A DNA stretch of 64,000 nt from contig NZ_CP009517.1 in assembly GCF_000970305.1 (NCBI RefSeq), positions 4,216,001 to 4,280,000 of the forward strand, given 5' to 3'. Below the pieces are notes generated by a model that ran no database searches, was not told the origin of the DNA, and saw nothing but the letters and a program-made list of their open reading frames with translations. The position numbers and the translations under genes are program-made. This document shows positions 1 through 64,000 of this stretch, piece after piece. Every line of letters begins with the position of its first letter. Position 1 is the first letter of the stretch. The stretch comes from Methanosarcina barkeri 3 (GTDB lineage: Archaea; Halobacteriota; Methanosarcinia; Methanosarcinales; Methanosarcinaceae).

Positions 1-577
1 CTGGAATTCATAACAGAAGTTACTGACTGTTCTAAATTGGCTTTTAATACCAAAATACCATTATTGGAATCGGCTACATAGATATTACTACCGGAAATTG
101 AAACGTCCAAAATTCCCCAGGAAGAACTGAATCCTCCTTCCACAATTGGAGAAGAGGAATTGCTAATATTAACAATCACAAGACCAGAATTAGCAATATA
201 GGCGTAATTACCTGAAACTGAAATGGCCTTACAAATGCCAATATGGCGGCTTTCGCTTCCTTTGCGAATTGGAGAAGAGGGATTACTGATATCAAAAATA
301 CAAGACCATCAGAGTCTTCAACTAAATAAGCGTAATTGCCGGAAACTGCAACACAGTCAGCATATCCAGTTTCATACTTTCCTTTAAGGGTCGGAGAAGA
401 AGGGTTGCTAATATCAACAGTCACAAAACCATTATCACCATCAGCTACATAGGCGTAATTGTCGGAAACTGCAACACTACGAGCACGTCCGGCAGTATTG
501 TACCTTCCTTTGAGCTTTGGAGAAGAGGGATTGCTTATATTAATAATCTCAAGACCTTTATCACCAGCAGCCAAATA
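1..577 (-). pseudogene. LVIVD-repeat (beta-propeller) surface protein, frameshifted and partial
   Basis: The minus strand encodes several copies of a roughly 42-residue repeat with the pattern G-N-Y-A-Y-x-A-D-x-x-x-G-L-x-I-x-D-I-S-N-P-S-S-P, typical of LVIVD repeats that form extracellular beta-propellers in Methanosarcina. The frame that starts near 574 runs to about 300 and then shifts. Comparison of the four repeat junctions shows that the copy near 295-303 lacks one base of the block that is intact in the others. Reading continues in another frame from about 295 to the window edge. The upstream end is also missing: no signal peptide precedes the first repeat, which begins mid-repeat near 590. 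The gene therefore looks like a decayed fragment, and its 3' end lies outside the window. A sequencing error at one base could explain the frameshift but not the missing 5' end. Confidence 0.72.
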
Positions 578-647
578 GGCGCAATATACTTTCTACCCAC
601 TCGATATGGAAATCTTGCACCTCTAGTTGCCCTTCTATCATCCTTTA

Positions 648-719
648 TCCATGTACTCTGAACAACCTTTATCCATGTACTCTGAACAACCTTTATCCAT
701 GTACTCTGAACAACCTTTC
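648..719. repeat. 24-bp tandem repeat, three copies
   Basis: Three consecutive near-identical 24-bp units built around ctttatccatgtactctg, followed by a partial fourth unit that degenerates into ctttcgac. The array lies between the LVIVD gene remnant and the divergent DUF2178 gene. It contains no convincing gene; the open frame across it is an artefact of the repeat. Confidence 0.9.
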
Positions 720-869
720 GACAACTTAATATAATGTAATGATATATGTACAATATGTAAAGTTTGCATTACATATTGTAATTAAACATAGACATTTATA
801 TGTGTACATATACATGAGTATACTGAGAGAATTCGGCTTTCATTGAAAACCCTTATGGAGGTTCTGTAA

Positions 870-1253
870 ATGAAACATAAGCAGTTCAAAATAATCACAT
901 TTCTTACTACAATGGTTATGGCAGCTGTAATTAGCTTTTCAATTTTAATAGGAAATCCTGCACTTGCCGTGGCTTCCTTCTTTGGAGGCATAGCTGTTAT
1001 GTACCTCTCAAAACGCAGACTGGAAGATATTGTAGAAGATGAGAGAATTCGTCAGATAAGTCAAAAAGCCTCAGGAATTACATTCCAGTTCATAATTCTT
1101 AGTTTTGCCATAGGGGGCGCAGTCCTTATAGCAATGAAGGATACTTATCCGAAATATACAGATTTTGGTTTTTTCATGTCATACGCAGCTTGTACGAGTC
1201 TTGTACTTTACTCTATCTTTTATATGTATTTTAATATGAAATCAGGAGGATAA
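870..1253 (+). CDS. DUF2178-like small integral membrane protein
   Basis: A 127-residue protein with about four hydrophobic segments (roughly residues 7-25, 28-46, 67-87 and 98-118) separated by a basic/acidic loop rich in R, E and D (residues 48-65). This layout and the immediately following XRE regulator match the DUF2178 membrane protein plus HTH pairs common in archaea. The function of that pair is unknown to me. A GGAGG sequence at 857-861 precedes the ATG by 8 bases, which fixes the start. A TATA-like tttatatg lies near 794-801. The gene ends 90 bases before the regulator, so the two are probably co-transcribed. Confidence 0.75.
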   Translation: MKHKQFKIITFLTTMVMAAVISFSILIGNPALAVASFFGGIAVMYLSKRRLEDIVEDERIRQISQKASGITFQFIILSFAIGGAVLIAMKDTYPKYTDFGFFMSYAACTSLVLYSIFYMYFNMKSGG

Positions 1254-1343
1254 ATTGACGGTTAGAGTTTACAGGTTTCCAGATTACTGAAGTATCTCGT
1301 CAGATATCCGTTTACGTTCGCTTGTGAAAATATGGAGTTTTCA

Positions 1344-1568
1344 ATGAAAAATAATATAAAAGTTTACAGGGCAATACACGATCTTACTCAGGAAAACCTG
1401 TCTGAAAAAGTAGGAGTTACAAGGCAAACCATAAATGCAATTGAAAAAGGTAAATATGATCCCTCGCTTGAACTTGCATTCAAGCTTGCCAGGCTTTTTG
1501 ATGCCCGTATTGAAGAAATTTTCCTCTATGAAGACCGTGAAGCCAGGAACTCTGAAAGAAAGGGTTAA
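1344..1568 (+). CDS. Small XRE/Cro-type HTH transcriptional regulator
   Basis: A 74-residue protein that is essentially one helix-turn-helix domain: L-T-Q-E-N-L-S-E-K-V-G-V-T-R-Q-T-I-N-A-I-E-K-G-K-Y-D-P-S. This is the classic Cro/XRE recognition helix followed by the conserved E-x-G-x-Y-x-P-S element, as in small YozG-like regulators. I chose the ATG at 1344 rather than 1332 because the ggag at 1334 sits as a ribosome-binding site about 6 bases before it. It lies downstream of the DUF2178 membrane protein on the same strand. In such pairs the regulator usually acts on its own operon, but the signal sensed is unknown. Confidence 0.87.
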   Translation: MKNNIKVYRAIHDLTQENLSEKVGVTRQTINAIEKGKYDPSLELAFKLARLFDARIEEIFLYEDREARNSERKG

Positions 1569-2004
1569 TTCACTGATTCTGAGATAAAGGACTTAATGGT
1601 TTAAAATTGAGAAATTTTAAGGGATATTTCCCAGATAGTTTTTTGAGTTTAATTCTTTTCATTGAAAGCTAATTTATGAGATATTTCAGATAAACCTAGC
1701 TTTCCTGAACTCCCTAAACAAGTAAACCCGGAGAAAAGAAAGCCATATAACTATTTATATTTCCACAAAAACGAGAACTGGGAGCTATACAGGCTCTGGG
1801 GTAAGTAAGTTGATTTTCTTTGCAGAAGTTAACGACATCGCACTCCAAAAAGCAATTTTAGTTTCTAAATATATTTATATGAAATGAAAAGATAGTTACA
1901 ATTAACGGATATCTGCAGATGTACGGACTGCCAGTTTCTGTCATCAAACAAACTAACAGGTAAATAAGCAAGTTATAAAGAAAATAAGCAGGAGCAAAGA
2001 ATCT
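1569..2004. other. AT-rich spacer without a recognisable gene
   Basis: No ORF with family resemblance on either strand. The minus-strand frame that crosses 1858-2241 overlaps the paralogous small gene at 2005 and is a shadow. The ribosome-binding site ggag at 1991-1994 belongs to the next gene. Confidence 0.6.
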
Positions 2005-2184
2005 ATGATGCAATCGTTTATAGTAGAACACTATCTCAACAAGGATGTGGATGTTTACTGCGGTGGACCTGATGTTTTCAAGGGAAATGTAGAAGCCTGT
2101 GCCGATAATGTTCTGACGCTCAATAGTGAAGGAAAACTCACCCATATAGCTATTGACAAAATAATAGCTCTCTGGGGCCAATAA
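2005..2184 (+). CDS. Small conserved protein, upstream copy of a tandem pair
   Basis: A 59-residue protein, closely similar throughout to the next gene: both have F-I-V-E-H, D-V-Y-C-G-G-P-D-V-F, V-E-A-C-A-D-N-V-L-T-L and T-H-I-A-I-D-K-I-I-A-[IL]-W. The alternation of short beta strands and a glycine turn suggests a small beta-barrel such as an Sm-like fold; that is inference. From memory, a small Methanosarcina family of this kind is called MM0924-like, without known function. Start: ATG ATG at 2005/2008 with ggag at 1991-1994. Conservation of two diverged copies shows that the reading frame is real. Confidence 0.75.
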   Translation: MMQSFIVEHYLNKDVDVYCGGPDVFKGNVEACADNVLTLNSEGKLTHIAIDKIIALWGQ

Positions 2185-2388
2185 GTTCAAAGTTTCAAGT
2201 TCCGATGTTCCTGCACTATAAAGGACAATTATAGAGAACAAACGGACTAAGGGAAAGTTTTGAGAATTTTCTTCTAAATCTGACTAAAACTGAAAAGCTG
2301 AACTGATGCCCTAGTCTTTGGGAAATAAAGGCCACTAAAATTAGTGGCCCAGAGTTTGATATGTGAAAAAATATCGAGGTGTAAAGAA

Positions 2389-2565
2389 ATGCAGCCTTTT
2401 ATAGTAGAACATCTTCTAGGCGAAGTCGTAGATGTTTACTGCGGGGGTCCTGATGTATTTAACGGAAAAGTGGAAGCCTGCGCAGACAATGTGCTCACTC
2501 TCGAGCATAATGAAAAGTACACGCACATAGCAATTGACAAGATAATAGCTATTTGGCGTACTTAA
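2389..2565 (+). CDS. Small conserved protein, downstream copy of a tandem pair
   Basis: A 58-residue paralogue of the preceding gene, about two-thirds identical by eye. The difference lies mostly in the first 15 residues and in the loop L-E-H-N-E-K-Y versus L-N-S-E-G-K-L. A GAGGTG at 2376-2381 precedes the ATG at 2389 by seven bases; an in-frame upstream ATG at 2344 has no ribosome-binding site and is not conserved with the first copy, so I reject it. A 204-base spacer separates the copies, so each may have its own promoter. Function unknown. Confidence 0.8.
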   Translation: MQPFIVEHLLGEVVDVYCGGPDVFNGKVEACADNVLTLEHNEKYTHIAIDKIIAIWRT

Positions 2566-2627
2566 CTAATGTAAACCTCGTTGAATAAAAAGGGTTCTCG
2601 ATGTATCAAATTTGGATATACTGAGCC

Positions 2628-2689
2628 CTGGATGTAATGAGTCCTGAGATATTGAACTCTGGATGTAATGAGTCCTGAGATATTGAACT
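2628..2689. repeat. 31-bp tandem repeat, two perfect copies
   Basis: Two exact 31-bp units that begin with ctggatgtaatgagtcctga and abut each other, flanked by partial units on both sides. They lie between the convergent small-protein gene and the agmatinase gene, where no coding sequence is seen. Confidence 0.92.
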
Positions 2690-2763
2690 CTGGGAAAGTT
2701 CCGAGGTTTTTAATACTTCGCCTTTTCCAGTAGTTTTTAGCTAAAACTTTCTATTTTCTTAGC

Positions 2764-3639
2764 TTATGCTTTCCTGCAACTCTTTGCATGGGAAGCAATA
2801 AGTTCTCTCATCAATTTTGCCCCAAGCATGGCGGTTTGCCCGGAATCGTATTCAGGGGCAATTTCTACGACATCAAAAGCCATTGAGAAAGGAGCGAGTG
2901 TCCTTATTGCAGTCCTTACATCTCGCGCACTCAGGCCAAAGGGTTCAGGCGTGCCGAGACCAGGAGCATAAGCCGGGTCTATTGCATCCATATCGAGGGA
3001 AAGATAGATCTGGCTGCAGTCAAGCCACTCAAGGGCTTCTTTAAGGACCTCTACCATGCCTGTGGATTCCACATCATCAGCTGTGTAATACTTCAGGTTA
3101 TTTTCCCTGGCAAAAACCCATTCTTCTTCCGGGCCACTTCTTATACCTATGGAAACAAGATTTTTAGTAACCTCATTGAGAATGTTTCGGGACACACAGG
3201 CATGATTATGCTTAAAGCCCCTGTATTCTTCCCTCAGGTCAAAGTGAGCGTCCAGGACAAGAACCCCGAAATCTTCTCCTGCGATTTCAGCGCAGGCCTT
3301 AACCATAGCAAAGGTCAGAGAATGCTCTCCACCAAGCATAATTGGAAACTTACCATCATTCAGGAGGTCTTTTGTAGCTTCGTACAAGCTCTGAAGTGTT
3401 TCGTCAACCAAAGCGGAAGTTTCCAGATTCCCAGCATCATAAATTGGAAGATCGACAAGATCTATATCGAAAGTCGGGTTGTAACTCTCAAAATTTGCGG
3501 AGGCCTGGCGCATAGCGTCAGGAGCCCAACGGCTACCTGCTCTGTAAGAAGAGGTATTATCAAAAGGCACACCGAAGATAACATAACGTGCAGATTCATA
3601 GTCTGCAAGAGCATCTATAAAGGAATTGGGTAAAAACAT
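2764..3639 (-). CDS. speB: Agmatinase (ureohydrolase family)
   Basis: A 291-residue ureohydrolase that converts agmatine to putrescine and urea, the polyamine route from arginine. The binuclear manganese ligands are all visible: G-G-E-H-S (103-107), D-A-H-F-D (130-134) and S-L-D-M-D-A-I-D-P (214-222). Length and motifs are those of archaeal agmatinases. It lies 83 bases downstream of the aIF5A gene on the same strand. aIF5A carries a hypusine-type modification made from a polyamine, so the pairing makes biochemical sense. A hairpin with a T-run lies between the two genes and may lower read-through. Substrate is inferred from the family; closely related enzymes could act on other guanidino compounds. 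Confidence 0.9.
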   Translation of the reverse strand: MFLPNSFIDALADYESARYVIFGVPFDNTSSYRAGSRWAPDAMRQASANFESYNPTFDIDLVDLPIYDAGNLETSALVDETLQSLYEATKDLLNDGKFPIMLGGEHSLTFAMVKACAEIAGEDFGVLVLDAHFDLREEYRGFKHNHACVSRNILNEVTKNLVSIGIRSGPEEEWVFARENNLKYYTADDVESTGMVEVLKEALEWLDCSQIYLSLDMDAIDPAYAPGLGTPEPFGLSARDVRTAIRTLAPFSMAFDVVEIAPEYDSGQTAMLGAKLMRELIASHAKSCRKA

Positions 3640-3668
3640 AATTTAACCTGATACGAAATTATTTGCTT

Positions 3669-3701
3669 AAAAAAAGAATGACTCAGGCTCTTAACCTGAG
3701 T
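3669..3701 (-). terminator. Hairpin with T-run between aIF5A and agmatinase genes
   Basis: Read on the minus strand, ctcagg at 3700-3695, a short loop and cctgag at 3687-3682 form a stem, followed by a run of T (3675-3669). It lies after the aIF5A stop and before the agmatinase start, so it can act as a terminator or attenuator inside the two-gene unit. Confidence 0.6.
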
Positions 3702-3722
3702 TTTCACGTTAATTTCGAAAAC

Positions 3723-4109
3723 TTATGTTCGTATATCGAGCTTGACCTTGCTAAGAGCTGTAATGTAAGAAATCTCTTCGCCCTCTTTGACCTTATCCTT
3801 GTATTCATCAGGAATTACGATCTCAAAGGTTGAGAAGTCTCCCATATCCATAAGCTGGGCAATGTCGCCGGTAATCGAGATTACCTGTGCAGTCTTTCGT
3901 TCCACAATGGGGACGTATACTTTGGTTGCAACTGAGCCTATGAAGGAGCGCTTCTGGCCGTCAAAAAGTCCGATAGCCTCTACTCTTGCCTTTGCAGCCC
4001 CGTGTTTTCCCGGCTTGGATTTGGTAATACTCTTTATGACACATGCTTCGTCATCGATAATTACGTATTTCCCTTCTTTGAGTTCCTTTACTTCTACCTG
4101 CTGTTTCAT
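3723..4109 (-). CDS. eif5a: Translation initiation factor aIF5A
   Basis: A 128-residue archaeal IF5A, a cytoplasmic factor that helps ribosomes through difficult peptide bonds. The loop S-K-P-G-K-H-G-A-A-K carries the lysine (Lys35) that is modified to deoxyhypusine or hypusine in this family. The N-terminal SH3-like domain and the C-terminal OB-like domain are complete. A ribosome-binding site (ggaga, about six bases upstream) fixes the ATG. A TATA-like box lies about 28-35 bases upstream of the start, which implies a very short leader. Agmatinase follows downstream. Confidence 0.95.
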   Translation of the reverse strand: MKQQVEVKELKEGKYVIIDDEACVIKSITKSKPGKHGAAKARVEAIGLFDGQKRSFIGSVATKVYVPIVERKTAQVISITGDIAQLMDMGDFSTFEIVIPDEYKDKVKEGEEISYITALSKVKLDIRT

Positions 4110-4627
4110 AACGATTCTCCCATACGTTTTTAGATGTTTATAAATGAGCTGTAAACGTCATTCCGAATTTGCCGAAGACTTTCCATGACTCCGGTAAAGT
4201 AGTATAAGAAGGCTTTTCTAATTTTTAAGCCTGACTCTTATTTTATCCATACATTACTTAAGGCCTGGATAGAAAAACTGGAAAGTATTCCGAGCTTAGG
4301 ATGCCTGCAGAGCCAATCTACAGATCGAGAACTAATACGATTAATTATCCATGACTATATAACGCTTGTGCGAGATTTTTCGTCTTTTGACTGAATTTCG
4401 TGGAAAACTGCATGAAATTTCCGAAAAATCCAGATTAAAGGAATACTGAATTAAAGGAAACATTGGACTTCAAAGAGAAAAATTCTTTACCTTATAACAT
4501 TTATTGCTTTTTAGAGTATGCGGAAGAGTAAAAATCACTGAAAGTAGTTCCTTTTTATTTTTAAGATTATTTCATGATTCGATCTGCAGTTATTATGTCA
4601 AACACACTACCTTTCCGTTTTTTCATA
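4110..4627. other. Spacer between aIF5A and AOR genes
   Basis: Apart from the aIF5A promoter I see no gene, no repeat array and no RNA gene here. The sequence is AT-rich with stops in all frames. Confidence 0.6.
4137..4144 (-). promoter_or_regulatory. TATA box for the aIF5A transcript
   Basis: The minus strand reads atttataaac here, a good archaeal TATA element, about 28-35 bases upstream of the aIF5A ATG. Transcription would begin within a few bases of the ribosome-binding site. Confidence 0.5.
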
Positions 4628-6421
4628 TTAAAAATTAATTCCAAGCTCCTTTAACTTCTCCGGCCTGGGCACTCCTTCTTCATTCCATCCTCGGTAATGA
4701 TAATATTCCCGAAGTGCAGCTTCAAACTCCTGCCTGGGAATTCCGTACCCTTCGTTCTCTCCATTGTTTTCAAATAATCTTTCAGGAAGGGTATCATCTT
4801 TTCGGGTAAACCCTGCTTTAAAGTTATACATTCTCTCCAGATTATAGATTCTTTCTCCAATTCTCAGGAGCTCAGCAGGCGAAATCTCCATACCTGCACC
4901 CGAAAGTAGGAGAGCGGAACCTAGCTCTTCACCTAGGGCAAAACCTGAGTAAGGGCAGAACACAAAGGAGTCCAGAACTGCAGTCAGGTTCTCAAATACC
5001 TGGAGGATACCTGCTTTTCCTTTGAGGCTCAGACGGTTAAGACTTACAGGCTTTCCAAGTACCTCAGGCCCGACCATGAAAGCAGTCAGATAGTCTCCCC
5101 CATGGCTGGAAGTAGCATAAGCCAGGGCCTGCCCCTTTATCCCTCGAGGATCAAAACCTCCTAGTTCTAGCCCTTTCACATCCATGCTCAAGTCTTCTCT
5201 CCCAAGACCTGACAAGTACCTTCTGGTTCCATTTCCTAATTTGCTTCCTTCCCCGATTTTAAAGAGCATAGATTTCATTTCATTAGCTTCGATTATTTCT
5301 TCTTTGAATTCTGCACACGCCCCTAGCGCGGAACCTGCCGAGATCGGGTCAAGCCCGTAATCCTTGCATATCCTGTCAGCCATAAGTACGGAGTTCAGAT
5401 CAGGATTCTCAAGATTAAAACCGAAGGCCCACAGAGAGTCATAATCAGGCAAAATTTGTCCTTCAAGCGAAAACTGTCCTTCAGACAAAAACTGTCCTTC
5501 AGGAAAAAACTGTCCTATCTCTTTAAACATCTGCCCTGCTCCTTTAATTCTTTTCTTACAGCCCAGAGGACAGCCAGAGCAGCTCTTATTTTCAAGCTCG
5601 AAAGTAGATTTGATAGATTCTCCTGAAAGCGCATCTGCAAAGGGAACTTTCTTTCCAGTAAAGTTCCTGCTGGGGATGAGGTTCATATAGTCTAGCAATT
5701 TCACAAGTGCAGAAGTTCCGTAATTTGCGAGTCCTTTAGAGAGCATGGGACTTGCATCAAAAAGTTTCAAAACTCTTGTCTCAAGTTTCCGGAATTCCTC
5801 AGGATCGGAAGGTAAAAGTTCTTTTTCTCCTTTCACAACCACGGCTTTGAGCATTTTTGAGCCGGCAATCGCACCCAGACCCCCTCTTCCGATGTGGATG
5901 GAATCGATTACAAAAGAGGAAATAAGAACCTGTTTTTCTCCTGCCCTACCAATACAGGCCACACTGCCTTTATTTTCAAGAGCTTCAGTACAGGCCTTGA
6001 CATTCTTTTCCCAGAGTTGTTTTGCAGGCACAACTTCAACGTTTCCGTCCTTGATTTCTACATAGGAAGGCCTATTTGCCTTTCCGGTAACTACCAGAGC
6101 ATCAATTTCAGCTTTCTTGAGTTCCCTCCCGAAGTCCCCGGTCATATTCCAGCTAAATATTGTGCCTGTTAAAGGCGATTTCGATGTGAGAACAGCTCCT
6201 GAAGCCATCGGAGCAATGCCTGAAAGCGGGCCTGAAGTAAAAATGAGAGGATTAATAGGGCTAAAAGGATCAATAGAGGGGTCTGTCAGCTCAGAAAGAA
6301 GTTTTACTCCAAGTCCTCTACCTCCAAGATATTTGAGAATCAACTTTTCATCAGTTTCGACAATATTAACTGATTCAGTGTCAAGGTTTACATATACTAT
6401 TTTTCCTGTCCAGGGAGTCAT
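4628..6421 (-). CDS. aor: Aldehyde ferredoxin oxidoreductase (tungsten pterin enzyme)
   Basis: A 597-residue member of the AOR family, which oxidises aldehydes to acids with ferredoxin as acceptor, using a tungsten bis-pterin and one [4Fe-4S] cluster. The N-terminal domain begins with the family signature W-T-G-K-I-x-Y-V-N-L-D and has Y-L-G-G-R-G-L-G (31-38). The cluster cysteines are C281, C284 and C288 in C-S-G-C-P-L-G-C, with the fourth at C489 (F-C-P-Y-S-G-F). The segment at about residues 301-326 is unusual: four hexads of the form G-Q-F-x-x-E lie between the cluster motif and the D-Y-D-S-L-W segment, coded by an 18-bp tandem repeat. Relatives have a much shorter link here. It stands alone, without visible partner genes. 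Confidence 0.9.
   Translation of the reverse strand: MTPWTGKIVYVNLDTESVNIVETDEKLILKYLGGRGLGVKLLSELTDPSIDPFSPINPLIFTSGPLSGIAPMASGAVLTSKSPLTGTIFSWNMTGDFGRELKKAEIDALVVTGKANRPSYVEIKDGNVEVVPAKQLWEKNVKACTEALENKGSVACIGRAGEKQVLISSFVIDSIHIGRGGLGAIAGSKMLKAVVVKGEKELLPSDPEEFRKLETRVLKLFDASPMLSKGLANYGTSALVKLLDYMNLIPSRNFTGKKVPFADALSGESIKSTFELENKSCSGCPLGCKKRIKGAGQMFKEIGQFFPEGQFLSEGQFSLEGQILPDYDSLWAFGFNLENPDLNSVLMADRICKDYGLDPISAGSALGACAEFKEEIIEANEMKSMLFKIGEGSKLGNGTRRYLSGLGREDLSMDVKGLELGGFDPRGIKGQALAYATSSHGGDYLTAFMVGPEVLGKPVSLNRLSLKGKAGILQVFENLTAVLDSFVFCPYSGFALGEELGSALLLSGAGMEISPAELLRIGERIYNLERMYNFKAGFTRKDDTLPERLFENNGENEGYGIPRQEFEAALREYYHYRGWNEEGVPRPEKLKELGINF
5449..5522. repeat. In-frame 18-bp tandem repeat inside the AOR gene
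   Basis: About four degenerate 18-bp units around aaaaactgtccttcag on the plus strand, in frame with the minus-strand AOR gene, giving repeated G-Q-F-x-x-E hexads. The length is a multiple of three, so the frame is kept. Confidence 0.85.
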
Positions 6422-6807
6422 TTTGAGTCCTTCTTTTCTGCCTGCTTTTCTGCTCTGATCCGAGTTGTCAGTCCTGTCTTTATATTCTCTTTACTATACC
6501 TTATTTAAGTTGATATTCCTTTTTTTGAAACGAATACTATAAGGAAGAAAACTTATATGGATTATTTTAAGATTTTACAGTTTGGAAGATTTGCTCAGAG
6601 AATATAACCGTATTGAAACAAATCAACTGAGTATCCAGAACATTTCGATGATAAAATATAAACCTTAAAAACCTTAACCATATTAAAGTTAAAAACTCGA
6701 AACTGAAAGTAAGAATCCATTAAAGAAAGACACTTTTAAGAATAGTTATGTTTTGAAGATATTAAAAAAGCCAGCCTTTAAGACAAAGAAGTCTCACATA
6801 TTACTAT
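6422..6807. other. Divergent promoter region between AOR and Nudix genes
   Basis: AT-rich, no ORF of note. It must hold the promoters of both divergent genes, but no single TATA box stands out. The Nudix ATG has no ribosome-binding site just upstream, so its mRNA may be leaderless. Confidence 0.5.
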
Positions 6808-7245
6808 ATGAATTTGGAGAAACCTTACATCGTTTCTATTTATGCCGTTCTACGGAACGAGAAAGGCGAGTTCCTGCTTCTCAGACGGTCGGAAAACTCT
6901 CACAGTAATCCGGGAAAATGGGACCTTCCAGGGGGAAAGCTGATCCGTGGAGAACCTCTTGAAGAAGCAGTTGTTAGAGAGGTCTGGGAGGAAACAGGGA
7001 TTTCAATTGTTCCCGGAGAAATTGCAGGATATGCTACCTTTGAGCTTCCGGACAAAAAGGTAATTGCCATAGTATATGACGGGGGATATCTCATTGCTGA
7101 TGTAAAGTTGAGCGACGAACATATTGAACATGCATGGACTTCCCTTGATAGCATTCTGGAACTTGATACTCTTCCCGAGCATTTTAAAGAGTTTTTTAAA
7201 AGATTCGCTGCAGAAAATAAAGAGCCTCCAGAGATGCCTATTTAA
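6808..7245 (+). CDS. Nudix hydrolase
   Basis: A 145-residue Nudix protein. The Nudix box G-G-K-L-I-R-G-E-P-L-E-E-A-V-V-R-E-V-W-E-E-T-G-I (about 42-65) is complete, with the REVWEE metal-binding core. Such enzymes hydrolyse nucleoside diphosphates linked to another group (damaged dNTPs, ADP-ribose, sugar nucleotides). The substrate cannot be told from this sequence. It is monocistronic. No Shine-Dalgarno sequence precedes the ATG, which fits a leaderless transcript. Confidence 0.88.
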   Translation: MNLEKPYIVSIYAVLRNEKGEFLLLRRSENSHSNPGKWDLPGGKLIRGEPLEEAVVREVWEETGISIVPGEIAGYATFELPDKKVIAIVYDGGYLIADVKLSDEHIEHAWTSLDSILELDTLPEHFKEFFKRFAAENKEPPEMPI

Positions 7246-7769
7246 GCATATCCTGAAAGTGATACCTGCTGAGCCTGTTCCAAATTAACTTTTACTTCTA
7301 TCTTTATTCGTATAATTTATAAAAAATTAGAGAGATGTTTTCCTAGCAGAAGCTCAATTGACGATTTTAAAAAGAAGCTTCAAAAAAATGTATTTTGAGT
7401 TTTGGAATTCAGCTCTTTAAGTAAAAACTCGAAAGAAAAATTAATAACTCACATTAAGATCATTTATTAGCTTCTAATTAAAAACTTTTTATTTATTTTA
7501 AAAAACATGATATAGTCGTAATTACATCCTTCAAGAACTATTTTCTTGTTTATTACTTTATTTGGGATGATTTCAAGAAATTGCGGATTAAATGAACTTC
7601 TTTTAGACCTTCACTAGTTGAATAATTTTATTCGAAAAAAAAAGCTTATATCTAAGAACAAATTTTCTGGTCATTATCTTGTTAACAGAGTGAAAATAAC
7701 TAGGACTTACTCGACTAAACTGAAGAATGTAGAGTTATATTCATTTGATTTGTCCTAAGGAGGATTTAC
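7246..7769. other. AT-rich spacer upstream of the PKD surface protein
   Basis: No gene seen. A TATA-like agcttatatc lies near 7642-7651, and a strong aaggagga (7757-7764) precedes the next ATG. Confidence 0.5.
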
Positions 7770-9470
7770 ATGAAAAAATCTTTTTCATCTATAGTATTAG
7801 TTATGCTATTCTTGCAAGTAATTTTAGCTATTATACCATCAATTGGGGTGGTTTCAGCTGCAGACAATGTCACAGCTACAGACAACGTCACAGCTACAAG
7901 TAATCTTACAATTAATGATTTTACTTGTAACATCCTTAAAGAGACTGTTCCTTTTGATTCAAGATTAACTGCTAACGTGACCGGTAAAGTTACCAGTTGG
8001 AAATGGGAATTTTATAATCCGCAAATTAATCATTGGTCTTACAGCAGCGGAAAAGGAAACTTGGTAACCACTTCTCATAGATTTGGAAGAGCTAAAGCTT
8101 ATGGAGTTTTCAACGTTACTTTGATTGTAGTTGGACCTCATGGAAGTGATACCCTTAAAAAGATAGATTATGTAGTGGGAAATAAAAATACTACAGGCCT
8201 ACCAACTGCTAATTTCTCTGCATCCTCCACTTCTGGATATGCACCGTTGAATGTAACATTTACTGACGAAAGTAAAGATGCAACCACAGCTTTATGGTAT
8301 TTTGGACTGACAAATACTTCAAAAGAAAAGAATCCAACATATACTTTCAATTATCCCGGAACTTATAGAGTTGTTTTAGAAGTGAGCAATGGAAGAGGTT
8401 GGGATGCAACAGCTCAAGAAATAACCGTTCTGGGACAGCAGAAAGTTCTTCCTGAAGCAGGCTTTGACGCCGATAATTCCAATGGTCTCGATGTCCAATT
8501 TGCAGACACCTCACAAAATGCAAGTGAATGGAGCTGGGACTTTGGAGACGGAACTAATTCAACCGAGCAGAATCCAGAACATCCCTATTCAACAGCAGGA
8601 AACTATACTGTCAATCTTACAGCAAACAATGAAAACGGAACAAGCTTGTCAAACAAAACAATATATGTGGAAGAAATGAGCGACTCAAGTGATGGAAGCA
8701 GTGGTAGCAGTAGCAGTGATAGTAACAGTGATAGTAACAGTCATAGCAGTAGTAGCGGTAGTGGTAGTAGCAGTGGAGGTGTTGGGGGTTCGCCCGAGCC
8801 TCAAAGTAATGTAGAAGCTAAAGAACTTTCACAAACTTCTATTACATACGGAAACTCTGTAAATTTCGATTTCCCACAAAATGCCACTCCTGTAATTAAT
8901 ATAAGTTTTGATTCTAAAAAGACTGTTGGAAAAACTACAACTGTAGTTGAGATGCTAATAAATCAGTCCACTCTAGTTTCAGAACCGCCTTCGGATGAAG
9001 TGTATAAATTTGTAAACATTTGGGTAGGAAACAGTGGATTTGCAACTCTCGATAATATTGAAAATGCAAAAGTATATTTCAAGGTTGAAAAATCCTGGGT
9101 TCAAGACAAAAATATAGACAAGTCTTCTATTACCTTTAATGGATACAGTGATTCAAAATGGAATTCTTTACAAACCACTCTCGTAGGAGAAGACGATAAG
9201 TACCTGTATTTCACAGCTGAAACCTCGGAATTATCCTCTCCATTTGCAATAACTGGCAAGACAGCACCAAGTTCAACTCTGAATGAAACAAAATCTGAAA
9301 CTCAATCTGAATCTAATAGTAGTCTTGAAAACAATGTAAGTAATGCAACAAACGTTGAACAGACACAAAATCCAAGTACTTCTGAAAACGAAAGCAAAAA
9401 ATCTCCAGGTTTTGAATCAGTTATTGGAATCGTTAGCTTGTTTGCTGTGATTTTGTATAAAAGAAAGTAA
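7770..9470 (+). CDS. Secreted PKD-domain surface protein with PGF-type cell-surface anchor
   Basis: A 566-residue exported protein. Residues 1-30 are a signal peptide. Two PKD-type domains follow (about 145-220 and 228-303), shown by F-x-D-x-S and W-x-F-G-D-G-T-N-S-T-E-Q-N-P. A Ser/Gly/Asp-rich linker spans about 304-345. The next region, about 350-500, resembles the PGF-pre-PGF domain (N-A-T-P-V-I-N-I-S-F...E-V-Y-K-F-V-N-I-W-V-G). After a Ser/Asn/Thr-rich stretch comes S-P-G-F-E-S-V-I-G-I plus a hydrophobic segment and a K-R-K end, the sorting tripartite signal for archaeosortase. It is therefore probably a cell-envelope protein. The strong ribosome-binding site fixes the start. Binding partner unknown. 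Confidence 0.87.
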   Translation: MKKSFSSIVLVMLFLQVILAIIPSIGVVSAADNVTATDNVTATSNLTINDFTCNILKETVPFDSRLTANVTGKVTSWKWEFYNPQINHWSYSSGKGNLVTTSHRFGRAKAYGVFNVTLIVVGPHGSDTLKKIDYVVGNKNTTGLPTANFSASSTSGYAPLNVTFTDESKDATTALWYFGLTNTSKEKNPTYTFNYPGTYRVVLEVSNGRGWDATAQEITVLGQQKVLPEAGFDADNSNGLDVQFADTSQNASEWSWDFGDGTNSTEQNPEHPYSTAGNYTVNLTANNENGTSLSNKTIYVEEMSDSSDGSSGSSSSDSNSDSNSHSSSSGSGSSSGGVGGSPEPQSNVEAKELSQTSITYGNSVNFDFPQNATPVINISFDSKKTVGKTTTVVEMLINQSTLVSEPPSDEVYKFVNIWVGNSGFATLDNIENAKVYFKVEKSWVQDKNIDKSSITFNGYSDSKWNSLQTTLVGEDDKYLYFTAETSELSSPFAITGKTAPSSTLNETKSETQSESNSSLENNVSNATNVEQTQNPSTSENESKKSPGFESVIGIVSLFAVILYKRK

Positions 9471-9522
9471 GAACAGATAGTAAAAAATGTATGATGAGTC
9501 AACATCCTAATATAAGTTTTAT

Positions 9523-9587
9523 GATGAGGACTTAAACCCTCATCTAAGTTTTATGATGAGAATTCAATAACCTCATCTAAGTTTTTT
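9523..9587 (+). terminator. Tandem hairpin terminators after the PKD gene
   Basis: Two related hairpins: gatgagg/ccctcatc (9523-9544) and gatgag/ctcatc (9555-9577), the second followed by a run of six T. Together they form a repeated terminator about 50-110 bases after the stop. Confidence 0.7.
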
Positions 9588-9876
9588 ATAATTACATTTT
9601 TAGTTGCGAGGGTAATAACAACTATTCGTTCTTTTGGGAGCCAAATATGATTCGAAACCGTAAATATTCGGCCGTAAATACTCGTAACTACTGTAACTAT
9701 ATATCAATTAGTCGAAATAGACTTAGAAAATATGGATAACCAAAAAGTAGTATTGCAATATTAATATAGGAATATTTAGTAATAGAGGAATATTTTTTAT
9801 AAGTTATCCTGGAACAGATTTTGATTTTTCGGATAAAAATCTTAAATTGGATTCACTCTGAGGTACATATAAATTT
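9588..9876. other. Spacer between convergent PKD and matrixin genes
   Basis: AT-rich, no gene or repeat array recognised. Confidence 0.5.
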
Positions 9877-10566
9877 TTACTTGAAATATTTATCCTCAAG
9901 TTTTTTCCTTTTTTTCCTGCTGCGCTGCCAGCTTATCCCAAAGTACAGAAGAACTGCAAAAGCTACAAGCGCTGCAATATTCAGTACAGGCCTGTACTTG
10001 CTCAGGAGGAGAGGATTTATCTCTTCTCTTTGCTCGTGTTCAGGGTACATGATATCCCTTCTATTGCTGCTGTGACCCAGGCCCAGGGCGTGCCCGAATT
10101 CATGTTTTGCAATAGAAAGCATTGTCTCATCACCATACTGGCGCCAGGACTTTCCCTGAAAGTTTCCTACCTCAAGCACTATGTCGACTCTTACAAATCG
10201 ACCATTAGATACTCTGGGGCTTGCATAGCCGGCAACGCCTGGAGGAGCTCCTTCGACATTCTCCAGATTCTCTACCCATCTTATCCTGATATCAGCTTCT
10301 TTCGAATCCACAAGTTTGAAAACAGGCGTAAACTTAAGGTTTCCGTTTCCTCCTTCCTCCCAGTATTCCATAGCCTTTTCTATTTGTGCGTAATAGGTGG
10401 TAGGGCTGTAGTGTTCTGGAACGTCGCTGTCATCAATATATACGGTAATAGGAGAGTGGTCCCATGGATAGTCCATAATCCTTTCCGGATTTGCTTCAGA
10501 TGCAACTGAGACGGTCAGTAAGACAAGTGCCGTCAGTAACAGCAAATAGAATCTAACTCTGTACAT
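9877..10566 (-). CDS. Matrixin-like zinc metalloprotease, membrane-anchored
   Basis: A 229-residue extracytoplasmic metalloprotease of the matrixin (M10-like) type. An N-terminal signal sequence (1-23) is followed by a short catalytic domain. The zinc motif H-E-F-G-H-A-L-G-L-G-H (about 155-165) is complete and is followed by D-I-M-Y-P, the Met-turn. A transmembrane helix (about 194-212) and a strongly basic tail (R-S-R-K-K-R-K-K) close the protein, so the protease domain faces outward on a C-terminal anchor. There is no recognisable pro-domain cysteine switch. The substrate is unknown. The gene stands alone. Confidence 0.87.
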   Translation of the reverse strand: MYRVRFYLLLLTALVLLTVSVASEANPERIMDYPWDHSPITVYIDDSDVPEHYSPTTYYAQIEKAMEYWEEGGNGNLKFTPVFKLVDSKEADIRIRWVENLENVEGAPPGVAGYASPRVSNGRFVRVDIVLEVGNFQGKSWRQYGDETMLSIAKHEFGHALGLGHSSNRRDIMYPEHEQREEINPLLLSKYRPVLNIAALVAFAVLLYFGISWQRSRKKRKKLEDKYFK

Positions 10567-10950
10567 ATGGTCTCGACTTAATATAAATCAATCTACCATG
10601 ATAAAAATATTATTAACCTTAAAAACCCGACGTAAAACTATCGATCTCCCGTATACGTCCTGAATATCTCACACATATTTCAACTAGTCACATATATTCA
10701 CATAAAATCCGGGCAAAAAGACGGATCTATATCTGTGGACGGTTATTAACGGAAGAACTTACAGAGACTAGCTTTTTGTCAAGTTTTGTCAGAGAACAAG
10801 TTTTTCAAAATTAAATGAAATCCTAGTGAACTGGATTTATAAGATCGCAAAGGCGAATTTATATAGTGAACTCCTGGGAGTTAGTTTTTATAATGAATAT
10901 ATAATTGAATCAATCCAGAATCTGTTACTTAAAATCCAGAATCTATCTAT
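10567..10950. other. Spacer upstream of the matrixin gene
   Basis: AT-rich and non-coding. It holds a short palindrome (aactcctgggagtt, 10868-10881) followed by T-rich sequence on the plus strand. No gene on that strand ends nearby, so its role is unclear. Confidence 0.45.
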
Positions 10951-11418
10951 TTACTTAAGAGTGGCCTTGGAGATATTACATATCTCACAGTTCGAGTCAC
11001 AACAGCATTCTTCTTCATTTTCGTCATCCGGAAACTCGGATGCAAGCGCTCTTGTACTTTCAGCCAGTACTGCGGCATTGGATATAGATGCTCCTATCAT
11101 AATTGCATAAAATATTTTTTCTTTGTTAATTCCTTTCCGTTTTGCGACTCTAATATGCATTTTCAGGCAATGCTCGCAACGAAGGGCAGAAGCTACACCT
11201 ATCGCAATAAGTTCGACTGTCTCTGGGTCTAGGTTCTTGAATCCCCTCATTATGGAGTTCTCATAAAGTGTTTTTGGAATGAAAATCTCTGGAAGATCTT
11301 TCATGAAGTTCATTATGTAGGGGACTTCACCATACTGATTCCGGACATCTTCAAGGAGTTCAGGAACAGCTTTCTCAGGGTCCTTTTTCAGAATTTCCAC
11401 AATATCCTCAAGTTCCAT
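10951..11418 (-). CDS. AhpD-like / carboxymuconolactone decarboxylase-family protein
   Basis: A 155-residue protein of the CMD/AhpD fold. The redox motif A-L-R-C-E-H-C-L-K-M-H (CxxC plus downstream H) is that of AhpD-like peroxidase partners. The C-terminus E-E-C-C-C-D-S-N-C-E-I-C is an added cysteine-rich tail that could bind a metal or take part in disulfide exchange. I place the start at 11418 (M-E-L-E-D) because the 20 residues before it in the longer frame look non-coding and a ggtgg lies just upstream of this ATG. It sits 142 bases after the end of the methanogenesis marker run, in the same direction, and could be read with it. Confidence 0.82.
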   Translation of the reverse strand: MELEDIVEILKKDPEKAVPELLEDVRNQYGEVPYIMNFMKDLPEIFIPKTLYENSIMRGFKNLDPETVELIAIGVASALRCEHCLKMHIRVAKRKGINKEKIFYAIMIGASISNAAVLAESTRALASEFPDDENEEECCCDSNCEICNISKATLK

Positions 11419-11560
11419 ACGAAACCACCAGCATAGATTAACGTGGAAAAAGGATTCCGACGCCGTTTTCTGTTTCAAGCTTTACAACCTAAAGGATAAG
11501 TGAGAAACACGAACCCAGTAAAATGTAAAGCAAATAACTCTTAATGCAACAGAACCCGGG

Positions 11561-12493
11561 TCAAATTGCAAAACCAACGTCAGACTTAGATTTGATTTTT
11601 ATCAATATATAATTTTTCATTTTTGATTTTGAAATATCCGCAAGCTCGGAAAGGGTAACTCCTTCATCAAACTCCAGGTTTTCAATTTTTTCATGGAATT
11701 CATCATATGAAAGTTTGACCCTGACTCCATTAAGCTGGAGGGTAAGTGGAGCAGGAGAAAGTACAGTTCGGATTTCCGGAACCTGATTTTCTATCTCATT
11801 CATTACTCTGGCAGGAAGCACTGCGAGTGGGTCTTTTGCCTGCTGTTTACGGATATTGTCAGCGATCTTTCCAACTCCCTCGTTGAGTATATCAAGGGCA
11901 CTAACCTCCTCAGCTTTCCTTAACCTGTGAGATGTTCTTCCGATATTTCCAACGTAAAGGTCTGCTCCGTGGACTTCCTCAGTTTTTAATTCAGGTCCAC
12001 CTGTAACCACAATAGGGATTTCTATGCCTTCAAAAAGCTTTGGCTTCTTGTTTATAATACAGTCGCTAAAAGATCCGAATGTGAAAACTGCAATATCGTG
12101 TTCATTGATAAGCTTCCTTTCGTAGTCCATAGACAGAGACACCCTGCGCCCCATTCCTCTTGCAAGTCCTATCATGTTTGTATTAGCTCCGGGATGACGG
12201 AGATATTCTGCTACATCACAAGCTGAATGTGGAAGGTGGTGAGAAGCAAGGGTCGGCGAAACAACTGCAATCTCGACTCCGGTTAGTGGAGCTTCTATCA
12301 TCATTCCAAGTAGATCATCAGCTTGTTTTTTTACTATCGGGATGTCTTTTTCCGGAACAAGCATAATAAGATTGACTTCAGTCCCCGTAACTACTTTTTG
12401 GATTATGTAACCTCCAAGGTCTTCCAGCAGCTCAATTAAAAGTCCATGCTTGTGGACACCACCGGTATAAAGATAGGGTCGGAATACTGCCAT
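11561..12493 (-). CDS. mmp7: Methanogenesis marker protein 7
   Basis: A 310-residue protein found only in methanogens and relatives, recognised from its start (F-R-P-Y-L-Y-x-G-G-V-H-K-H) and from its place in the marker cluster. From memory, recent work places Mmp7 with Mmp17, Mmp3, McrC and A2 in the complex that activates methyl-coenzyme M reductase. Conserved C and H residues in H-L-P-H-S-A-C-D-V (about 106-114) and S-D-C-I could bind an iron-sulfur cofactor; that is inference. It follows mmp17 by one base and is last in the run. Confidence 0.85.
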   Translation of the reverse strand: MAVFRPYLYTGGVHKHGLLIELLEDLGGYIIQKVVTGTEVNLIMLVPEKDIPIVKKQADDLLGMMIEAPLTGVEIAVVSPTLASHHLPHSACDVAEYLRHPGANTNMIGLARGMGRRVSLSMDYERKLINEHDIAVFTFGSFSDCIINKKPKLFEGIEIPIVVTGGPELKTEEVHGADLYVGNIGRTSHRLRKAEEVSALDILNEGVGKIADNIRKQQAKDPLAVLPARVMNEIENQVPEIRTVLSPAPLTLQLNGVRVKLSYDEFHEKIENLEFDEGVTLSELADISKSKMKNYILIKIKSKSDVGFAI

Positions 12494-12494
12494 C

Positions 12495-13094
12495 TTATTT
12501 TTTCCCTCCTTTCATGAGTTCCTCGAGCATCGCTTCCGTCTCTTTGATCCATTCACGTTTTAGTGCTTCCTCGGATGCCACAAAAACAAACTGGTTACCT
12601 TTATACAGGTGATACCGAACCCTGAAACCCTCTGGAGTGACACGGATTGCAAAATCAACAAGGTTTTCGTGAAGCCTGTGCCGGGGATCTGCAACCATCA
12701 TATCTTTAAGAAAAGCTGCTTCTTGATCTGGCTTATCCGTACTTATGGTCACAGTCCAGCGGTCTGGTTGGCTGATGTTAGCTCTCCCGTAGCGCTCCCA
12801 GAGTTTCCCCAGAAGTTCCGGAATGTACTGTTCTTTTTTTATAGAAATCATTATTTCGCCAGCAACCGGTTTTGCTTCCATATCGGCAATATCGGTTGTT
12901 GTAACTTTAGTGCCCACATCCCTCAGGATAATTGCCATTTGAAAAAGGGAATCTTCAGGTCTTAAAATCACCTTTATTCTCCCTATCGCCGGTGCAAGCT
13001 TGAGATTTGAAAGGTTGTCCTCTATAATCTTTCTGTAAAATTCTTGCTCCGAAGCAATTGCGGACTCGACATCAAAGACCTCAAGAGAATCCAT
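12495..13094 (-). CDS. mmp17: Methanogenesis marker protein 17
   Basis: A 199-residue methanogen-specific protein that starts M-D-S-L-E-V-F-D-V. I set the start at 13094, since ggagtgagg lies directly upstream and the longer frame overlaps mmp15. It lies seven bases after the mmp15 stop and one base before mmp7. The family has been linked to the methyl-coenzyme M reductase activation complex. No classical catalytic motif is visible in the sequence; the assignment rests on family resemblance and context. Confidence 0.82.
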   Translation of the reverse strand: MDSLEVFDVESAIASEQEFYRKIIEDNLSNLKLAPAIGRIKVILRPEDSLFQMAIILRDVGTKVTTTDIADMEAKPVAGEIMISIKKEQYIPELLGKLWERYGRANISQPDRWTVTISTDKPDQEAAFLKDMMVADPRHRLHENLVDFAIRVTPEGFRVRYHLYKGNQFVFVASEEALKREWIKETEAMLEELMKGGKK

Positions 13095-13101
13095 TTTTTC
13101 C

Positions 13102-14349
13102 TCACTCCTCCACAAAGCCAGAAGCAAGCAAAGCTGCTCCTACTGCCCCTATAAGGTGTGAGTTCTCTGGCACAAGGACCTTGATTTTGAGAAGATCTTC
13201 AAGAGCTTTTGGGACTCCTGCAATAAGTGAAGACCCACCCACAAGAATCAGAGGTTCTTTAACATCTACTTCCTGCAACTGCTGCTCGTATATCTGTTCT
13301 ACCACACTATAACAGGCTGCAGCAGCTACATCTTCAGGAGTAGCTCCCTTTGCAAGGGAATTTACAAGGGATTGAGTTCCAAAAACTATGCAGTAGCTGT
13401 TCATGGATACATTTTCATGCATCCCTTTGACTGCCAGAGCTCCCAGCTCGGTAATATCTACACCAAGACGTTTTGAGATCATTTCAAAGAAACGTCCTGA
13501 AGCACCTGCGCAAATACCACCCATTGTAAACATTCCCGGAATACCGTCCTGAACCGAGATTGCTTTGTTGTCCATACCGCCTATGTCAATAACTGTTGCA
13601 CTGCCTTTTTGCTTGTTAGCAAGATAAACGGCTCCTTTTGAGTTGACAGTTATTTCTTCCTGGATAAGCTGGGCTTTAAGACTGTTACCAATAAGGAAAC
13701 GACCGTATCCTGTAGTACCGAGAGCCTGAATTTCTTCCTTAGAGACCCCGGCTTCTTTTAGAGCCTGTGAGTATGCTTCTTCGGCGCTTTCAAGGACTTT
13801 CGTTGTGGGAACCCAGCCCTTGCCTATTATTTTGTTGTTTCTCATTACCACGGCTTTTGTGGTTGTTGAGCCGGAATCTATTCCTGCGGTCAGCCCGGTT
13901 TGAACTTCTCTTGTAAGAAGGTGCTTGCGCCTGACAATTGTAGTAAGAGCTTCCAAGCGAGTGAGAAGTGTGCCTGCACTGGTGCTTTCGGTAAAAGAAT
14001 AACTGATTACCGGAATGTTGGAGTGTTCATGGATATATCTTCTGACCTCATTTCGTACAATAGCTCCTTCGGCACAGCGGAAACAGGTGGTAATAAAAAC
14101 TCCATCCGCATTTGTTGTACCTTCAACAACAGCTTTTGCCCGGGCCATCATAAGTCTCAGGTCTCCACTAGCAACCTCAAGCCCGAAATCTCTACCTATA
14201 GTATCTATGGACGCAACATCAATTTCAGGATAGATAAATTTTGCATTTACTTTGGCTGCGGCTTCTTCAAACTCGGGCTGAACTCCAGCATACTCAGAGC
14301 CACAGGATACCAGTGCAATCTTGACAAGTCCAGGATCTTCACCACTCAT
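13102..14349 (-). CDS. mmp15: Methanogenesis marker protein 15, BadF/BcrA-type ATPase
   Basis: A 415-residue protein. The C-terminal two-thirds is an ASKHA-type activator ATPase like those of 2-hydroxyacyl-CoA dehydratases: [12 protein letters not shown] (phosphate 1), [14 protein letters not shown], and [13 protein letters not shown], the helix-cluster-helix segment whose cysteine binds the bridging [4Fe-4S] cluster in relatives. This suggests ATP-driven low-potential electron transfer, which fits a role in reducing Ni or building a cofactor for methyl-coenzyme M reductase. It overlaps mmp5 by four bases, so translation is probably coupled. Confidence 0.88.
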
Positions 14350-14858
14350 TTTTTGCCCTCCTTTTCTGCCGGTTCTTTCTCTTTCGCCTTTTCATCTTCC
14401 TCAGATTTCTCTTTAGGCAGCGTTTCCAGAAATGCTACGATTTTGTTTACAAAATCGCGGGCTTCCTCGTCAGATTCAGGGTACTTTACCTCAAGTACAG
14501 GGACACCTTTTGAACGAATCAGATACTTCGTCAGCTCATTTGTGCGGTTACAGCCCACACAGCCAAAGTCCGTGGGTGGATTTTCAACTATAATTGCAGC
14601 TTCTGTCTGTTCTATAAGAGGACCTATCAGCGACATTCTTCCCCTTACTCCAGCCGGCACTTCAATTGCGGCATATTTAAGACCCAGTTTAGGGTCTTCA
14701 GGAGTAATGTTTATAGGAGGAGAATCCAGGCTGAGACTTGTGACTTTTTCTCGAATCTGGCTCATCATAGTAAGGGGTTTGTGCCCAAAACGTTCAACAA
14801 GGTCAGCTAGAATAAGACTATTTATAGGATAAATGAAAACCTTCGCCAAAAAACTCAC
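14346..14858 (-). CDS. mmp5: Methanogenesis marker protein 5
   Basis: A 170-residue methanogen-specific protein starting with GTG at 14858 and overlapping the mmp6 stop by four bases (gtga). A purine-rich gaggagc lies about 10 bases upstream. The motif [11 protein letters not shown] (about residues 97-107) has a CxxC pair that may bind a metal. The last 25 residues are a charged E/K tail. Function is not established; co-occurrence with mmp6 and mmp15 is the family rule. Confidence 0.85.
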
Positions 14859-15298
14859 CTCGCAAGCTCCTCTTCAATAACTTTTTCCAGGTCCGAAGTT
14901 TTAAGCCTGCATTTTGCTTTGCGTTTTTCTGTCATACATTCCTTTGCCTCAAGTTCATCAAGTGCAGCCCCTATAGCAGGAAGCATCTCCACTTCTTCCC
15001 TCAAAAAATGGAATCCAGGCCGCGGGCCTCCTCCCCTACTTGCGCGGCAGCGCCTCTCATCTCCTGGGGGAAATCCCCTATCCTTCACAAAAATATGATT
15101 TTTATCCAGTTGCCGGATTTGTTCAACCAGAGTCTCAACATCGTCTCTGGCTCCTGATACGATAAGTCCGAAACACGTCTCCTTTACCGTAACCGGAAAT
15201 TCTGACTCGTAGATCTTCATAGCTGCATCTGAAGGCAGCACTTTATCCGAACTGATTACAATATATTTTGTAATCTCTTCTTTTTTCGTTTCCGTCAT
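14855..15298 (-). CDS. mmp6: Methanogenesis marker protein 6
   Basis: A 147-residue methanogen-specific protein. The start at 15298 (M-T-E-T-K-K-E-E-I) is preceded by aaggagag at good spacing. The frame is open further upstream, but those 22 residues carry no family resemblance. The region R-R-C-R-A-S-R-G-G-G-P-R-P-G and two late cysteines are visible, without a known catalytic role. Stop and mmp5 start overlap. A 386-base spacer with repeats separates it from mmp3, so a promoter of its own is likely. Confidence 0.82.
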   Translation of the reverse strand: MTETKKEEITKYIVISSDKVLPSDAAMKIYESEFPVTVKETCFGLIVSGARDDVETLVEQIRQLDKNHIFVKDRGFPPGDERRCRASRGGGPRPGFHFLREEVEMLPAIGAALDELEAKECMTEKRKAKCRLKTSDLEKVIEEELAR

Positions 15299-15405
15299 CT
15301 TTTGTCTCTCCTTAGCCTCGGGAGACTTCACTTTCGATAAATTAATGTGAACCCGCTTAAACATCTGGATTCATTAAAGCGGCCACGTTATAATGAGCTG
15401 ACTTC

Positions 15406-15537
15406 TTTGTTATCAAGGCTTTATGATATTAACAGGTTTGTTATCAAGGTTTTAACCTGATATTAGCAGGTTTGTTATCAAGGCTTTACCTGATATTTAA
15501 CAGGTTTATTATCAAGGCTTTAACCTGAACTAACAAG
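15406..15537. repeat. 31-34-bp imperfect tandem repeat, four copies
   Basis: Four units each starting tttgttatcaagg (15406, 15437, 15471 and, with one change, 15505) and continuing with ctttaacctgatatt-like sequence. The array lies in the 386-base gap between mmp3 and mmp6. The rest of that gap is AT-rich and presumably holds the mmp6 promoter. Confidence 0.85.
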
Positions 15538-15684
15538 CCGATTTTCAGCTTGAGTTATTTATTAGCCGGGTACTATAAGACCACTTACTTACTACTGTGC
15601 TCACGCATATTACTTCTTTTATATATTATAAATATTATGCATATCTTAGCAGTTATCTAACTGTTTTTTGTTTATAATTTTTAC

Positions 15685-17241
15685 TTACTTGCGTACAATT
15701 TCAGTTACGTATATCGCCTCTCCTTCTTTGACACCGAGGAGCTTTTCAGGATTTATTATTCGGCCGACAATGTTAGTTGAAGCGAATCTTTCTCCGGTGG
15801 GACCAAAAAGCTCATCGTCCTCAAGTCTCACACCTATAGTTCCCATTCTCTTTGCTGCCTGATTAGTGATACCTATTTCTCCTCCGAGTACTTTGTTCGT
15901 AGGAGTATTTTCTGGAAGGATTTCTTTATACTTCACTACTTCCTTTTCGGTCTTAAAAAGGTAAGTATCGTCATATATCATATAAACAGGAAGTTTCCCC
16001 ACAGTTTTTGTCTTAAGTTCAAGAGCATGGCGGAAAAAGTCTACCGACTTCGGAGCCTTTTCAGGGTAAAACTCGATTTCAACCAATTTTTCTCTGGATA
16101 CCGCATATGCAGTTACCTTTGCATCTCCAAGAATCTCAAGGGTTGTTGGCGGATCCTGTCTGACTATTATTGCATCTTCCCCAGTGTACCCTTCTTTTAT
16201 TAGTTCAACACCTATAGAAGAAAGTACGGCCTCTACTTCTCCAAAGCTATGTCCCAGAAGAACTATTTGAGGAGGAATGCTTTCAATCGAGAGTTTCTGT
16301 CCTTCTTCTGCTAACTTGATAAGTTCAATGCCCTTTGTTACATGCCCTACAACCGAATGCACAAGGCTTGAAGGACGATCCTCTCTGGAGATATATGTTC
16401 TACCTAATCCATATCCGACTGTTCGAACAGAAATTGCACCTTCTCGTCTTGGCTCGAAATTTTCGTAAGGAACGGGCTCTCCTTTTAGGTCATCATCTGA
16501 AATGAAGGAACTGGTAGTAGTATCTACATGGAGAGTTCCCTCACGTGTAAGGGCATAGAAATTTTCTGCCCCTCTTGGAGCATTCCGGGAAAGTTCGACC
16601 TCAAAATAAGTAAATATGCTGTTACCGTCTTCAAGAAGAATAGAAAGATCAGTTGTGCAGGTCTTTTCTGAGATTTGTTCCCATTCTATAATTGGTTCAA
16701 TCCCAAGAATTGTATCCTCTCTTGAAAGCCTGAACAAAATATTTCTTCCGGCTATAACTTCTGCAAAGGATCTATCTTCAGGAGTCCCATATTCTGCAGT
16801 ATGTCTCCTAAGTGAAAAAATAAGATGAGTATTATGAGGATCAAAACCTCCTGCTCCAAACAGCACCTCAAACGCTTCAAAGCTTCCGGTTTCACGTGAA
16901 GGCTTAATTTCGGCTTCAAATGGTCCAAAAGCCAGAGCTTCAGAACTTGCCCAGTGAACTGATTTCCCTTCGTAATCTTTAAAATGCTCAGCCCATAATT
17001 TTCCAGAAGATGATTCAGGATTTTTTATTTCAATCCTGAGTTCTCCTCTGGGAGTACTGATAGCGTATTCAGTGACTGCTTTTGTCTTTTCTTTAGCGGC
17101 CTCTTTAAGAATTCCTACCGCTGTACCGGCTATATATGGGGCTCTGGAAATTTTAAGGGCATCTCCAAGGGTAGAGCCTGCAGGTAAGGTATATTGTTGC
17201 CCGTTCACCTCTACGCTGATCTCATTACTCGTAATCTGCAC
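15685..17241 (-). CDS. mmp3: Methanogenesis marker protein 3 (UPF0288), cyclophilin-like domain
   Basis: A 518-residue methanogen-specific protein. It begins with a small ubiquitin/ThiS-like segment (V-E-V-N-G-Q-Q-Y-T-L-P-A-G-S-T-L) and has two regions with the look of cyclophilin-like domains, such as S-R-N-A-P-R-G-A-E-N-F-Y-A-L-T and the repeat-like P-E-K-A-P-K-S-V-D-F-F-R-H-A-L. From memory it is a component of the methyl-coenzyme M reductase activation complex with A2. The start is GTG at 17241; no ATG is available in frame, and the ribosome-binding site is weak. It lies 39 bases downstream of the A2 gene on the same strand. Confidence 0.85.
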   Translation of the reverse strand: MQITSNEISVEVNGQQYTLPAGSTLGDALKISRAPYIAGTAVGILKEAAKEKTKAVTEYAISTPRGELRIEIKNPESSSGKLWAEHFKDYEGKSVHWASSEALAFGPFEAEIKPSRETGSFEAFEVLFGAGGFDPHNTHLIFSLRRHTAEYGTPEDRSFAEVIAGRNILFRLSREDTILGIEPIIEWEQISEKTCTTDLSILLEDGNSIFTYFEVELSRNAPRGAENFYALTREGTLHVDTTTSSFISDDDLKGEPVPYENFEPRREGAISVRTVGYGLGRTYISREDRPSSLVHSVVGHVTKGIELIKLAEEGQKLSIESIPPQIVLLGHSFGEVEAVLSSIGVELIKEGYTGEDAIIVRQDPPTTLEILGDAKVTAYAVSREKLVEIEFYPEKAPKSVDFFRHALELKTKTVGKLPVYMIYDDTYLFKTEKEVVKYKEILPENTPTNKVLGGEIGITNQAAKRMGTIGVRLEDDELFGPTGERFASTNIVGRIINPEKLLGVKEGEAIYVTEIVRK

Positions 17242-17280
17242 CTCATTTAGTATTTTCCATACTAAGAGGTGGCAGCATAT

Positions 17281-18894
17281 TTATATTTCTTCTGCAGCCT
17301 GGACCCTTTCATCTTCAGTGAGTTGAGATAATATATTCTTCGGCTCACCGATGTCAACAATTTTCCCGTTACGCATAAGTGCGACACGGTCACATATCTC
17401 GTTTACGAAATCGATATCGTGAGAAACTACAACAAATGTTTCTCCTATATCTTCTCTGGCCTTAAGGATGGAGTTAGTTACCGATACTTTTGTTATCGGA
17501 TCCATAGTCCCTGTAGGTTCATCCATAATGACAATTCTTGGTTCCTTGATCAGAACCTGTGCAAGTGCAATCCTGTGCCTCTCCCCTTCACTCAGTTCAT
17601 CAGTCATTTTGGGTAAAATAGCTTTTGCCTTATTCTCATCAAAGCCTGCAGCTTTGAGAGTAATTACGGCTTTTCTGACCCCGAGTTCAAAAGGCAGATC
17701 AAGGCTAATAGATTCTGTAAGGTTATCTATTACTGAGCTATGAGTGTAAAGGCCGTATTCCTGGTGCAGGAACCCCATATATTTGGTTGCTCTTCCTTTA
17801 TTTTCCACTCCTAGCTTTGTCATGTCAACCCATTCGTCTCCCACGCGGACCTCAACCTCTCCGGATGTTGGGGGTAATATACCCATTAGAATTTTTGAGG
17901 TTGTAGTCTTGCCTGCTCCGCTCACTCCGACTAACCCGAAGATTTCTCCTTCTTTTACATCAAAAGAGATGCCATCTACAGCTCTTACCACGCCTCGATC
18001 AACTGAAATATAACGCTTTGAAAGGTCTCTTACCCTGATTATGGGCTCCCCGACCATGACATTCTTTTCCTGCCTCACAATGGATACACTTTGCATAAAG
18101 ATTGCAGAAGCCTCAAGTGGATCCCCTTCCATGACTACCTCTCCGTTTTCAAGCAGGATGGCTTTGTTTGCCAGCTGTTCAATAACTTCAGGCCAGTGTG
18201 AAGTCAGGACCATACTCATATTATAATTCTTAACTGCCCTGATCATAGCGTCATGAACCAGTTTTGCAGTCATGGGATCGAGGGTACCTGTTGGCTCGTC
18301 GGCTAACAGGAGCAGAGGACTCCTCACAAGCTGCCTTGCAAGCACAACCCTCTGTTTTTCTCCACCTGAAAGTTCTCTTGCAACATGCATCATGCGGTGA
18401 CTTAGATTAACTTCTTCCAGCAGTTCGACTGCTTTTCTCATGGAGTCTTTCCCAGTATATCCTATTTCATTCAGAGAGTTCATGACATTTACAAGAACCC
18501 TTTCGTCTCCATAAAGAGCAAAGGTCCGCTGAAGCATGATAGCTATGCGCTTTGTAAGATCTTTCCTTATCGGGTCATAAAGAGAAAGTTTTACAAAATC
18601 AGCTTCGAAAGCATCCAGTGTTTCCCCGCAGACCGGGCACCTCTGTCCTATTTTACTGGGGCGCTCTATGTATCCACATTTCGGACAACGGGATAGATGA
18701 TAAATTACTTCACCTGAAATATTCTCAAAAGACTCTGTGCCGCGCAGTACATGCATCAGGATCGTTTTTCCGGAACCGCTTTTTCCCAGAATTCCTACGA
18801 TTTCCCCTTCATTGATATTTAAGCTTACATTTTTTAGGGCTTTATGACCGTCGAAATCTACGGTTAGATTTTTGACTTCAATAAATACTGGCAT
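17281..18894 (-). CDS. atwA: Methyl-coenzyme M reductase activation system, ATPase component A2
   Basis: A 537-residue tandem ABC ATPase. First half: Walker A G-K-S-G-S-G-K-T (36-43), a zinc-ribbon-like insert with C-P-K-C and C-P-V-C (about 70-92), signature L-S-G-G-E-K-Q-R, Walker B L-L-L-A-D-E-P. Second half: [16 protein letters not shown] and V-I-M-D-E-P-T. This is component A2, which supplies ATP-driven power for reductive activation of the Ni(I) F430 enzyme in the cytoplasm. It heads the run of marker genes. The cysteine insert is a known trait of A2. McrC, another partner, is not in this window. Confidence 0.93.
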
Positions 18895-19340
18895 GGATTT
18901 TCCTCCGCAATTATGAGCTGCAATAATTTCTGGTGGCTCTTGCCTGCCTGGGCATATCGCTCAAGAGTGAAAAGCAATTACTATAAATGATAATATAATA
19001 GCATAAATAACAAATTTCATACGCTTAACGAATTTCACACATTTGGGCAACAACTACATAAGAGTAAAGATTACATAAACATAACGCATTATTTTTTCAC
19101 TGTTAACATTTAAAGTACATTTAAAGTAATCTGCCGAATTTGTTTAATCCGTACTTTAGTTTCGTCCTGTTATACTGACTCGATGTATTATATTGATTTG
19201 TCTTAGATTGATTTGTCTTAGATTGATTTGTCTTAGATTGATTTGTCTTAGATTGATTTGTCTTAGATTGATTTGTCTTATTATATTGACCCGTCGTGTT
19301 ATATTAATTCGTTTATATAATAATTCTCTTTACATCCTGA
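18895..19340. other. Promoter region of the A2 run plus repeat array
   Basis: The first 200 bases hold the presumed promoter of the A2 transcript, with several AT-rich TATA-like stretches near 18980-19015. The rest holds the 15-bp array listed separately. No gene is seen. Confidence 0.5.
19192..19280. repeat. 15-bp tandem repeat, six copies
   Basis: Six head-to-tail copies of attgatttgtcttag, the last one missing its final base, with no other mismatch. Neighbouring sequence (tatattgacccgtcg) looks like decayed further copies. The short open frame across it is an artefact. Confidence 0.95.
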
Positions 19341-20141
19341 CTACAGCGTTTTTACCACATCCACAACCTTTATAATATCGTCAATTATTATGTCTGCTGC
19401 TTCTCTTAGTTCTTTAGGTCTTTTGTCACCTTGCTGTATTGTCATTACTCCTACATCTGCTGCTCTTAACGCCAGTATGTCATTAATTCCATCCCCTACC
19501 ATGATTACTTTTTCATATCTTTGTTTTAGTTCGAGCACTACTTTTTCCTTCATAAGAGTGTTTGAAAAAGCAAAAACTCTTTCCTGAGGAATATTTATGA
19601 ACTCAGCCAGTTGCATGAGAGCGAATAAACTGTCTCCGGACGCTATATAAGTGTCTACTTTCATAGAATGGAGAGCCTGGACCGTTTGTAATGTGGTACT
19701 GAATACATGCCCGCCTGTGCTCAGTATATATGGCACACTTCTAGCCTGAGAGTCAACTATCAGACCTGCTGCCAGGTAAAAAACGTTAGGACAGTGGGAT
19801 GTAACCGCTTTCAGCACGTCATGTACGTCACCCATTTTTGGAGATGTTCCTCTTATAATATCACACGCAATTTCCGGAGTAAAGTTTCCTTTTGAACAGC
19901 TTATACCTATTGAAACTCTGTACTCTTTTATAAACTCAAACAGAGGCATATCTTTTCTTGAGCGCAGGAGTATATCACTTTCAGCGTTTAGAACTACAAG
20001 CCCGCATCCATTCTTTTGCGCGACAATAGCAGTGCTCTCTATGTTTTCAAGAATATTTCCGGTACTGGCTTCTTTTGCTACCCTATACATATGTAGAAGA
20101 GTCCCTGCGCTATCAAAGACCACTGCAATTCTTTTGGACAT
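19341..20141 (-). CDS. HAD-superfamily phosphatase, soluble P-type-ATPase-like
   Basis: A 266-residue HAD protein. Motif I is V-V-F-D-S-A-G-T-L (8-16), in which the usual second Asp of DxDGT is Ala, as in P-type ATPases and some HAD ATPases. Motif II is I-A-S-G-D-S (T/S replaced within S-G-D), and motif III/IV is K...V-I-M-V-G-D-G-I-N-D (near 217-226). A stretch resembling the end of a P-type ATPase P-domain (A-A-D-V-G-V-M) supports the reading. Lack of the second Asp suggests slow phosphate transfer or an unusual substrate. No partner gene is evident. Confidence 0.75.
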   Translation of the reverse strand: MSKRIAVVFDSAGTLLHMYRVAKEASTGNILENIESTAIVAQKNGCGLVVLNAESDILLRSRKDMPLFEFIKEYRVSIGISCSKGNFTPEIACDIIRGTSPKMGDVHDVLKAVTSHCPNVFYLAAGLIVDSQARSVPYILSTGGHVFSTTLQTVQALHSMKVDTYIASGDSLFALMQLAEFINIPQERVFAFSNTLMKEKVVLELKQRYEKVIMVGDGINDILALRAADVGVMTIQQGDKRPKELREAADIIIDDIIKVVDVVKTL

Positions 20142-20251
20142 ATCAGGTGATTAAGCTGTTAAATAAAAAAATCTTTGCGAAAATGTAAAAACAAAGTAAG
20201 AATTTATAAAAATAATAACATATGAAGAAAATATGTGAAGAAAAGATAACT

Positions 20252-21139
20252 TTACAGTACTGAGGCTCCTGATATCAGGACACCAGCAAAGAACCCCAGG
20301 ATTACTCCGGAATTTAAAAAGGGAAGACCTGCCTGCGGCTTTCCTTTCATTACCTGGATGGAAAGAACTGCGTGCCCTATAAGCGTGCCCAGTATGGCGC
20401 CAAGTACTGGATAGAAGTTACTTTTCATGAAGACATTTGCTGAGACTACCAGCAGGGTAGGCATAACTGCGTCTCCTAGTCCCATAAAAAAAGCTTCATG
20501 CTTTTCTCCCTTTTTGAAATCTTCCTTTAAGAAAGAATATTTCAGGTGTTTTGGAATTACGAACATGATTGGAAGTTTCATATCCATTATCCCCTCGGCC
20601 ATATCCACCATATGCTTTGTCTTGTATACCGATATAGCGTCATATATTGCAAGAAGCACCAGAAGCACTATTACGGGAACAACTGAGAGGGAAATTCCTA
20701 TAAGGGCACTTACCCCTGCTGAAATACAAACTCCCACAGTGTCGACTATGTACCATTCTGGATATTTATAGAGCAGCACTGTTATTCCTATAGATAGCAC
20801 AACTGAGGCAATGGACTCAAATCCTGAAAGTGACGGAATGAGGGCAAACAAGGCGAAGACTACATAATAAATAGTGCTTATTATGGCCAAATAAATAGAG
20901 AGACTGATTACCCACTTCATATTTTTCTTTATTGCCGTAAGGACAAATAGGGTAAAAACCAGGATCATTACAATATAATATATAGAATTGGACACCTGGG
21001 TTGGGTCCTCAAAAGCCTGCATTCCACTAACTTCCATTGGAGTTGACAAAAAGAGTGCAAGAATCTGCACTATAAGGATTAGTCCTCCCATGGAAATAAT
21101 AGGTAAATAATCTTTAATTGATTGTTCGATAGAACTCAA
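20252..21139 (-). CDS. Presenilin-like A22-family intramembrane aspartyl protease
   Basis: A 295-residue polytopic membrane protein with about nine hydrophobic segments. The catalytic pair is visible: A-I-Y-D-A-I-S-V-Y (YD motif, about residues 173-181) and F-M-G-L-G-D-A-V (GxGD, about 230-237). A later G-L-P-F-L-N stands where presenilins have PAL. Such proteases cut transmembrane segments inside the membrane. The start codon is TTG at 21139, with aaggag eight bases upstream; no ATG occurs in the first 15 codons. It stands alone. Confidence 0.87.
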   Translation of the reverse strand: MSSIEQSIKDYLPIISMGGLILIVQILALFLSTPMEVSGMQAFEDPTQVSNSIYYIVMILVFTLFVLTAIKKNMKWVISLSIYLAIISTIYYVVFALFALIPSLSGFESIASVVLSIGITVLLYKYPEWYIVDTVGVCISAGVSALIGISLSVVPVIVLLVLLAIYDAISVYKTKHMVDMAEGIMDMKLPIMFVIPKHLKYSFLKEDFKKGEKHEAFFMGLGDAVMPTLLVVSANVFMKSNFYPVLGAILGTLIGHAVLSIQVMKGKPQAGLPFLNSGVILGFFAGVLISGASVL

Positions 21140-22137
21140 TTGCTAAACTCCTTAGTTCTTAACAGTATGCCTTTTCTATTCCTTTATTATACTACTTATT
21201 TCCATCTTCGAGTTCTCTTGACTGTTTGTATATAACTTTATCTGAGAATCTGTTTTTCTTCTTAATATTAATTTCATATTAAATAGAGATTTAATAGAGA
21301 TTTTATTAAATAGAGATTTTCCGCTAAGTGCTTCCAAGATGCGTCTCTGAGATACTGATTTTTTATGAGCATAAACAATAGAAAGTGACGAGGTAAAACC
21401 ATAGTTAAATAATTTGTGATAAAAAACTATACTGTATCTATTAAAGAATAGTGATATGGATAAAGAAAAGCAGTGAGTAATTTAATGGATAAATAATGCT
21501 AGAAATATACATTTCCGTTTAAAAAAATATTTTGTAAACTCCAAATTAGAGCTTATATATAACTTTTATTGTTTCTGCGGCAATAATCAAGTTTTTATCG
21601 ATCAACTGTTTAACTTAATTATTTTAACCATCGAAAGCACAGGGGATCACTAGTACCCGGTCTTTACAAACTGTCAAATAGTTAAATAAGTAATTATCAA
21701 AATCTTGTTTTTAATTTGAGGAATTTATATATTATTTTCAAAATATTTGTGTTCTGCATTAGATTCTTGGATAATCTCCTTAGAATGGAGAGCCCACACA
21801 TAATTTGAGTCACAAACTAAGTTTAGAAAAGTATTATTAATGTCACTCAACTTTTATTTTACCCATATTTTCCCATAGAAAATATATATTATGTTACCTG
21901 TTTCTAGAGATATATTTCAAATATTCTAAACTATAGAGTATGTCGATAAATAATATATACTTTTTTATTTTTGTATACGCCGTACAAGTAATCAATTGAA
22001 TAGGAAAAAAGAAGAACACTAGTGAGAATTTTGAAGAACCTCTAATTTCAATAAATGTTTATACATTCTTTGTAAACACCCAGCCAAACATAGGGGTTTT
22101 CAAATTCTCTGGTATTATCGAAAGGAGTGACTTTAAT
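21140..22137. other. 1-kb AT-rich spacer, divergent promoters of the protease and pstS genes
   Basis: No gene in any frame. A TATA-like tttataca at 22058-22065 fits the pstS gene. Small near-repeats of a tttaatagagat-type sequence occur at 21280-21320. The length is unusual but matches other spacers in the window. Confidence 0.55.
22058..22065 (+). promoter_or_regulatory. TATA box candidate for pstS
   Basis: tttataca, about 75 bases before the pstS ATG, with A-rich sequence upstream. No Pho-type operator can be named from sequence alone. Confidence 0.4.
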
Positions 22138-23055
22138 ATGGCAAATAAGTTAAAAACTTACGTAATTCTTACATTACTGATAATAGGGTTTGTGTTTCTG
22201 GCGGGATGTGCTGGAAAAAATAGTGAAAGTTCCTCTCCTACTCAAGAAACTTCCTCAGAAGGGACTCCTGCAGAGAAAACTACTGCGTCCGAAGCACAGA
22301 GCATTACTCTGAAAGGCTCTGATACGGTTCTGCCTCTTGCACAGGCTGAAGCTGAAGAATTCATGGCTGAAAACTCTGGGAAAAGCGTAACAGTTACCGG
22401 GGGAGGGTCCGGGGTTGGAATTGCTGCACTCATTGACGGTGAAGTAAATATTGCTACTGCATCCAGAGAAATGACAGATGACGAAATTAAATCTGCTGAA
22501 GCAAAAGGAATCAATCCTTTGGAGACTACTATTGCCTATGACGGCATTACTGTAATTGTAAATCCTTCTAATTCTGTTTCTAACCTTACCTTTGACCAGC
22601 TACGTGGTATCTACAACGGAAGCATCAGCAACTGGAAAGAAGTTGGCGGAGCGGATGCACAAATTGCTGTAATTTCAAGAGACAGCAGTTCCGGAACTTA
22701 TAAAGACTTCCAGAAGGATGTTTTGCAAGGTGATGAATACCGTCCTGATGCTCTTATTCAGCCTGCTACTGGAGGCATAGTTACTGAGGTCTCCCAGAAT
22801 ACCAACGCAATAGGGTATATCGGTTTTGCGTACATCGACAGCAGTATAAAGGCACTAAGCCTGAATAATGATAATGGGTCTGTAGCTCCAACTGAAGAAA
22901 GTATACTTAATGGTTCATACCCGCTTTCAAGATCCCTTTACTTCTATACCGATGGAGAGCCTTCAGGCTTGACAAAGGAATTTACTGATTTTGTGTTGAG
23001 CGAAAAAGGGCAGAGCATTGTAAGTACAGTCGGGTATATCCCATTAAAAAAGTAA
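22138..23055 (+). CDS. pstS: Phosphate ABC transporter substrate-binding lipoprotein
   Basis: A 305-residue phosphate-binding protein of the PstS family. Residues 1-23 are a lipoprotein signal ending at the lipobox L-A-G-C (Cys24), followed by a Ser/Thr/Glu linker. The mature part begins I-T-L-K-G-S-D-T-V-L-P-L and has G-G-G-S-G-V-G and S-R-D-S-S-S-G-T, the phosphate-binding loops of the family. It should sit on the outer face of the membrane and feed a PstCAB channel. No pstC, pstA or pstB is present nearby, so this is an orphan copy. A PhoU-like gene lies 5 kb downstream. Confidence 0.9.
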   Translation: MANKLKTYVILTLLIIGFVFLAGCAGKNSESSSPTQETSSEGTPAEKTTASEAQSITLKGSDTVLPLAQAEAEEFMAENSGKSVTVTGGGSGVGIAALIDGEVNIATASREMTDDEIKSAEAKGINPLETTIAYDGITVIVNPSNSVSNLTFDQLRGIYNGSISNWKEVGGADAQIAVISRDSSSGTYKDFQKDVLQGDEYRPDALIQPATGGIVTEVSQNTNAIGYIGFAYIDSSIKALSLNNDNGSVAPTEESILNGSYPLSRSLYFYTDGEPSGLTKEFTDFVLSEKGQSIVSTVGYIPLKK

Positions 23056-23091
23056 AATTTATATAAAATTTTAGCTTTAATTATCTATAAG

Positions 23092-23121
23092 GCTGCAGGC
23101 TTTTCTTCCCCTGCAGCTTTT
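23092..23121 (+). terminator. Hairpin terminator after pstS
   Basis: gctgcagg (23092-23099) pairs with cctgcagc (23110-23117) and is followed by TTTT, 40-65 bases after the pstS stop. Confidence 0.75.
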
Positions 23122-23471
23122 AAGATATATTTTAGCATAACTTGTTATTGATGACCATAACAGATCAGTTATTTACCAGATTGACTACTAAGTAAGATCT
23201 TGAGAGCAGTCCTTACTTATAAGCAGATTTAATAACTACCTTTAGATATAAATATAGCTTTTTTTCAGGTTTTAGCAGCGTTGAATTTCTTCTCAAATTC
23301 GAAGAGTTTATGTTTGTTTTAGAAACTGAACCAAGAGAAGCATAAAATACTATCTGAGCATATTAAAGTCATTTAATATTAGTACATAATATTAACTACG
23401 TTCATTTAACCCAAATAAAATTAACTGTAAGATAACAATGTTTACTTAAGTATAGATCTGAGTGGTTGAAA
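23122..23471. other. Spacer between pstS and the pentapeptide gene
   Basis: AT-rich, no gene seen. It presumably holds the promoter of the next gene. Confidence 0.5.
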
Positions 23472-24620
23472 ATGGACAATAAAGAAGAAAAAGATCTTCA
23501 AGGAGCTAATTTTATAAAGGCTGAGCTTGAGAGAGCCGACTTTATAGAGGCTAATCTTGAAAAGGCAAATTTCATAGGCTCTAACCTCCAGGGAGCTAAC
23601 TTTAAAGGAGCTAACCTCGAAAAGGCTAATCTCCAAGCAACTAAACTTCAAGGAGTTAATTTTCAAGAGGCTAATCTTCAAGGAGCTAAACTTCAGGTGG
23701 CAACACTTTACGGAGCTGACCTTCAAGGAGCTAACCTTCAAGAAGCTAACCTTCAAGGAGCTAACCTTCAAGGAGCCGACCTTCAAGAGGTTAACCTTCA
23801 AGAAGCTAACCTCCAAAGAACAGACCTTGTAGAAGCAAACTTTGAAAGGGCCAAAATTCAAGGGGCTATATTTTATGAAGCTGATCTTCAAGAGGCTAAT
23901 TTTCAAGGAGCTGACCTTCAAGGAGCTGACCTTCAAGGAACTGACCTTGAAAAAGCTAATCTCCAAGGAACTAACCTTAAAGATACTAGCCTTAAAAAAG
24001 CTGATCTTGAGAAAGCTAACCTTCAGGAAGCTAACCTTCAAGGAGCTGACCTTGAAGAAGCTAACCTGCAGAGAGCTAGCCTTCAAGGAGCTAATCTTCA
24101 AGAAGCTAATCTTCAAAGAACTGATCTCAGAAAAGCTAATCTCCAAGGGGCTCATCTTGTAAAATCCAACTTTGAAAAGGCCAAGCTCAAAGGAGCTAAC
24201 CTTAGAAAGGCTAATTTCGAAGAAACTAGCCTGGAAGAGGCAAAACTTAAAGAAGCTATCCTTCAAGGAGCCAATCTAAAAAAAGCTAAACTTATAAGAG
24301 CCAAACTTCAAAAAGCTAATCTTAAAGGTGCTAACCTCGATGGCGCGAATCTTATAAAAGCTAAACTTGAGGGTGCTAACCTTCAAAGAGCTAACCTCAG
24401 AGAAGCTAATTTTAGTGGAGCTGACCTGCAAAGGGTTAACTTCAGAAAAGCTAATCTTCAAGGAGCTAAATTTAAGGATGCAAATCTAGAGGGGGCTCAA
24501 CATTTATTAGTTGACCAGCTTTCGAATGTAAAAACCCTTTACAATGCAAAATTAGATGAAAATCTTTTCATAAAACTAAAAGAAAAATATCCTGCCCTCT
24601 TTGAAAAACCAGACAAATAA
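23472..24620 (+). CDS. Long pentapeptide-repeat protein
   Basis: A 382-residue protein built almost wholly from A-[ND]-L-[QK]-[GEK] pentapeptides from about residue 10 to 340. These predict a right-handed quadrilateral beta-helix of more than 60 repeats. The last 45 residues (L-L-V-D-Q-L-S-N-V-K-T-L-Y-N-A-K-L-D) are a non-repeat tail shared with the second pentapeptide protein at 39023. Start: ATG at 23472, since the in-frame TTG six bases earlier is less likely. The high internal repeat makes the antisense frames open too; those are artefacts. Role unknown; some relatives mimic DNA, but nothing here shows that. Confidence 0.9.
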   Translation: MDNKEEKDLQGANFIKAELERADFIEANLEKANFIGSNLQGANFKGANLEKANLQATKLQGVNFQEANLQGAKLQVATLYGADLQGANLQEANLQGANLQGADLQEVNLQEANLQRTDLVEANFERAKIQGAIFYEADLQEANFQGADLQGADLQGTDLEKANLQGTNLKDTSLKKADLEKANLQEANLQGADLEEANLQRASLQGANLQEANLQRTDLRKANLQGAHLVKSNFEKAKLKGANLRKANFEETSLEEAKLKEAILQGANLKKAKLIRAKLQKANLKGANLDGANLIKAKLEGANLQRANLREANFSGADLQRVNFRKANLQGAKFKDANLEGAQHLLVDQLSNVKTLYNAKLDENLFIKLKEKYPALFEKPDK

Positions 24621-24919
24621 TTATAAAAAGTATTGTAACCTGCTACAATCCTTACAATATGAGCATTAACAACCGGGAAGGTTCTTGATACTGTATACCT
24701 TTATACTTTTAAATGCCACATAGTTGCTTATACAGTTTTGTATGATTAATAGTAAGAAAGTAATAAAAAGCAGAAATTAAATTAGAGATAATTGGCAAGG
24801 AATCAAACTTGATATCTTTGACAAAATTTTACTTTTTTCAGTGTTTCTCAAAATGTAACAATTAATGGATACTCATTGATTAAGATCCACAGAAACTCAA
24901 GTATGAAGGAGGGGGGTTC
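24621..24919. other. Spacer with a strong ribosome-binding site at its end
   Basis: Non-coding. The end holds aaggagggggg (24906-24916), the ribosome-binding site discussed for the next gene. Confidence 0.6.
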
Positions 24920-25870
24920 ATAGCTTCTTTTGAATACATCCGGACAGTGAAGCCAGGTAATACTTTTAGGGACTGGCTTGTAGAGGTGCTTGGAGATAGA
25001 ATACATAACAAGAATTGTGAAATTCGAGTTTTTAAACTCAGCCATGCATCGCACAGGATCTGTAAGTATGAATTCAAGGAGGAAAAATTCTCTATTATAG
25101 CCAAATTTTTTGCAATACCAACGGGAATGATCAAAAAATACGATAGTTACGGTTTGATGAAGAAAGAATATGAGGACCTTAAGAAAGCCAGAAAAATAAT
25201 TGATGTCCCGGAACCTATTGCGATAAATAAAGATTTTAATTGCGTTCTGGTCAGTAAATATGTACCTGGAAAAACTTTGTTCTGGTACCTCAAGCACAGG
25301 AAAGAGCTAAAAGAAAAGTTAGAACTTATAGCGGATATGCTTAGAAAGCTTCATGAAAATACTAAGACATATTATGACAAAGAAAATGAATTTTCAAAAT
25401 TCCATTATGTTTTAAATCACCTCAAAATTAGCCGGCGTATGAAAAAAGATTATAAGCGTTTGCTTGGAAAATGGTGGCACAGTTCCCTCCTGGACACAAA
25501 AAATGGCTGTATGATTCATAACGATTCTACTCCTGTAAACTTTGTGTTCCATAAAGGAAGATCATTTTTACTGGACTTCGATCTCGCAGCCCGACATGGA
25601 CATTTCGCATGTGATCTAGGGATACTTTGTGCTGAACTTAAATACTATTTTGCGCGAAAGGGATCGAGCCAGGAAGCAGACTCTTATATTCACCATTTTC
25701 TGAAGCGTTACAGCAAAAATGAAAAGGGATTCCACAAAATAACTAAAGTTATTCCGTTCTATATGGCTTATGGCTTGCTGAGAATTGCAATGTTAAAATC
25801 TGATACGAGCTACAGGGATTACCCTCTGAGAGAAGCAAAGAACTGTCTGGAAGCAATAGAAAAAATTTGA
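24920..25870 (+). CDS. Aminoglycoside-phosphotransferase-like kinase, possible AUA start
   Basis: About 316 residues with a protein-kinase-like/APH fold. The catalytic segment M-I-H-N-D-S-T-P-V-N-F-V holds the H-x-D-x-x-x-x-N pattern, and L-L-D-F-D-L-A is the metal-binding DFD. An N-terminal Lys in S-I-I-A-K-F-F fits the ATP lysine. Substrate unknown: it could be a lipid, sugar or small molecule. The first canonical in-frame start is GTG at 24947, which has no ribosome-binding site. The strong aaggagg lies instead seven bases before an in-frame ATA at 24920. I give 24920 as the likelier start, with doubt. Confidence 0.7.
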   Translation: MASFEYIRTVKPGNTFRDWLVEVLGDRIHNKNCEIRVFKLSHASHRICKYEFKEEKFSIIAKFFAIPTGMIKKYDSYGLMKKEYEDLKKARKIIDVPEPIAINKDFNCVLVSKYVPGKTLFWYLKHRKELKEKLELIADMLRKLHENTKTYYDKENEFSKFHYVLNHLKISRRMKKDYKRLLGKWWHSSLLDTKNGCMIHNDSTPVNFVFHKGRSFLLDFDLAARHGHFACDLGILCAELKYYFARKGSSQEADSYIHHFLKRYSKNEKGFHKITKVIPFYMAYGLLRIAMLKSDTSYRDYPLREAKNCLEAIEKI

Positions 25871-26001
25871 GAGCATATACACAGGCTCTTGGTATTCTTA
25901 TTGAACTGTCTATGGATGTCCAATTCTGTTTGAATTAGAAGTATACGTAATTAAGAGATTTACTGACATTTGACTTTTTGAAATACTAATCATGAGTGTG
26001 A

Positions 26002-26655
26002 TTATGCATATCTCCAGGCATCTCGGATGTGCATTGCATTCATTCCGAGACTTTTAGGCGGATAAATATCGTTTTCTGGCGTGTCGCCGATAGAGAGAAC
26101 TTCCCATGGCTCAAGCCTGAGGCCATCAAGAGCCATCTTAAAGAGTCGGGTGTCAGGCTTCTTTATACGGTGGTCCGAAGACATGATTGTAAAATTAAAA
26201 CGATCATAGAGACCCAGAAAACGCAGTTCCTGTTCCGTAAAAACTCTCTGGGCATTGGAAACAATGCACTTCGGGATATCTCTGTATTTGTCAAGCAAAC
26301 GCAGGCTCTGAGGGTAGGCTTCAAGTTTTCTTATAGACGCAGTTCTGAAAACTTTTGCGGTCTCAATTCCAAGCCAATAAGGATCAATTTCTTTAAAGGC
26401 GTTTTCGGCACAAATTTCAGCGAAAATCTCTTCTATACGGATATCCGGGTGCTGTTGGCCTGAATTGCCTAGTTTGCCTATGATTTTCCACCTGTATTCT
26501 TCTCTGAGTCTGTCGGGTTCTATCCGCACTCCCTGATAAAGCAGCCACCTGCTTACTCTCTCATTTGTCTCTCGACTTTTTTCGTCAGTTTTGATGTCAA
26601 TGAGGGTTTTGTAGCAGTCAAAGATTAAGCCTTTAATTTTTCCGTTTTGGAGCAT
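26002..26655 (-). CDS. HAD-superfamily hydrolase (haloacid dehalogenase-like)
   Basis: A 217-residue HAD phosphohydrolase. Motif I is L-I-F-D-C-Y-K-T-L (10-18), motif II C-I-V-S-N-A-Q (about 129-135), the Lys is in R-I-K-K-P-D, and motif IV is L-S-I-G-D-T-P-E-N-D. An insert between motifs I and II forms an alpha-helical cap of the C1 type. Substrate not predictable. A ggagaa six bases upstream fixes the start. It is convergent with the APH-like gene. Confidence 0.85.
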   Translation of the reverse strand: MLQNGKIKGLIFDCYKTLIDIKTDEKSRETNERVSRWLLYQGVRIEPDRLREEYRWKIIGKLGNSGQQHPDIRIEEIFAEICAENAFKEIDPYWLGIETAKVFRTASIRKLEAYPQSLRLLDKYRDIPKCIVSNAQRVFTEQELRFLGLYDRFNFTIMSSDHRIKKPDTRLFKMALDGLRLEPWEVLSIGDTPENDIYPPKSLGMNAMHIRDAWRYA

Positions 26656-27400
26656 AGGGATTCTCCTTTTAGTTTAGACTTTATTCTGAAGTCTGGTTTT
26701 CTATAGTATACTTGATCAATCTTAATATTATCTTTTAAGCATATAGATATTTTGGAAATACCTCTATTATGGACAATTACTTACATATAGTTTTTTATTT
26801 CTATATAGTAAACTTTTGTTAATACGCAACCTAAAAAGTAGAAAGATAGGAATTTAATTTGTTCTACTGGTTTCATGATATAGTGAAACCAGAGCAATAA
26901 AAAAGCCCAATAATGAAATACAGATATTCAGAGCTTGTCTCTCAAGTGTTCACCAGGGTTAAGGAACTTTTTTGGATTTTGTTTGAGTTTATGAGTTTCA
27001 TAAAGAAGCTAATCGTTGATTTTACTTTATGCAAGTTCCATGTTTGGAAATTTCAGCGAAAATTGAGATAAGCAAGAAAGGTTTAAAAGATTTAAGTGAA
27101 TGTCAATCTGACATATTTTTAAAACGAAATTGTACTGGTTGTGTCCATAAATTGTTGGTTAAGTCCAACAAAGACATGTAAATTCACCTTCTTTGCCTGG
27201 ATTTGAGAGTTGGCTTTCTACTTGAATTTGCAGTAACTGACCAATGGCCATCAAATTTTTAACTTAAGATCCAGGTTGACTTTGTCTTATTTTCTTTTAT
27301 GCCTACTGTAAAGCATAATTTACCACTATCAAACCTTGCTTAAACTTGTTTTATATTCACTACAAAACGTAGAAAAACTGACTCTCGCAATGCGGATTTC
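26656..27400. other. Spacer, probably decayed sequence
   Basis: About 745 bases with no intact gene. The stretch 26930-27330 is less AT-rich than its surroundings and has short open segments interrupted by stops, as expected of a decayed gene or insertion sequence. I could not match it to a family. Confidence 0.45.
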
Positions 27401-27541
27401 TCATTCGTAAATCATGATTGAATCAAGCCTTACAGTACCTATCTTTGTCCAGTACCTACATACAGGACAATATTGAGTTTCACTGCCTTGACTCATTTTA
27501 AGTATTGAATGACACTCTGGACAAACTTTTAAACTTTTTAT
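27401..27541 (-). CDS. Small zinc-ribbon protein, possible AUA start
   Basis: A 46-codon frame whose product has C-P-E-C-H (about residues 8-12) and Y-C-P-V-C-R-Y (24-30), a clean four-cysteine zinc ribbon. It is followed by a short beta-rich end (V-R-L-D-S-I-M-I-Y-E). It is too short for usual gene calls and lacks ATG, GTG or TTG before the first CxxC. A ggagg lies seven bases before an in-frame ATA at 27541-27539. The spacing and the intact ribbon argue that it is a real small gene, starting at AUA or recently disabled there. Function unknown. Confidence 0.6.
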   Translation of the reverse strand: MKSLKVCPECHSILKMSQGSETQYCPVCRYWTKIGTVRLDSIMIYE

Positions 27542-27572
27542 AAATAAACCTCCATAGAAAACTGATATTCAT

Positions 27573-27605
27573 CTGAATAGAATCTGAATAGAATCTGAAT
27601 AGAAT
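27573..27605. repeat. Short 11-bp repeat, three copies
   Basis: Three head-to-tail copies of an 11-bp unit, tgaatagaatc, just upstream of the zinc-ribbon gene. The rest of 27542-28163 is AT-rich and shows no gene. Confidence 0.65.
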
Positions 27606-28163
27606 TTAAATAAGGGATTTAAGAACCAGTAGAAATCTTATAATTCAGGTAATATTACAAAGATCATAGTATTTTCAAATATGCTACTGAAGTGGATTTC
27701 CTTCAGTTATTGTCCTTATTAAATTTGTGAGCTGCAGGGGAAGAGATTCCCACAGCCCATAGAGATCTGGGTGAAGGTACTGGAAACCTCCTAAGTCGTA
27801 AATAGAATAGATTTATTATATATTTTTTGGATATATTCAATATAGTAATAAAGTAGACTAATTAGTTTTAAAGTGAATTTTTCTTACCATAAAGAACCAC
27901 GCACCTGAGATACAAACTCAAGCACACTTGGCTTTATGAACAACTTGGGACTTTAGACCGTTGACAGTTAATGCTATTGGTTTCTCAGTTAAACCGCTTA
28001 GTTCTATCAAATATAAGCTACAAGAATTACCGTCTTAGAGAAGAAAGGAGATATTTCAGAGCAATAATCGGAAAAAAGAATAGAATAACAAATTAAAAAT
28101 ACAAATTAAGAGATTTTACGAATTAAGGATTACATCTCCATTTATAAGTTAAACACTTAAAAT

Positions 28164-29216
28164 TTAGATCTTTACATTCATGTTCATTGAAGCTTCTGCG
28201 ATATCGCCACTATATTCGGCTATTCTCCGGAGACTCTCCAGAATCATACTAATTTCAACGTTACCTGTATTTCCTAACTTCCGGGACTCCAGAGAAACTC
28301 CAAATTGAGAAATACTTTTGGCTTCCTCAACAGTTTTATTTATCGTCTGCAAGTCTTCTTGCGCTATAGAATCGATTGAACTCTTGAACACGTTAATGGA
28401 AAGTTCAGCCATCTTAAAAATCGGATTATCAGGGCTAACTGCCGAATCAATTCTTTGGGTATTTACAGCTATTTTGACTGCATGATCTCCTATTCTCTCA
28501 ATTATTTTTGTAATCAGTCTGTACTCCAGGCATTCTTGCGGATGTCGGATTCCTATTGTGTCAGAGAGTTCGATATCTTCAATTGCAGCGTTAAGTTGGC
28601 GGACAGAAAGAAAATAGAAACGGTCTACATCATCATCTCTCTGGATAATATCTTCAGCAATTCCCACATTGTAATCTCTAAGAGCTTTCATAGAATCTTC
28701 AAGCATGGAACGTACAAGACCATACATGTTTTTAATTACTCTTCTAAGGAATAGATCACTGTAATTAAGAAGGCATTGAAAGACCAGCTCTGTCCGTGAT
28801 TCTTCTATAAGTTCAAGCCCTATCAGTTTCTGACGTACCGAGTCCTTGATAAACTTGCGGTCATGAGCACTGAAACCTTTCACGGAAGTCAGTTTTATAA
28901 TGTTATAACCTGCAAGATAATTAGAAATAAGAATTCTGAAGTTATTTTCTGCACTGTCTGAGTGACTATATTCTATCATAGCCTTAAGATCAGAACGTTC
29001 CGTTGAGACTGCACTGTAAGAGATATGTAAGGTTTTGTTAGGCATGGGTGTAAGAGTAAGCGCGTCTCCGACTTCAATCCCTGTATCATGAATCCATTTT
29101 ATGGGGAGAGAAACAATATAGGTAGAGTTCCCGGTAAACTGAACTTTTCGTTGATCCTTAGTAATAGAATGATCCCCCTGGGGTGGTGAATAAACTTTAA
29201 GAATTTGTATGGACAA
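28164..29216 (-). CDS. phoU: PhoU-family phosphate regulator with N-terminal AbrB-like domain
   Basis: A 350-residue protein. Residues 20-60 resemble a SpoVT/AbrB swapped-hairpin DNA-binding domain (R-K-V-Q-F-T-G-N-S-T-Y-I-V-S-L-P). Two PhoU-type helical domains follow, with D-D-D-V-D-R-F-Y-F and R-I-G-D-H-A-V-K-I-A, the metal-binding helices of the family. Such archaeal PhoU proteins are thought to control phosphate uptake. The frame opens at TTG (29216) without a ribosome-binding site. A TATA-like cttataag lies about 20 bases upstream, so the transcript may be nearly leaderless. The start is uncertain. No pst genes adjoin it. Confidence 0.83.
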   Translation of the reverse strand: MSIQILKVYSPPQGDHSITKDQRKVQFTGNSTYIVSLPIKWIHDTGIEVGDALTLTPMPNKTLHISYSAVSTERSDLKAMIEYSHSDSAENNFRILISNYLAGYNIIKLTSVKGFSAHDRKFIKDSVRQKLIGLELIEESRTELVFQCLLNYSDLFLRRVIKNMYGLVRSMLEDSMKALRDYNVGIAEDIIQRDDDVDRFYFLSVRQLNAAIEDIELSDTIGIRHPQECLEYRLITKIIERIGDHAVKIAVNTQRIDSAVSPDNPIFKMAELSINVFKSSIDSIAQEDLQTINKTVEEAKSISQFGVSLESRKLGNTGNVEISMILESLRRIAEYSGDIAEASMNMNVKI

Positions 29217-29471
29217 TTGTAATCATAAAGGTTTCTTATAAGTAAGATACTAAAAAAGAATAAAAGTTTCGCTGACATATCCTGCTGCAAGCATCAGAAT
29301 GTTCTATTGAAATAAGGAATTTTGTCCTTAATTCTTTTTCCCTGAAAATGATTTAGTTATAGAAAATCGAGTGATTTTATGATTACATTTATCATTGAGT
29401 TGAGATTAAGAGGAAGGAGTGAGTATTTTTCAAACACTGGGCCTCATATTTATCTAACTTTAAATATATAA

Positions 29472-30289
29472 CTATATTATACTATCAACAACTTTTTCTT
29501 TTTCTCCTTTAGAGAAAACTCTATACACTTTCAGGTGCCAGCGCTTGCAATCGGATTCTGGTGCATCAACTTCAATCAAGTTGTAACACTGAGATATTTT
29601 TCCACGAACTTTGGAAGAACAAACAGTCCCAGCACTGATTACAAGCATGTCATTTAATCTCCAGACCCAGGGAATGTGCCAGTGTCCACAGAGCACAAGG
29701 TTCACACCTGAACGGTCCAGGAGTTCCAGAACATCGCCTGCATCTACAAGTACATTATTTCCTCTGCCGGTTTTGGGAATTGGGATAAGGTGATGATGAA
29801 GGGCAAAAACTTTGAAACTATTTACTGAAAAAGTGTTTTCTATCCAGGTGTAATTTTCCCTTCCGATGTGTCCTTCGTCAAGTTCCGGTTGGGAAGAATT
29901 TTACCCCGTTGTCGCATTCTTGAATTATAAAAGCTTCCGATGTGTCCTTCGTCAAGTTCCGGTTGGGAAGAGTCAATCCCTACTATAGTGACCTCTCCAA
30001 AGTGCCCAGAGGTTGATCTGGTTTTGAAAAGGTCCTCAAAAAAGAGGTAACCGGCATTTCTGGAGTCATGGTTCCCCGGAACTATTATCTTGTTTTTGCA
30101 TTCAATCCTGTCAATAAATTTCTTTGCACCATTATACTTGGCTGCAAGCCCGTTTTCTGTCAGGTCACCGGTGATTACTATAATATCAGGAGAGCTCCGG
30201 TTTATGTTTTCAAGCATGGAATCTGCAATCTCAGGCATATAATATGCCTCTGAGAAATGAATGTCTGAAATATGTACTATTCTTTTAAT
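29472..30289 (-). pseudogene. Calcineurin-like metallophosphoesterase, interrupted by a 74-bp repeat-bounded insertion
   Basis: The front part has V-H-I-S-D-I-H-F (metal DxH), G-D-L-T (GD) and G-N-H-D-S-R (GNHD). The back part has A-L-H-H-H (about 29790) and L-C-G-H-W-H (GHxH). All five metallophosphoesterase motifs are present but in two frames. The break is a 38-bp direct repeat (29860-29897 and 29934-29971) with 36 bases of unrelated sequence between. Removing one copy plus the filler, 74 bp, rejoins the frames exactly: G-H-I-G then R-E-N-Y-T-W-I-E. The family-typical start K-R-I-V-H-I-S-D is preceded by ATT at 30289 in place of ATG, with gagg at normal spacing. Confidence 0.85.
29860..29971. 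repeat. 38-bp direct repeats flanking a 36-bp filler
   Basis: Exact copies at 29860-29897 and 29934-29971, both starting cttccgatgtgtccttcgtc, separated by 36 bp. They interrupt the metallophosphoesterase gene. Confidence 0.95.
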
Positions 30290-31240
30290 TTCGATTCCTC
30301 TGTCTTACTCATTCGCGTTTCAACATTTGGGACTATAATTCATAGTTTATATATAGTTATTCGATTTAGACAATATATAAGAACAGATGCATTGTATTAA
30401 TGAGAAAAGAATATTTAATATATAGTACAACATATTTTTCAGCTGAAGGTATTTATTCACTAAGTATTCAATCGGTTGGTTGAACCTGTGTTTAGAAATA
30501 ACCTGCGAGAAAACAGAAATTTATATCTTGGGAGTTAAGATGCAAAACGCGCTTAAGTGGAAGTCCAGAAGATGCCAACTTATAGATAATGGTCATAAAA
30601 AAGAAAATGAAGAGATTTGGGCTACTGGCTCACTGTAATAGAAGTAACATGGGAGATTTAAGCAAACTTCTTACTGATAACATGTTTTTGGGTCTGTTTC
30701 TATGTTCTGGTCTGTTCATAGGTTCTGGTTTATTTTTATGTTTTGATCTGTCCATAGATTTTGGTCCCACGTTACTAATCAATAATATTCTTTTCATACA
30801 TATATATTTTTCGATTTTCTATGTTATAATCTCATGAAGTATTGTTTTTCAAAACAAAAACAATGTTTTCAGATTTTTCTTTCAGATATTTTGGAAAATG
30901 TTTTTATCCTCCAAATGATATATTTTTTTGAAAAAGATACCTAAAAACCCTGTGTTTAACTAATATATCTGTCTCATTCATAGTGATTAAATAAATAATT
31001 CTTCTGATAAATCTTATTTCTTCGGCTAATTTTTTATTTTTAGTTAGTTTCTCGCTTTATATTTAGTAAATACATTGATTTAATTAATCAATTTACTTTT
31101 TCATGAATATACATAATAGAAAGAAAAAAATATGTTTTTGGCGAAATGTCTTTATAGTCATTTTGCATTCTTTTAATTGAATACAATTCATAACTTATTA
31201 CATTGCAAAAAATTTCTGAATAAAATGGTCGTGCTTGTTT
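30290..31240. other. Long AT-rich spacer with a doubtful small frame
   Basis: A plus-strand frame at 30589-30837 would give an 82-residue hydrophobic peptide with repeated F-L-C-S-G-L-F-I-G-S-G-L-F, but it has no ribosome-binding site and no recognisable family. A related stretch with the words tgttctgatcccacg occurs at 33778. I read this as decayed repetitive sequence rather than a gene. Confidence 0.4.
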
Positions 31241-32239
31241 ATGCAAGGAAAAAACATAATCGATGCTAAAATAACGATAAGTACTGAGGTTGCTGAAAAT
31301 CTTCTTCAGGAAGGATGGAAGAAAGTGGATCTACATGTACACTCTTCCTGCTCCTACGATGTACCTCCTGTTCAGACAATGCATCCTGCAGTACTTTTTA
31401 AAAAAGCAAGATCTCAAGGCCTTGATTTTGTGACTTTTACAGACCATGATACTGTCAAAGCTTATGATTTGCTTGGTTGGGATAAAGAAAAACTGGTTCC
31501 AGGAGTTGAGATTTCAATTAGAGATCCTGAATATATAGGACACACTATTCACGTTAACGTTTTTGAACTGGACTCGGAAGAATTTAAGGAACTTGAATTG
31601 ATTGCAAATCAGGAGCATGACTTCAAAAGCTTTATCCGCTATTTAAAGGCTCACGATCTCCCCCATATATACAACCATCCGTTTCAGTTTTTTAACGAAG
31701 GAAGTCCTAATCTCTGGGCGATACCTGAACTTATAAAACAGTTTCCGGTTGTCGAATATAATATGCAGAACTTAGCGGAAAAAAACCTTATTACTGCAAC
31801 ACTTGCCAGAAAATACGGAAAAGGATTAGTTGCAACTACAGATAGTCATACAGGAGGTATGGGAGCTGTCTACACCCTTGCAAAAGGGGAAACATTTAGG
31901 GAATATTTTGAAAATATTAAAAAAGGAAGGTCATATATTGTAGTTGAAGGAGGAACTAAGAGATATCTTACAAAAGAATTAATCTCCTGGGTTGAACTTG
32001 TTTTTTCTATGGATAAGCAGTTACGAGAGGACATGAACTTTACCACAAATATTCAGAGCTTTGATAGAATTATAAGTCTTATTGCAAACGAGAAAATTAG
32101 AGAATTTCCTAGACTTAACAACCTTGCAATGAAGTTTTTCCGGAATTTCTCCAGATCAGGACTTCCTGTATATATGTACATGAGAACTGAAAAACCTCTA
32201 GTTTCCAAAATAGAAAAGGTTTTGAATCAAATGTTATGA
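31241..32239 (+). CDS. PHP-domain metal-dependent phosphoesterase
   Basis: A 332-residue protein with a PHP domain. The metal ligands are visible: V-D-L-H-V-H-S-S-C-S-Y-D (His32, His34), F-T-D-H-D-T, P-G-V-E-I-S, Y-N-H-P-F and T-T-D-S-H-T-G-G. PHP proteins hydrolyse phosphoesters; the substrate here is unknown. About 90 C-terminal residues extend beyond the PHP core. The ATG at 31241 is chosen over the TTG at 31235, though neither has a good ribosome-binding site. It is convergent with the glycosyltransferase gene, and such a pair could serve glycan or lipid synthesis; that is a guess. Confidence 0.83.
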   Translation: MQGKNIIDAKITISTEVAENLLQEGWKKVDLHVHSSCSYDVPPVQTMHPAVLFKKARSQGLDFVTFTDHDTVKAYDLLGWDKEKLVPGVEISIRDPEYIGHTIHVNVFELDSEEFKELELIANQEHDFKSFIRYLKAHDLPHIYNHPFQFFNEGSPNLWAIPELIKQFPVVEYNMQNLAEKNLITATLARKYGKGLVATTDSHTGGMGAVYTLAKGETFREYFENIKKGRSYIVVEGGTKRYLTKELISWVELVFSMDKQLREDMNFTTNIQSFDRIISLIANEKIREFPRLNNLAMKFFRNFSRSGLPVYMYMRTEKPLVSKIEKVLNQML

Positions 32240-32411
32240 GCTGTTAGATTTTGTATTCCTATTAAGATCATATCCTCAAAGAGATAAAAAACTGACAAAA
32301 AGATATTATGATTATCAGTTAAAGTTAATGAATATTGTTTATTCCAGATAATTCTATAGAACCTTTATTTTCTGCTTTTTTGGTTCGGATCATTAATTTC
32401 TCTTTAATTCT

Positions 32412-33554
32412 TCATTTCACTAAACCTTCCTTTAACCTTTCTTCAAGAAATATTCTTACAGTTGCAGGTCCGTCAAGTTCCTCTGCGAGTTCTCTCAATT
32501 TTCTGGTCTTTTGGCAGTATTCTTCCTTCTCCAGAATTCCTCTAATGCAAGCAAGAATAGTTTCCGGCTCTGCAAGGTAGCTCATTTTCTTTCCGTATCC
32601 TTCTTCTTCAAGTACAGTTGCGTTATTTTCCTGTTCTATATGCTTTTTGTCCGGAAAAGAAAGTACAGGGAGTCCGAAAGAAAGGCTTTCAAGGATTGTT
32701 CCATGTCCTCCTGCAGTAATTACCAGATCAGAGCCTTTGTAATAAGGAAAAGGATTTTCCGTAAAACCTGTAAACTCAACATTTTCCGGGATTTTTGAAA
32801 ACTGATTGGGATCTATTCCGGGTCCTGAAATAAAGGTATAGTAAATACTTTGATCCATTTTTGCAGCCTCAAGTACATTCCTGAATATGGTTGCTCTGTA
32901 TCCGAAAGCGCCAACGGTTGAAAGGACGTTGGGGTGCTGGAGGGTTTTTGATTCGACTTCACTATACTTGTACCTTATAAGGGGGCCGCTGAAAAAAATG
33001 GTTCTATTAATACTTTTTTTGAAATTGAAGTTTTTTCGGTTTATAGAGTATGGAGGAGGAAAATCAGGCACAATGATGCCATCTACGCTTCGGAAGATAT
33101 AATTATAAAAACTCTTAATTAGTTTTCCTGCTACTGTCACCAGAAAATCCTGTTTCTGAAAAAACTCCACCATATTGAACTGGTGGCCAATAAAATACAC
33201 AGGAGTCTTTTTTGTCTGTGCAGCAAGGATACCTGTATAGTAACCATCCGAAAGTACAATATCAGGTTTTAGTTCTTCAATCAACCTCAAAAGTTTCCTG
33301 AATTTTGAAGGAGAAGTATTTTTTAGGGTTTCTTTAATGGATTTTTTGATATCAAAAATTCCTGACTCTCCAACTAGCTTCATTTCAGGGGGGATATCAT
33401 ATACCTTATACCCTGTTTTTTCTACCAATTTTTTTGAGTACCCATATGCCCCAAAGTATACCTCATGCCTTGCAGTCAGAAACTCTTTTCCCAAAGCAAG
33501 GCAGCGACTTGTGTGTCCAAGCCCTTCTCCGCACATGAAAAGTAAGACTTTCAT
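32412..33554 (-). CDS. GT28/MurG-like glycosyltransferase
   Basis: A 380-residue two-domain GT-B enzyme. The N-terminal nucleotide-acceptor loop is M-C-G-E-G-L-G-H-T-S-R (8-18), as in archaeal glycosyltransferases related to MurG and UDP-glucuronosyltransferases. The C-terminal sugar-nucleotide site is I-T-A-G-G-H-G-T-I-L-E with P-D-K-K-H-I-E-Q-E-N-N-A following. It probably transfers a sugar from a UDP-sugar to a lipid or cell-surface acceptor on the inner membrane face. A gggattgg precedes the ATG. Confidence 0.85.
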   Translation of the reverse strand: MKVLLFMCGEGLGHTSRCLALGKEFLTARHEVYFGAYGYSKKLVEKTGYKVYDIPPEMKLVGESGIFDIKKSIKETLKNTSPSKFRKLLRLIEELKPDIVLSDGYYTGILAAQTKKTPVYFIGHQFNMVEFFQKQDFLVTVAGKLIKSFYNYIFRSVDGIIVPDFPPPYSINRKNFNFKKSINRTIFFSGPLIRYKYSEVESKTLQHPNVLSTVGAFGYRATIFRNVLEAAKMDQSIYYTFISGPGIDPNQFSKIPENVEFTGFTENPFPYYKGSDLVITAGGHGTILESLSFGLPVLSFPDKKHIEQENNATVLEEEGYGKKMSYLAEPETILACIRGILEKEEYCQKTRKLRELAEELDGPATVRIFLEERLKEGLVK

Positions 33555-33926
33555 TTTATTCCAATCCCAGTATATACTTTTTTTCCATTACACTAACCAT
33601 TAATCTATGAGCTTGATATTTTTCAAAAACAATTTGCGTAAAAAAATCTATTCTGTACGAAGCAAGTATTATTTTCAAAAATAGAGTGAAGAAGTTTAGA
33701 GATGAAATCCAATTTAAAAGAGAGTATCATAGAAAATTTGGATTTAATAGATGTTGACATGCCTTCTGGCTTGTTTGTGTGTTCTGATCCCACGCTACTA
33801 AAGAATTAATGCCCATTTACTATATATAACTTTTCTTCCTATATATGCACATCAGTAAAGATAGTATTTTATCCCGAAAGTATATTTATTCGTTAAAATT
33901 TTGGTCCACAGATAAAAAGTATTTTT

Positions 33927-34118
33927 AAGCATCCATCTAAGCATCCATCTAAGCATTCATCTAAGCATTCATCTAAGCATCCATCTAAACATCCATCTAA
34001 GCATCCATCTAAGCATCCATCTAAGCATTCATCTAAGCATTCATCTAAGCATCCATCTAAACATCCATCTAAGCATCCATCTAAGCATCCATCTAAGCAT
34101 CCATCTAAGCATCCATCT
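33927..34118. repeat. 12-bp minisatellite, 16 copies, with 72-bp higher-order structure
   Basis: Sixteen perfect-length 12-bp units, mostly aagcatccatct (C), with variants aagcattcatct (T) and aaacatccatct (A). The order is CCTTCA CCTTCA CCCC, so a six-unit block of 72 bp is itself duplicated. One frame would code K-H-P-S repeats but has no start codon. Confidence 0.97.
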
Positions 34119-34656
34119 AATACTCTGCAGCAGTCTCTGCAGATAATCTCATTCTGGCTCCTGGTTTAAGTAATATACTCAACAGGGTGATGTCTGGATA
34201 TGTTTAGTTTACTTTTTGTTATTTGTTAAACACAGGGCTTTAGTTTAACTGTGGTATTGTTGTTACTTTAATAAGAATATTAATTAATTGTGCATGAATT
34301 TACCAAAAGTCTTGTAAATATAACTTGCTTGTTATCTTTTTTGTTCACCGTAAAACAGAATGAGGAGCCATTACTAATTTTGTCTAATATCAAAAAATTG
34401 TGTTCTCTATTCTGAGTATTTCAATTCCAGACTGAAGTTTTGTTAGGCTGTAGCAGTATTCTTTTGTATACAACTTATGGAAAACTATCAAGTGTATAAA
34501 TGAGTATATAATCTAAATATTTTAATAAATATCTGGTACAGCAAAATAGTGTCACATAGTCACCTATCCTAAATATTGAGTATGAACCTACATATGTTCT
34601 ATATGTGAAAGATTCAAATACAGAAGGCCTCATTTTTAAAATTGGAACTTGCATTG

Positions 34657-34664
34657 TTTATATA
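34657..34664 (+). promoter_or_regulatory. TATA box candidate for the alkaline phosphatase gene
   Basis: tttatata, about 50 bases before the ATG at 34713, with ggaact upstream as a possible BRE. Confidence 0.5.
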
Positions 34665-34712
34665 GCGTTAAACTATAGATTGAAAAATTAGTTCCAATGT
34701 TGAGGTAATTCT

Positions 34713-36470
34713 ATGGAGACTAAGGAGAAAGATACTTTATTAATTATTTCGATAATAGGACTTTTGCTGTTGGGAAATGTTAGTTCTGCAGTAGCTGCAC
34801 AATTTGATTCGAATTCTAGCGTTAATTTCACGAACTCTACTAACTGCGAATCTCCCGTAACGTCGGAAGCTAAAGTAAAGAACGTGATTATCCTGATTCC
34901 TGATGGTTGTTCTCAAAGTGTGGAAACTTTAGCTCGCTGGTATAGCGGAAAACCTCTTGAGCTTGACAATATGGTGACTGGAACGGTGTCTACTTATAGC
35001 ACTGATTCAGTCATTACTGACTCTTCTTCAGCTGCAACCGCATTTGCTTCTGGATATAAAACTACTAACGGTTTTTTAAGTGTCGGGCCAAGCAATAGTT
35101 CTGTGTTAAGTACACTGGAAATTCCGCCTGAAGAACTAAGGTACAGACCGCTTGCAACAGTGCTTGAAGGTTCAAAGCTCGAAGGCAAGGCTACAGGACT
35201 TGTAGCAACCTCTCGTGTGAGCCATGCCACACCTGCAGCTTTTGCTGCTCACGTGGATAACAGAGATAATGAAACTGAAATTATGAAACAGATGGTTTAT
35301 GAAAACATTGATGTGGTCTTTGGTGGCGGTTCCAGTTATCTCACACCCGTAGCTGATGGAGGAAAAAGGAAAGACGGAGAAAACCTGACAAAAACACTTC
35401 TTGACAGGTGTTACCAGTATGTTGACAGCAGAGATGAGATGATGAACCTGACAACCGGCAGAGCCTGGGGTCTTTTTGCCAGTAGCCATATGATGCCGGA
35501 TATAGACCGTTCTTCACTTGCACCTGAAGAGCCTTCTCTTGCAGAAATGACAGAGAAATCCATTGAACTGTTATCTCAAGATAAAAATGGCTTCTTCTTA
35601 ATGGTTGAAGGCAGTCAGGTTGACTGGGCAAACCACGCCAATGATCCAAACTACGCTGTAACCGATTTTCTGGCTTTTGATAAAGCTGTTACAGTTGCAG
35701 TTGATTTTGCTAAAAAAGACGGGAATACTCTAGTTATAGCTTTTCCGGATCACAATACAGGTGGCATGACTATTGGCAGCAATTCTGACTCTAATTATAC
35801 ATCCACAACAGTAGAAGATGTAATTGCTCCTCTCAAAGGCATGAAACTCAGTTCTACTGGTCTTGAGACAAAAATAGGGACAGATCTTTCATCCGAAAAT
35901 ATTAAAAAACAACTGAAAACCTGGTGGGGCATTGATGCTACTGATGAAGACATAACTGAAATTCTCAAACTCTACAACAATGAAAAGGGTCTCTCACTTG
36001 ACTATGCCATCAGTGAGGTAATCAGCCGCAATCACACAGTAATTGGCTGGACTACTCATGGGCACTCAGGAGATGATGTTCCTCTGTGGGCCTATGGTCC
36101 TGACCACCTGACAGGTCATGTTGATAATACCGAAATTGCAGGATATATAGCTAAAGAACTCGGATTTGACCTTAACAAGACTAACTCGTGTCTCTTTACT
36201 GAAGTGGGAGAGGTTTTCTCCAAAGACAACGGAGATGGGAAACTGGATAAAAATGAATATCTGCTAAATACTACAGATTCCTCAAATCCTGTGTTGCAAA
36301 TTGGAGATGACAAACTGCCAGTGAATACGAATATTCTTATCAAGAATGGTGTAGCTCATGAGCTGGAAGGAATAGTTGTCTATGCTCCAGTAACTGGTAA
36401 GGTGTATATCCCCTCTGGAGCACTTTCACTAATAAATGAAACAAATGGAATAAAAAAGAATTTTGTTTAA
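34713..36470 (+). CDS. phoA: Secreted alkaline phosphatase
   Basis: A 585-residue exported enzyme that frees phosphate from organic esters outside the cell. The signal peptide covers about 1-29. Metal site residues appear in I-L-I-P-D-G and V-I-T-D-S-S-S-A-A-T-A (the DSxAA motif with the nucleophilic Ser). Later come V-E-G-S-Q-V-D-W-A-N-H-A-N, F-P-D-H-N-T-G-G and T-T-H-G-H-S-G-D-D-V, the Zn/Mg ligand sets. Near the C-terminus D-N-G-D-G-K-L-D-K-N-E-Y is an EF-hand-like calcium loop. A gagg eight bases upstream fits the start. Together with pstS and phoU it points to scavenging of phosphate, but the three are not an operon. Confidence 0.92.
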   Translation: METKEKDTLLIISIIGLLLLGNVSSAVAAQFDSNSSVNFTNSTNCESPVTSEAKVKNVIILIPDGCSQSVETLARWYSGKPLELDNMVTGTVSTYSTDSVITDSSSAATAFASGYKTTNGFLSVGPSNSSVLSTLEIPPEELRYRPLATVLEGSKLEGKATGLVATSRVSHATPAAFAAHVDNRDNETEIMKQMVYENIDVVFGGGSSYLTPVADGGKRKDGENLTKTLLDRCYQYVDSRDEMMNLTTGRAWGLFASSHMMPDIDRSSLAPEEPSLAEMTEKSIELLSQDKNGFFLMVEGSQVDWANHANDPNYAVTDFLAFDKAVTVAVDFAKKDGNTLVIAFPDHNTGGMTIGSNSDSNYTSTTVEDVIAPLKGMKLSSTGLETKIGTDLSSENIKKQLKTWWGIDATDEDITEILKLYNNEKGLSLDYAISEVISRNHTVIGWTTHGHSGDDVPLWAYGPDHLTGHVDNTEIAGYIAKELGFDLNKTNSCLFTEVGEVFSKDNGDGKLDKNEYLLNTTDSSNPVLQIGDDKLPVNTNILIKNGVAHELEGIVVYAPVTGKVYIPSGALSLINETNGIKKNFV

Positions 36471-36612
36471 AAAGCAGCCGAAGTTGTCTGAAAATGTGAG
36501 TCAAAGGGATTATTTCCCTTTTCTTATTTTTTATATATCCGTAAGTTGTAAACAAGTTTTCACTTATATACATTAAAAAAGTTTGATACATTAAAGAAGT
36601 TTGGAATAGGTC

Positions 36613-38007
36613 TTAATTTAAAAACTGACATACTTCCCACGCAAACTGTGGAGAAGTTTCTTTTCTGGCTGTACGTTTACTGAAGATGGTACGGCCTAAG
36701 ACCCGTTGAGGGGTATCAGTGCTCCCTTTCCCTGTATCTCTTTCTACAGGGAATTGACCGCTGCCTTTTGGCGTCAATGCTATATTAAAGGCGGCATTAA
36801 CATCGGCATGGTCAACGTGTCCGCAGTATGGACACTTAAATTGCTTGCTGTGTCGGTTGCCTTTATGTCCGCAGCGGCTGCATTTTTTGCTAGTCGCATG
36901 GGGATCAACATAAACTACCTCTACTCCTAGCAGCCTGGCTTTGTATTCAATAAACTGCTGAAGTTGCTGAAATGGCCAGCTGTTCAGGGAGTATTCACAA
37001 GACCATGATTGTTTTCCGGTTGTGTTTTTACTTTTGATAGAATATTTGTTGATTTCCTTACTTCTGTTTTTGTCCCTATTTTTTTCCCTTTTTCTTTTTC
37101 TACTTTTATTACTCTCGCCTTTTCCTATATCTCCAATCTTGCTGTTGAGTTTTCGGTTTCCTTTAAGGTTTTCCAGTTTAATACCACATTCGTTATATAG
37201 AGCGATATCAACAATCTTTCGGCTGATTTTATGGTTCAAGTCCTTTACAATATTTTTTTCCCTAATTTTTACAACTTTTAATTCTTTACTTTTGCCCATA
37301 TTATAGAGCCGCTTTTTAATGTTTTCGTATTTTTTATGCGTATGGTATCGCATTTTTCCTAACTTCCAGATTTTTCCTGATTCGGGATCCGCTAAAACTG
37401 CAATATGTCCTTTAGTATTGCGATCAACTCCTATATAGTGCTCTGAATTTTTGGGCTCGTCATCCGGGAAGACAACTGCTACATAAGCATAGATGTTATC
37501 GATTTCTATCTGGGGAATTTTTGTAAAATTACTGGAAAATTGATAGTTCAGTGAAAGTTTTAAACATGGAATTGTAATGGTTCGCTCCTTCCTGTCAACA
37601 CGGATTGCTCGAGAAGGAATAATCAACTTCACATTCTTTGCGGATCTGAAGTTCTGATTTCGGGAATATTTCTTAAGAATCTGGCAGGAAATAATTGACT
37701 TCAAGCCTATATGCTTTATATCTCCAGGAGAAAGAGCCTCAGATACCTGAAGTGAATAAGTCGAAGACAAAGAACCGAGAGAAGGAGGAGCGGAAGAAAT
37801 GATAGGAAAGTCAGAAGAAAACTCAGAAAAAGTTGAAAATGAGGATGAAGGGGAAGAGGGGAGAGAAGAAATAGGTTTTTGTATAGGAGGCGAGTTAAGG
37901 CCTCGGTTTTGAGTCTGATGCTTAATACAGAACTCAGCAACCTTTCGAGCCTTTTGGAGTTCCTCTGTAAAACTTCGATTGTGCTTGATTTTATAGGTCA
38001 GTAGCAT
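36613..38007 (-). CDS. tnpB: Solitary TnpB (IS200/IS605-type RNA-guided nuclease) with a low-complexity insert
   Basis: A 464-residue TnpB. RuvC-like catalytic residues are D195 (Y-I-G-V-D-R-N), E279 (K-L-E-N-L-K-G) and D402 (H-A-D-V-N-A-A-F). The zinc ribbon is C376/C379 and C392/C395. TnpB is an RNA-guided DNA nuclease that helps keep its element in place. There is no TnpA gene nearby, so this is an IS1341-like solitary form. Residues 36-90 are a Ser/Pro-rich stretch and 295-318 a K/R-rich one, both probably disordered. Element ends were not resolved; the guide RNA would lie at the gene's 3' end, toward 36613 and below. Confidence 0.88.
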   Translation of the reverse strand: MLLTYKIKHNRSFTEELQKARKVAEFCIKHQTQNRGLNSPPIQKPISSLPSSPSSSFSTFSEFSSDFPIISSAPPSLGSLSSTYSLQVSEALSPGDIKHIGLKSIISCQILKKYSRNQNFRSAKNVKLIIPSRAIRVDRKERTITIPCLKLSLNYQFSSNFTKIPQIEIDNIYAYVAVVFPDDEPKNSEHYIGVDRNTKGHIAVLADPESGKIWKLGKMRYHTHKKYENIKKRLYNMGKSKELKVVKIREKNIVKDLNHKISRKIVDIALYNECGIKLENLKGNRKLNSKIGDIGKGESNKSRKRKREKNRDKNRSKEINKYSIKSKNTTGKQSWSCEYSLNSWPFQQLQQFIEYKARLLGVEVVYVDPHATSKKCSRCGHKGNRHSKQFKCPYCGHVDHADVNAAFNIALTPKGSGQFPVERDTGKGSTDTPQRVLGRTIFSKRTARKETSPQFAWEVCQFLN

Positions 38008-39022
38008 CCGGGTTATTGCTCCACGGTCATTATTCAGTATATTTTTATAGAATATACATGTTTCTGAAGAAACTTATAAGATATATTTAATTTCTATATA
38101 TAATTAGCATAAAGATATTTAAGCATTTTGCCAGAGTACATAAAAAGACTTTCCTTTAATAAATGTCAAGAATTATCTTAAGCAGCAAAATCTGAATCGG
38201 TAGAAACTTTATAGTTAGATTTCACTAAAAATTATCTTATTTTTGAACATTAATTCTAGGTCGTCCGATATTACATAGTTAAAGTTATTTTCAAATGCTT
38301 AGAAGTAATTTTCAGGTCCTTTTTGTTCTGAATCTCAATACAACTGGAGATTATTTTATTTCTCACATAGAAACTTACCATTTATCATAATTAATCCAAT
38401 ACTGGTAATAACAACCAAATAACAAAAAGGAAAAATAATAATTGCCTGGTTAGAAAACAACTAGAACAAAAAGGAAAACATTGATCTTGAACATGATTTT
38501 CAGCAACAAAGGTTTTCTGAAATAGAACTTGGAGATTTAACTGAAAAATCAACGGAATTAAATATCTTAGCTAGATGAGGACAATATACAGTTTAGATTA
38601 TACTGATTAACCTACTAATATATAGAATATATTCAAAAACTATATAATATCGTTTACCTAATTATCTCGTGAAGGCTTTCCAGTACTTGCAAATAGATCT
38701 TATGGGCCATAGACAGTTCTCATCTGCGGCTCATAAGATCAACCTGAGATCCCTACTAATGTTGGTAACTGCAAGATTTAAAGGGTTTTTTTACAAGACA
38801 ATAGCTGAGGAAACTTAGAAAATATTCGAGATTCAGGTAGAGTAATATCAAAGAGAAATACCAAAGGGAAATGTCAAAGGGAAATGTAAAGAGAAATGTC
38901 AAAGGGAAATGTAAAGAGAAATGTCAATATTCTTGACTATGATAAGTACACGAGAATAATTTTTCTTTTAATTAATAAATGATATAGAATAAAAATTTGT
39001 GGATAAGGAAAGGAGTTGTGGA
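38008..39022. other. 1-kb spacer with repeat remnants
   Basis: No intact gene. Near 38466-38578 a short open segment (I-D-L-E-H-D-F-Q-Q-Q-R-F-S-E) ends at a stop, and its DNA resembles 43130-43185; both look like remnants of one dispersed element. The 25-bp repeat at 38869 is listed separately. A ribosome-binding site ggag lies just before 39023. Confidence 0.5.
38869..38927. repeat. 25-bp tandem repeat, two copies and a part
   Basis: Two exact 25-bp units starting aaatgtcaaagggaaatgta (38869-38893, 38894-38918) and a partial third. Confidence 0.88.
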
Positions 39023-39514
39023 ATGTTTACTATCAAAGAATCAAACCTTAACGAAGGTTACTTTGAAGGAACTAAACTTAAAAGACTTAACCTTCCAGGT
39101 GCTGAGCTTATGGAGGTAAACCTTGAAGGAACTAATCTTAAAGGGGCTAACCTTAAAGGAGCTAATCTTAAAGGAGCTAATCTTAAAGGAGCTAACCTTG
39201 AAGGAGCTGACCTAAGTTGGGCTATACTTAGAGGAGCTAATCTTGAGGCGACTAACCTTATAAAGGCTAATCTTAAAAAAGCTAACCTTAAAAAAGCTAA
39301 CCTTAAAGAGGCTGACCTTTTTATGGCTAATCTTGAGGGTGCTAATCTTAAAGAGACTCATTTTTTATCATTTAGTCAATTTTCAAAAGTAAAAACACTT
39401 TATGATGCAAAACTAGATGAAGAATTCCTAATACTATTAAAAGGGAAATACCCTTGCCTATTTAAATCACTAGAGCAACAGTTTTTAGAACATCAGAGCA
39501 GCCTCTTACTATAA
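39023..39514 (+). CDS. Short pentapeptide-repeat protein
   Basis: A 163-residue protein with about 20 pentapeptides of type A-N-L-K-G (residues about 10-115). A non-repeat tail (F-S-K-V-K-T-L-Y-D-A-K-L-D-E) matches the tail of the longer protein at 23472. The ATG at 39023 is preceded by ggag eight bases upstream; the in-frame GTG at 38999 lies before that site and is rejected. The shared tail shows that the two proteins belong to one family that differs in helix length. Function unknown. Confidence 0.88.
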   Translation: MFTIKESNLNEGYFEGTKLKRLNLPGAELMEVNLEGTNLKGANLKGANLKGANLKGANLEGADLSWAILRGANLEATNLIKANLKKANLKKANLKEADLFMANLEGANLKETHFLSFSQFSKVKTLYDAKLDEEFLILLKGKYPCLFKSLEQQFLEHQSSLLL

Positions 39515-39603
39515 AACATTGCTATTTTCATTGATTTTATCTTTTTCTTCAAAACTCAACAGCAAGACAGTTGAAGATTTAACGTATTGGTTTTTCAGTT
39601 AAA

Positions 39604-39936
39604 CTACTTAAATTCCATTCCTGTTAAGTGTCTCTCAACGATCATGACATTAATATCCTTATATCTTGTAAATACTTTATAAATCCAATTAGAGACATTT
39701 TTATATCGAATTATCTCATCAGAATACTTTATAAATGCAATTAGATACTTTTTTATACTGCATTGTCTCATCAATTTACCAGATTTAACTTCCTGTTCGG
39801 CCTCAGTTAATAGTTCTTCCGGTGTTTCTGCGGTCAATTCGGTAAGATATTTTATAGCTAACCAGGAATTATTTTCCGTGCTCGGTTGCGGGTTTTGATT
39901 GTCAAAACATTTCCAAAGTACCGGATCGTTATGCAA
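39604..39936 (-). pseudogene. Fragment of a tyrosine recombinase (integrase), N-terminal part
   Basis: The 110-residue frame resembles the N-terminal SAM-like core-binding domain of archaeal integrases: Y-L-T-E-L-T-A-E-T-P-E-E-L-L-T-E-A-E-Q-E, then K-L-M-R-Q-C-S-I-K-K-Y-L-I-A-F. The catalytic R-H-R-Y domain is absent, and the frame ends at a stop soon after. It opens at TTG without a ribosome-binding site. I read it as a remnant of an integrated element. The assignment rests on pattern memory and could be wrong. Confidence 0.55.
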
Positions 39937-40113
39937 GTCGTTAAAGTTTATGAGAAAAATACTCAGGCTTATAATCTATTAACTTCGTTATAATCTATTA
40001 ACTTAGGACCGACACTTTGACAGGAGTATTCCGCTTGGTAATTTTCAAACAGGCTATATTACAGAATACTTGTGTACACGGAACAATTTTTACAGGTATA
40101 TTAGAGGTATACG

Positions 40114-40437
40114 ATGGAGACTAGAGATACAGTATTTCTTGTTGTGATGGTTCTGTCATCCTTTCTTCTATCCTTTGAGTGGCTTAGAAGGTTTACATAT
40201 AAACCCACAAATCCCCTGATCATTCTTTCGGTCATGATTCTTGTCGGAACATTAGCTGTCATGCTTATCTCTGTTAACAATAGGCTTCAGGAGCTCGAAA
40301 ACAAGATGGAAGCTAAGGACCGTACCCTCAAGGTCAATATGGAAAATACAGAAACAAAGATTGAAGAAAGGATGAATGAGCTATCAAGCAAAATTGACAA
40401 TGCAGTTTACGAATTCAACCGTAGAAAATATCACTAA
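40114..40437 (+). CDS. Small membrane protein with coiled-coil tail
   Basis: A 107-residue protein. Two transmembrane helices (about 6-22 and 32-53) are followed by a heptad-patterned helix rich in E, K and M (about 56-100), which should form a coiled coil in the cytoplasm or outside. An agaggt precedes the ATG. I do not recognise a family with known function. Neighbours give no clue. Confidence 0.65.
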   Translation: METRDTVFLVVMVLSSFLLSFEWLRRFTYKPTNPLIILSVMILVGTLAVMLISVNNRLQELENKMEAKDRTLKVNMENTETKIEERMNELSSKIDNAVYEFNRRKYH

Positions 40438-40957
40438 TTTCATATATAACTTTTTATTTTAGGGCAAAGCCTTTAATTTCCTATTTTAAAGAAGCATATT
40501 TCGAATCCCCAGGATTTGTTAACAATCAAATCTAATTTTTTATCCAGAAGTATTTAGTATTTTTATAATATGCCCTTTATAGGCTGGAATCCTCGATATA
40601 TGCGGCGTTAATTAAAAGAAAAATAATTCAAGTACTTTTTGAATGAACTCTCAGAATGGACTATCGGAATGGACCTTCAAGCTTCATTCAGTTTTGAATT
40701 TAATTTATTGATATTTATCTTACTTTTAATCCTAAAATATGCTAATTTTTCTAATGTAATTACTACCCAGCTAGACGTTTCGGGCACAGGTTCCTTGATT
40801 TAGTAAACTATATATATTGGTTCTTCTGTAGAACAGAAAAGATCTGAATCTGAACAGTTATAAAATAATTGTTTAGATATTCTGTATCGCAAGTTATTAT
40901 TACTCAGAGTTAGTATTATTTGGTTACTTGTGTAAGCAGGTAAAGAAGGAAACCTAT
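40438..40957. other. AT-rich spacer without a gene
   Basis: No ORF, repeat array or RNA gene recognised. An aagga at 40946-40950 serves the next gene. Confidence 0.5.
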
Positions 40958-41260
40958 ATGCACTTTAGTCTGGAACCGATTGGCATTATTACAAAGGTTG
41001 CAAATAAGTCGGAAATTTTGATTTATTCTGATTTTGAACAGGTTATAAGAAATATCATGTCCAAAATAGGAGAAGGGGCTGAGAAAGGACAGAAGCTTCT
41101 GGTCATCCATAAAAGTAACAACCAGAAGCAGGTGGATGGTCACCAGGTCCAGGTCACGAAAGCGACTTTACTGGAAAGAAAAGGTAATTTGCTGACAATA
41201 TCCAAAATAGAAGCAAACGAAGATTCAGTAATCGATGTTCGACTTGACCTTACCGCTTGA
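40958..41260 (+). CDS. Small conserved protein, TrmO/TsaA-like N-terminus
   Basis: A 100-residue protein starting M-H-F-S-L-E-P-I-G-I-I. That start recalls the TsaA/TrmO beta-barrel (tRNA m6t6A methyltransferase), but the protein is shorter than the family and lacks its later motifs. The start at 40958 is supported by aagga seven bases upstream; the ten residues before it look non-coding. The sequence is well structured (alternating strands and one helix) and has normal codon use. Function unknown. Confidence 0.6.
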   Translation: MHFSLEPIGIITKVANKSEILIYSDFEQVIRNIMSKIGEGAEKGQKLLVIHKSNNQKQVDGHQVQVTKATLLERKGNLLTISKIEANEDSVIDVRLDLTA

Positions 41261-41891
41261 TTTTCTTAGGTTTCTATAGAGGCTATAAGCCTATTAAGTC
41301 TCGTCTCTTTTCTCTTTCTTGCTGGATAGCTTTGATTGGGCCTCAGGAAGGGCTGATAGAATTAACCTCAAAAAAATGGATTAAAAATATAAAAATATGA
41401 TTAGAATTCCATAACTTGTCCGGACTCCATGATCTGATGAACTCACTGACTAAATGAGCCAGTGACCGAATGAGTCCAGTCACCGAATGAGTCCAGTCAC
41501 CGAATGAGTCCAGTCACCGAATGAGTCCAGTCACCGAATGAGTTTCATTGATTAGAACGGAAATTACATCTGTTTCTTTACTTTTTTCCTTCTGTGTAGT
41601 ACTGTCTTTCAACAATCTATTTCATCGGCAAGTATCTCAGGATAACTCTGAACACGCAGTAAATATAAGACTTCAGTATCTATAAAGCGTATTGAACAAT
41701 AAATCATATAATTGCTATAAAGCATTTTTGATATTGACCTGTAGTAAAGTCTATTGAGATGTCTCTTGATATCTACTTTCTGCATAACAGTTAAAAAATT
41801 AAAAATAAGATTAAAAAATAAGAATAGATTAATAAAGCAAGTAATGAAAGCTCAAAGCTTTCTATTAACTTTCAGACATTCGAGGGAAAAC
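41261..41891. other. Spacer upstream of the FEN1 gene
   Basis: Non-coding. It holds the 17-bp array listed separately. The frame that begins at 41754 is open in line with FEN1 but has no ribosome-binding site or family resemblance. Confidence 0.55.
41465..41543. repeat. 17-bp tandem repeat, four copies and a part
   Basis: Four exact copies of accgaatgagtccagtc (41465-41532) and a partial fifth. Confidence 0.94.
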
Positions 41892-42908
41892 ATGGGCACA
41901 GATATAGGCGACCTGCTCCAGAAAAGAAAAGTTGAGCTTTCGGATCTTACAAATCAGGTAGTTGCAATCGATGCATTTAATACGCTGCACCAGTTTTTGA
42001 GCATCATTCGCCAGCGGGATGGAAGTCCTCTGGTTGATTCTGCAGGGAGAGTAACCTCCCATCTCTCAGGCCTGCTCTACCGAACAGCGAGCCTTGTAGA
42101 AGCCGGTGTCAAACCTCTTTTTGTTTTTGACGGCAAACCTCCTGATCTCAAGTCCGAAACCCTGAACCGAAGAAAAGAAGTAAGGGAATCCTCCAGGGAA
42201 AAATGGGAGAATGCAAAAGCTGTAGGGGACCTGGAGTCGGCGTATAAGTATGCTCAGGCTTCTTCGAAAGTAAATCAGGAAATTGTTGAAGATTCCAAAT
42301 ATCTCCTCAACGTTATGGGAGTTCCCTTTGTTCAGGCCCCCTGCGAAGGCGAAGCACAGGCTGCACACATGGTTCTCAAAAAAGACGCCAACTGCGTTGC
42401 TTCGCAGGATTACGACTCCTTTCTTTTCGGGGCTCCGATTGTTGTCAGAAACCTGGCTGTAACAGGAAAACGGAAGCTTCCGGGAAAGAACATGTATGTT
42501 GATGTCGAACCAGAAAAAATCGAGCTGGACGAGACCCTCGAAGCCCTGGAAATTACACGGGAGCAGCTTATAGATATCGCTATCTGTGTGGGCACGGATT
42601 ATAACAAAGGGCTGGAGAAAGTAGGCCCGAAAACAGCCCTTAAATTAATTAAAAAGCACGGGGATATTTATTCCGTACTTAACGAAAAAAAAGCAGAAAT
42701 TGAAGCTGTGGATCAGATAAGAGACATTTTTCTCCATCCTGAAGTAACGGATGATTACAAAATAAGATGGGAAAAACCTGACTCTGAAAAACTTCTCGAA
42801 TTTCTATGCGAGGGGCACGATTTCTCGATTGATAGGGTAGGAAAAGCTGCAGAACGACTTAAAACGGCCTCAGGAGCTAGACAGAAAACTCTTGATCAGT
42901 GGTTTTAA
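41892..42908 (+). CDS. fen: Flap endonuclease 1
   Basis: A 338-residue FEN1/XPG nuclease that cuts 5' flaps in Okazaki-fragment processing and repair. The start M-G-T-D-I-G-D-L-L is the family N-terminus; a gaggga lies just upstream. Catalytic acidic residues are seen in [32 protein letters not shown] and V-G-T-D-Y-N-K-G. The C-terminus Q-K-T-L-D-Q-W-F is a PCNA-binding box. Complete. Confidence 0.96.
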
Positions 42909-43731
42909 GTGATTTTCGTTCAAAACCATTAATTTTCTAATTTTTTATATATTATACATATGTCGTTGTCCTTAACTCTTCATTCAAGGAGGTTTGAGAC
43001 AGACAAGAATAGGACTGAAATCTTCCCATAAAGAGCACTCAATGTCCATACGCAATTTAGTTTAGATCCAAAAGGCTCTTCGCGGTTTTATGTAGGTTGA
43101 AAATAATGATACAGTTGCAAAGTAACCAGACAAAAAGAGAAACATTAAGCTTGAATGTGATATTCAACCACAAATGTTACTAAATTTTAGATATGTTACT
43201 TTGAGATTTAAGAATATATGTAAGTTATCCACTCGAAACAGCGAAAAGCCAACATAGTAGTATTTTAGCTTATTAATATTTTATTTTTTTAATGTTTTAG
43301 CTTTTTAGCCTATTAGTATTTTAGATTTTTATTATTTTGGCTTTTTAGCTTATTAGTATTTTAGCTTATTAGTATTTTAGCTTATATCTGTAATCCGTTT
43401 AGTGATATATATAAAATATTACATTAAACTGGTAAACATTCACATATGTAGGCAAGATGATAGTCATAGATAACACTTCGAGAACTACAATTACTTGTTA
43501 AGGTAGTATAATTAAATGAAAAATAAAGCATGAAAGTTTTCCAGCTGGTAGTGTGTCAATTTTTCTGTAAAATCATAAATCTTAATAAATTAGCCATTGG
43601 AAAATCCAATATCAAGAGAACTGAATTATGGCCAGTGTATAAAAATTTGACTCTGAATTTACAGAAAATTCGAAAACCCTGAATTCCAGTTAAAAATGCA
43701 TACAAATAATTGAGATATTTGAAGGAAAAAA
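42909..43731. other. Spacer with repeats and a dispersed-element remnant
   Basis: No gene. The stretch 43130-43185 resembles 38466-38515. The A/T-rich array at 43258 is listed separately. Confidence 0.5.
43258..43384. repeat. Degenerate A/T-rich tandem repeat around ttagcttattagtatt
   Basis: About six imperfect units of 16-18 bp built on ttagctt, tattagtatt and ttttag. Confidence 0.75.
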
Positions 43732-44568
43732 ATGGATACGAATACAATTGATTGGAATGAAGTTTGGAAAAATCAGATGTTGAAAAACGTAGGTTCAAAT
43801 CCTGCCGACGATTATGCATCTCTCTGGAGTAAACGATTGAATGCAAAATTGTTTTGGGAAATAACAATGGAAAACGACAAAGGAAGAATTGAGAAGACAA
43901 TGAATAGTCTTCCAATAACTTCTAAATCTCGAGTGCTCGATATAGGTTCAGGTCCTGGAGTTCTTTCAATTTTAGTTTCTAAAAAAGCAGCTCATGTCAC
44001 AGCTGTAGAACCTTCAAGGGAAATGATGAGTATTTTGCAGGATAACATCAAAAAATTTGATATTACCAATATTAATTGTGTAAATAAACGTTGGGAAGAT
44101 GTGGATACAGAAACAGATCTTGAAGGTCCGTACGATATAGTTTTTGCTTCATACTCTCTCGGGATGGTTGACATAAAAAATGCAATAATAAAAATGATTT
44201 CTTCTTCTTCAAGTAGTGTGCACCTGTATTGGATTGCAGGAAGCAATTTATGGGATATATATTCCCCTGAGATCTGGCCTGTTCTTCATGGTAAGGATTA
44301 TCAACCTATGCCAAAAAGCAATATTTTATATAATGTTCTATATCAGATGGGTATTTATCCTAATGTAAATGTGTCCGAATTAAACTATAGAAATAGATTT
44401 TCGTCTTTTGATGAAGCTGTCGAGTATTGTATTCCTATGTATAAAATTACAAATTCCTATCAAGAGCAGGTGCTTCGTGATTATCTAAAACGTATTCTAA
44501 AAAACAGGGATGGTTTTTTGACTATCGAAGCTCAAACCAATCATGTAGAAATGTGGTGGCAAAAGTAA
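43732..44568 (+). CDS. Class I SAM-dependent methyltransferase
   Basis: A 278-residue methyltransferase. Motif I is V-L-D-I-G-S-G-P-G-V-L (about 68-78), and motif II T-A-V-E-P-S-R-E-M ends in the acidic residue that binds the ribose. Y-D-I-V-F-A-S-Y-S-L is motif IV. The N-terminus W-N-E-V-W-K and the late W-W-Q-K recall methanogen methyltransferases found beside metal-chelate transporters; the ABC cassette lies 0.7 kb downstream on the same strand. Substrate unknown. A gaagga precedes the ATG. Confidence 0.8.
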   Translation: MDTNTIDWNEVWKNQMLKNVGSNPADDYASLWSKRLNAKLFWEITMENDKGRIEKTMNSLPITSKSRVLDIGSGPGVLSILVSKKAAHVTAVEPSREMMSILQDNIKKFDITNINCVNKRWEDVDTETDLEGPYDIVFASYSLGMVDIKNAIIKMISSSSSSVHLYWIAGSNLWDIYSPEIWPVLHGKDYQPMPKSNILYNVLYQMGIYPNVNVSELNYRNRFSSFDEAVEYCIPMYKITNSYQEQVLRDYLKRILKNRDGFLTIEAQTNHVEMWWQK

Positions 44569-44780
44569 ATTGGTGTATTTTATCCTCAAGGATTTTTATC
44601 GGGAAATTTGTGTTCAGAAAATATTTTCAAAAATCAAACTCCGTAATTCATATTAGGAATTACACAAACTTACTTTCCGCGGACGCACAAAAATACTATT
44701 GATTTTTATCAAAATGGTAGTCATTAAAAAGTTGACCATTCTTTGATGAATTATTTTGGGCAAATGGGCAAATAATTTCT

Positions 44781-44970
44781 CATGCGTCTTCGGTTAAGTA
44801 AGAAATCGTGATAAATTGTGTCAATTTCAGCAACATTTGACAAAATTCTAATGTGTTATGAGCCGGAACAGGGCATCGATTTTATGTAAATAGGCCAAAA
44901 TTTAAGGACGGCTTCTAGTGCAAAATCGATAGCTTTCAGGCAAGAAAATTCCTTAACCGATGACCAATGA
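44781..44970 (+). pseudogene. Decayed istB (IS21-type) remnant, upstream copy
   Basis: One frame reads R-F-Y-V-N-R-P-K-F-K-D-G-F, stop, C-K-I-D-S-F-Q-A-R-K-F-L-N-R, which resembles the region before the Walker A motif of IstB ATPases. Several stops break it, and it ends before the P-loop. About 190 bp match the copy at 48966 at roughly three-quarters identity by eye. The rest of 44569-45253 holds no gene. Confidence 0.6.
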
Positions 44971-45253
44971 ATAATTTCTACTTCTGTGTACATCTGCGGA
45001 ATGTAGGATAAACATCAATTCTAAACTATTCAAATAAAACTGATTTTGAAATCAAAACCTGTTGCTTAGTTTCCTACAAAAAACCCTAGATAGAGTCTAT
45101 GACTTGAAATCGTCTGCGTCCATCCGTAATATCTGCAATTAGCTGAAAATATTTAGAACCAGCTTACTTGGAAAAAGTTTGCAATAAATTCGCAGTGATA
45201 TTTTCCAAGAAGCTAAAAAATTATTATAAAATTATATGAGGGATACGAATAAA

Positions 45254-45772
45254 ATGAAATTTGAGAAAATAATATTGTTTTCATTAGCGGTTACAATCCT
45301 TATTAGCTCAACAGCAATAGCAGAAGAAGTGAAAATTATACGAACTCTTTCAACAACTGAACCTGCTGAAAATTCAGAGTTTTCTGTTACTCTTAACGTA
45401 TCAGGGACGAACGTAGCTGGTATTGTTGAAAGTATTCCGGAAGGATTTTCTTACATTGGCACAAGCCATCCAGAAACGCAGACTAGCCAATCTAAACAAA
45501 AAATCTTTTTTTCGGTTATAGGGGAAACAGAAATCACATATCGAGTAAAAGCACCTTTAGCTGGAGGCGGAGCATTTACAGGAACATGGTATGATCCTCT
45601 GGATAAAACCGAAGGAGTAATTGCAAATACAGATGTGATCGTTAAATCAAACTACTCCAGCAAAAGTGAAGCACAACCACAGGAACCTGAATCGAAAAGT
45701 ACACCTTTTTTAAGTACTGTAGCAATGATCGCGATAATTGGTTTATCAGCTTATTGTTTAAGAGATTATTAG
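45254..45772 (+). CDS. Secreted Ig-like surface protein with C-terminal membrane anchor
   Basis: A 172-residue exported protein. A signal peptide (about 1-23) is followed by a beta-sandwich domain of a type common in methanogen surface proteins: R-T-L-S-T-T-E-P-A-E-N-S-E-F-S-V-T-L, then I-P-E-G-F-S-Y-I-G-T. A short linker and a transmembrane helix (about 147-166) end the protein. The ATG at 45254 is preferred over 45236, as gaggga lies between them as a ribosome-binding site. It is 21 bases upstream of the binding-protein gene and surely co-transcribed, which suggests a part in the uptake system. Confidence 0.75.
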   Translation: MKFEKIILFSLAVTILISSTAIAEEVKIIRTLSTTEPAENSEFSVTLNVSGTNVAGIVESIPEGFSYIGTSHPETQTSQSKQKIFFSVIGETEITYRVKAPLAGGGAFTGTWYDPLDKTEGVIANTDVIVKSNYSSKSEAQPQEPESKSTPFLSTVAMIAIIGLSAYCLRDY

Positions 45773-45793
45773 AGCGGAAGGAGAACACAGTAG

Positions 45794-47086
45794 ATGTTTA
45801 AAATGAATACAACTGTAAAAAGAAGGTTATTTGTAGGTATCTTATTGTGCTTCTTAATATCTTTGAGAATATGCGTGGCTAGTGCAGCAATTCCAGGAGA
45901 TCTGGATAATGATAACATGATCTCTAGAGCAGAACTCTCAGATGCAATTATCTCATACATGAAGTTTACATATACCGGAGAAAGTGTGAAGTGTCTTGAA
46001 AAGGATATGTTGCGAGAAACCGCAAGAAAGCATTTTACAATAACTGTGACCGATCTTGCTGGAAGGAAAGTTACTGTTCCTACAAGAGTCGAAAGAGTTG
46101 TTTTAGGTCAGTCTCTTTATATTCAGGAATTTGCCGCTCTAGAAGGTGAAAATTTTACAGAAAAAATAGTTGGTTGGGGTTCAGAACTTGAAACTTATGA
46201 CATAGATACCTACAATGAATATCTAAAGAAGTATCCCGAAATAAAAAACATTCCTACAGTCGGTTCTCTTAATAAAAATACATTTGATACGGAAGCTATT
46301 ATTTCTCTTAATCCTGACCTTGTTATAATGCCATTAATGATGAAAGAGACAGCACAAAAGAGTACTGAAAATCTGGAAAATGCCGGAATTCCCGTTCTTT
46401 TTGTAGACTTCTGGAAAGACCCTTTAGAAAATACACAAAAAAGCATACTGGTAATGGGTCAAGTACTGGGCAGGGAAAAAAGAGCAGAAGATATTTCTAG
46501 ATTTTACGGGGAACAGATGGATAAGGTCTATTCAGTCCTGAATAGTGAGGAAGAAAATAATACAAAACAGAAAATTTACGTTGAATATGGTTCATTTGGC
46601 CCATCACAGTATGGAATGACTTTTAGTACCTCAAACTGGGGACCAATGATCACAAAATTAAATGGTATAAACATTGCCGAAGGTGTTGCAAGTATGGCTC
46701 CCATAGATCCGGAATACCTTCTGGCTGAAAATCCTGATATGATAATAATAGCTGGCCAGTACTGGCCAGAGAGTAAAGATTCAATGTTACTTGGATATTC
46801 AACAAATCTAACTGAGTCCAGAAAACGTCTTCAAGGTTTCTGTACCCGCTCAGGATGGAACACACTTAATGCAGTAAAAAATAATAATATTCATGGGATT
46901 CATCAAGGTATTAGTTATCATATATATAACTTTGCGGGAATTCAGGCACTTGCTAAATGGATGTATCCAGAGAAATTTGCTGATTTAGATCCAGAAGCAA
47001 ATTTAAGAGAATTTCATGAGAGATATCTGCCTATTGATTATAATGGCGTGTGGATCTTGGATATTGTGGAGGCGCAAGAGAAATGA
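45794..47086 (+). CDS. Metal-chelate/cobalamin-type ABC substrate-binding protein with dockerin-like EF-hand
   Basis: A 430-residue exported protein. After the signal (about 1-32) comes P-G-D-L-D-N-D-N-M-I-S-R-A-E-L-S-D-A-I, a dockerin-like calcium loop and helix. The rest is a class III periplasmic-binding fold: T-D-L-A-G-R-K-V-T-V-P, then L-N-P-D-L-V-I-M-P and the long middle helix, as in FecB/BtuF proteins. Ligand (iron chelate, corrinoid or haem) cannot be told. A kk-gag type aaggag lies ten bases before the ATG. The stop overlaps the permease start. Confidence 0.87.
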   Translation: MFKMNTTVKRRLFVGILLCFLISLRICVASAAIPGDLDNDNMISRAELSDAIISYMKFTYTGESVKCLEKDMLRETARKHFTITVTDLAGRKVTVPTRVERVVLGQSLYIQEFAALEGENFTEKIVGWGSELETYDIDTYNEYLKKYPEIKNIPTVGSLNKNTFDTEAIISLNPDLVIMPLMMKETAQKSTENLENAGIPVLFVDFWKDPLENTQKSILVMGQVLGREKRAEDISRFYGEQMDKVYSVLNSEEENNTKQKIYVEYGSFGPSQYGMTFSTSNWGPMITKLNGINIAEGVASMAPIDPEYLLAENPDMIIIAGQYWPESKDSMLLGYSTNLTESRKRLQGFCTRSGWNTLNAVKNNNIHGIHQGISYHIYNFAGIQALAKWMYPEKFADLDPEANLREFHERYLPIDYNGVWILDIVEAQEK

Positions 47087-48126
47087 AATCTGCAAACAGA
47101 GAGACATATAATGCTATAATAAAGCAAAAATATCTTTATTTTATTTATTTTGCAATTGCAGTACTCCTTGCATTTTTAACAGATATTGCAGTAGGCTCTT
47201 CATCACTTTCTATTTATGACGTCTTTTCAACAATAATTTCACCACATTTAAACGATCCTAATACAAACGTCATTGTCTGGGATTTTAGATTACCTAAAGC
47301 TCTGATGGCAATTATTGTCGGTGCATCTCTCGCTGTAGCTGGCGCGGAAGTACAAACTATTCTTGATAATCCTCTAGCGAGCCCGTACACACTCGGCATA
47401 TCAGCTGCTGCTGGCTTCGGTGCTGCTCTTGCTGTAGTTTTCGGGCTAGGCACAATCCCTTTTGCCGGAAGTATCCTTGTTTCTGTTAATGCTTTTATTT
47501 TTTCATTTTTTTCATTTTCTATAATATGCCTTATCGCTAAAATAAAAAATGCCAGCAAAGAGATTATGATTCTTACCGGAGTCTCCCTATTATTTTTGTT
47601 CCAGGCATTAATATCTTTACTTGAATATTTAGCAACAGATGAGCAGCTTCAAAAAATAGTATTTTGGTTATTTGGCAGTTTCGAGAACTCCTCCTGGTCT
47701 ACAGTATTAATTTGTTTTGTTATTTTTATTATCATCGTTCCATTACTTGCCATTGATTCTTGGAAACTTACAGCACTAAAACTGGGAGACGAGAAGGCCA
47801 AAAGTTTAGGAATTAATGTTGAGAAACTACGCTTAAAAGTGATTATTTGCGTAACTATCCTTACAGCATCTGCAGTATGTTTTGTTGGTACAATAGGTTT
47901 TGTAGGCCTCGTTCCACCCCATATAGCTCGAATTCTTACAGGTGAAGACCAGAGATACTTCATACCTTTGTCTGCACTTTTGGGGTCACTTTTTCTATCT
48001 TTGGCTTCGATTGGCGGAAAGATAGTTTGCCACAAAGGTGTGTTCCCTATAGGAATTGCCACTTCCATGATAGGTGTTCCTTTCTTTTTATCGTTACTTT
48101 TAATGAAAAGGAGCGAGTCTTTTTGA
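47083..48126 (+). CDS. FecCD/BtuC-family ABC permease
   Basis: A 347-residue permease with about nine or ten transmembrane helices. Family segments include W-D-F-R-L-P-K-A-L-M-A, G-A-S-L-A-V-A-G-A-E-V-Q-T-I-L-D-N-P-L-A-S-P, and F-V-G-T-I-G-F-V-G-L-V-P-P-H-I-A-R, which contacts the ATPase. The start at 47083 overlaps the previous stop (atga), with ggagg upstream. It forms the channel for the chelate bound by the preceding protein. Confidence 0.92.
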   Translation: MKSANRETYNAIIKQKYLYFIYFAIAVLLAFLTDIAVGSSSLSIYDVFSTIISPHLNDPNTNVIVWDFRLPKALMAIIVGASLAVAGAEVQTILDNPLASPYTLGISAAAGFGAALAVVFGLGTIPFAGSILVSVNAFIFSFFSFSIICLIAKIKNASKEIMILTGVSLLFLFQALISLLEYLATDEQLQKIVFWLFGSFENSSWSTVLICFVIFIIIVPLLAIDSWKLTALKLGDEKAKSLGINVEKLRLKVIICVTILTASAVCFVGTIGFVGLVPPHIARILTGEDQRYFIPLSALLGSLFLSLASIGGKIVCHKGVFPIGIATSMIGVPFFLSLLLMKRSESF

Positions 48127-48899
48127 AATTAGAAATTGATAATTTTTCATTCGGTTACAATTCATCTCTTATTTTTAATGAAATGAATTTCAAAATTGAA
48201 TCAAGGATTACAGTACTGATAGGGCCAAATGCTGCAGGCAAGTCAACTCTCTTGAAGTGTATAGCTGGAGTATTGGACCCTAAAGGAACGATAATGTTTG
48301 ATGGAAAAGATGTGAAGAGTTTTGAAAAAAAAGACCTGATACGTTTAAGAAGCTACCTCCCTCAAGAGTCAAAAATAACCAGTTCTTTAACTGTGTTTGA
48401 AATTCTTCTTCTGGGAATGGCAAATTCTTTATTCTGGAAGGTAAACGAGACTGATCTGGAAGTAGTTTCGAATGTATTGAAATACCTTGGAATTGAAGAT
48501 TTAGCTCTAAGAGGTATTAATGAATTAAGTGGTGGACAAAAGCAAATGGTATTCATTGCTCAATCCTTAATTAGAGACCCAAAACTCCTTTTAATGGATG
48601 AGCCAACTAATGGCTTAGACCTGAAATATCAATTAGAGCTTTTTGAATTAATACAAAAAATAACACTAGAAAGGGGTATGACTACTATAATTGCTTTGCA
48701 CGATCTTAATCTAGCAGCCAGATTTGCCGACAATATAGTCGTTATGAACAAGGGAGAAATTTATGCATCAGGTTCTCCATCTTCGGTCTTAACGCAAAAA
48801 ACTATAGAATCTGTCTATGGGATAAACGCTCGGATTAGTATTGACGATGACGGGGTTCCGTGGATAAAGCCAATTAATTCAATTAAGAATAAGTGGTAA
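48123..48899 (+). CDS. FecE/BtuD-family ABC ATPase
   Basis: A 258-residue ATPase. Walker A G-P-N-A-A-G-K-S-T (about 34-42), signature L-S-G-G-Q-K-Q-M (about 137-144), Walker B L-L-L-M-D-E-P and the switch H-D-L-N are all present. I place the start at TTG 48123, which overlaps the permease stop (ttga) and follows aggagcg; no ATG fits. It powers the permease. The third gene of a translationally coupled set. Confidence 0.92.
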   Translation: MKLEIDNFSFGYNSSLIFNEMNFKIESRITVLIGPNAAGKSTLLKCIAGVLDPKGTIMFDGKDVKSFEKKDLIRLRSYLPQESKITSSLTVFEILLLGMANSLFWKVNETDLEVVSNVLKYLGIEDLALRGINELSGGQKQMVFIAQSLIRDPKLLLMDEPTNGLDLKYQLELFELIQKITLERGMTTIIALHDLNLAARFADNIVVMNKGEIYASGSPSSVLTQKTIESVYGINARISIDDDGVPWIKPINSIKNKW

Positions 48900-48965
48900 G
48901 ATGATATAGCTTATTATTGATACTTTAGAAAAAATATAGATCATACAAGTGTTCTGCCATTTCTT

Positions 48966-49375
48966 CATGCGCTTCGGTAAGTGAGGAATCGTGATAAATC
49001 ACATCAATTTCCTCAACAGTCATTAAATAGTTTAATAAGTAGTAAGCTGGAACGAGCTATCGATTTCACGAAAATAGGCCAAAATTTAAGGATGGCTTCT
49101 GATGCAAAATCGATAACTTTCAGGCAAGAAAATTTTTTAACCGATGACCAATGAGATTTGTTCATAATTCAGAGAATGCTGTTTTGCTTGTTCCTCCTGG
49201 AGTTGGAAAGTCTCACCTTGCAATCGCTCTTGAATTGAAGCAGTAAAAATGAGTATTTCGGTTTACTTTACCAATACAGGAAACCTTATTGAAAGATTGA
49301 AAACAGAAAATCGAGAAGAAGTGCTTGAAAAGAAACTAATGGACTTGATGAAGTATAAAGTGATGTATCAGTAAT
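48966..49375 (+). pseudogene. Decayed istB (IS21-type) remnant, downstream copy
   Basis: It begins with the same 190 bp as the copy at 44781 and continues into N-A-V-L-L-V-P-P-G-V-G-K-S-H-L-A-I-A-L-E-L-K, the Walker A region of IstB. Stops and frameshifts follow. No istA or terminal repeats were found. With the upstream copy it brackets the transporter cassette in direct orientation. Confidence 0.72.
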
Positions 49376-49486
49376 TTATAACAAGTTCATGATTATAACA
49401 AATTCATGAAAAATTGAGTAAATTTTATACAAAAGATGGGGAAAATAATTCGGCAAAAATGGGGAAAAAATAAACTGGCCTTGACA

Positions 49487-49522
49487 CTCGGATCAGCCGG
49501 AAAATTTCACGGGCTGCCCGAG
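49487..49522. other. GC-rich hairpin downstream of the RFA-P synthase gene
   Basis: ctcgg-at-cagcc pairs with ggctg-c-ccgag around a 14-base loop; it is by far the most GC-rich stretch of the spacer. No T-run follows on the minus strand, so it may be an mRNA 3'-end structure or processing site. Confidence 0.5.
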
Positions 49523-49569
49523 CGTAAGCACAATGTTTTTCCTTTTTACTCTCACTGAATGTAAGGCTT

Positions 49570-50526
49570 TCAAATTCGGGATATTTCTGCACCCTGGTTT
49601 CTTGCCTTGGTAAGGATGACAGTTCCACCAACGGAGCTGTCAAGCATTTTTTGGACCTCAGCCTGAAGCTGCCTGCCTTCTGATTTGTTGTCTACAAAAG
49701 AATATACTACAGGACCAAAGGAACTTACCCCAGCTCCATAGCTCCGGCTGCGCATGTGAGAAGCAATATTTTTAACGAATTGAGGCCAGATAAGGCTCTC
49801 TCTTTTATTAAAACCGACAGTTTGTACATGATTTACTGCGGCCCCAAAACTTTCTATGTCCTCTTCTAGCACAGCAGGCATCATCTGCATGAGCACGACA
49901 TGAGAAATTTCCCTGACTTCTTCTACAGGAAGGGGACAGAACTTCTTGAAGGTTTCCACTTCTTCCTGGTCATGCATTCCTTTGTCATTGGGAATTGCTA
50001 CCACCATATCCCATTGAGGGAAATCCTCTCTAAAGAGCACTGGCCCAGGTGGTACTTTGCTGGCAGCCGATGGCATAAAACCACCTTTATCTTTGAACCG
50101 GTGTCCTCCGTCAATTATAAACCCGCCTTTCTCAAAAGCAGCTACACCTATACCAGAAGTTCCTCCTCTTTTTACTGAAAGTGCAAGTTCTCTAACGTTT
50201 TTCCCAAGTCCGTACAGTTCATTAACAGCTGCTGCTGCGGCCAGGGAAGACTGAGTTCCTGATCCGAAGCCTACGTGGGCAGGGTACACTTCCTGTACAT
50301 TGATCCTGATCCCCTTCCCTTCAGGAAGCAGGGACTCTGCAGCTCTTTTCATTCGATCGGCAAAACTCTGCAGACCTTCTATACTGACTCCGTCGGCTTC
50401 TTCAGCCGTAATTTTTATATTGGGAGAGGAAAGGGTTAGTCCTGCTCCTCCATCGACTCTTCCGATCTCCGCATTCATATCAATAAGTGTCATATGAATT
50501 CGGCAAGGAGTGGTTATTTTGATCAT
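49570..50526 (-). CDS. mptG: Beta-ribofuranosylaminobenzene 5'-phosphate synthase
   Basis: A 318-residue RFA-P synthase, the first step that joins p-aminobenzoate to PRPP in methanopterin (sarcinapterin) synthesis. The fold is that of GHMP proteins: P-A-H-V-G-F-G-S-G-T-Q-S-S-L-A-A-A-A-A (about 87-105), preceded by R-I-H-M-T-L-I-D and G-G-A-G-L-T-L. A late G-A-G-V-S-S-F-G-P matches the third GHMP motif. Complete. The coenzyme is central to C1 transfer in these organisms. Confidence 0.9.
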   Translation of the reverse strand: MIKITTPCRIHMTLIDMNAEIGRVDGGAGLTLSSPNIKITAEEADGVSIEGLQSFADRMKRAAESLLPEGKGIRINVQEVYPAHVGFGSGTQSSLAAAAAVNELYGLGKNVRELALSVKRGGTSGIGVAAFEKGGFIIDGGHRFKDKGGFMPSAASKVPPGPVLFREDFPQWDMVVAIPNDKGMHDQEEVETFKKFCPLPVEEVREISHVVLMQMMPAVLEEDIESFGAAVNHVQTVGFNKRESLIWPQFVKNIASHMRSRSYGAGVSSFGPVVYSFVDNKSEGRQLQAEVQKMLDSSVGGTVILTKARNQGAEISRI

Positions 50527-50962
50527 TCCTGTTAAACTCCAAAATTACACTTAAAGCTTCATGACTTCCTAAGTCCTGTGCTCCTTTTATTGTAGCTGCT
50601 GATATTTAATCTTTTTAAAATTATCTTTTATCTAGCCTTTAATTCTGTAGACACAATAAAATAACAAAATAAGTGAGGTATAAGGAGAGCAGGAACAGAA
50701 GGGAAAATTGGAAAAGGAAATTAGGATAGGAAAACTAAGAAAGGAAAACTAAGAAAGGAAAACTAAGAAAGGAAAACTAAGAAAGGAAAACTAAGAAAGG
50801 AAAACTAAGAAAGGAAAACTAAGAAAGGAAAACTAAGAAAGAAAAATGAGATTTTCTGAAATTTCAAATTGCTTTTTCTCATTCTTTTCTGATTCTTTAA
50901 TAATTTCAGATTATTTTCCTTTTCTTTAATAGTTTTCAGTTTGTTTTTTCCTTTTCGAATTA
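50527..50962. other. Spacer between mptG and gpmI with minisatellite
   Basis: Non-coding. It holds the 14-bp array listed separately; no other gene is seen. Confidence 0.6.
50728..50839. repeat. 14-bp tandem repeat, eight copies
   Basis: Eight exact copies of aggaaaactaagaa in a row. On one strand the array is purely purine apart from ct steps. Confidence 0.97.
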
Positions 50963-52507
50963 TTAATTTATAATAAGAGATTCCCCTGTCATTTCCTCAG
51001 GCTTCCGGACTTTGAGAATTTCCAGAAGGGTTGGTGCAAGATCGCATAATTTTCCGTTTTTAAGTGCTTTAACTTCGTCATTTCCGAAGTAAATACACTT
51101 TACCGGATTTGAAGTATGTGCTGTATGTGGCTCTCCCGTTTTCGGGTTTTCCATCTGTTCGGCATTTCCGTGGTCTGCAGTTATAATTGCTACGCCTCCA
51201 ACTTCTTTCAGAACTGCTTCAATTCTGCCCACGCAGTTATCAACGACTTCTACTGCCTTTACTGCTGCCTCAAAAATTCCAGTGTGTCCTACCATATCCA
51301 TGTTTGCAAAATTAAGGATAATGACGTCATATTTTCCAGACCGAATCCTTTCTATAACTTCATCCGTAACCTCATACGCACTCATTTCGGGTTTAAGGTC
51401 ATAAGTAGCAACTTTTGGTGATGGAATAAGGCAGCGGTCCTCTCCTTCATAGCATTTTTCCTGTCCTCCGTTCAAGAAAAAGGTCACATGGGCATACTTT
51501 TCGGTTTCAGCAATCCGAAGCTGGGTCAGTCCTTGCTTGCTCAGGACTTCACCAAGAACGTTTTTCAGCTCTTCTGGTGGGAAAGCTATAGGTAAATCCA
51601 GGGTTTCATCGTACTGGGCCATACAAACATAGTAAACTTTCGGGTGTTTCTCTCTGGGAAAGCTATCAAAGTCTTTATTTACAAAAGCCCAGGTAAGCTG
51701 CCGTGCTCTGTCAGGCCTGAAATTGAAGAAGATTATAGAATCATTATCCTTTATGACTGCCTCAGGCTTTCCTTCTAAATCTGTGATCACAGTCGGTTTT
51801 ACAAACTCATCAGTTTCTCCTCTTTCATAAGCTTCAGAAACTGCAGTTTCTGCATCAGGAGCTTTGTAAGGCGCAACTCCCATAGTAAGTGCATCATAGG
51901 CAAGTTTTGTTCTATCCCAGCGCTTGTCTCTATCCATTGCGTAATAGCGCCCTGATATGGTGGCAATTTTAGCACTTCCGTTCTCCTTACAAAAAGCATC
52001 AAGCTCCTTTATGTCTTTGAGGGCGGCTTTAGGAGGCACATCTCTGCCGTCCAGAAAAGCATGTATATATACTTTTTTCAACCCTTCCTGCTGTGCTAGT
52101 TTGATAAGGGCATAAATGTGGGTCATATAACTGTGAACGCCTCCGTAGGAGACAAGCCCTATGAGATGAAGGCTTGAATCGTTGGCTTTGGCATTTGAAA
52201 TTGCACCCAAAAAAGCCGGATTCTTGAAGAAGTCACCTTTCTTTATGGAGAGGTTTATTCTGGTCAGGTCCTGGTAAACAATTCGCCCTGCTCCTATATT
52301 CAGGTGCCCGACTTCGGAGTTTCCCATCTGGCCTTCCGGAAGGCCTACAGCTTCCCCTGATGCTTCTAAGAAACACCAGGGATATTCTTCCATTAAGTGG
52401 TCAAGATTTGGAGTTTTGGCTGCCAGGACAGCATTTCCTTCTATTGCTTCCCTATAGCCCCAACCATCAAGAATAATGAGCATAAGAGGTTTTTTTGCCT
52501 GAGTCAT
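50963..52507 (-). CDS. gpmI: 2,3-bisphosphoglycerate-independent phosphoglycerate mutase
   Basis: A 514-residue cofactor-independent mutase of glycolysis/gluconeogenesis. M-L-I-I-L-D-G-W-G and [13 protein letters not shown] (with the catalytic Ser) are seen, then [18 protein letters not shown] and the late M-V-G-H-T-G and T-A-D-H-G-N-A-E metal motifs. This is the long, bacterial-type iPGM rather than the shorter archaeal type. I prefer the ATG at 52507; an in-frame TTG at 52525 is possible. Confidence 0.95.
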
Positions 52508-52753
52508 ATGAAGCAAATTCAACACCCGTTAATAAATAGCTTATTATGAAAATTCTTAATAGCCTTTACGAATTTTTATATTATATATTTATATTATATT
52601 AAAAATATATATACTGTCCCTAATTATAAGTATTAACAATTACATATTTCCGAAACGTGAAAAATGGACCTTAAAAACAACTGATTATCTTAATGTGATT
52701 TTTATTGGAAATTCAGGCTAAACTTCCGGTAACGGGAAGGAGGATTTAATTTT

Positions 52754-53356
52754 ATGAGTCAAAATATTAAAGATGTTATGAACATTCGTGATATAAAAAT
52801 AACGGATTTATCCGCAAATCCTGCACCTCTGGGTTTGATGGGTTTCGGAATGACAACTGTGCTTTTGAACATACACAATGCAGGTTTCTATCCGATGAAC
52901 GCAATGATTCTTTCAATGGGTATCTTTTACGGTGGGTTAGCTCAGGTAATTGCCGGAATCCAGGAATGGAAGAAAGGAAATACTTTTGGGGCCACAGCTT
53001 TTACTTCCTACGGGCTTTTCTGGCTCTCTCTAGTGGGTATTGTCCTTATTCCTAAGTCTCCAGATTATGCAGGACTGGCCGCAGATTCACTCTCATTTGC
53101 TGCATACCTATTCATGTGGGGAGTTTTCACCCTTTTCATGTTCATAGGTACGCTCAAAGGCTCAAGGGCTCTCTCCGTTGTTTTCCTGACTCTCACAATC
53201 CTGTTTTTCTTGCTTGCAGCAGGAAATTATCTGGGAAACGCCGGAATCCTGAAGATAGCTGGTTATGAAGGAATCCTTACAGGACTCTCTGCAATATACA
53301 CAGCTCTTGGTCAAGTATTGAACGAAGCATATGGAAAGAAAATAGTTCCTTTATAA
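52754..53356 (+). CDS. GPR1/FUN34/YaaH-family acetate transporter
   Basis: A 200-residue membrane protein with six helices. The family motif [11 protein letters not shown] stands at the start of helix 1 (about 21-31), and F-T-S-Y-G-L-F-W-L and F-M-W-G-V-F-T match the family. Members carry acetate or succinate; in Methanosarcina a member has been linked with acetate uptake for methanogenesis. A gggaaggagga precedes the ATG, a very strong ribosome-binding site, so it should be well expressed. Confidence 0.9.
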
Positions 53357-53902
53357 TAATTGTAATTTTTTTCTTGGGCTTTACTGCCCTCTATTTTTAA
53401 TTTTTGATCTTTTCTACATGTCAGAGCCTTCAGAGAAAGCTTATATTCCCTCTTTGATTTTTCCAGAGTTTCCATTAGTGCCGTCCGGCAGATTTATTTA
53501 ATTTTGGCTCTTCGCTGTTTCAAGCGAGTAGTTTACACTCAGTTAAACTCTGAAAAACAGCATCAGTAAGCTTAAAAAGAGTTATTGTTGAAACCACAGT
53601 AAAACTCAATGGTTTTCATGTTGGCCGAACAACTGTACAAATAATATTGATTTCTCTTGCTCCAAAAATAACGAAAAATAGGAATATTAATTTTAAAAAA
53701 TATGATTATTTTGAGATCATTGAGATATATATCAATCTTTTTGAGGATAGCAAGAATATGATTTCCTTCTAAAATAAGCGTTAGTTTACTCAGCTATTGT
53801 TTGTTCATTTCTATAAATCTATTATGAATCCTCATATCTTAGTAACATTGTAAAATGTTACACTGAATAAATAATATTTAAAAGTTTACCAATATTATTT
53901 TT
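53357..53902. other. Spacer downstream of the acetate-transporter gene
   Basis: No gene recognised. A TATA-like atatttaaaag near 53873-53883 lies about 25 bases before the next ATG, so that transcript could be leaderless. Confidence 0.5.
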
Positions 53903-54826
53903 ATGAGCTCCAATGTATTTTTCGGAAGTTTTGAACGTTTTCTCAGGTACAGACGAAAGAATGACCCAGAAATTGGGGAAAAGAACGCAACACTTGAACT
54001 CTTAAAAAGTTCCATTTTAGTTGCGTTTTCAGGCGCACTACGAATTCATATTGCTTTCCTTCTGCTTCAAGTTCATTCAAGTATATTCACCTGCGTTGCA
54101 GGAGGACTCATAATTTACAGCGTATATACACTCGATAGGGCTCTTGGCTCCGAAGAAGATATTGTAAATCGAAAAGAGTTAAGTGGATCAAGAAAGGAAA
54201 TAGGGTTTGCAGCCTCTATGATTACCTTCGTGATAGGAAGTTACGTACTGGCAAAAGAAGGAGTGATTGCACTCGCATTCTTACCACTTGTAACCGGCCT
54301 CCTTTATAGTAAAGGCATCAAAATAGGAAAATTTGCTTTGAAACTCAAAGGTGGACTTGGAGTCAAAAATATTATTGTAGGTCTCACCTGGGGAGCTTTT
54401 ATTTCAGGGCTTGCTGGCAGCACCTGTAGGAGTGTGCTCCCCATTGTTTTAGTTTTCACTTTCTTTGGAGTTAAGCTCTTTATCAACTCCACAATATATG
54501 ATTTCAAAGATGTAAAAGGAGATACTCTTGCAGGTCTCAAGACCCTTCCAGTAAGCCTTGGAGAACAAAATACCCGTAATTTCCTTCTCGGATTGCACCT
54601 ACTCTCTCACCTGATTCTCGGTATTGCCTTAATTAACGGAATTATTGCTTTCGAACCTCTTATTGTCCTCTATAGCTTTATATGTGGTCTGATATGCATC
54701 AAAAATTATACAAAAACTGACGATATGGAGACCACTTTTCACAAGTTAGAGAGAACAATTCTTGTGGATGGGGAATCAACCTCAATAGTCGGACTAAGAA
54801 CAATTGTAAGTACCTTCCTGGTATAA
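53903..54826 (+). CDS. UbiA-family prenyltransferase
   Basis: A 307-residue membrane protein with about eight helices. The two Asp-rich loops of UbiA enzymes are visible as Y-T-L-D-R-A-L-G-S-E-E-D and Y-D-F-K-D-V-K-G-D, the second being the usual DxxDxxxD-like site for Mg-diphosphate. It probably moves a prenyl chain onto a quinone-like, haem or lipid acceptor in the membrane. The acceptor is unknown. There is no ribosome-binding site before the ATG, which with the near TATA box fits a leaderless mRNA. Confidence 0.78.
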   Translation: MSSNVFFGSFERFLRYRRKNDPEIGEKNATLELLKSSILVAFSGALRIHIAFLLLQVHSSIFTCVAGGLIIYSVYTLDRALGSEEDIVNRKELSGSRKEIGFAASMITFVIGSYVLAKEGVIALAFLPLVTGLLYSKGIKIGKFALKLKGGLGVKNIIVGLTWGAFISGLAGSTCRSVLPIVLVFTFFGVKLFINSTIYDFKDVKGDTLAGLKTLPVSLGEQNTRNFLLGLHLLSHLILGIALINGIIAFEPLIVLYSFICGLICIKNYTKTDDMETTFHKLERTILVDGESTSIVGLRTIVSTFLV

Positions 54827-55173
54827 AAACACCTAAAAAAACATGAAATTCTTTGAATTTCAGGCTCAAACAAATGAAAGGACTTAAAAGTCCTTTCATA
54901 TCAAGTAAAGTTTATGGGAGTATGCAAAAGCAGTAAAACAATTATAAAAAAGTACAAAAACAATGGAAGAAGTACAAAAGTACAAAAGCAACAGAGTAAT
55001 TGGGAAGTATATAAAATAAAGGAAGAAGTATAAAAAATGCAAAAATAATAGAACAGGTAAAGTGTTCAGAACAAGGCATACAGTTATCCAGAAATATATC
55101 TGGAAAAAACCAAATTCTACAATTCCTATTTCCTATAATTTTAAGGTTTCTTTCCAGAAGCCTTCAAAAAACT
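54827..55173. other. A-rich spacer with short aagtacaaaa-type repeats
   Basis: Several loose copies of aagtacaaaa and gaagtataaa between 54940 and 55050; no gene. Confidence 0.55.
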
Positions 55174-55959
55174 TTATAGATTCTTTATTTCAATTGAGTT
55201 TTCTTTATAATACTTAAAAAGCTCCTCTCCCCATTTGATTGAAGACGAGTCAAAACCTATCAGGTCGTTTCGAGGATCAAAGGTTCCGTTTTTGAAAAAT
55301 AACGAAAGGGAGAGGAAACGGTCTGTTACCACAAAAGCTACTTTTGCATTGTCATATACATAGAGACTTGTATGCTTGAACTTAAGGAACTCTTCAATCT
55401 CAGTACCATGTTCACTTTTTATTTTAAAAAATACATTAGGTGTAAGAATTATTAAAGTAGGAATATTCCTGCGAGCTAAGTCTAGAAACATTGTAGGATG
55501 GCTTGGTAGGAAAATGGATGAAAAGCCCACGAAGTGGGTAGAAGCCCGTACATTTTCCATAAACGCCTTATGAGTATCATAAATATGTTCCTGTTCATCT
55601 CTTACAACTCTACACTCTTTAAGTTCCTGAATTCTGTTTAACAATAGATCAGGAATTGCAGCAAGGTCATGATCTCTCCAAAAAATTTCGTTTGCTTCTA
55701 TAGCTGTAAGAGTGTCCAGTAAGGGCTTATAATGTATAGCTGAAACTTTTCCAAGAGGTGTCAGCCGATACATTCCTTCCTGCCTGATAATCAAGTTTGC
55801 GCTTTCCATTTCTTTAAGGCGAGGCAGGATTTCAGGTGACTTTACATCAAAATAGTCTTTAATTTCAGAAAGAGTTCTTGGATTCTCCTGAAGTAAAAAT
55901 AGAATGTCCTTTCTTTTTTCTGAAAAGGTGAGAATGCTTAAGAGTCCGCTAGCTTTCAT
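55174..55959 (-). CDS. Winged-helix transcriptional regulator with DUF1724 (FilR1/Msr-type)
   Basis: A 261-residue regulator. Residues 10-75 form an ArsR-like winged helix (R-K-D-I-L-F-L-L-Q-E-N-P-R-T-L-S-E-I). The rest is the methanogen C-terminal domain DUF1724, with A-F-M-E-N-V, V-G-F-S-S-I-F and late W-G-E-E-L-F. Relatives in Methanosarcina (Msr proteins) control methyltransferase genes for methylotrophic growth. The target here is unknown; no methyltransferase gene adjoins. Confidence 0.87.
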   Translation of the reverse strand: MKASGLLSILTFSEKRKDILFLLQENPRTLSEIKDYFDVKSPEILPRLKEMESANLIIRQEGMYRLTPLGKVSAIHYKPLLDTLTAIEANEIFWRDHDLAAIPDLLLNRIQELKECRVVRDEQEHIYDTHKAFMENVRASTHFVGFSSIFLPSHPTMFLDLARRNIPTLIILTPNVFFKIKSEHGTEIEEFLKFKHTSLYVYDNAKVAFVVTDRFLSLSLFFKNGTFDPRNDLIGFDSSSIKWGEELFKYYKENSIEIKNL

Positions 55960-56948
55960 TTATATCAACCCACTATTTTATTACATTTCGAGAGCTAATC
56001 GGGGCTTAACATCCAAAATAGGATCTTTGCTTCTGATTAACAATGTGTAAAATTTAAGCCTATACCCCTCTCATTTTTTAAACAGATTGAATATTAGCAA
56101 TTCTATTAGATGTTATAGCATTACTAGAATGCTATACGAATTCAATATATATTATCTTTTTCAAAAGTGTAATTGTTATTATTAATTTTTTCTCCAATTT
56201 TAGCTTTTACGTATCAGTCTTCCTAAAACATAATATGACTTTTTGAATAACATTTACCAAAATTAAAAGAAATTATATATGTTAATCATATCAGGTTATT
56301 TTACTAATATAAGCTCAGTTATGATACTTTATGAAAATAAAGAGAAAATAATAATTAAAAAATTGATAATTATTGCTAAAAAAAGTGATAATTAATTTAA
56401 AAAATAAGTAATAGTTTAAATGAAAAATGTATCCTACATTCAAGGAATAAATTTTGTGTGTATGCTAACTTTTATATATTCCAATTTAGTAGCAGCGCCA
56501 GTTAATTTCGATTGAAAAACCGTTAAATTTACCGTGTACTTCTATAGACCTGATAGTTCTGCATAATAATCTAAGAATTATAAATATAGTTACTATCTAT
56601 CGATGAAATAACAACGCTCTGCAAATAAGAATAGCGTTCTGTAAATAAAATAGCAATTTTCGGTCAAATTTGAAATCATAATTACTCTTCAATAATCAAA
56701 AACCAGAAATATTTTTAAAAATACACCTCAGTTAAGTAAGAAGAAGCTCGAAAGCAATTCGGTCCTTCTGCTGCATCCCCCAATACAGCTGCTTCAGAAG
56801 TATGCCCCATCTAACATTATCCTGAAACAAGAACCGTCAGCTTCCGAGCAATTCTGTCACAATCCGTTACTTCGCTATTCAACCATACCCTTTCTCTTCC
56901 AGCTCCACAATATAATAATGAAATAAATTATTTTAAATTAATTATCTG
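55960..56948. other. 1-kb AT-rich spacer before the insertion sequence
   Basis: No gene or array recognised. It holds the promoter of the DUF1724 regulator at its left end. Confidence 0.5.
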
Positions 56949-56956
56949 AAAAATTA

Positions 56957-58119
56957 GGTGCTCCTTTATTAATTAGTTGATATTTTTGTCGACTTATAAT
57001 TTAATAATTCTATGAGTGACCATTTTTTCTTAGTAATTCCAGACTCTTGTGCAGGCGTCTTTTTCTCAAAGACTCCATCTTCCTTTTCTTTTGTTAATCC
57101 CATATGATTCCTGCAAAAATTAAAATGAGTAATATAAAGCTTCATTTGGTTGAACAAGTATTTGGTTTTCTTGGAAAAGCCTATTGTTTTCCTTGAGATT
57201 CTATTGTTGTCTTGTCTGAAAGTTAGGTTTTGTCTTTCCAGTAAACTCGTTGATATTCTTTTTTGATCAATACTTTCACCGAAAACAACTTTCTTTTCAA
57301 CTTTATGGAGCTTCTTCCCTTTCCTATTTTTGATAACTTGAGCATATTTCAGGTTTTTACTGGCTACTAATCTTGGTTTCTTTGGTCTTCCTCTCTTTCC
57401 TGTTCTAGGAAACTCCATCCATTCTCCGTATTTTTTCAAAAGAGCTTCAGAATAGAACTTTAATCCATCTGTAACGAAAATGGGTTTTGAATCTGAAAGA
57501 CGTTTATCTGTACCCTCTATCAGTTCGTCTGCTACATACTGTTTTCTTGGTCCAATTTTAAAATCAATTATTAGCCTTGATTCAGGTGCAAAGCTTACCC
57601 ACATCCATGCTCCATCATCTTCAACTTTGCTTCTTGGAGCAACTTTTTTTTATTATTACCCACAGCTCGTCCATCTCAACTCTAGAAACATTGATATCTT
57701 TCATCAAATCTTCATTTACATTATCACATTGTTTTGCTGCACGAGATAACCAATTACTGACTGTAACTGGTTGAATTTCCAGCACATCTGCAATACCTTC
57801 ATTTGACATTCCTCTAATAGCCATTTTCAAAGCTAACTTAATGATGAATTCATCCTTACGAAGATTGTCAAAGAAAGTGTCTGTTCGATCGTTGAATACT
57901 CTGCCGCATTCGCGGCAGATGTATTTATGAACACTCCTGTTCTTGATTTGATATGTGCCGTTACCTACGATATTATTCTTTCCAGAAATACCATGAAATT
58001 TACAATCTTTGTTTGGACAGGAAACGCCAGTGAATTTTGGTTTTGGTCCTCTTTTACCCATTAAATATTATTATATTATATCTAATATATAAATATCAAC
58101 TATATAATAATGGAGCACC
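56957..58119 (-). mobile_element. IS1-family-like insertion sequence, 1163 bp, with 8-bp target duplication
   Basis: The ends are 15-bp imperfect inverted repeats, ggtgctcctttatta at the left and its counterpart (one mismatch) at the right. The base sequence aaaaatta directly abuts both ends (56949-56956 and 58120-58127), a perfect 8-bp target duplication. Size, duplication length and transposase type fit IS1-like elements. The perfect duplication suggests a recent insertion. Confidence 0.92.
56969..58061 (-). pseudogene. IS1-like transposase, two frames joined at an A8 run
   Basis: The first part (58061-57621, 146 residues) has two C-x-x-C pairs (V-S-C-P-N-K-D-C and Y-I-C-R-E-C-G) and a helix-turn-helix (G-M-S-N-E-G-I-A-D-V-L). 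The second part (57604-56969) has F-V-T-D-G-L and S-L-L-E-R-Q-N-L-T-F-R, the catalytic D and E regions of IS1/IS6-like DDE enzymes, so the chain is V-E-M-D-E-L-W (first D), D, E. The frames join at eight A (57651-57644). With seven A the reading K-K-V-A-P-R-S-K-V-E-D-D is continuous. Either slippage joins them or the gene is broken by one base. Confidence 0.85.
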
Positions 58120-58340
58120 AAAAATTACCTGTTAATGAAAAATAGTCCCATGGGAAATATTTTAAAGCTAAAAAAGAACTTTATCGAGAAATGTAAAAGC
58201 ATAAATAGTCTTAACAAGAAATTACTAAAAAGTGGAGTAAAGGGAAAAAGAATATTTCTGGAAAATTAACATAAAATAGTCCTGGTCTGGCACAATAATT
58301 AAGTACAAGAATTAATCTATAAGTAAAAGCTTTAACATGC

Positions 58341-58413
58341 AGTCCTGTAGGGTAGTGGTCAATCCTTCGGGCCTTTGGAGCCCGGGACAGCGGTTCGAAT
58401 CCGCTCAGGACTA
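58341..58413 (+). tRNA. tRNA-Gln (UUG)
   Basis: Acceptor stem agtcctg/caggact, D arm gggt/atcc, anticodon stem cgggc/gcccg with loop ctttgga (anticodon TTG), T arm agcgg-ttcgaat-ccgct and discriminator A. CCA is not encoded. In Methanosarcina this tRNA is charged with Glu and amidated, by general knowledge of archaea. Confidence 0.95.
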
Positions 58414-58433
58414 TAATCTAATTTTAATACTGA

Positions 58434-58631
58434 ACCTATCCCAAAACCAATATAATGCCAGAATAGGAGTTATAATATTGGCGATAATAGTAGATTAGAT
58501 AACGTTTTGGGGGTAAGCTCATTATTATTATGAGATCATCCCAAAACTAATTTCATTCCCAAACCTATTATACTATTTTCATATTAAAAATTAGAATGAT
58601 TATTCAAAATTCAAGATTTTGGGATAGGCTC
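58434..58631. mobile_element. MITE-like element with 15-bp terminal inverted repeats
   Basis: gaacctatcccaaaa at 58433-58447 and ttttgggataggctc at 58617-58631 are inverted copies with one mismatch. The 199-bp interior is non-coding, with internal partial copies (atcccaaaac, attcccaaacctatta). No transposase gene is inside. It lies between the tRNA and the sensor gene and ends about 28 bases before the latter's ribosome-binding site. Confidence 0.6.
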
Positions 58632-58671
58632 GTTATATAAAAATATCAAAATCTTTCCTGGGGGTGAAAGA

Positions 58672-60249
58672 ATTACTTCTCAAATATCTGAAGATGCAGG
58701 ATCTGATGAACTCGAGTCAATAGCTGTTGCAGTGCATTCTCTTGTTGGGCTTCCAACTACCATCCGTAGCCTCAATAGAAACGGACTTCGCCTGGAGAAA
58801 GGTAAAATCCTTGATAGGGATTATACAGGCCCTGTACTCGAAGAAGTGCTTAGAACCGGCAAAACCATACGTGGAGTTCCCAAAGAAGGTACGTATCTGG
58901 GCAGGAATGTAGTTGTTTCTCCCATTTTCTCAGAGGACGGAAAGGTTATTGCGGCAATAGGGATTGTGGATTTACTTTCTGTCCTTGAGATGCAGGAAAT
59001 AATCAGGACAGTTGTGAATAATAGTCATGCTGTAGTATTTCTCTGGAAAAACGAAGAAAAATGGCCTTCGGAGTTTGTCTCTGAAAATGTTGTCCGGTTT
59101 GGATATACAATTGAGGACTTTATCTCAGGCAAGGTCCTGTACGGAGATATTATCCATCCCGATGACCTGAAGAGAGTTAAGGATTCACTTGAAGACCATA
59201 TCCGGAGAGGTGATGTTGACTTCAATATAGAGTACAGGATTTTTACAAAGGTTGGCGACCTCCACTGGGTAAATGAGAGGACGTTTATCCAGCGGAATGC
59301 TGACGGAAAAGTAACTCACCTTCAAGGGCTTGTGCTGGATATAACTGAGAGGAAAAAGAGCGAAGAAGCTCTCAGAAAGTCCTTAGAGACCCAAAAAATG
59401 TTGAGAACCATAATAAACAACAGCCAGGCAGTAGCTTTTCTATGGGAAAACAAAGAAAACCTGCCAACGGTATACGTTTCCGACAACGTAACTCAATTTG
59501 GGTATAAGGTAGATGACTTTACCTCAGGGAAAATACCTTATAAAAGCATCATTCACAGGGATGATATAGACTCAGTTATTGAAATTCTCAATCGCAACAT
59601 TACAGAGGGACAGGACTCTTTCGACGTTGAATACAGAATCTTTACAGGGGACGGAAAAATGCTCTGGGTAGATGAAAAAGCATTTATTCAGAGAGACAAG
59701 GACGGAAAAGCAACTCACCTCCAGGGTCTTGTAGTTGATATTACCGAAAGAAAAGAGGCCCAGAGAATGCTTGAGATCCAGCGAAAACTCGGGACAGAAC
59801 TCAGCAGTACCTGGAATTTCCAGACAATGCTCAACCTGGTTCTTGATTCCTGTCTTCAAATACATGGACTCGATGCAGGATTCATATACCTCAAGGATGA
59901 ACTCCTGGACCAGATAAACCTGGTAGCAGATAGGGGAATTTCCCCTGAATTTAGAGAAAAGATTTCCAGATATAAGGCAGATTCTTTAGAGGCAAGGCAA
60001 ATTTTAATTGGAAAGCCCATATACTCACTGGAATTCTATTCAGATACAATGGTTGATGCAGTAAAGAGAGAAGGAATAAAATCTATTGCTATAATCCCTC
60101 TGAAGTATAGAGGAGAAATTGTAGGCAGCCTTAACTTTGCCTCCCGTACCCTGGATAAGATTCCCTGGAGTATTCGAACCTTCCTTGAAAGTACTGCTCT
60201 CCAGGTGGTAAACTATGTAGCACCTGTCTGCGTTCAAGCCGAACTCTAA
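58672..60249 (+). CDS. DUF2111-PAS-PAS-GAF sensor protein without a kinase domain, possible AUU start
   Basis: About 525 residues. Residues 1-105 are the methanogen DUF2111 domain (A-V-A-V-H-S-L-V-G-L-P-T-T). Two PAS domains of one type follow (about 110-235 and 245-365), each with V-N-E-R/V-D-E-K, F-I-Q-R and L-V-x-D-I-T-E-R-K. A GAF domain ends the protein (about 370-520). There is no histidine kinase or output domain, so it probably acts through a partner. The first canonical in-frame start, GTG 58732, falls within DUF2111 and lacks a ribosome-binding site. Instead gggggtga precedes an in-frame ATT at 58672, which gives a full domain. Confidence 0.8.
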   Translation: MTSQISEDAGSDELESIAVAVHSLVGLPTTIRSLNRNGLRLEKGKILDRDYTGPVLEEVLRTGKTIRGVPKEGTYLGRNVVVSPIFSEDGKVIAAIGIVDLLSVLEMQEIIRTVVNNSHAVVFLWKNEEKWPSEFVSENVVRFGYTIEDFISGKVLYGDIIHPDDLKRVKDSLEDHIRRGDVDFNIEYRIFTKVGDLHWVNERTFIQRNADGKVTHLQGLVLDITERKKSEEALRKSLETQKMLRTIINNSQAVAFLWENKENLPTVYVSDNVTQFGYKVDDFTSGKIPYKSIIHRDDIDSVIEILNRNITEGQDSFDVEYRIFTGDGKMLWVDEKAFIQRDKDGKATHLQGLVVDITERKEAQRMLEIQRKLGTELSSTWNFQTMLNLVLDSCLQIHGLDAGFIYLKDELLDQINLVADRGISPEFREKISRYKADSLEARQILIGKPIYSLEFYSDTMVDAVKREGIKSIAIIPLKYRGEIVGSLNFASRTLDKIPWSIRTFLESTALQVVNYVAPVCVQAEL

Positions 60250-60865
60250 CAAGTTTCGTAATTCTCCTAGACTTTCATAAAGAGCCTATGCTTGATTACC
60301 GCATAAGTCAAAAACTGAGAATAGAAAAGAAATTTTGATAAAAAACTATTCGGAAATTTAAAAATATTCGTAGATTTAAAAATATTCGCAAATTTGGACG
60401 TTGGATTAAAGTTGAATTGGATTAAAGTTGAATTAAAAGTCAGTAGGAAAAATGTCAGTAGGAAAAATGTCAGTAGGAAAAATGTCAGTTAGGCAAAAAT
60501 GTCAGTTAGGTGGTTCACAAGGTTTGTTCTATGTCAATGAAGTTCATTACTGGATCAGTTTTGAAGCTGTCCGGTATTTACCTCCATTTCACAGCACTCC
60601 CTTATGAACCAATTAATAATATATAACTAAAATTATAAAACGTTGACGATAGAACCATAATTTATTTAATCAGTCATATATTAAACAATTAAGCACCTCC
60701 GTTTCCTACAAGGGGTCATATTACTCCGAGATTCTAACAAGTCATTATTAGGAAGCGGCTTTATTATGTGGCTCCTTTTGAAGATCAGACACTCAAAAAT
60801 CCTTTTTAAATAAATTAAAAGTTTAAGAATTTTACATGGCAATTAAAAGCACTATTTACTTTCGT
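60250..60865. other. Spacer with repeats between convergent genes
   Basis: No gene. It holds the 15-bp array listed separately and two copies of ttggattaaagttgaa just before it. Confidence 0.6.
60439..60510. repeat. 15-bp tandem repeat, three copies and two diverged ones
   Basis: Three exact copies of gtcagtaggaaaaat (60439-60483), then a 17-bp variant and a partial unit. Confidence 0.93.
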
Positions 60866-62119
60866 TTATCTTGATTCTGTCCGGATATTCTTCCATATTT
60901 CCTTTACTTTAGGTCTTTTCCCGTACATGAGCAGATAAGTTCTGAACAGCCGGCCGGAAAGCAAGATCACAACATAAACCGAAATCAACAGAATAAAGAC
61001 GCTGACAAGAATCTGAGAAATAGGCACGGCTGTTACTCCCATTCTGGTAAGCATGGCTATAGGCGAGGTAAGAGGAAAAAGGGACAGAAAAACAGAAAAT
61101 GGACTGTCCGGGTTTGTAAGGATAAGCTGCATGAATATCAAGGGTAACGCAGCTGCAAAAGTGAAAATTCCTGCAACCTGCTGACTCTCCTGAAGGGAGC
61201 CAGTAACCGCCCCTATCCCTGCCATCATACTGGCAAAAAAGAGAAAGCCAAGCACAAAATAAACAAGAGCCAAGACGACAGTATAAGGCTCAATTTTCAC
61301 AGGAAGTGCATAACCACTCCCGAATACTACTACCGCAAGCCATATTCCAATTTGAAGAAGGCCGACTGCACCAAGACCCAGAATTTTACCTGTAAGGATT
61401 TCGGTAGGAGTTACGGAGGACAGCAGAATTTCTATTATCCTGTTTTCCTTTTCTTCGGCAACGCCACGAAGCAGAAAGCCCGACGACGAAAAAATACTGA
61501 AAAGAAGGAGAAAAGCTGTAAGGATAGGAAGGCCAAAGCTGGCAAAGATATCAGCAATACCTCGCTCAGAAGACTCTCCGCTTTTTCCTATATTATAAAA
61601 CTTTATATTAACCGGATTTCGGACTCTATTGAGAGTTGACTCGTCCACTTTGCCCTCAAGGAGGGAAGTAATAACAATATCCGAAAGTTCGGAAGATAAT
61701 TCAAAATTTGACATAGATGCTTCTTTTTCAGGGCTATACAGTTCTATTGTTCCGGTTTTAAGAAAATCTTCAGGAATAATAAGGTAGGAGGAAATCTGAC
61801 CTGCCTGTAAAGCCTGCTTTGCATCGGAAATTTCCCTGTACATTACAAACTCTATAACTGAGGTTTTTGTCTCTGAGGAGCCTATAGAAAGGCCTTCGTT
61901 CTGGATTGATTTCGGAAATTCGAAGGATCCTGTCAGATCAATATAACCTACTTTCTGGTCTTCAGCCGGGTTCATGCCTGAAAGCATTGCCGGGAGAATA
62001 CTGATTCCTGCAAATAGAAGAGGAAAGAAGAATGTCATGAAAAGAAATTCTTTACGTTTTATCGTTTTCGTGAACTCGTGCCTTGCAACAATAAAGGTCT
62101 TTTCGGGAAAACTATTCAT
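60866..62119 (-). CDS. ABC-2 type permease (NatB-like)
   Basis: A 417-residue permease. One N-terminal helix (about 26-46), an extracytoplasmic domain of some 150 residues, then five or six helices in the second half, as in NatB/YhaP Na+ or drug exporters. The start at 62119 (M-N-S-F-P-E-K-T-F) has ggagag upstream and overlaps the ATPase stop by eight bases. The two genes thus form one unit. Substrate unknown. Confidence 0.87.
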   Translation of the reverse strand: MNSFPEKTFIVARHEFTKTIKRKEFLFMTFFFPLLFAGISILPAMLSGMNPAEDQKVGYIDLTGSFEFPKSIQNEGLSIGSSETKTSVIEFVMYREISDAKQALQAGQISSYLIIPEDFLKTGTIELYSPEKEASMSNFELSSELSDIVITSLLEGKVDESTLNRVRNPVNIKFYNIGKSGESSERGIADIFASFGLPILTAFLLLFSIFSSSGFLLRGVAEEKENRIIEILLSSVTPTEILTGKILGLGAVGLLQIGIWLAVVVFGSGYALPVKIEPYTVVLALVYFVLGFLFFASMMAGIGAVTGSLQESQQVAGIFTFAAALPLIFMQLILTNPDSPFSVFLSLFPLTSPIAMLTRMGVTAVPISQILVSVFILLISVYVVILLSGRLFRTYLLMYGKRPKVKEIWKNIRTESR

Positions 62120-63023
62120 TGGGAACACTCTCCAGGGTTTCGATAAAGATTTCATTCAGAGAAGGAAACGTTTTTTCAAAACGTGTTAGGTTTACTTTCC
62201 GGACAAGTTCCTCAAGAAGAAGCTGGACACTTATCCCTTCCTCAGGGAAAAGTTCAACCGATTTTCCGTGTTCTATTATTTTCTTTATACCGGAAATTTC
62301 CCGAATTGCGTTCAAGTTTCCTTTTTCTGCAAATTCTACAATTAGAGAATTTTTCCCATGCTCCTTCCTGATCTCGTCCACAGGGCCGTAAAGTACTCTC
62401 CTGCCTTTACTAAGCATAAGGATCCTGTCACAAAGTGTCTGAGCCTGCTCCATCATATGTGTAGAGAGGACTATTGTTTTTCCTGATGCCTTGAGTCCCA
62501 GAATTCTAACCATAACGGTCTTCGTGTTTACGGGGTCAAGTCCGGAAAAAGGCTCATCAAGGATTAAGAGTTCAGGTTCATGGATAATTGCCGAAAGAAA
62601 CTGGATCTTTTGCTGCATTCCTTTTGAAAGCTCTTCAACTTTTTTGTTTTTATAATGATCTAATTCCAGGGATTTGAGAAGAGATTCGGCATTTAGACGA
62701 GCCTGGTTTTCTGGCATGCCTTTAAGTTGTGCAAGGTAGACCAGCATATCCAGAAGTCTTGTTTTCTTATACAATCCACGTTCCTCAGGAAGGTATCCTA
62801 TCCTGTTTTTTGCAGCAGGGCTCAGGAAATCCCCAAAGACACGTATTTCCCCTGAGTCCGGTCTGAGAATGTCAAGAAGAAGCCTTATAAGCGTTGTCTT
62901 TCCTGCCCCGTTTGGCCCAAGGAGCCCGAAAATCTCGCCCTGCTTCACTGAAAACGATATATTCTCGAGAATATTTTTTTCTGAGAAAGATTTCGATACA
63001 TTTTCAAATTCTACAGCATGCAT
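62112..63023 (-). CDS. ABC transporter ATPase (NatA-like)
   Basis: A 303-residue ATPase: Walker A G-P-N-G-A-G-K-T-T (about 37-45), signature L-S-K-G-M-Q-Q-K, Walker B L-L-I-L-D-E-P-F and switch S-T-H-M. The C-terminal 70 residues form the small extra domain usual in NatA-type subunits. I chose ATG 63023 (M-H-A-V-E-F-E-N-V); the upstream ATG at 63038 is possible, and neither has a clear ribosome-binding site. It powers the ABC-2 permease. Confidence 0.88.
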   Translation of the reverse strand: MHAVEFENVSKSFSEKNILENISFSVKQGEIFGLLGPNGAGKTTLIRLLLDILRPDSGEIRVFGDFLSPAAKNRIGYLPEERGLYKKTRLLDMLVYLAQLKGMPENQARLNAESLLKSLELDHYKNKKVEELSKGMQQKIQFLSAIIHEPELLILDEPFSGLDPVNTKTVMVRILGLKASGKTIVLSTHMMEQAQTLCDRILMLSKGRRVLYGPVDEIRKEHGKNSLIVEFAEKGNLNAIREISGIKKIIEHGKSVELFPEEGISVQLLLEELVRKVNLTRFEKTFPSLNEIFIETLESVPNE

Positions 63024-63186
63024 TAAAATTAAATACATTCCAATACAGATAACTTCTTCGATATATTATAGAAACTACGAAGGAATTAAGAGCTGATTAA
63101 GCGTTTAAAAGCAGTTTTCCAGCATTAAAAGATATGGGAGTTCAATAGGAGAATTAAGGAGAATTAAGGAAAGTTCAGGGGATAGT

Positions 63187-63858
63187 ATGATACCAAAAGT
63201 AATTATTCACAACAGTATAAGTCTTGATGGCTCTACTACTGGCTTTGAAGCAAATATTGAAATTCACTACAAAATCCTTAGTAGTTTTCAGCCCGATGCC
63301 ATGATAGTCGGCTCGAACACTGCAAAAACCGGGACCCAGTTCTTCTGCGAAAAAATTCCTCCTGAAGAGGAATCAGACTTCAAGAAACCTGAAATTCAAC
63401 CGGATGATCCCAGGGCATACTGGCTGATTGCGGATTCGAAAGGAATCCTTGAAGGGTTAATGCATGTTTTCAGGCGTTCCGAATTCAGCAAAGATGCAAT
63501 CGTTCTGGTCTCGGAAAGGACCCCCGAAGCTTATATAAATTACCTTAAGGAAAGAAATTATGATTTCATCCTGACCGGAGCAGACCGTGTAAATATCAGA
63601 CAGGCACTGGAAATTGCAAATGAAAAGTATGGTTTTGAACTTGTAGTTTCGGACAGTGGAGGAGTGTTGAACAGTATATTACTTGAACACGGGCTTGTCG
63701 AAGAAATCAGCCTAATTCTTACTCCTGAAATTGTGGGAAAAAAGGGAACAAATCTTTTCAGAACTCTGGAGAAAAACGGTACTCGACTTGAACTTTTTAG
63801 AGATGAAATTGTGGAAAAGCAATATGTGCATCTGATGTACCGGGTTTTGAAAGAATAA
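63187..63858 (+). CDS. RibD C-terminal / DHFR-like reductase
   Basis: A 223-residue protein of the RibD-C fold: P-K-V-I-I-H-N-S-I-S-L-D-G (3-15), D-A-M-I-V-G-S-N-T-A, then V-V-S-D-S-G-G-V-L-N and L-I-L-T-P-E-I-V-G. Archaeal relatives reduce the ribosyl intermediate of riboflavin/F420 synthesis with NADPH. Without a full match to the known enzyme, the substrate stays open. A near ribosome-binding site (gggg) lies about eight bases upstream. Confidence 0.8.
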   Translation: MIPKVIIHNSISLDGSTTGFEANIEIHYKILSSFQPDAMIVGSNTAKTGTQFFCEKIPPEEESDFKKPEIQPDDPRAYWLIADSKGILEGLMHVFRRSEFSKDAIVLVSERTPEAYINYLKERNYDFILTGADRVNIRQALEIANEKYGFELVVSDSGGVLNSILLEHGLVEEISLILTPEIVGKKGTNLFRTLEKNGTRLELFRDEIVEKQYVHLMYRVLKE

Positions 63859-64000
63859 AAAATTAAAAATATATTTTTTACAAACTTTTTTAAGAGCTTT
63901 TTCCTATCTAATCAATCCATTATAAGACTATGGTCATTTAGAAGGCTCATAACATTTTTAATATATAATTAGTAATAATGGGTTCCATTTCAATTGAGTT
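63859..64000. other. AT-rich end of window
   Basis: No gene recognised after the reductase gene up to the window edge. Confidence 0.5.

Follow-up and report, generated by a model that had tools for sequence, protein, structure and literature searches.

In CRISPR adaptation, a prespacer is attached by Cas1-Cas2 to the two 5' ends of a repeat, one on each strand, and the repeat is doubled as the gaps are filled. Natural chromosomal cases of off-target spacer integration are few to our knowledge; Nivala and colleagues reportedly listed putative ones in Yersinia pestis and Sulfolobus islandicus. Such integration has been reported in vitro (PMC6895254) and upon over-expression of Cas1-Cas2, where it took the form of non-canonical integration into chromosomes (Nivala, Shipman and Church, 2018), and in Sulfolobus a regulator has been proposed to restrain integration outside arrays (PMC9456107). 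We found that in Methanosarcina barkeri 3 a metallophosphoesterase gene copy, located in the window analyzed here (a 64,000-nt stretch, positions 4,216,001-4,280,000 of a one-contig genome of 4,560,446 bases), is broken by a 74-bp insertion, which is probably the scar of off-target spacer integration into a housekeeping gene by the organism's own type I-B Cas1-Cas2(-Cas4). As in the cases of the 2018 study, a repeat-length duplication surrounds a spacer-length insert outside arrays, in a genome that encodes Cas1-Cas2. In contrast to these cases, the M. barkeri 3 insert is found in a type I-B methanogen and in a protein gene, its exact empty site is retained in the same genome, and its site bears no significant likeness to the place where spacers are natively integrated. 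Ectopic acquisition within arrays (PMC7999890, PMC8047081) is likewise integration away from the leader, yet it takes place at repeats inside an array, whereas the M. barkeri 3 insert sits in a non-CRISPR gene.

With the organism's own type I-B arrays the insert shares repeat and spacer lengths, but the duplicated sequence is that of the gene and unrelated to the CRISPR repeat. Casposons (Cas1-solo transposons) are alike in employing a Cas1-type integrase that makes target duplications, but differ in carrying genes; a casposon was rejected as the source, since no cas1-solo was found and the single Cas1 of the genome resides in the I-B locus. Target duplications of casposons measure 14-15 bp, and those of ordinary transposons are far shorter than 37-38 bp. 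A literature search of partial depth returned no report of a scar of this type in Methanosarcina.

The interrupted gene encodes a calcineurin-like phosphoesterase (Pfam Metallophos, PF00149) on the minus strand and has genes for PhoU-domain and PHP-domain proteins as neighbors. Its two 38-bp direct repeats are 100% identical, lie 74 bp apart from start to start and enclose a filler that resembles neither the repeat copies nor their surroundings (Table 1). The 5' part of the gene runs from 30289 through both repeat copies and the filler to a stop at 29840 (PF00149 E-value of 3.2e-9, compared to 1.2e-16 for the intact copy described below), and the added length of 74 bp, with its remainder of 2 on division by 3, shifts the reading frame. 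The repeat pair around unrelated DNA and the inactivation of a metallophosphoesterase by 74 bp had both been proposed in a first-pass annotation of this DNA, and both are borne out by the present analysis. As the bases flanking the two copies mismatch at either end, the duplication is not longer than 38 bp; a 37-bp duplication extended by one chance matching base and a 38-bp duplication are equally possible.

Table 1. Elements of the interrupted phosphoesterase gene, in window coordinates.
Feature	Coordinates	Strand	Remarks
38-bp direct repeat, copy 1 (putative target-site duplication)	29860..29897		37-bp register 29860-29896 with inverted 5-bp ends CTTCC/GGAAG
Filler of 36 bp, without relation to the gene (putative off-target spacer)	29898..29933		37 bp in the case of a 37-bp duplication
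38-bp direct repeat, copy 2	29934..29971		
Broken metallophosphoesterase gene, 5' part	29840..30289	-	149 codons; inferred ATT start at 30289; PF00149 on 29840-30238
Broken metallophosphoesterase gene, 3' part	29472..29900	-	Other frame; C-terminal HH and GHWH motifs

The empty site is preserved in a second gene copy of the same genome (at about 232.2-233.2 kb), the open frame of which comprises 247 codons. The window segments 29800-29897 and 29934-30030 together match genome positions 232669-232825 at 100%, with a single target copy and without the filler, and apart from this difference the two gene copies are identical across 231 bases around the insert. On one side of it they remain 98% identical over 425 bases, as they are in the downstream half of the gene, and on the other 90% identical over 588 bases, a stretch that includes diverged upstream DNA; the farther flanks of the two copies do not match each other. 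On either side of the insertion site, the draft genome of Methanosarcina sp. UBA11020 is collinear with window positions 27,001-33,000; therefore, the broken copy appears from this synteny to occupy the older place and the intact copy to be the extra one. In this closest relative, a gap of 200 N (L006:6222-6421) falls exactly on the insertion site, and about 300 bases from it there is another, of 140 N. We considered, and dismissed, that a relative (L006/L081) carries an insertion of its own here, the 200-N gap being unread sequence. Owing to this gap, the nearest relative does not bound the age of the event.

The gene search yielded matches in 25 of the 29 other Methanosarcina genomes. When the 38-bp target was sought at up to 11 substitutions in 28 loci of relatives, it was present once in 25 of them, absent from three (one of which is an unread N gap, while two are too different or partial) and duplicated in none; among the 28, three pairs seem to be a single place counted two times, while some loci represent a second gene of the genus with 72-76% identity. 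Thus, the earlier statement that the gene is whole without the 74 bp is confirmed both by the second copy and by the relatives. A comparison of the kind suggested in the first-pass annotation, made here with relatives, offered no support for a reversible switch, as no locus with two copies was encountered.

The machinery for such an event is encoded in the genome. Its one Cas1 lies inside a type I-B locus with the gene order cas8b-cas7b-cas5b-cas3b-cas6b-cas1b-cas2b-cas4b, assigned by model matches and followed by array 1 from position 3,729,889. The cas1, cas2 and cas4 genes look intact and, judging from gene content, the locus is apparently complete. Array 2 (200,363-205,460) is placed on the minus strand, opposite to array 1, and the two have the leader end in common. 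Its 66 repeats are of one uniform variant, in which position 19 is C rather than T, and the lone Cas1 is distant from this array, in the I-B locus. The native repeat is 37 bp long. Spacers of 36 bp are the commonest (53/162), and 37-bp spacers account for 29/162 (36/99 and 19/99 in array 1, 17/63 and 10/63 in array 2, respectively), counts that omit three longer intervals of 845, 108 and 328 bp. The dimensions of the insert, 38 + 36 or 37 + 37 bp with a period of 74, fall inside this native repeat-spacer range. We also considered that the insert is itself a piece of a CRISPR array, and rejected it: the duplicated stretch is gene sequence, and its best local alignment to the repeat spans 8 columns.

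We infer that Cas1-Cas2 was the agent. Within the phosphoesterase gene, a prespacer of approximately 36-37 bp would have been attached to the two 5' ends of a 37-38 bp stretch, one per strand, in the way that a CRISPR array normally receives it at its first repeat, but at the wrong site. Gap filling would then have doubled the 37-38 bp stretch, leaving a repeat-spacer-repeat unit outside any array and a frameshift. Joining and gap filling at a wrong site would thus produce exactly the anatomy of the insert. In favor of such a scar are the length of the duplication (37-38 bp against a native repeat of 37 bp), the length of the insert (36-37 bp against a native spacer mode of 36), the empty site with a single target copy in the gene's own paralogue as well as in relatives, and the presence of Cas1 and Cas2 in the genome. 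Against it stand the 1-bp discrepancy between the native repeat (37 bp) and the exact duplication (38 bp), and the lack of a protospacer for the filler among the viral contigs, phages and plasmids searched. As for fitness, we infer that the loss of the gene would be tolerable because of the intact second copy.

The signals at the cut sites either fail to help this reading or speak against it. Likeness to the native leader-repeat junction is not significant, the best of four register and orientation choices giving an uncorrected P = 0.028 (positions -8..+5); when both ends of the insertion site were compared with the native repeat ends, the likeness reached P = 0.047. The first bases attacked on the two strands would be C/C in the 37-bp register from 29860, T/T in the other 37-bp register and C/T for a 38-bp duplication, while those of the native repeat are A and G. 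According to PMC6895254, type II off-target sites in vitro resemble the leader-repeat junction, and the attacked base is preferably G, then A. The bases at the insert do not fit this preference. The 37-bp register 29860-29896 possesses perfect 5-bp inverted ends (CTTCC/GGAAG), a property with a frequency of 0.0028 among 453,229 background 37-mers, although it was noticed afterwards and in one of three registers. A two-fold symmetric integrase would explain such ends; the native repeat is devoid of them.

The filler may be foreign. With up to 3 mismatches allowed, there is one occurrence in its own genome and none in the 29 other genomes of the genus, and among 185 genomes of the order it is found only in its own. 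An origin by copying from another place in the genome is therefore ruled out at this threshold. A stray native spacer was likewise discarded, as none of the 10-mers of the filler recurs in the 165 intervals parsed from the two arrays. Searches of viral contigs with the exact filler, with sub-patterns of 20-22 bases and with codon-degenerate patterns of its three open frames retrieved no match, and those of phages and plasmids retrieved matches at chance level only. This says little about its origin, since the phage collection offered no match below E 0.6 for the whole of native array 1 either.

The main rival to integration is a generic repair accident, in which 38 bp were duplicated and 36 bp of filler captured at a staggered break or through template switching, so that the agreement with CRISPR lengths would be coincidental. 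We regard it as possible but rather unlikely. The genome is rich in local duplications, with 449 exact pairs of at least 25 bp separated by at least 10 bp (outside arrays, in 48% of the genome), and the absence of significant likeness between the cut sites and the leader-repeat junction speaks for such an accident, too. We scanned 2,202,000 bases in 108 stretches, i.e., the same 48% of the genome, for exact pairs with periods of 30-300, arrays excluded. There are 281 pairs with repeats of at least 30 bp, gaps of at least 10 bp and periods up to 300, nearly all of which were classified by our filter as tandem arrays or repeated coding units. Nine passed the filter for non-periodic repeats with unrelated filler, its thresholds having been set after the raw list was known, and only the phosphoesterase insert combines a repeat of 35-40 bp with a gap of 32-40 bp. 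Without the filter, eight pairs have these dimensions, the other seven being periodic; several look-alikes in the raw scan turned out to be tandem arrays or coding repeats. The insert is, accordingly, the sole non-tandem pair of CRISPR dimensions in the scanned 48% of the genome, where no second event of this kind was detected. The remaining eight filtered pairs measure (repeat/gap) 95/108, 77/62, 37/29, 36/50, 34/107, 30/65, 30/17 and 30/12 bp, and those of 37/29, 36/50 and 34/107 bp are examples of the few other non-tandem pairs to which a repair accident may appeal. None of the eight has both lengths at once in the native CRISPR range, as the phosphoesterase insert has; by our reading, two of them are duplicated tRNA-like genes and others dispersed elements or coding repeats. 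Both this exclusive fit and the lack of a source for the filler in the genome, at up to 3 mismatches, speak against a repair accident.

The first-pass annotation had left the choice between a one-off mutation and a phase-variation switch, in which some cells of a population would lose the 74 bp by recombination between the 38-bp repeats and so regain an active gene. The repeats are indeed exact, and their loss would yield the frame of the intact copy. A switch, however, also requires that the insert be regained, while the filler is unique among the 185 genomes and the two-copy form was met in 0/28 relatives' loci; in addition, the presence of an intact copy probably leaves the switching of the other one with little effect. 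We thus consider a switch very unlikely, and the one-off mutation fits the data, with a CRISPR integrase, which the annotation had not mentioned, as its likely agent. An assembly or sequencing artefact appears still more improbable. Two near-identical gene copies could confuse an assembly, and the UBA11020 draft has its unread gap at the very same place, but the M. barkeri 3 genome is a single contig. Nor is the insert a misjoin with an array, as its filler is present just once in the genome and has no 10-mer in common with the spacers parsed.

Integration of a spacer at the wrong site by the native I-B machinery is, for these reasons, the explanation that we favor. The M. barkeri 3 insert makes it directly testable what CRISPR adaptation costs in mutations and how new arrays are born, because the empty site, the machinery and the struck protein gene are united in one genome. 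One could speculate further that CRISPR adaptation acts in methanogens as a natural insertional mutagen, whose scars can be precisely lost by recombination between the duplications and hence represent revertible knock-outs, but we find this generalization doubtful.

Several additional features of the genome and the gene family were observed. The non-tandem pair with a 36-bp repeat and a 50-bp gap is situated at L193:17661-17782 (genome 1.64-1.66 Mb). Tandem arrays with units of 12, 14 and 15 bp are numerous in the window (33926-34120, 50713-50846, 19184-19280 and others), in keeping with a genome rich in local duplication. Near the far end of array 1, the 845-bp interval between repeats (3737069-3737913) contains a gene of the Fic/DOC family (PF02661, 1.8e-10), preceded by an ORF of 83 codons that may encode its antitoxin. 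In most phosphoesterase loci (window 30289, minus strand; L106, L004, L082-L104) no in-frame ATG, GTG or TTG is found before the first metal motif, and in nearly all loci inspected ATT, or ATC in L004/L083, stands a short distance past an AGAGGA-like ribosome-binding site, which suggests a conserved non-standard start codon.
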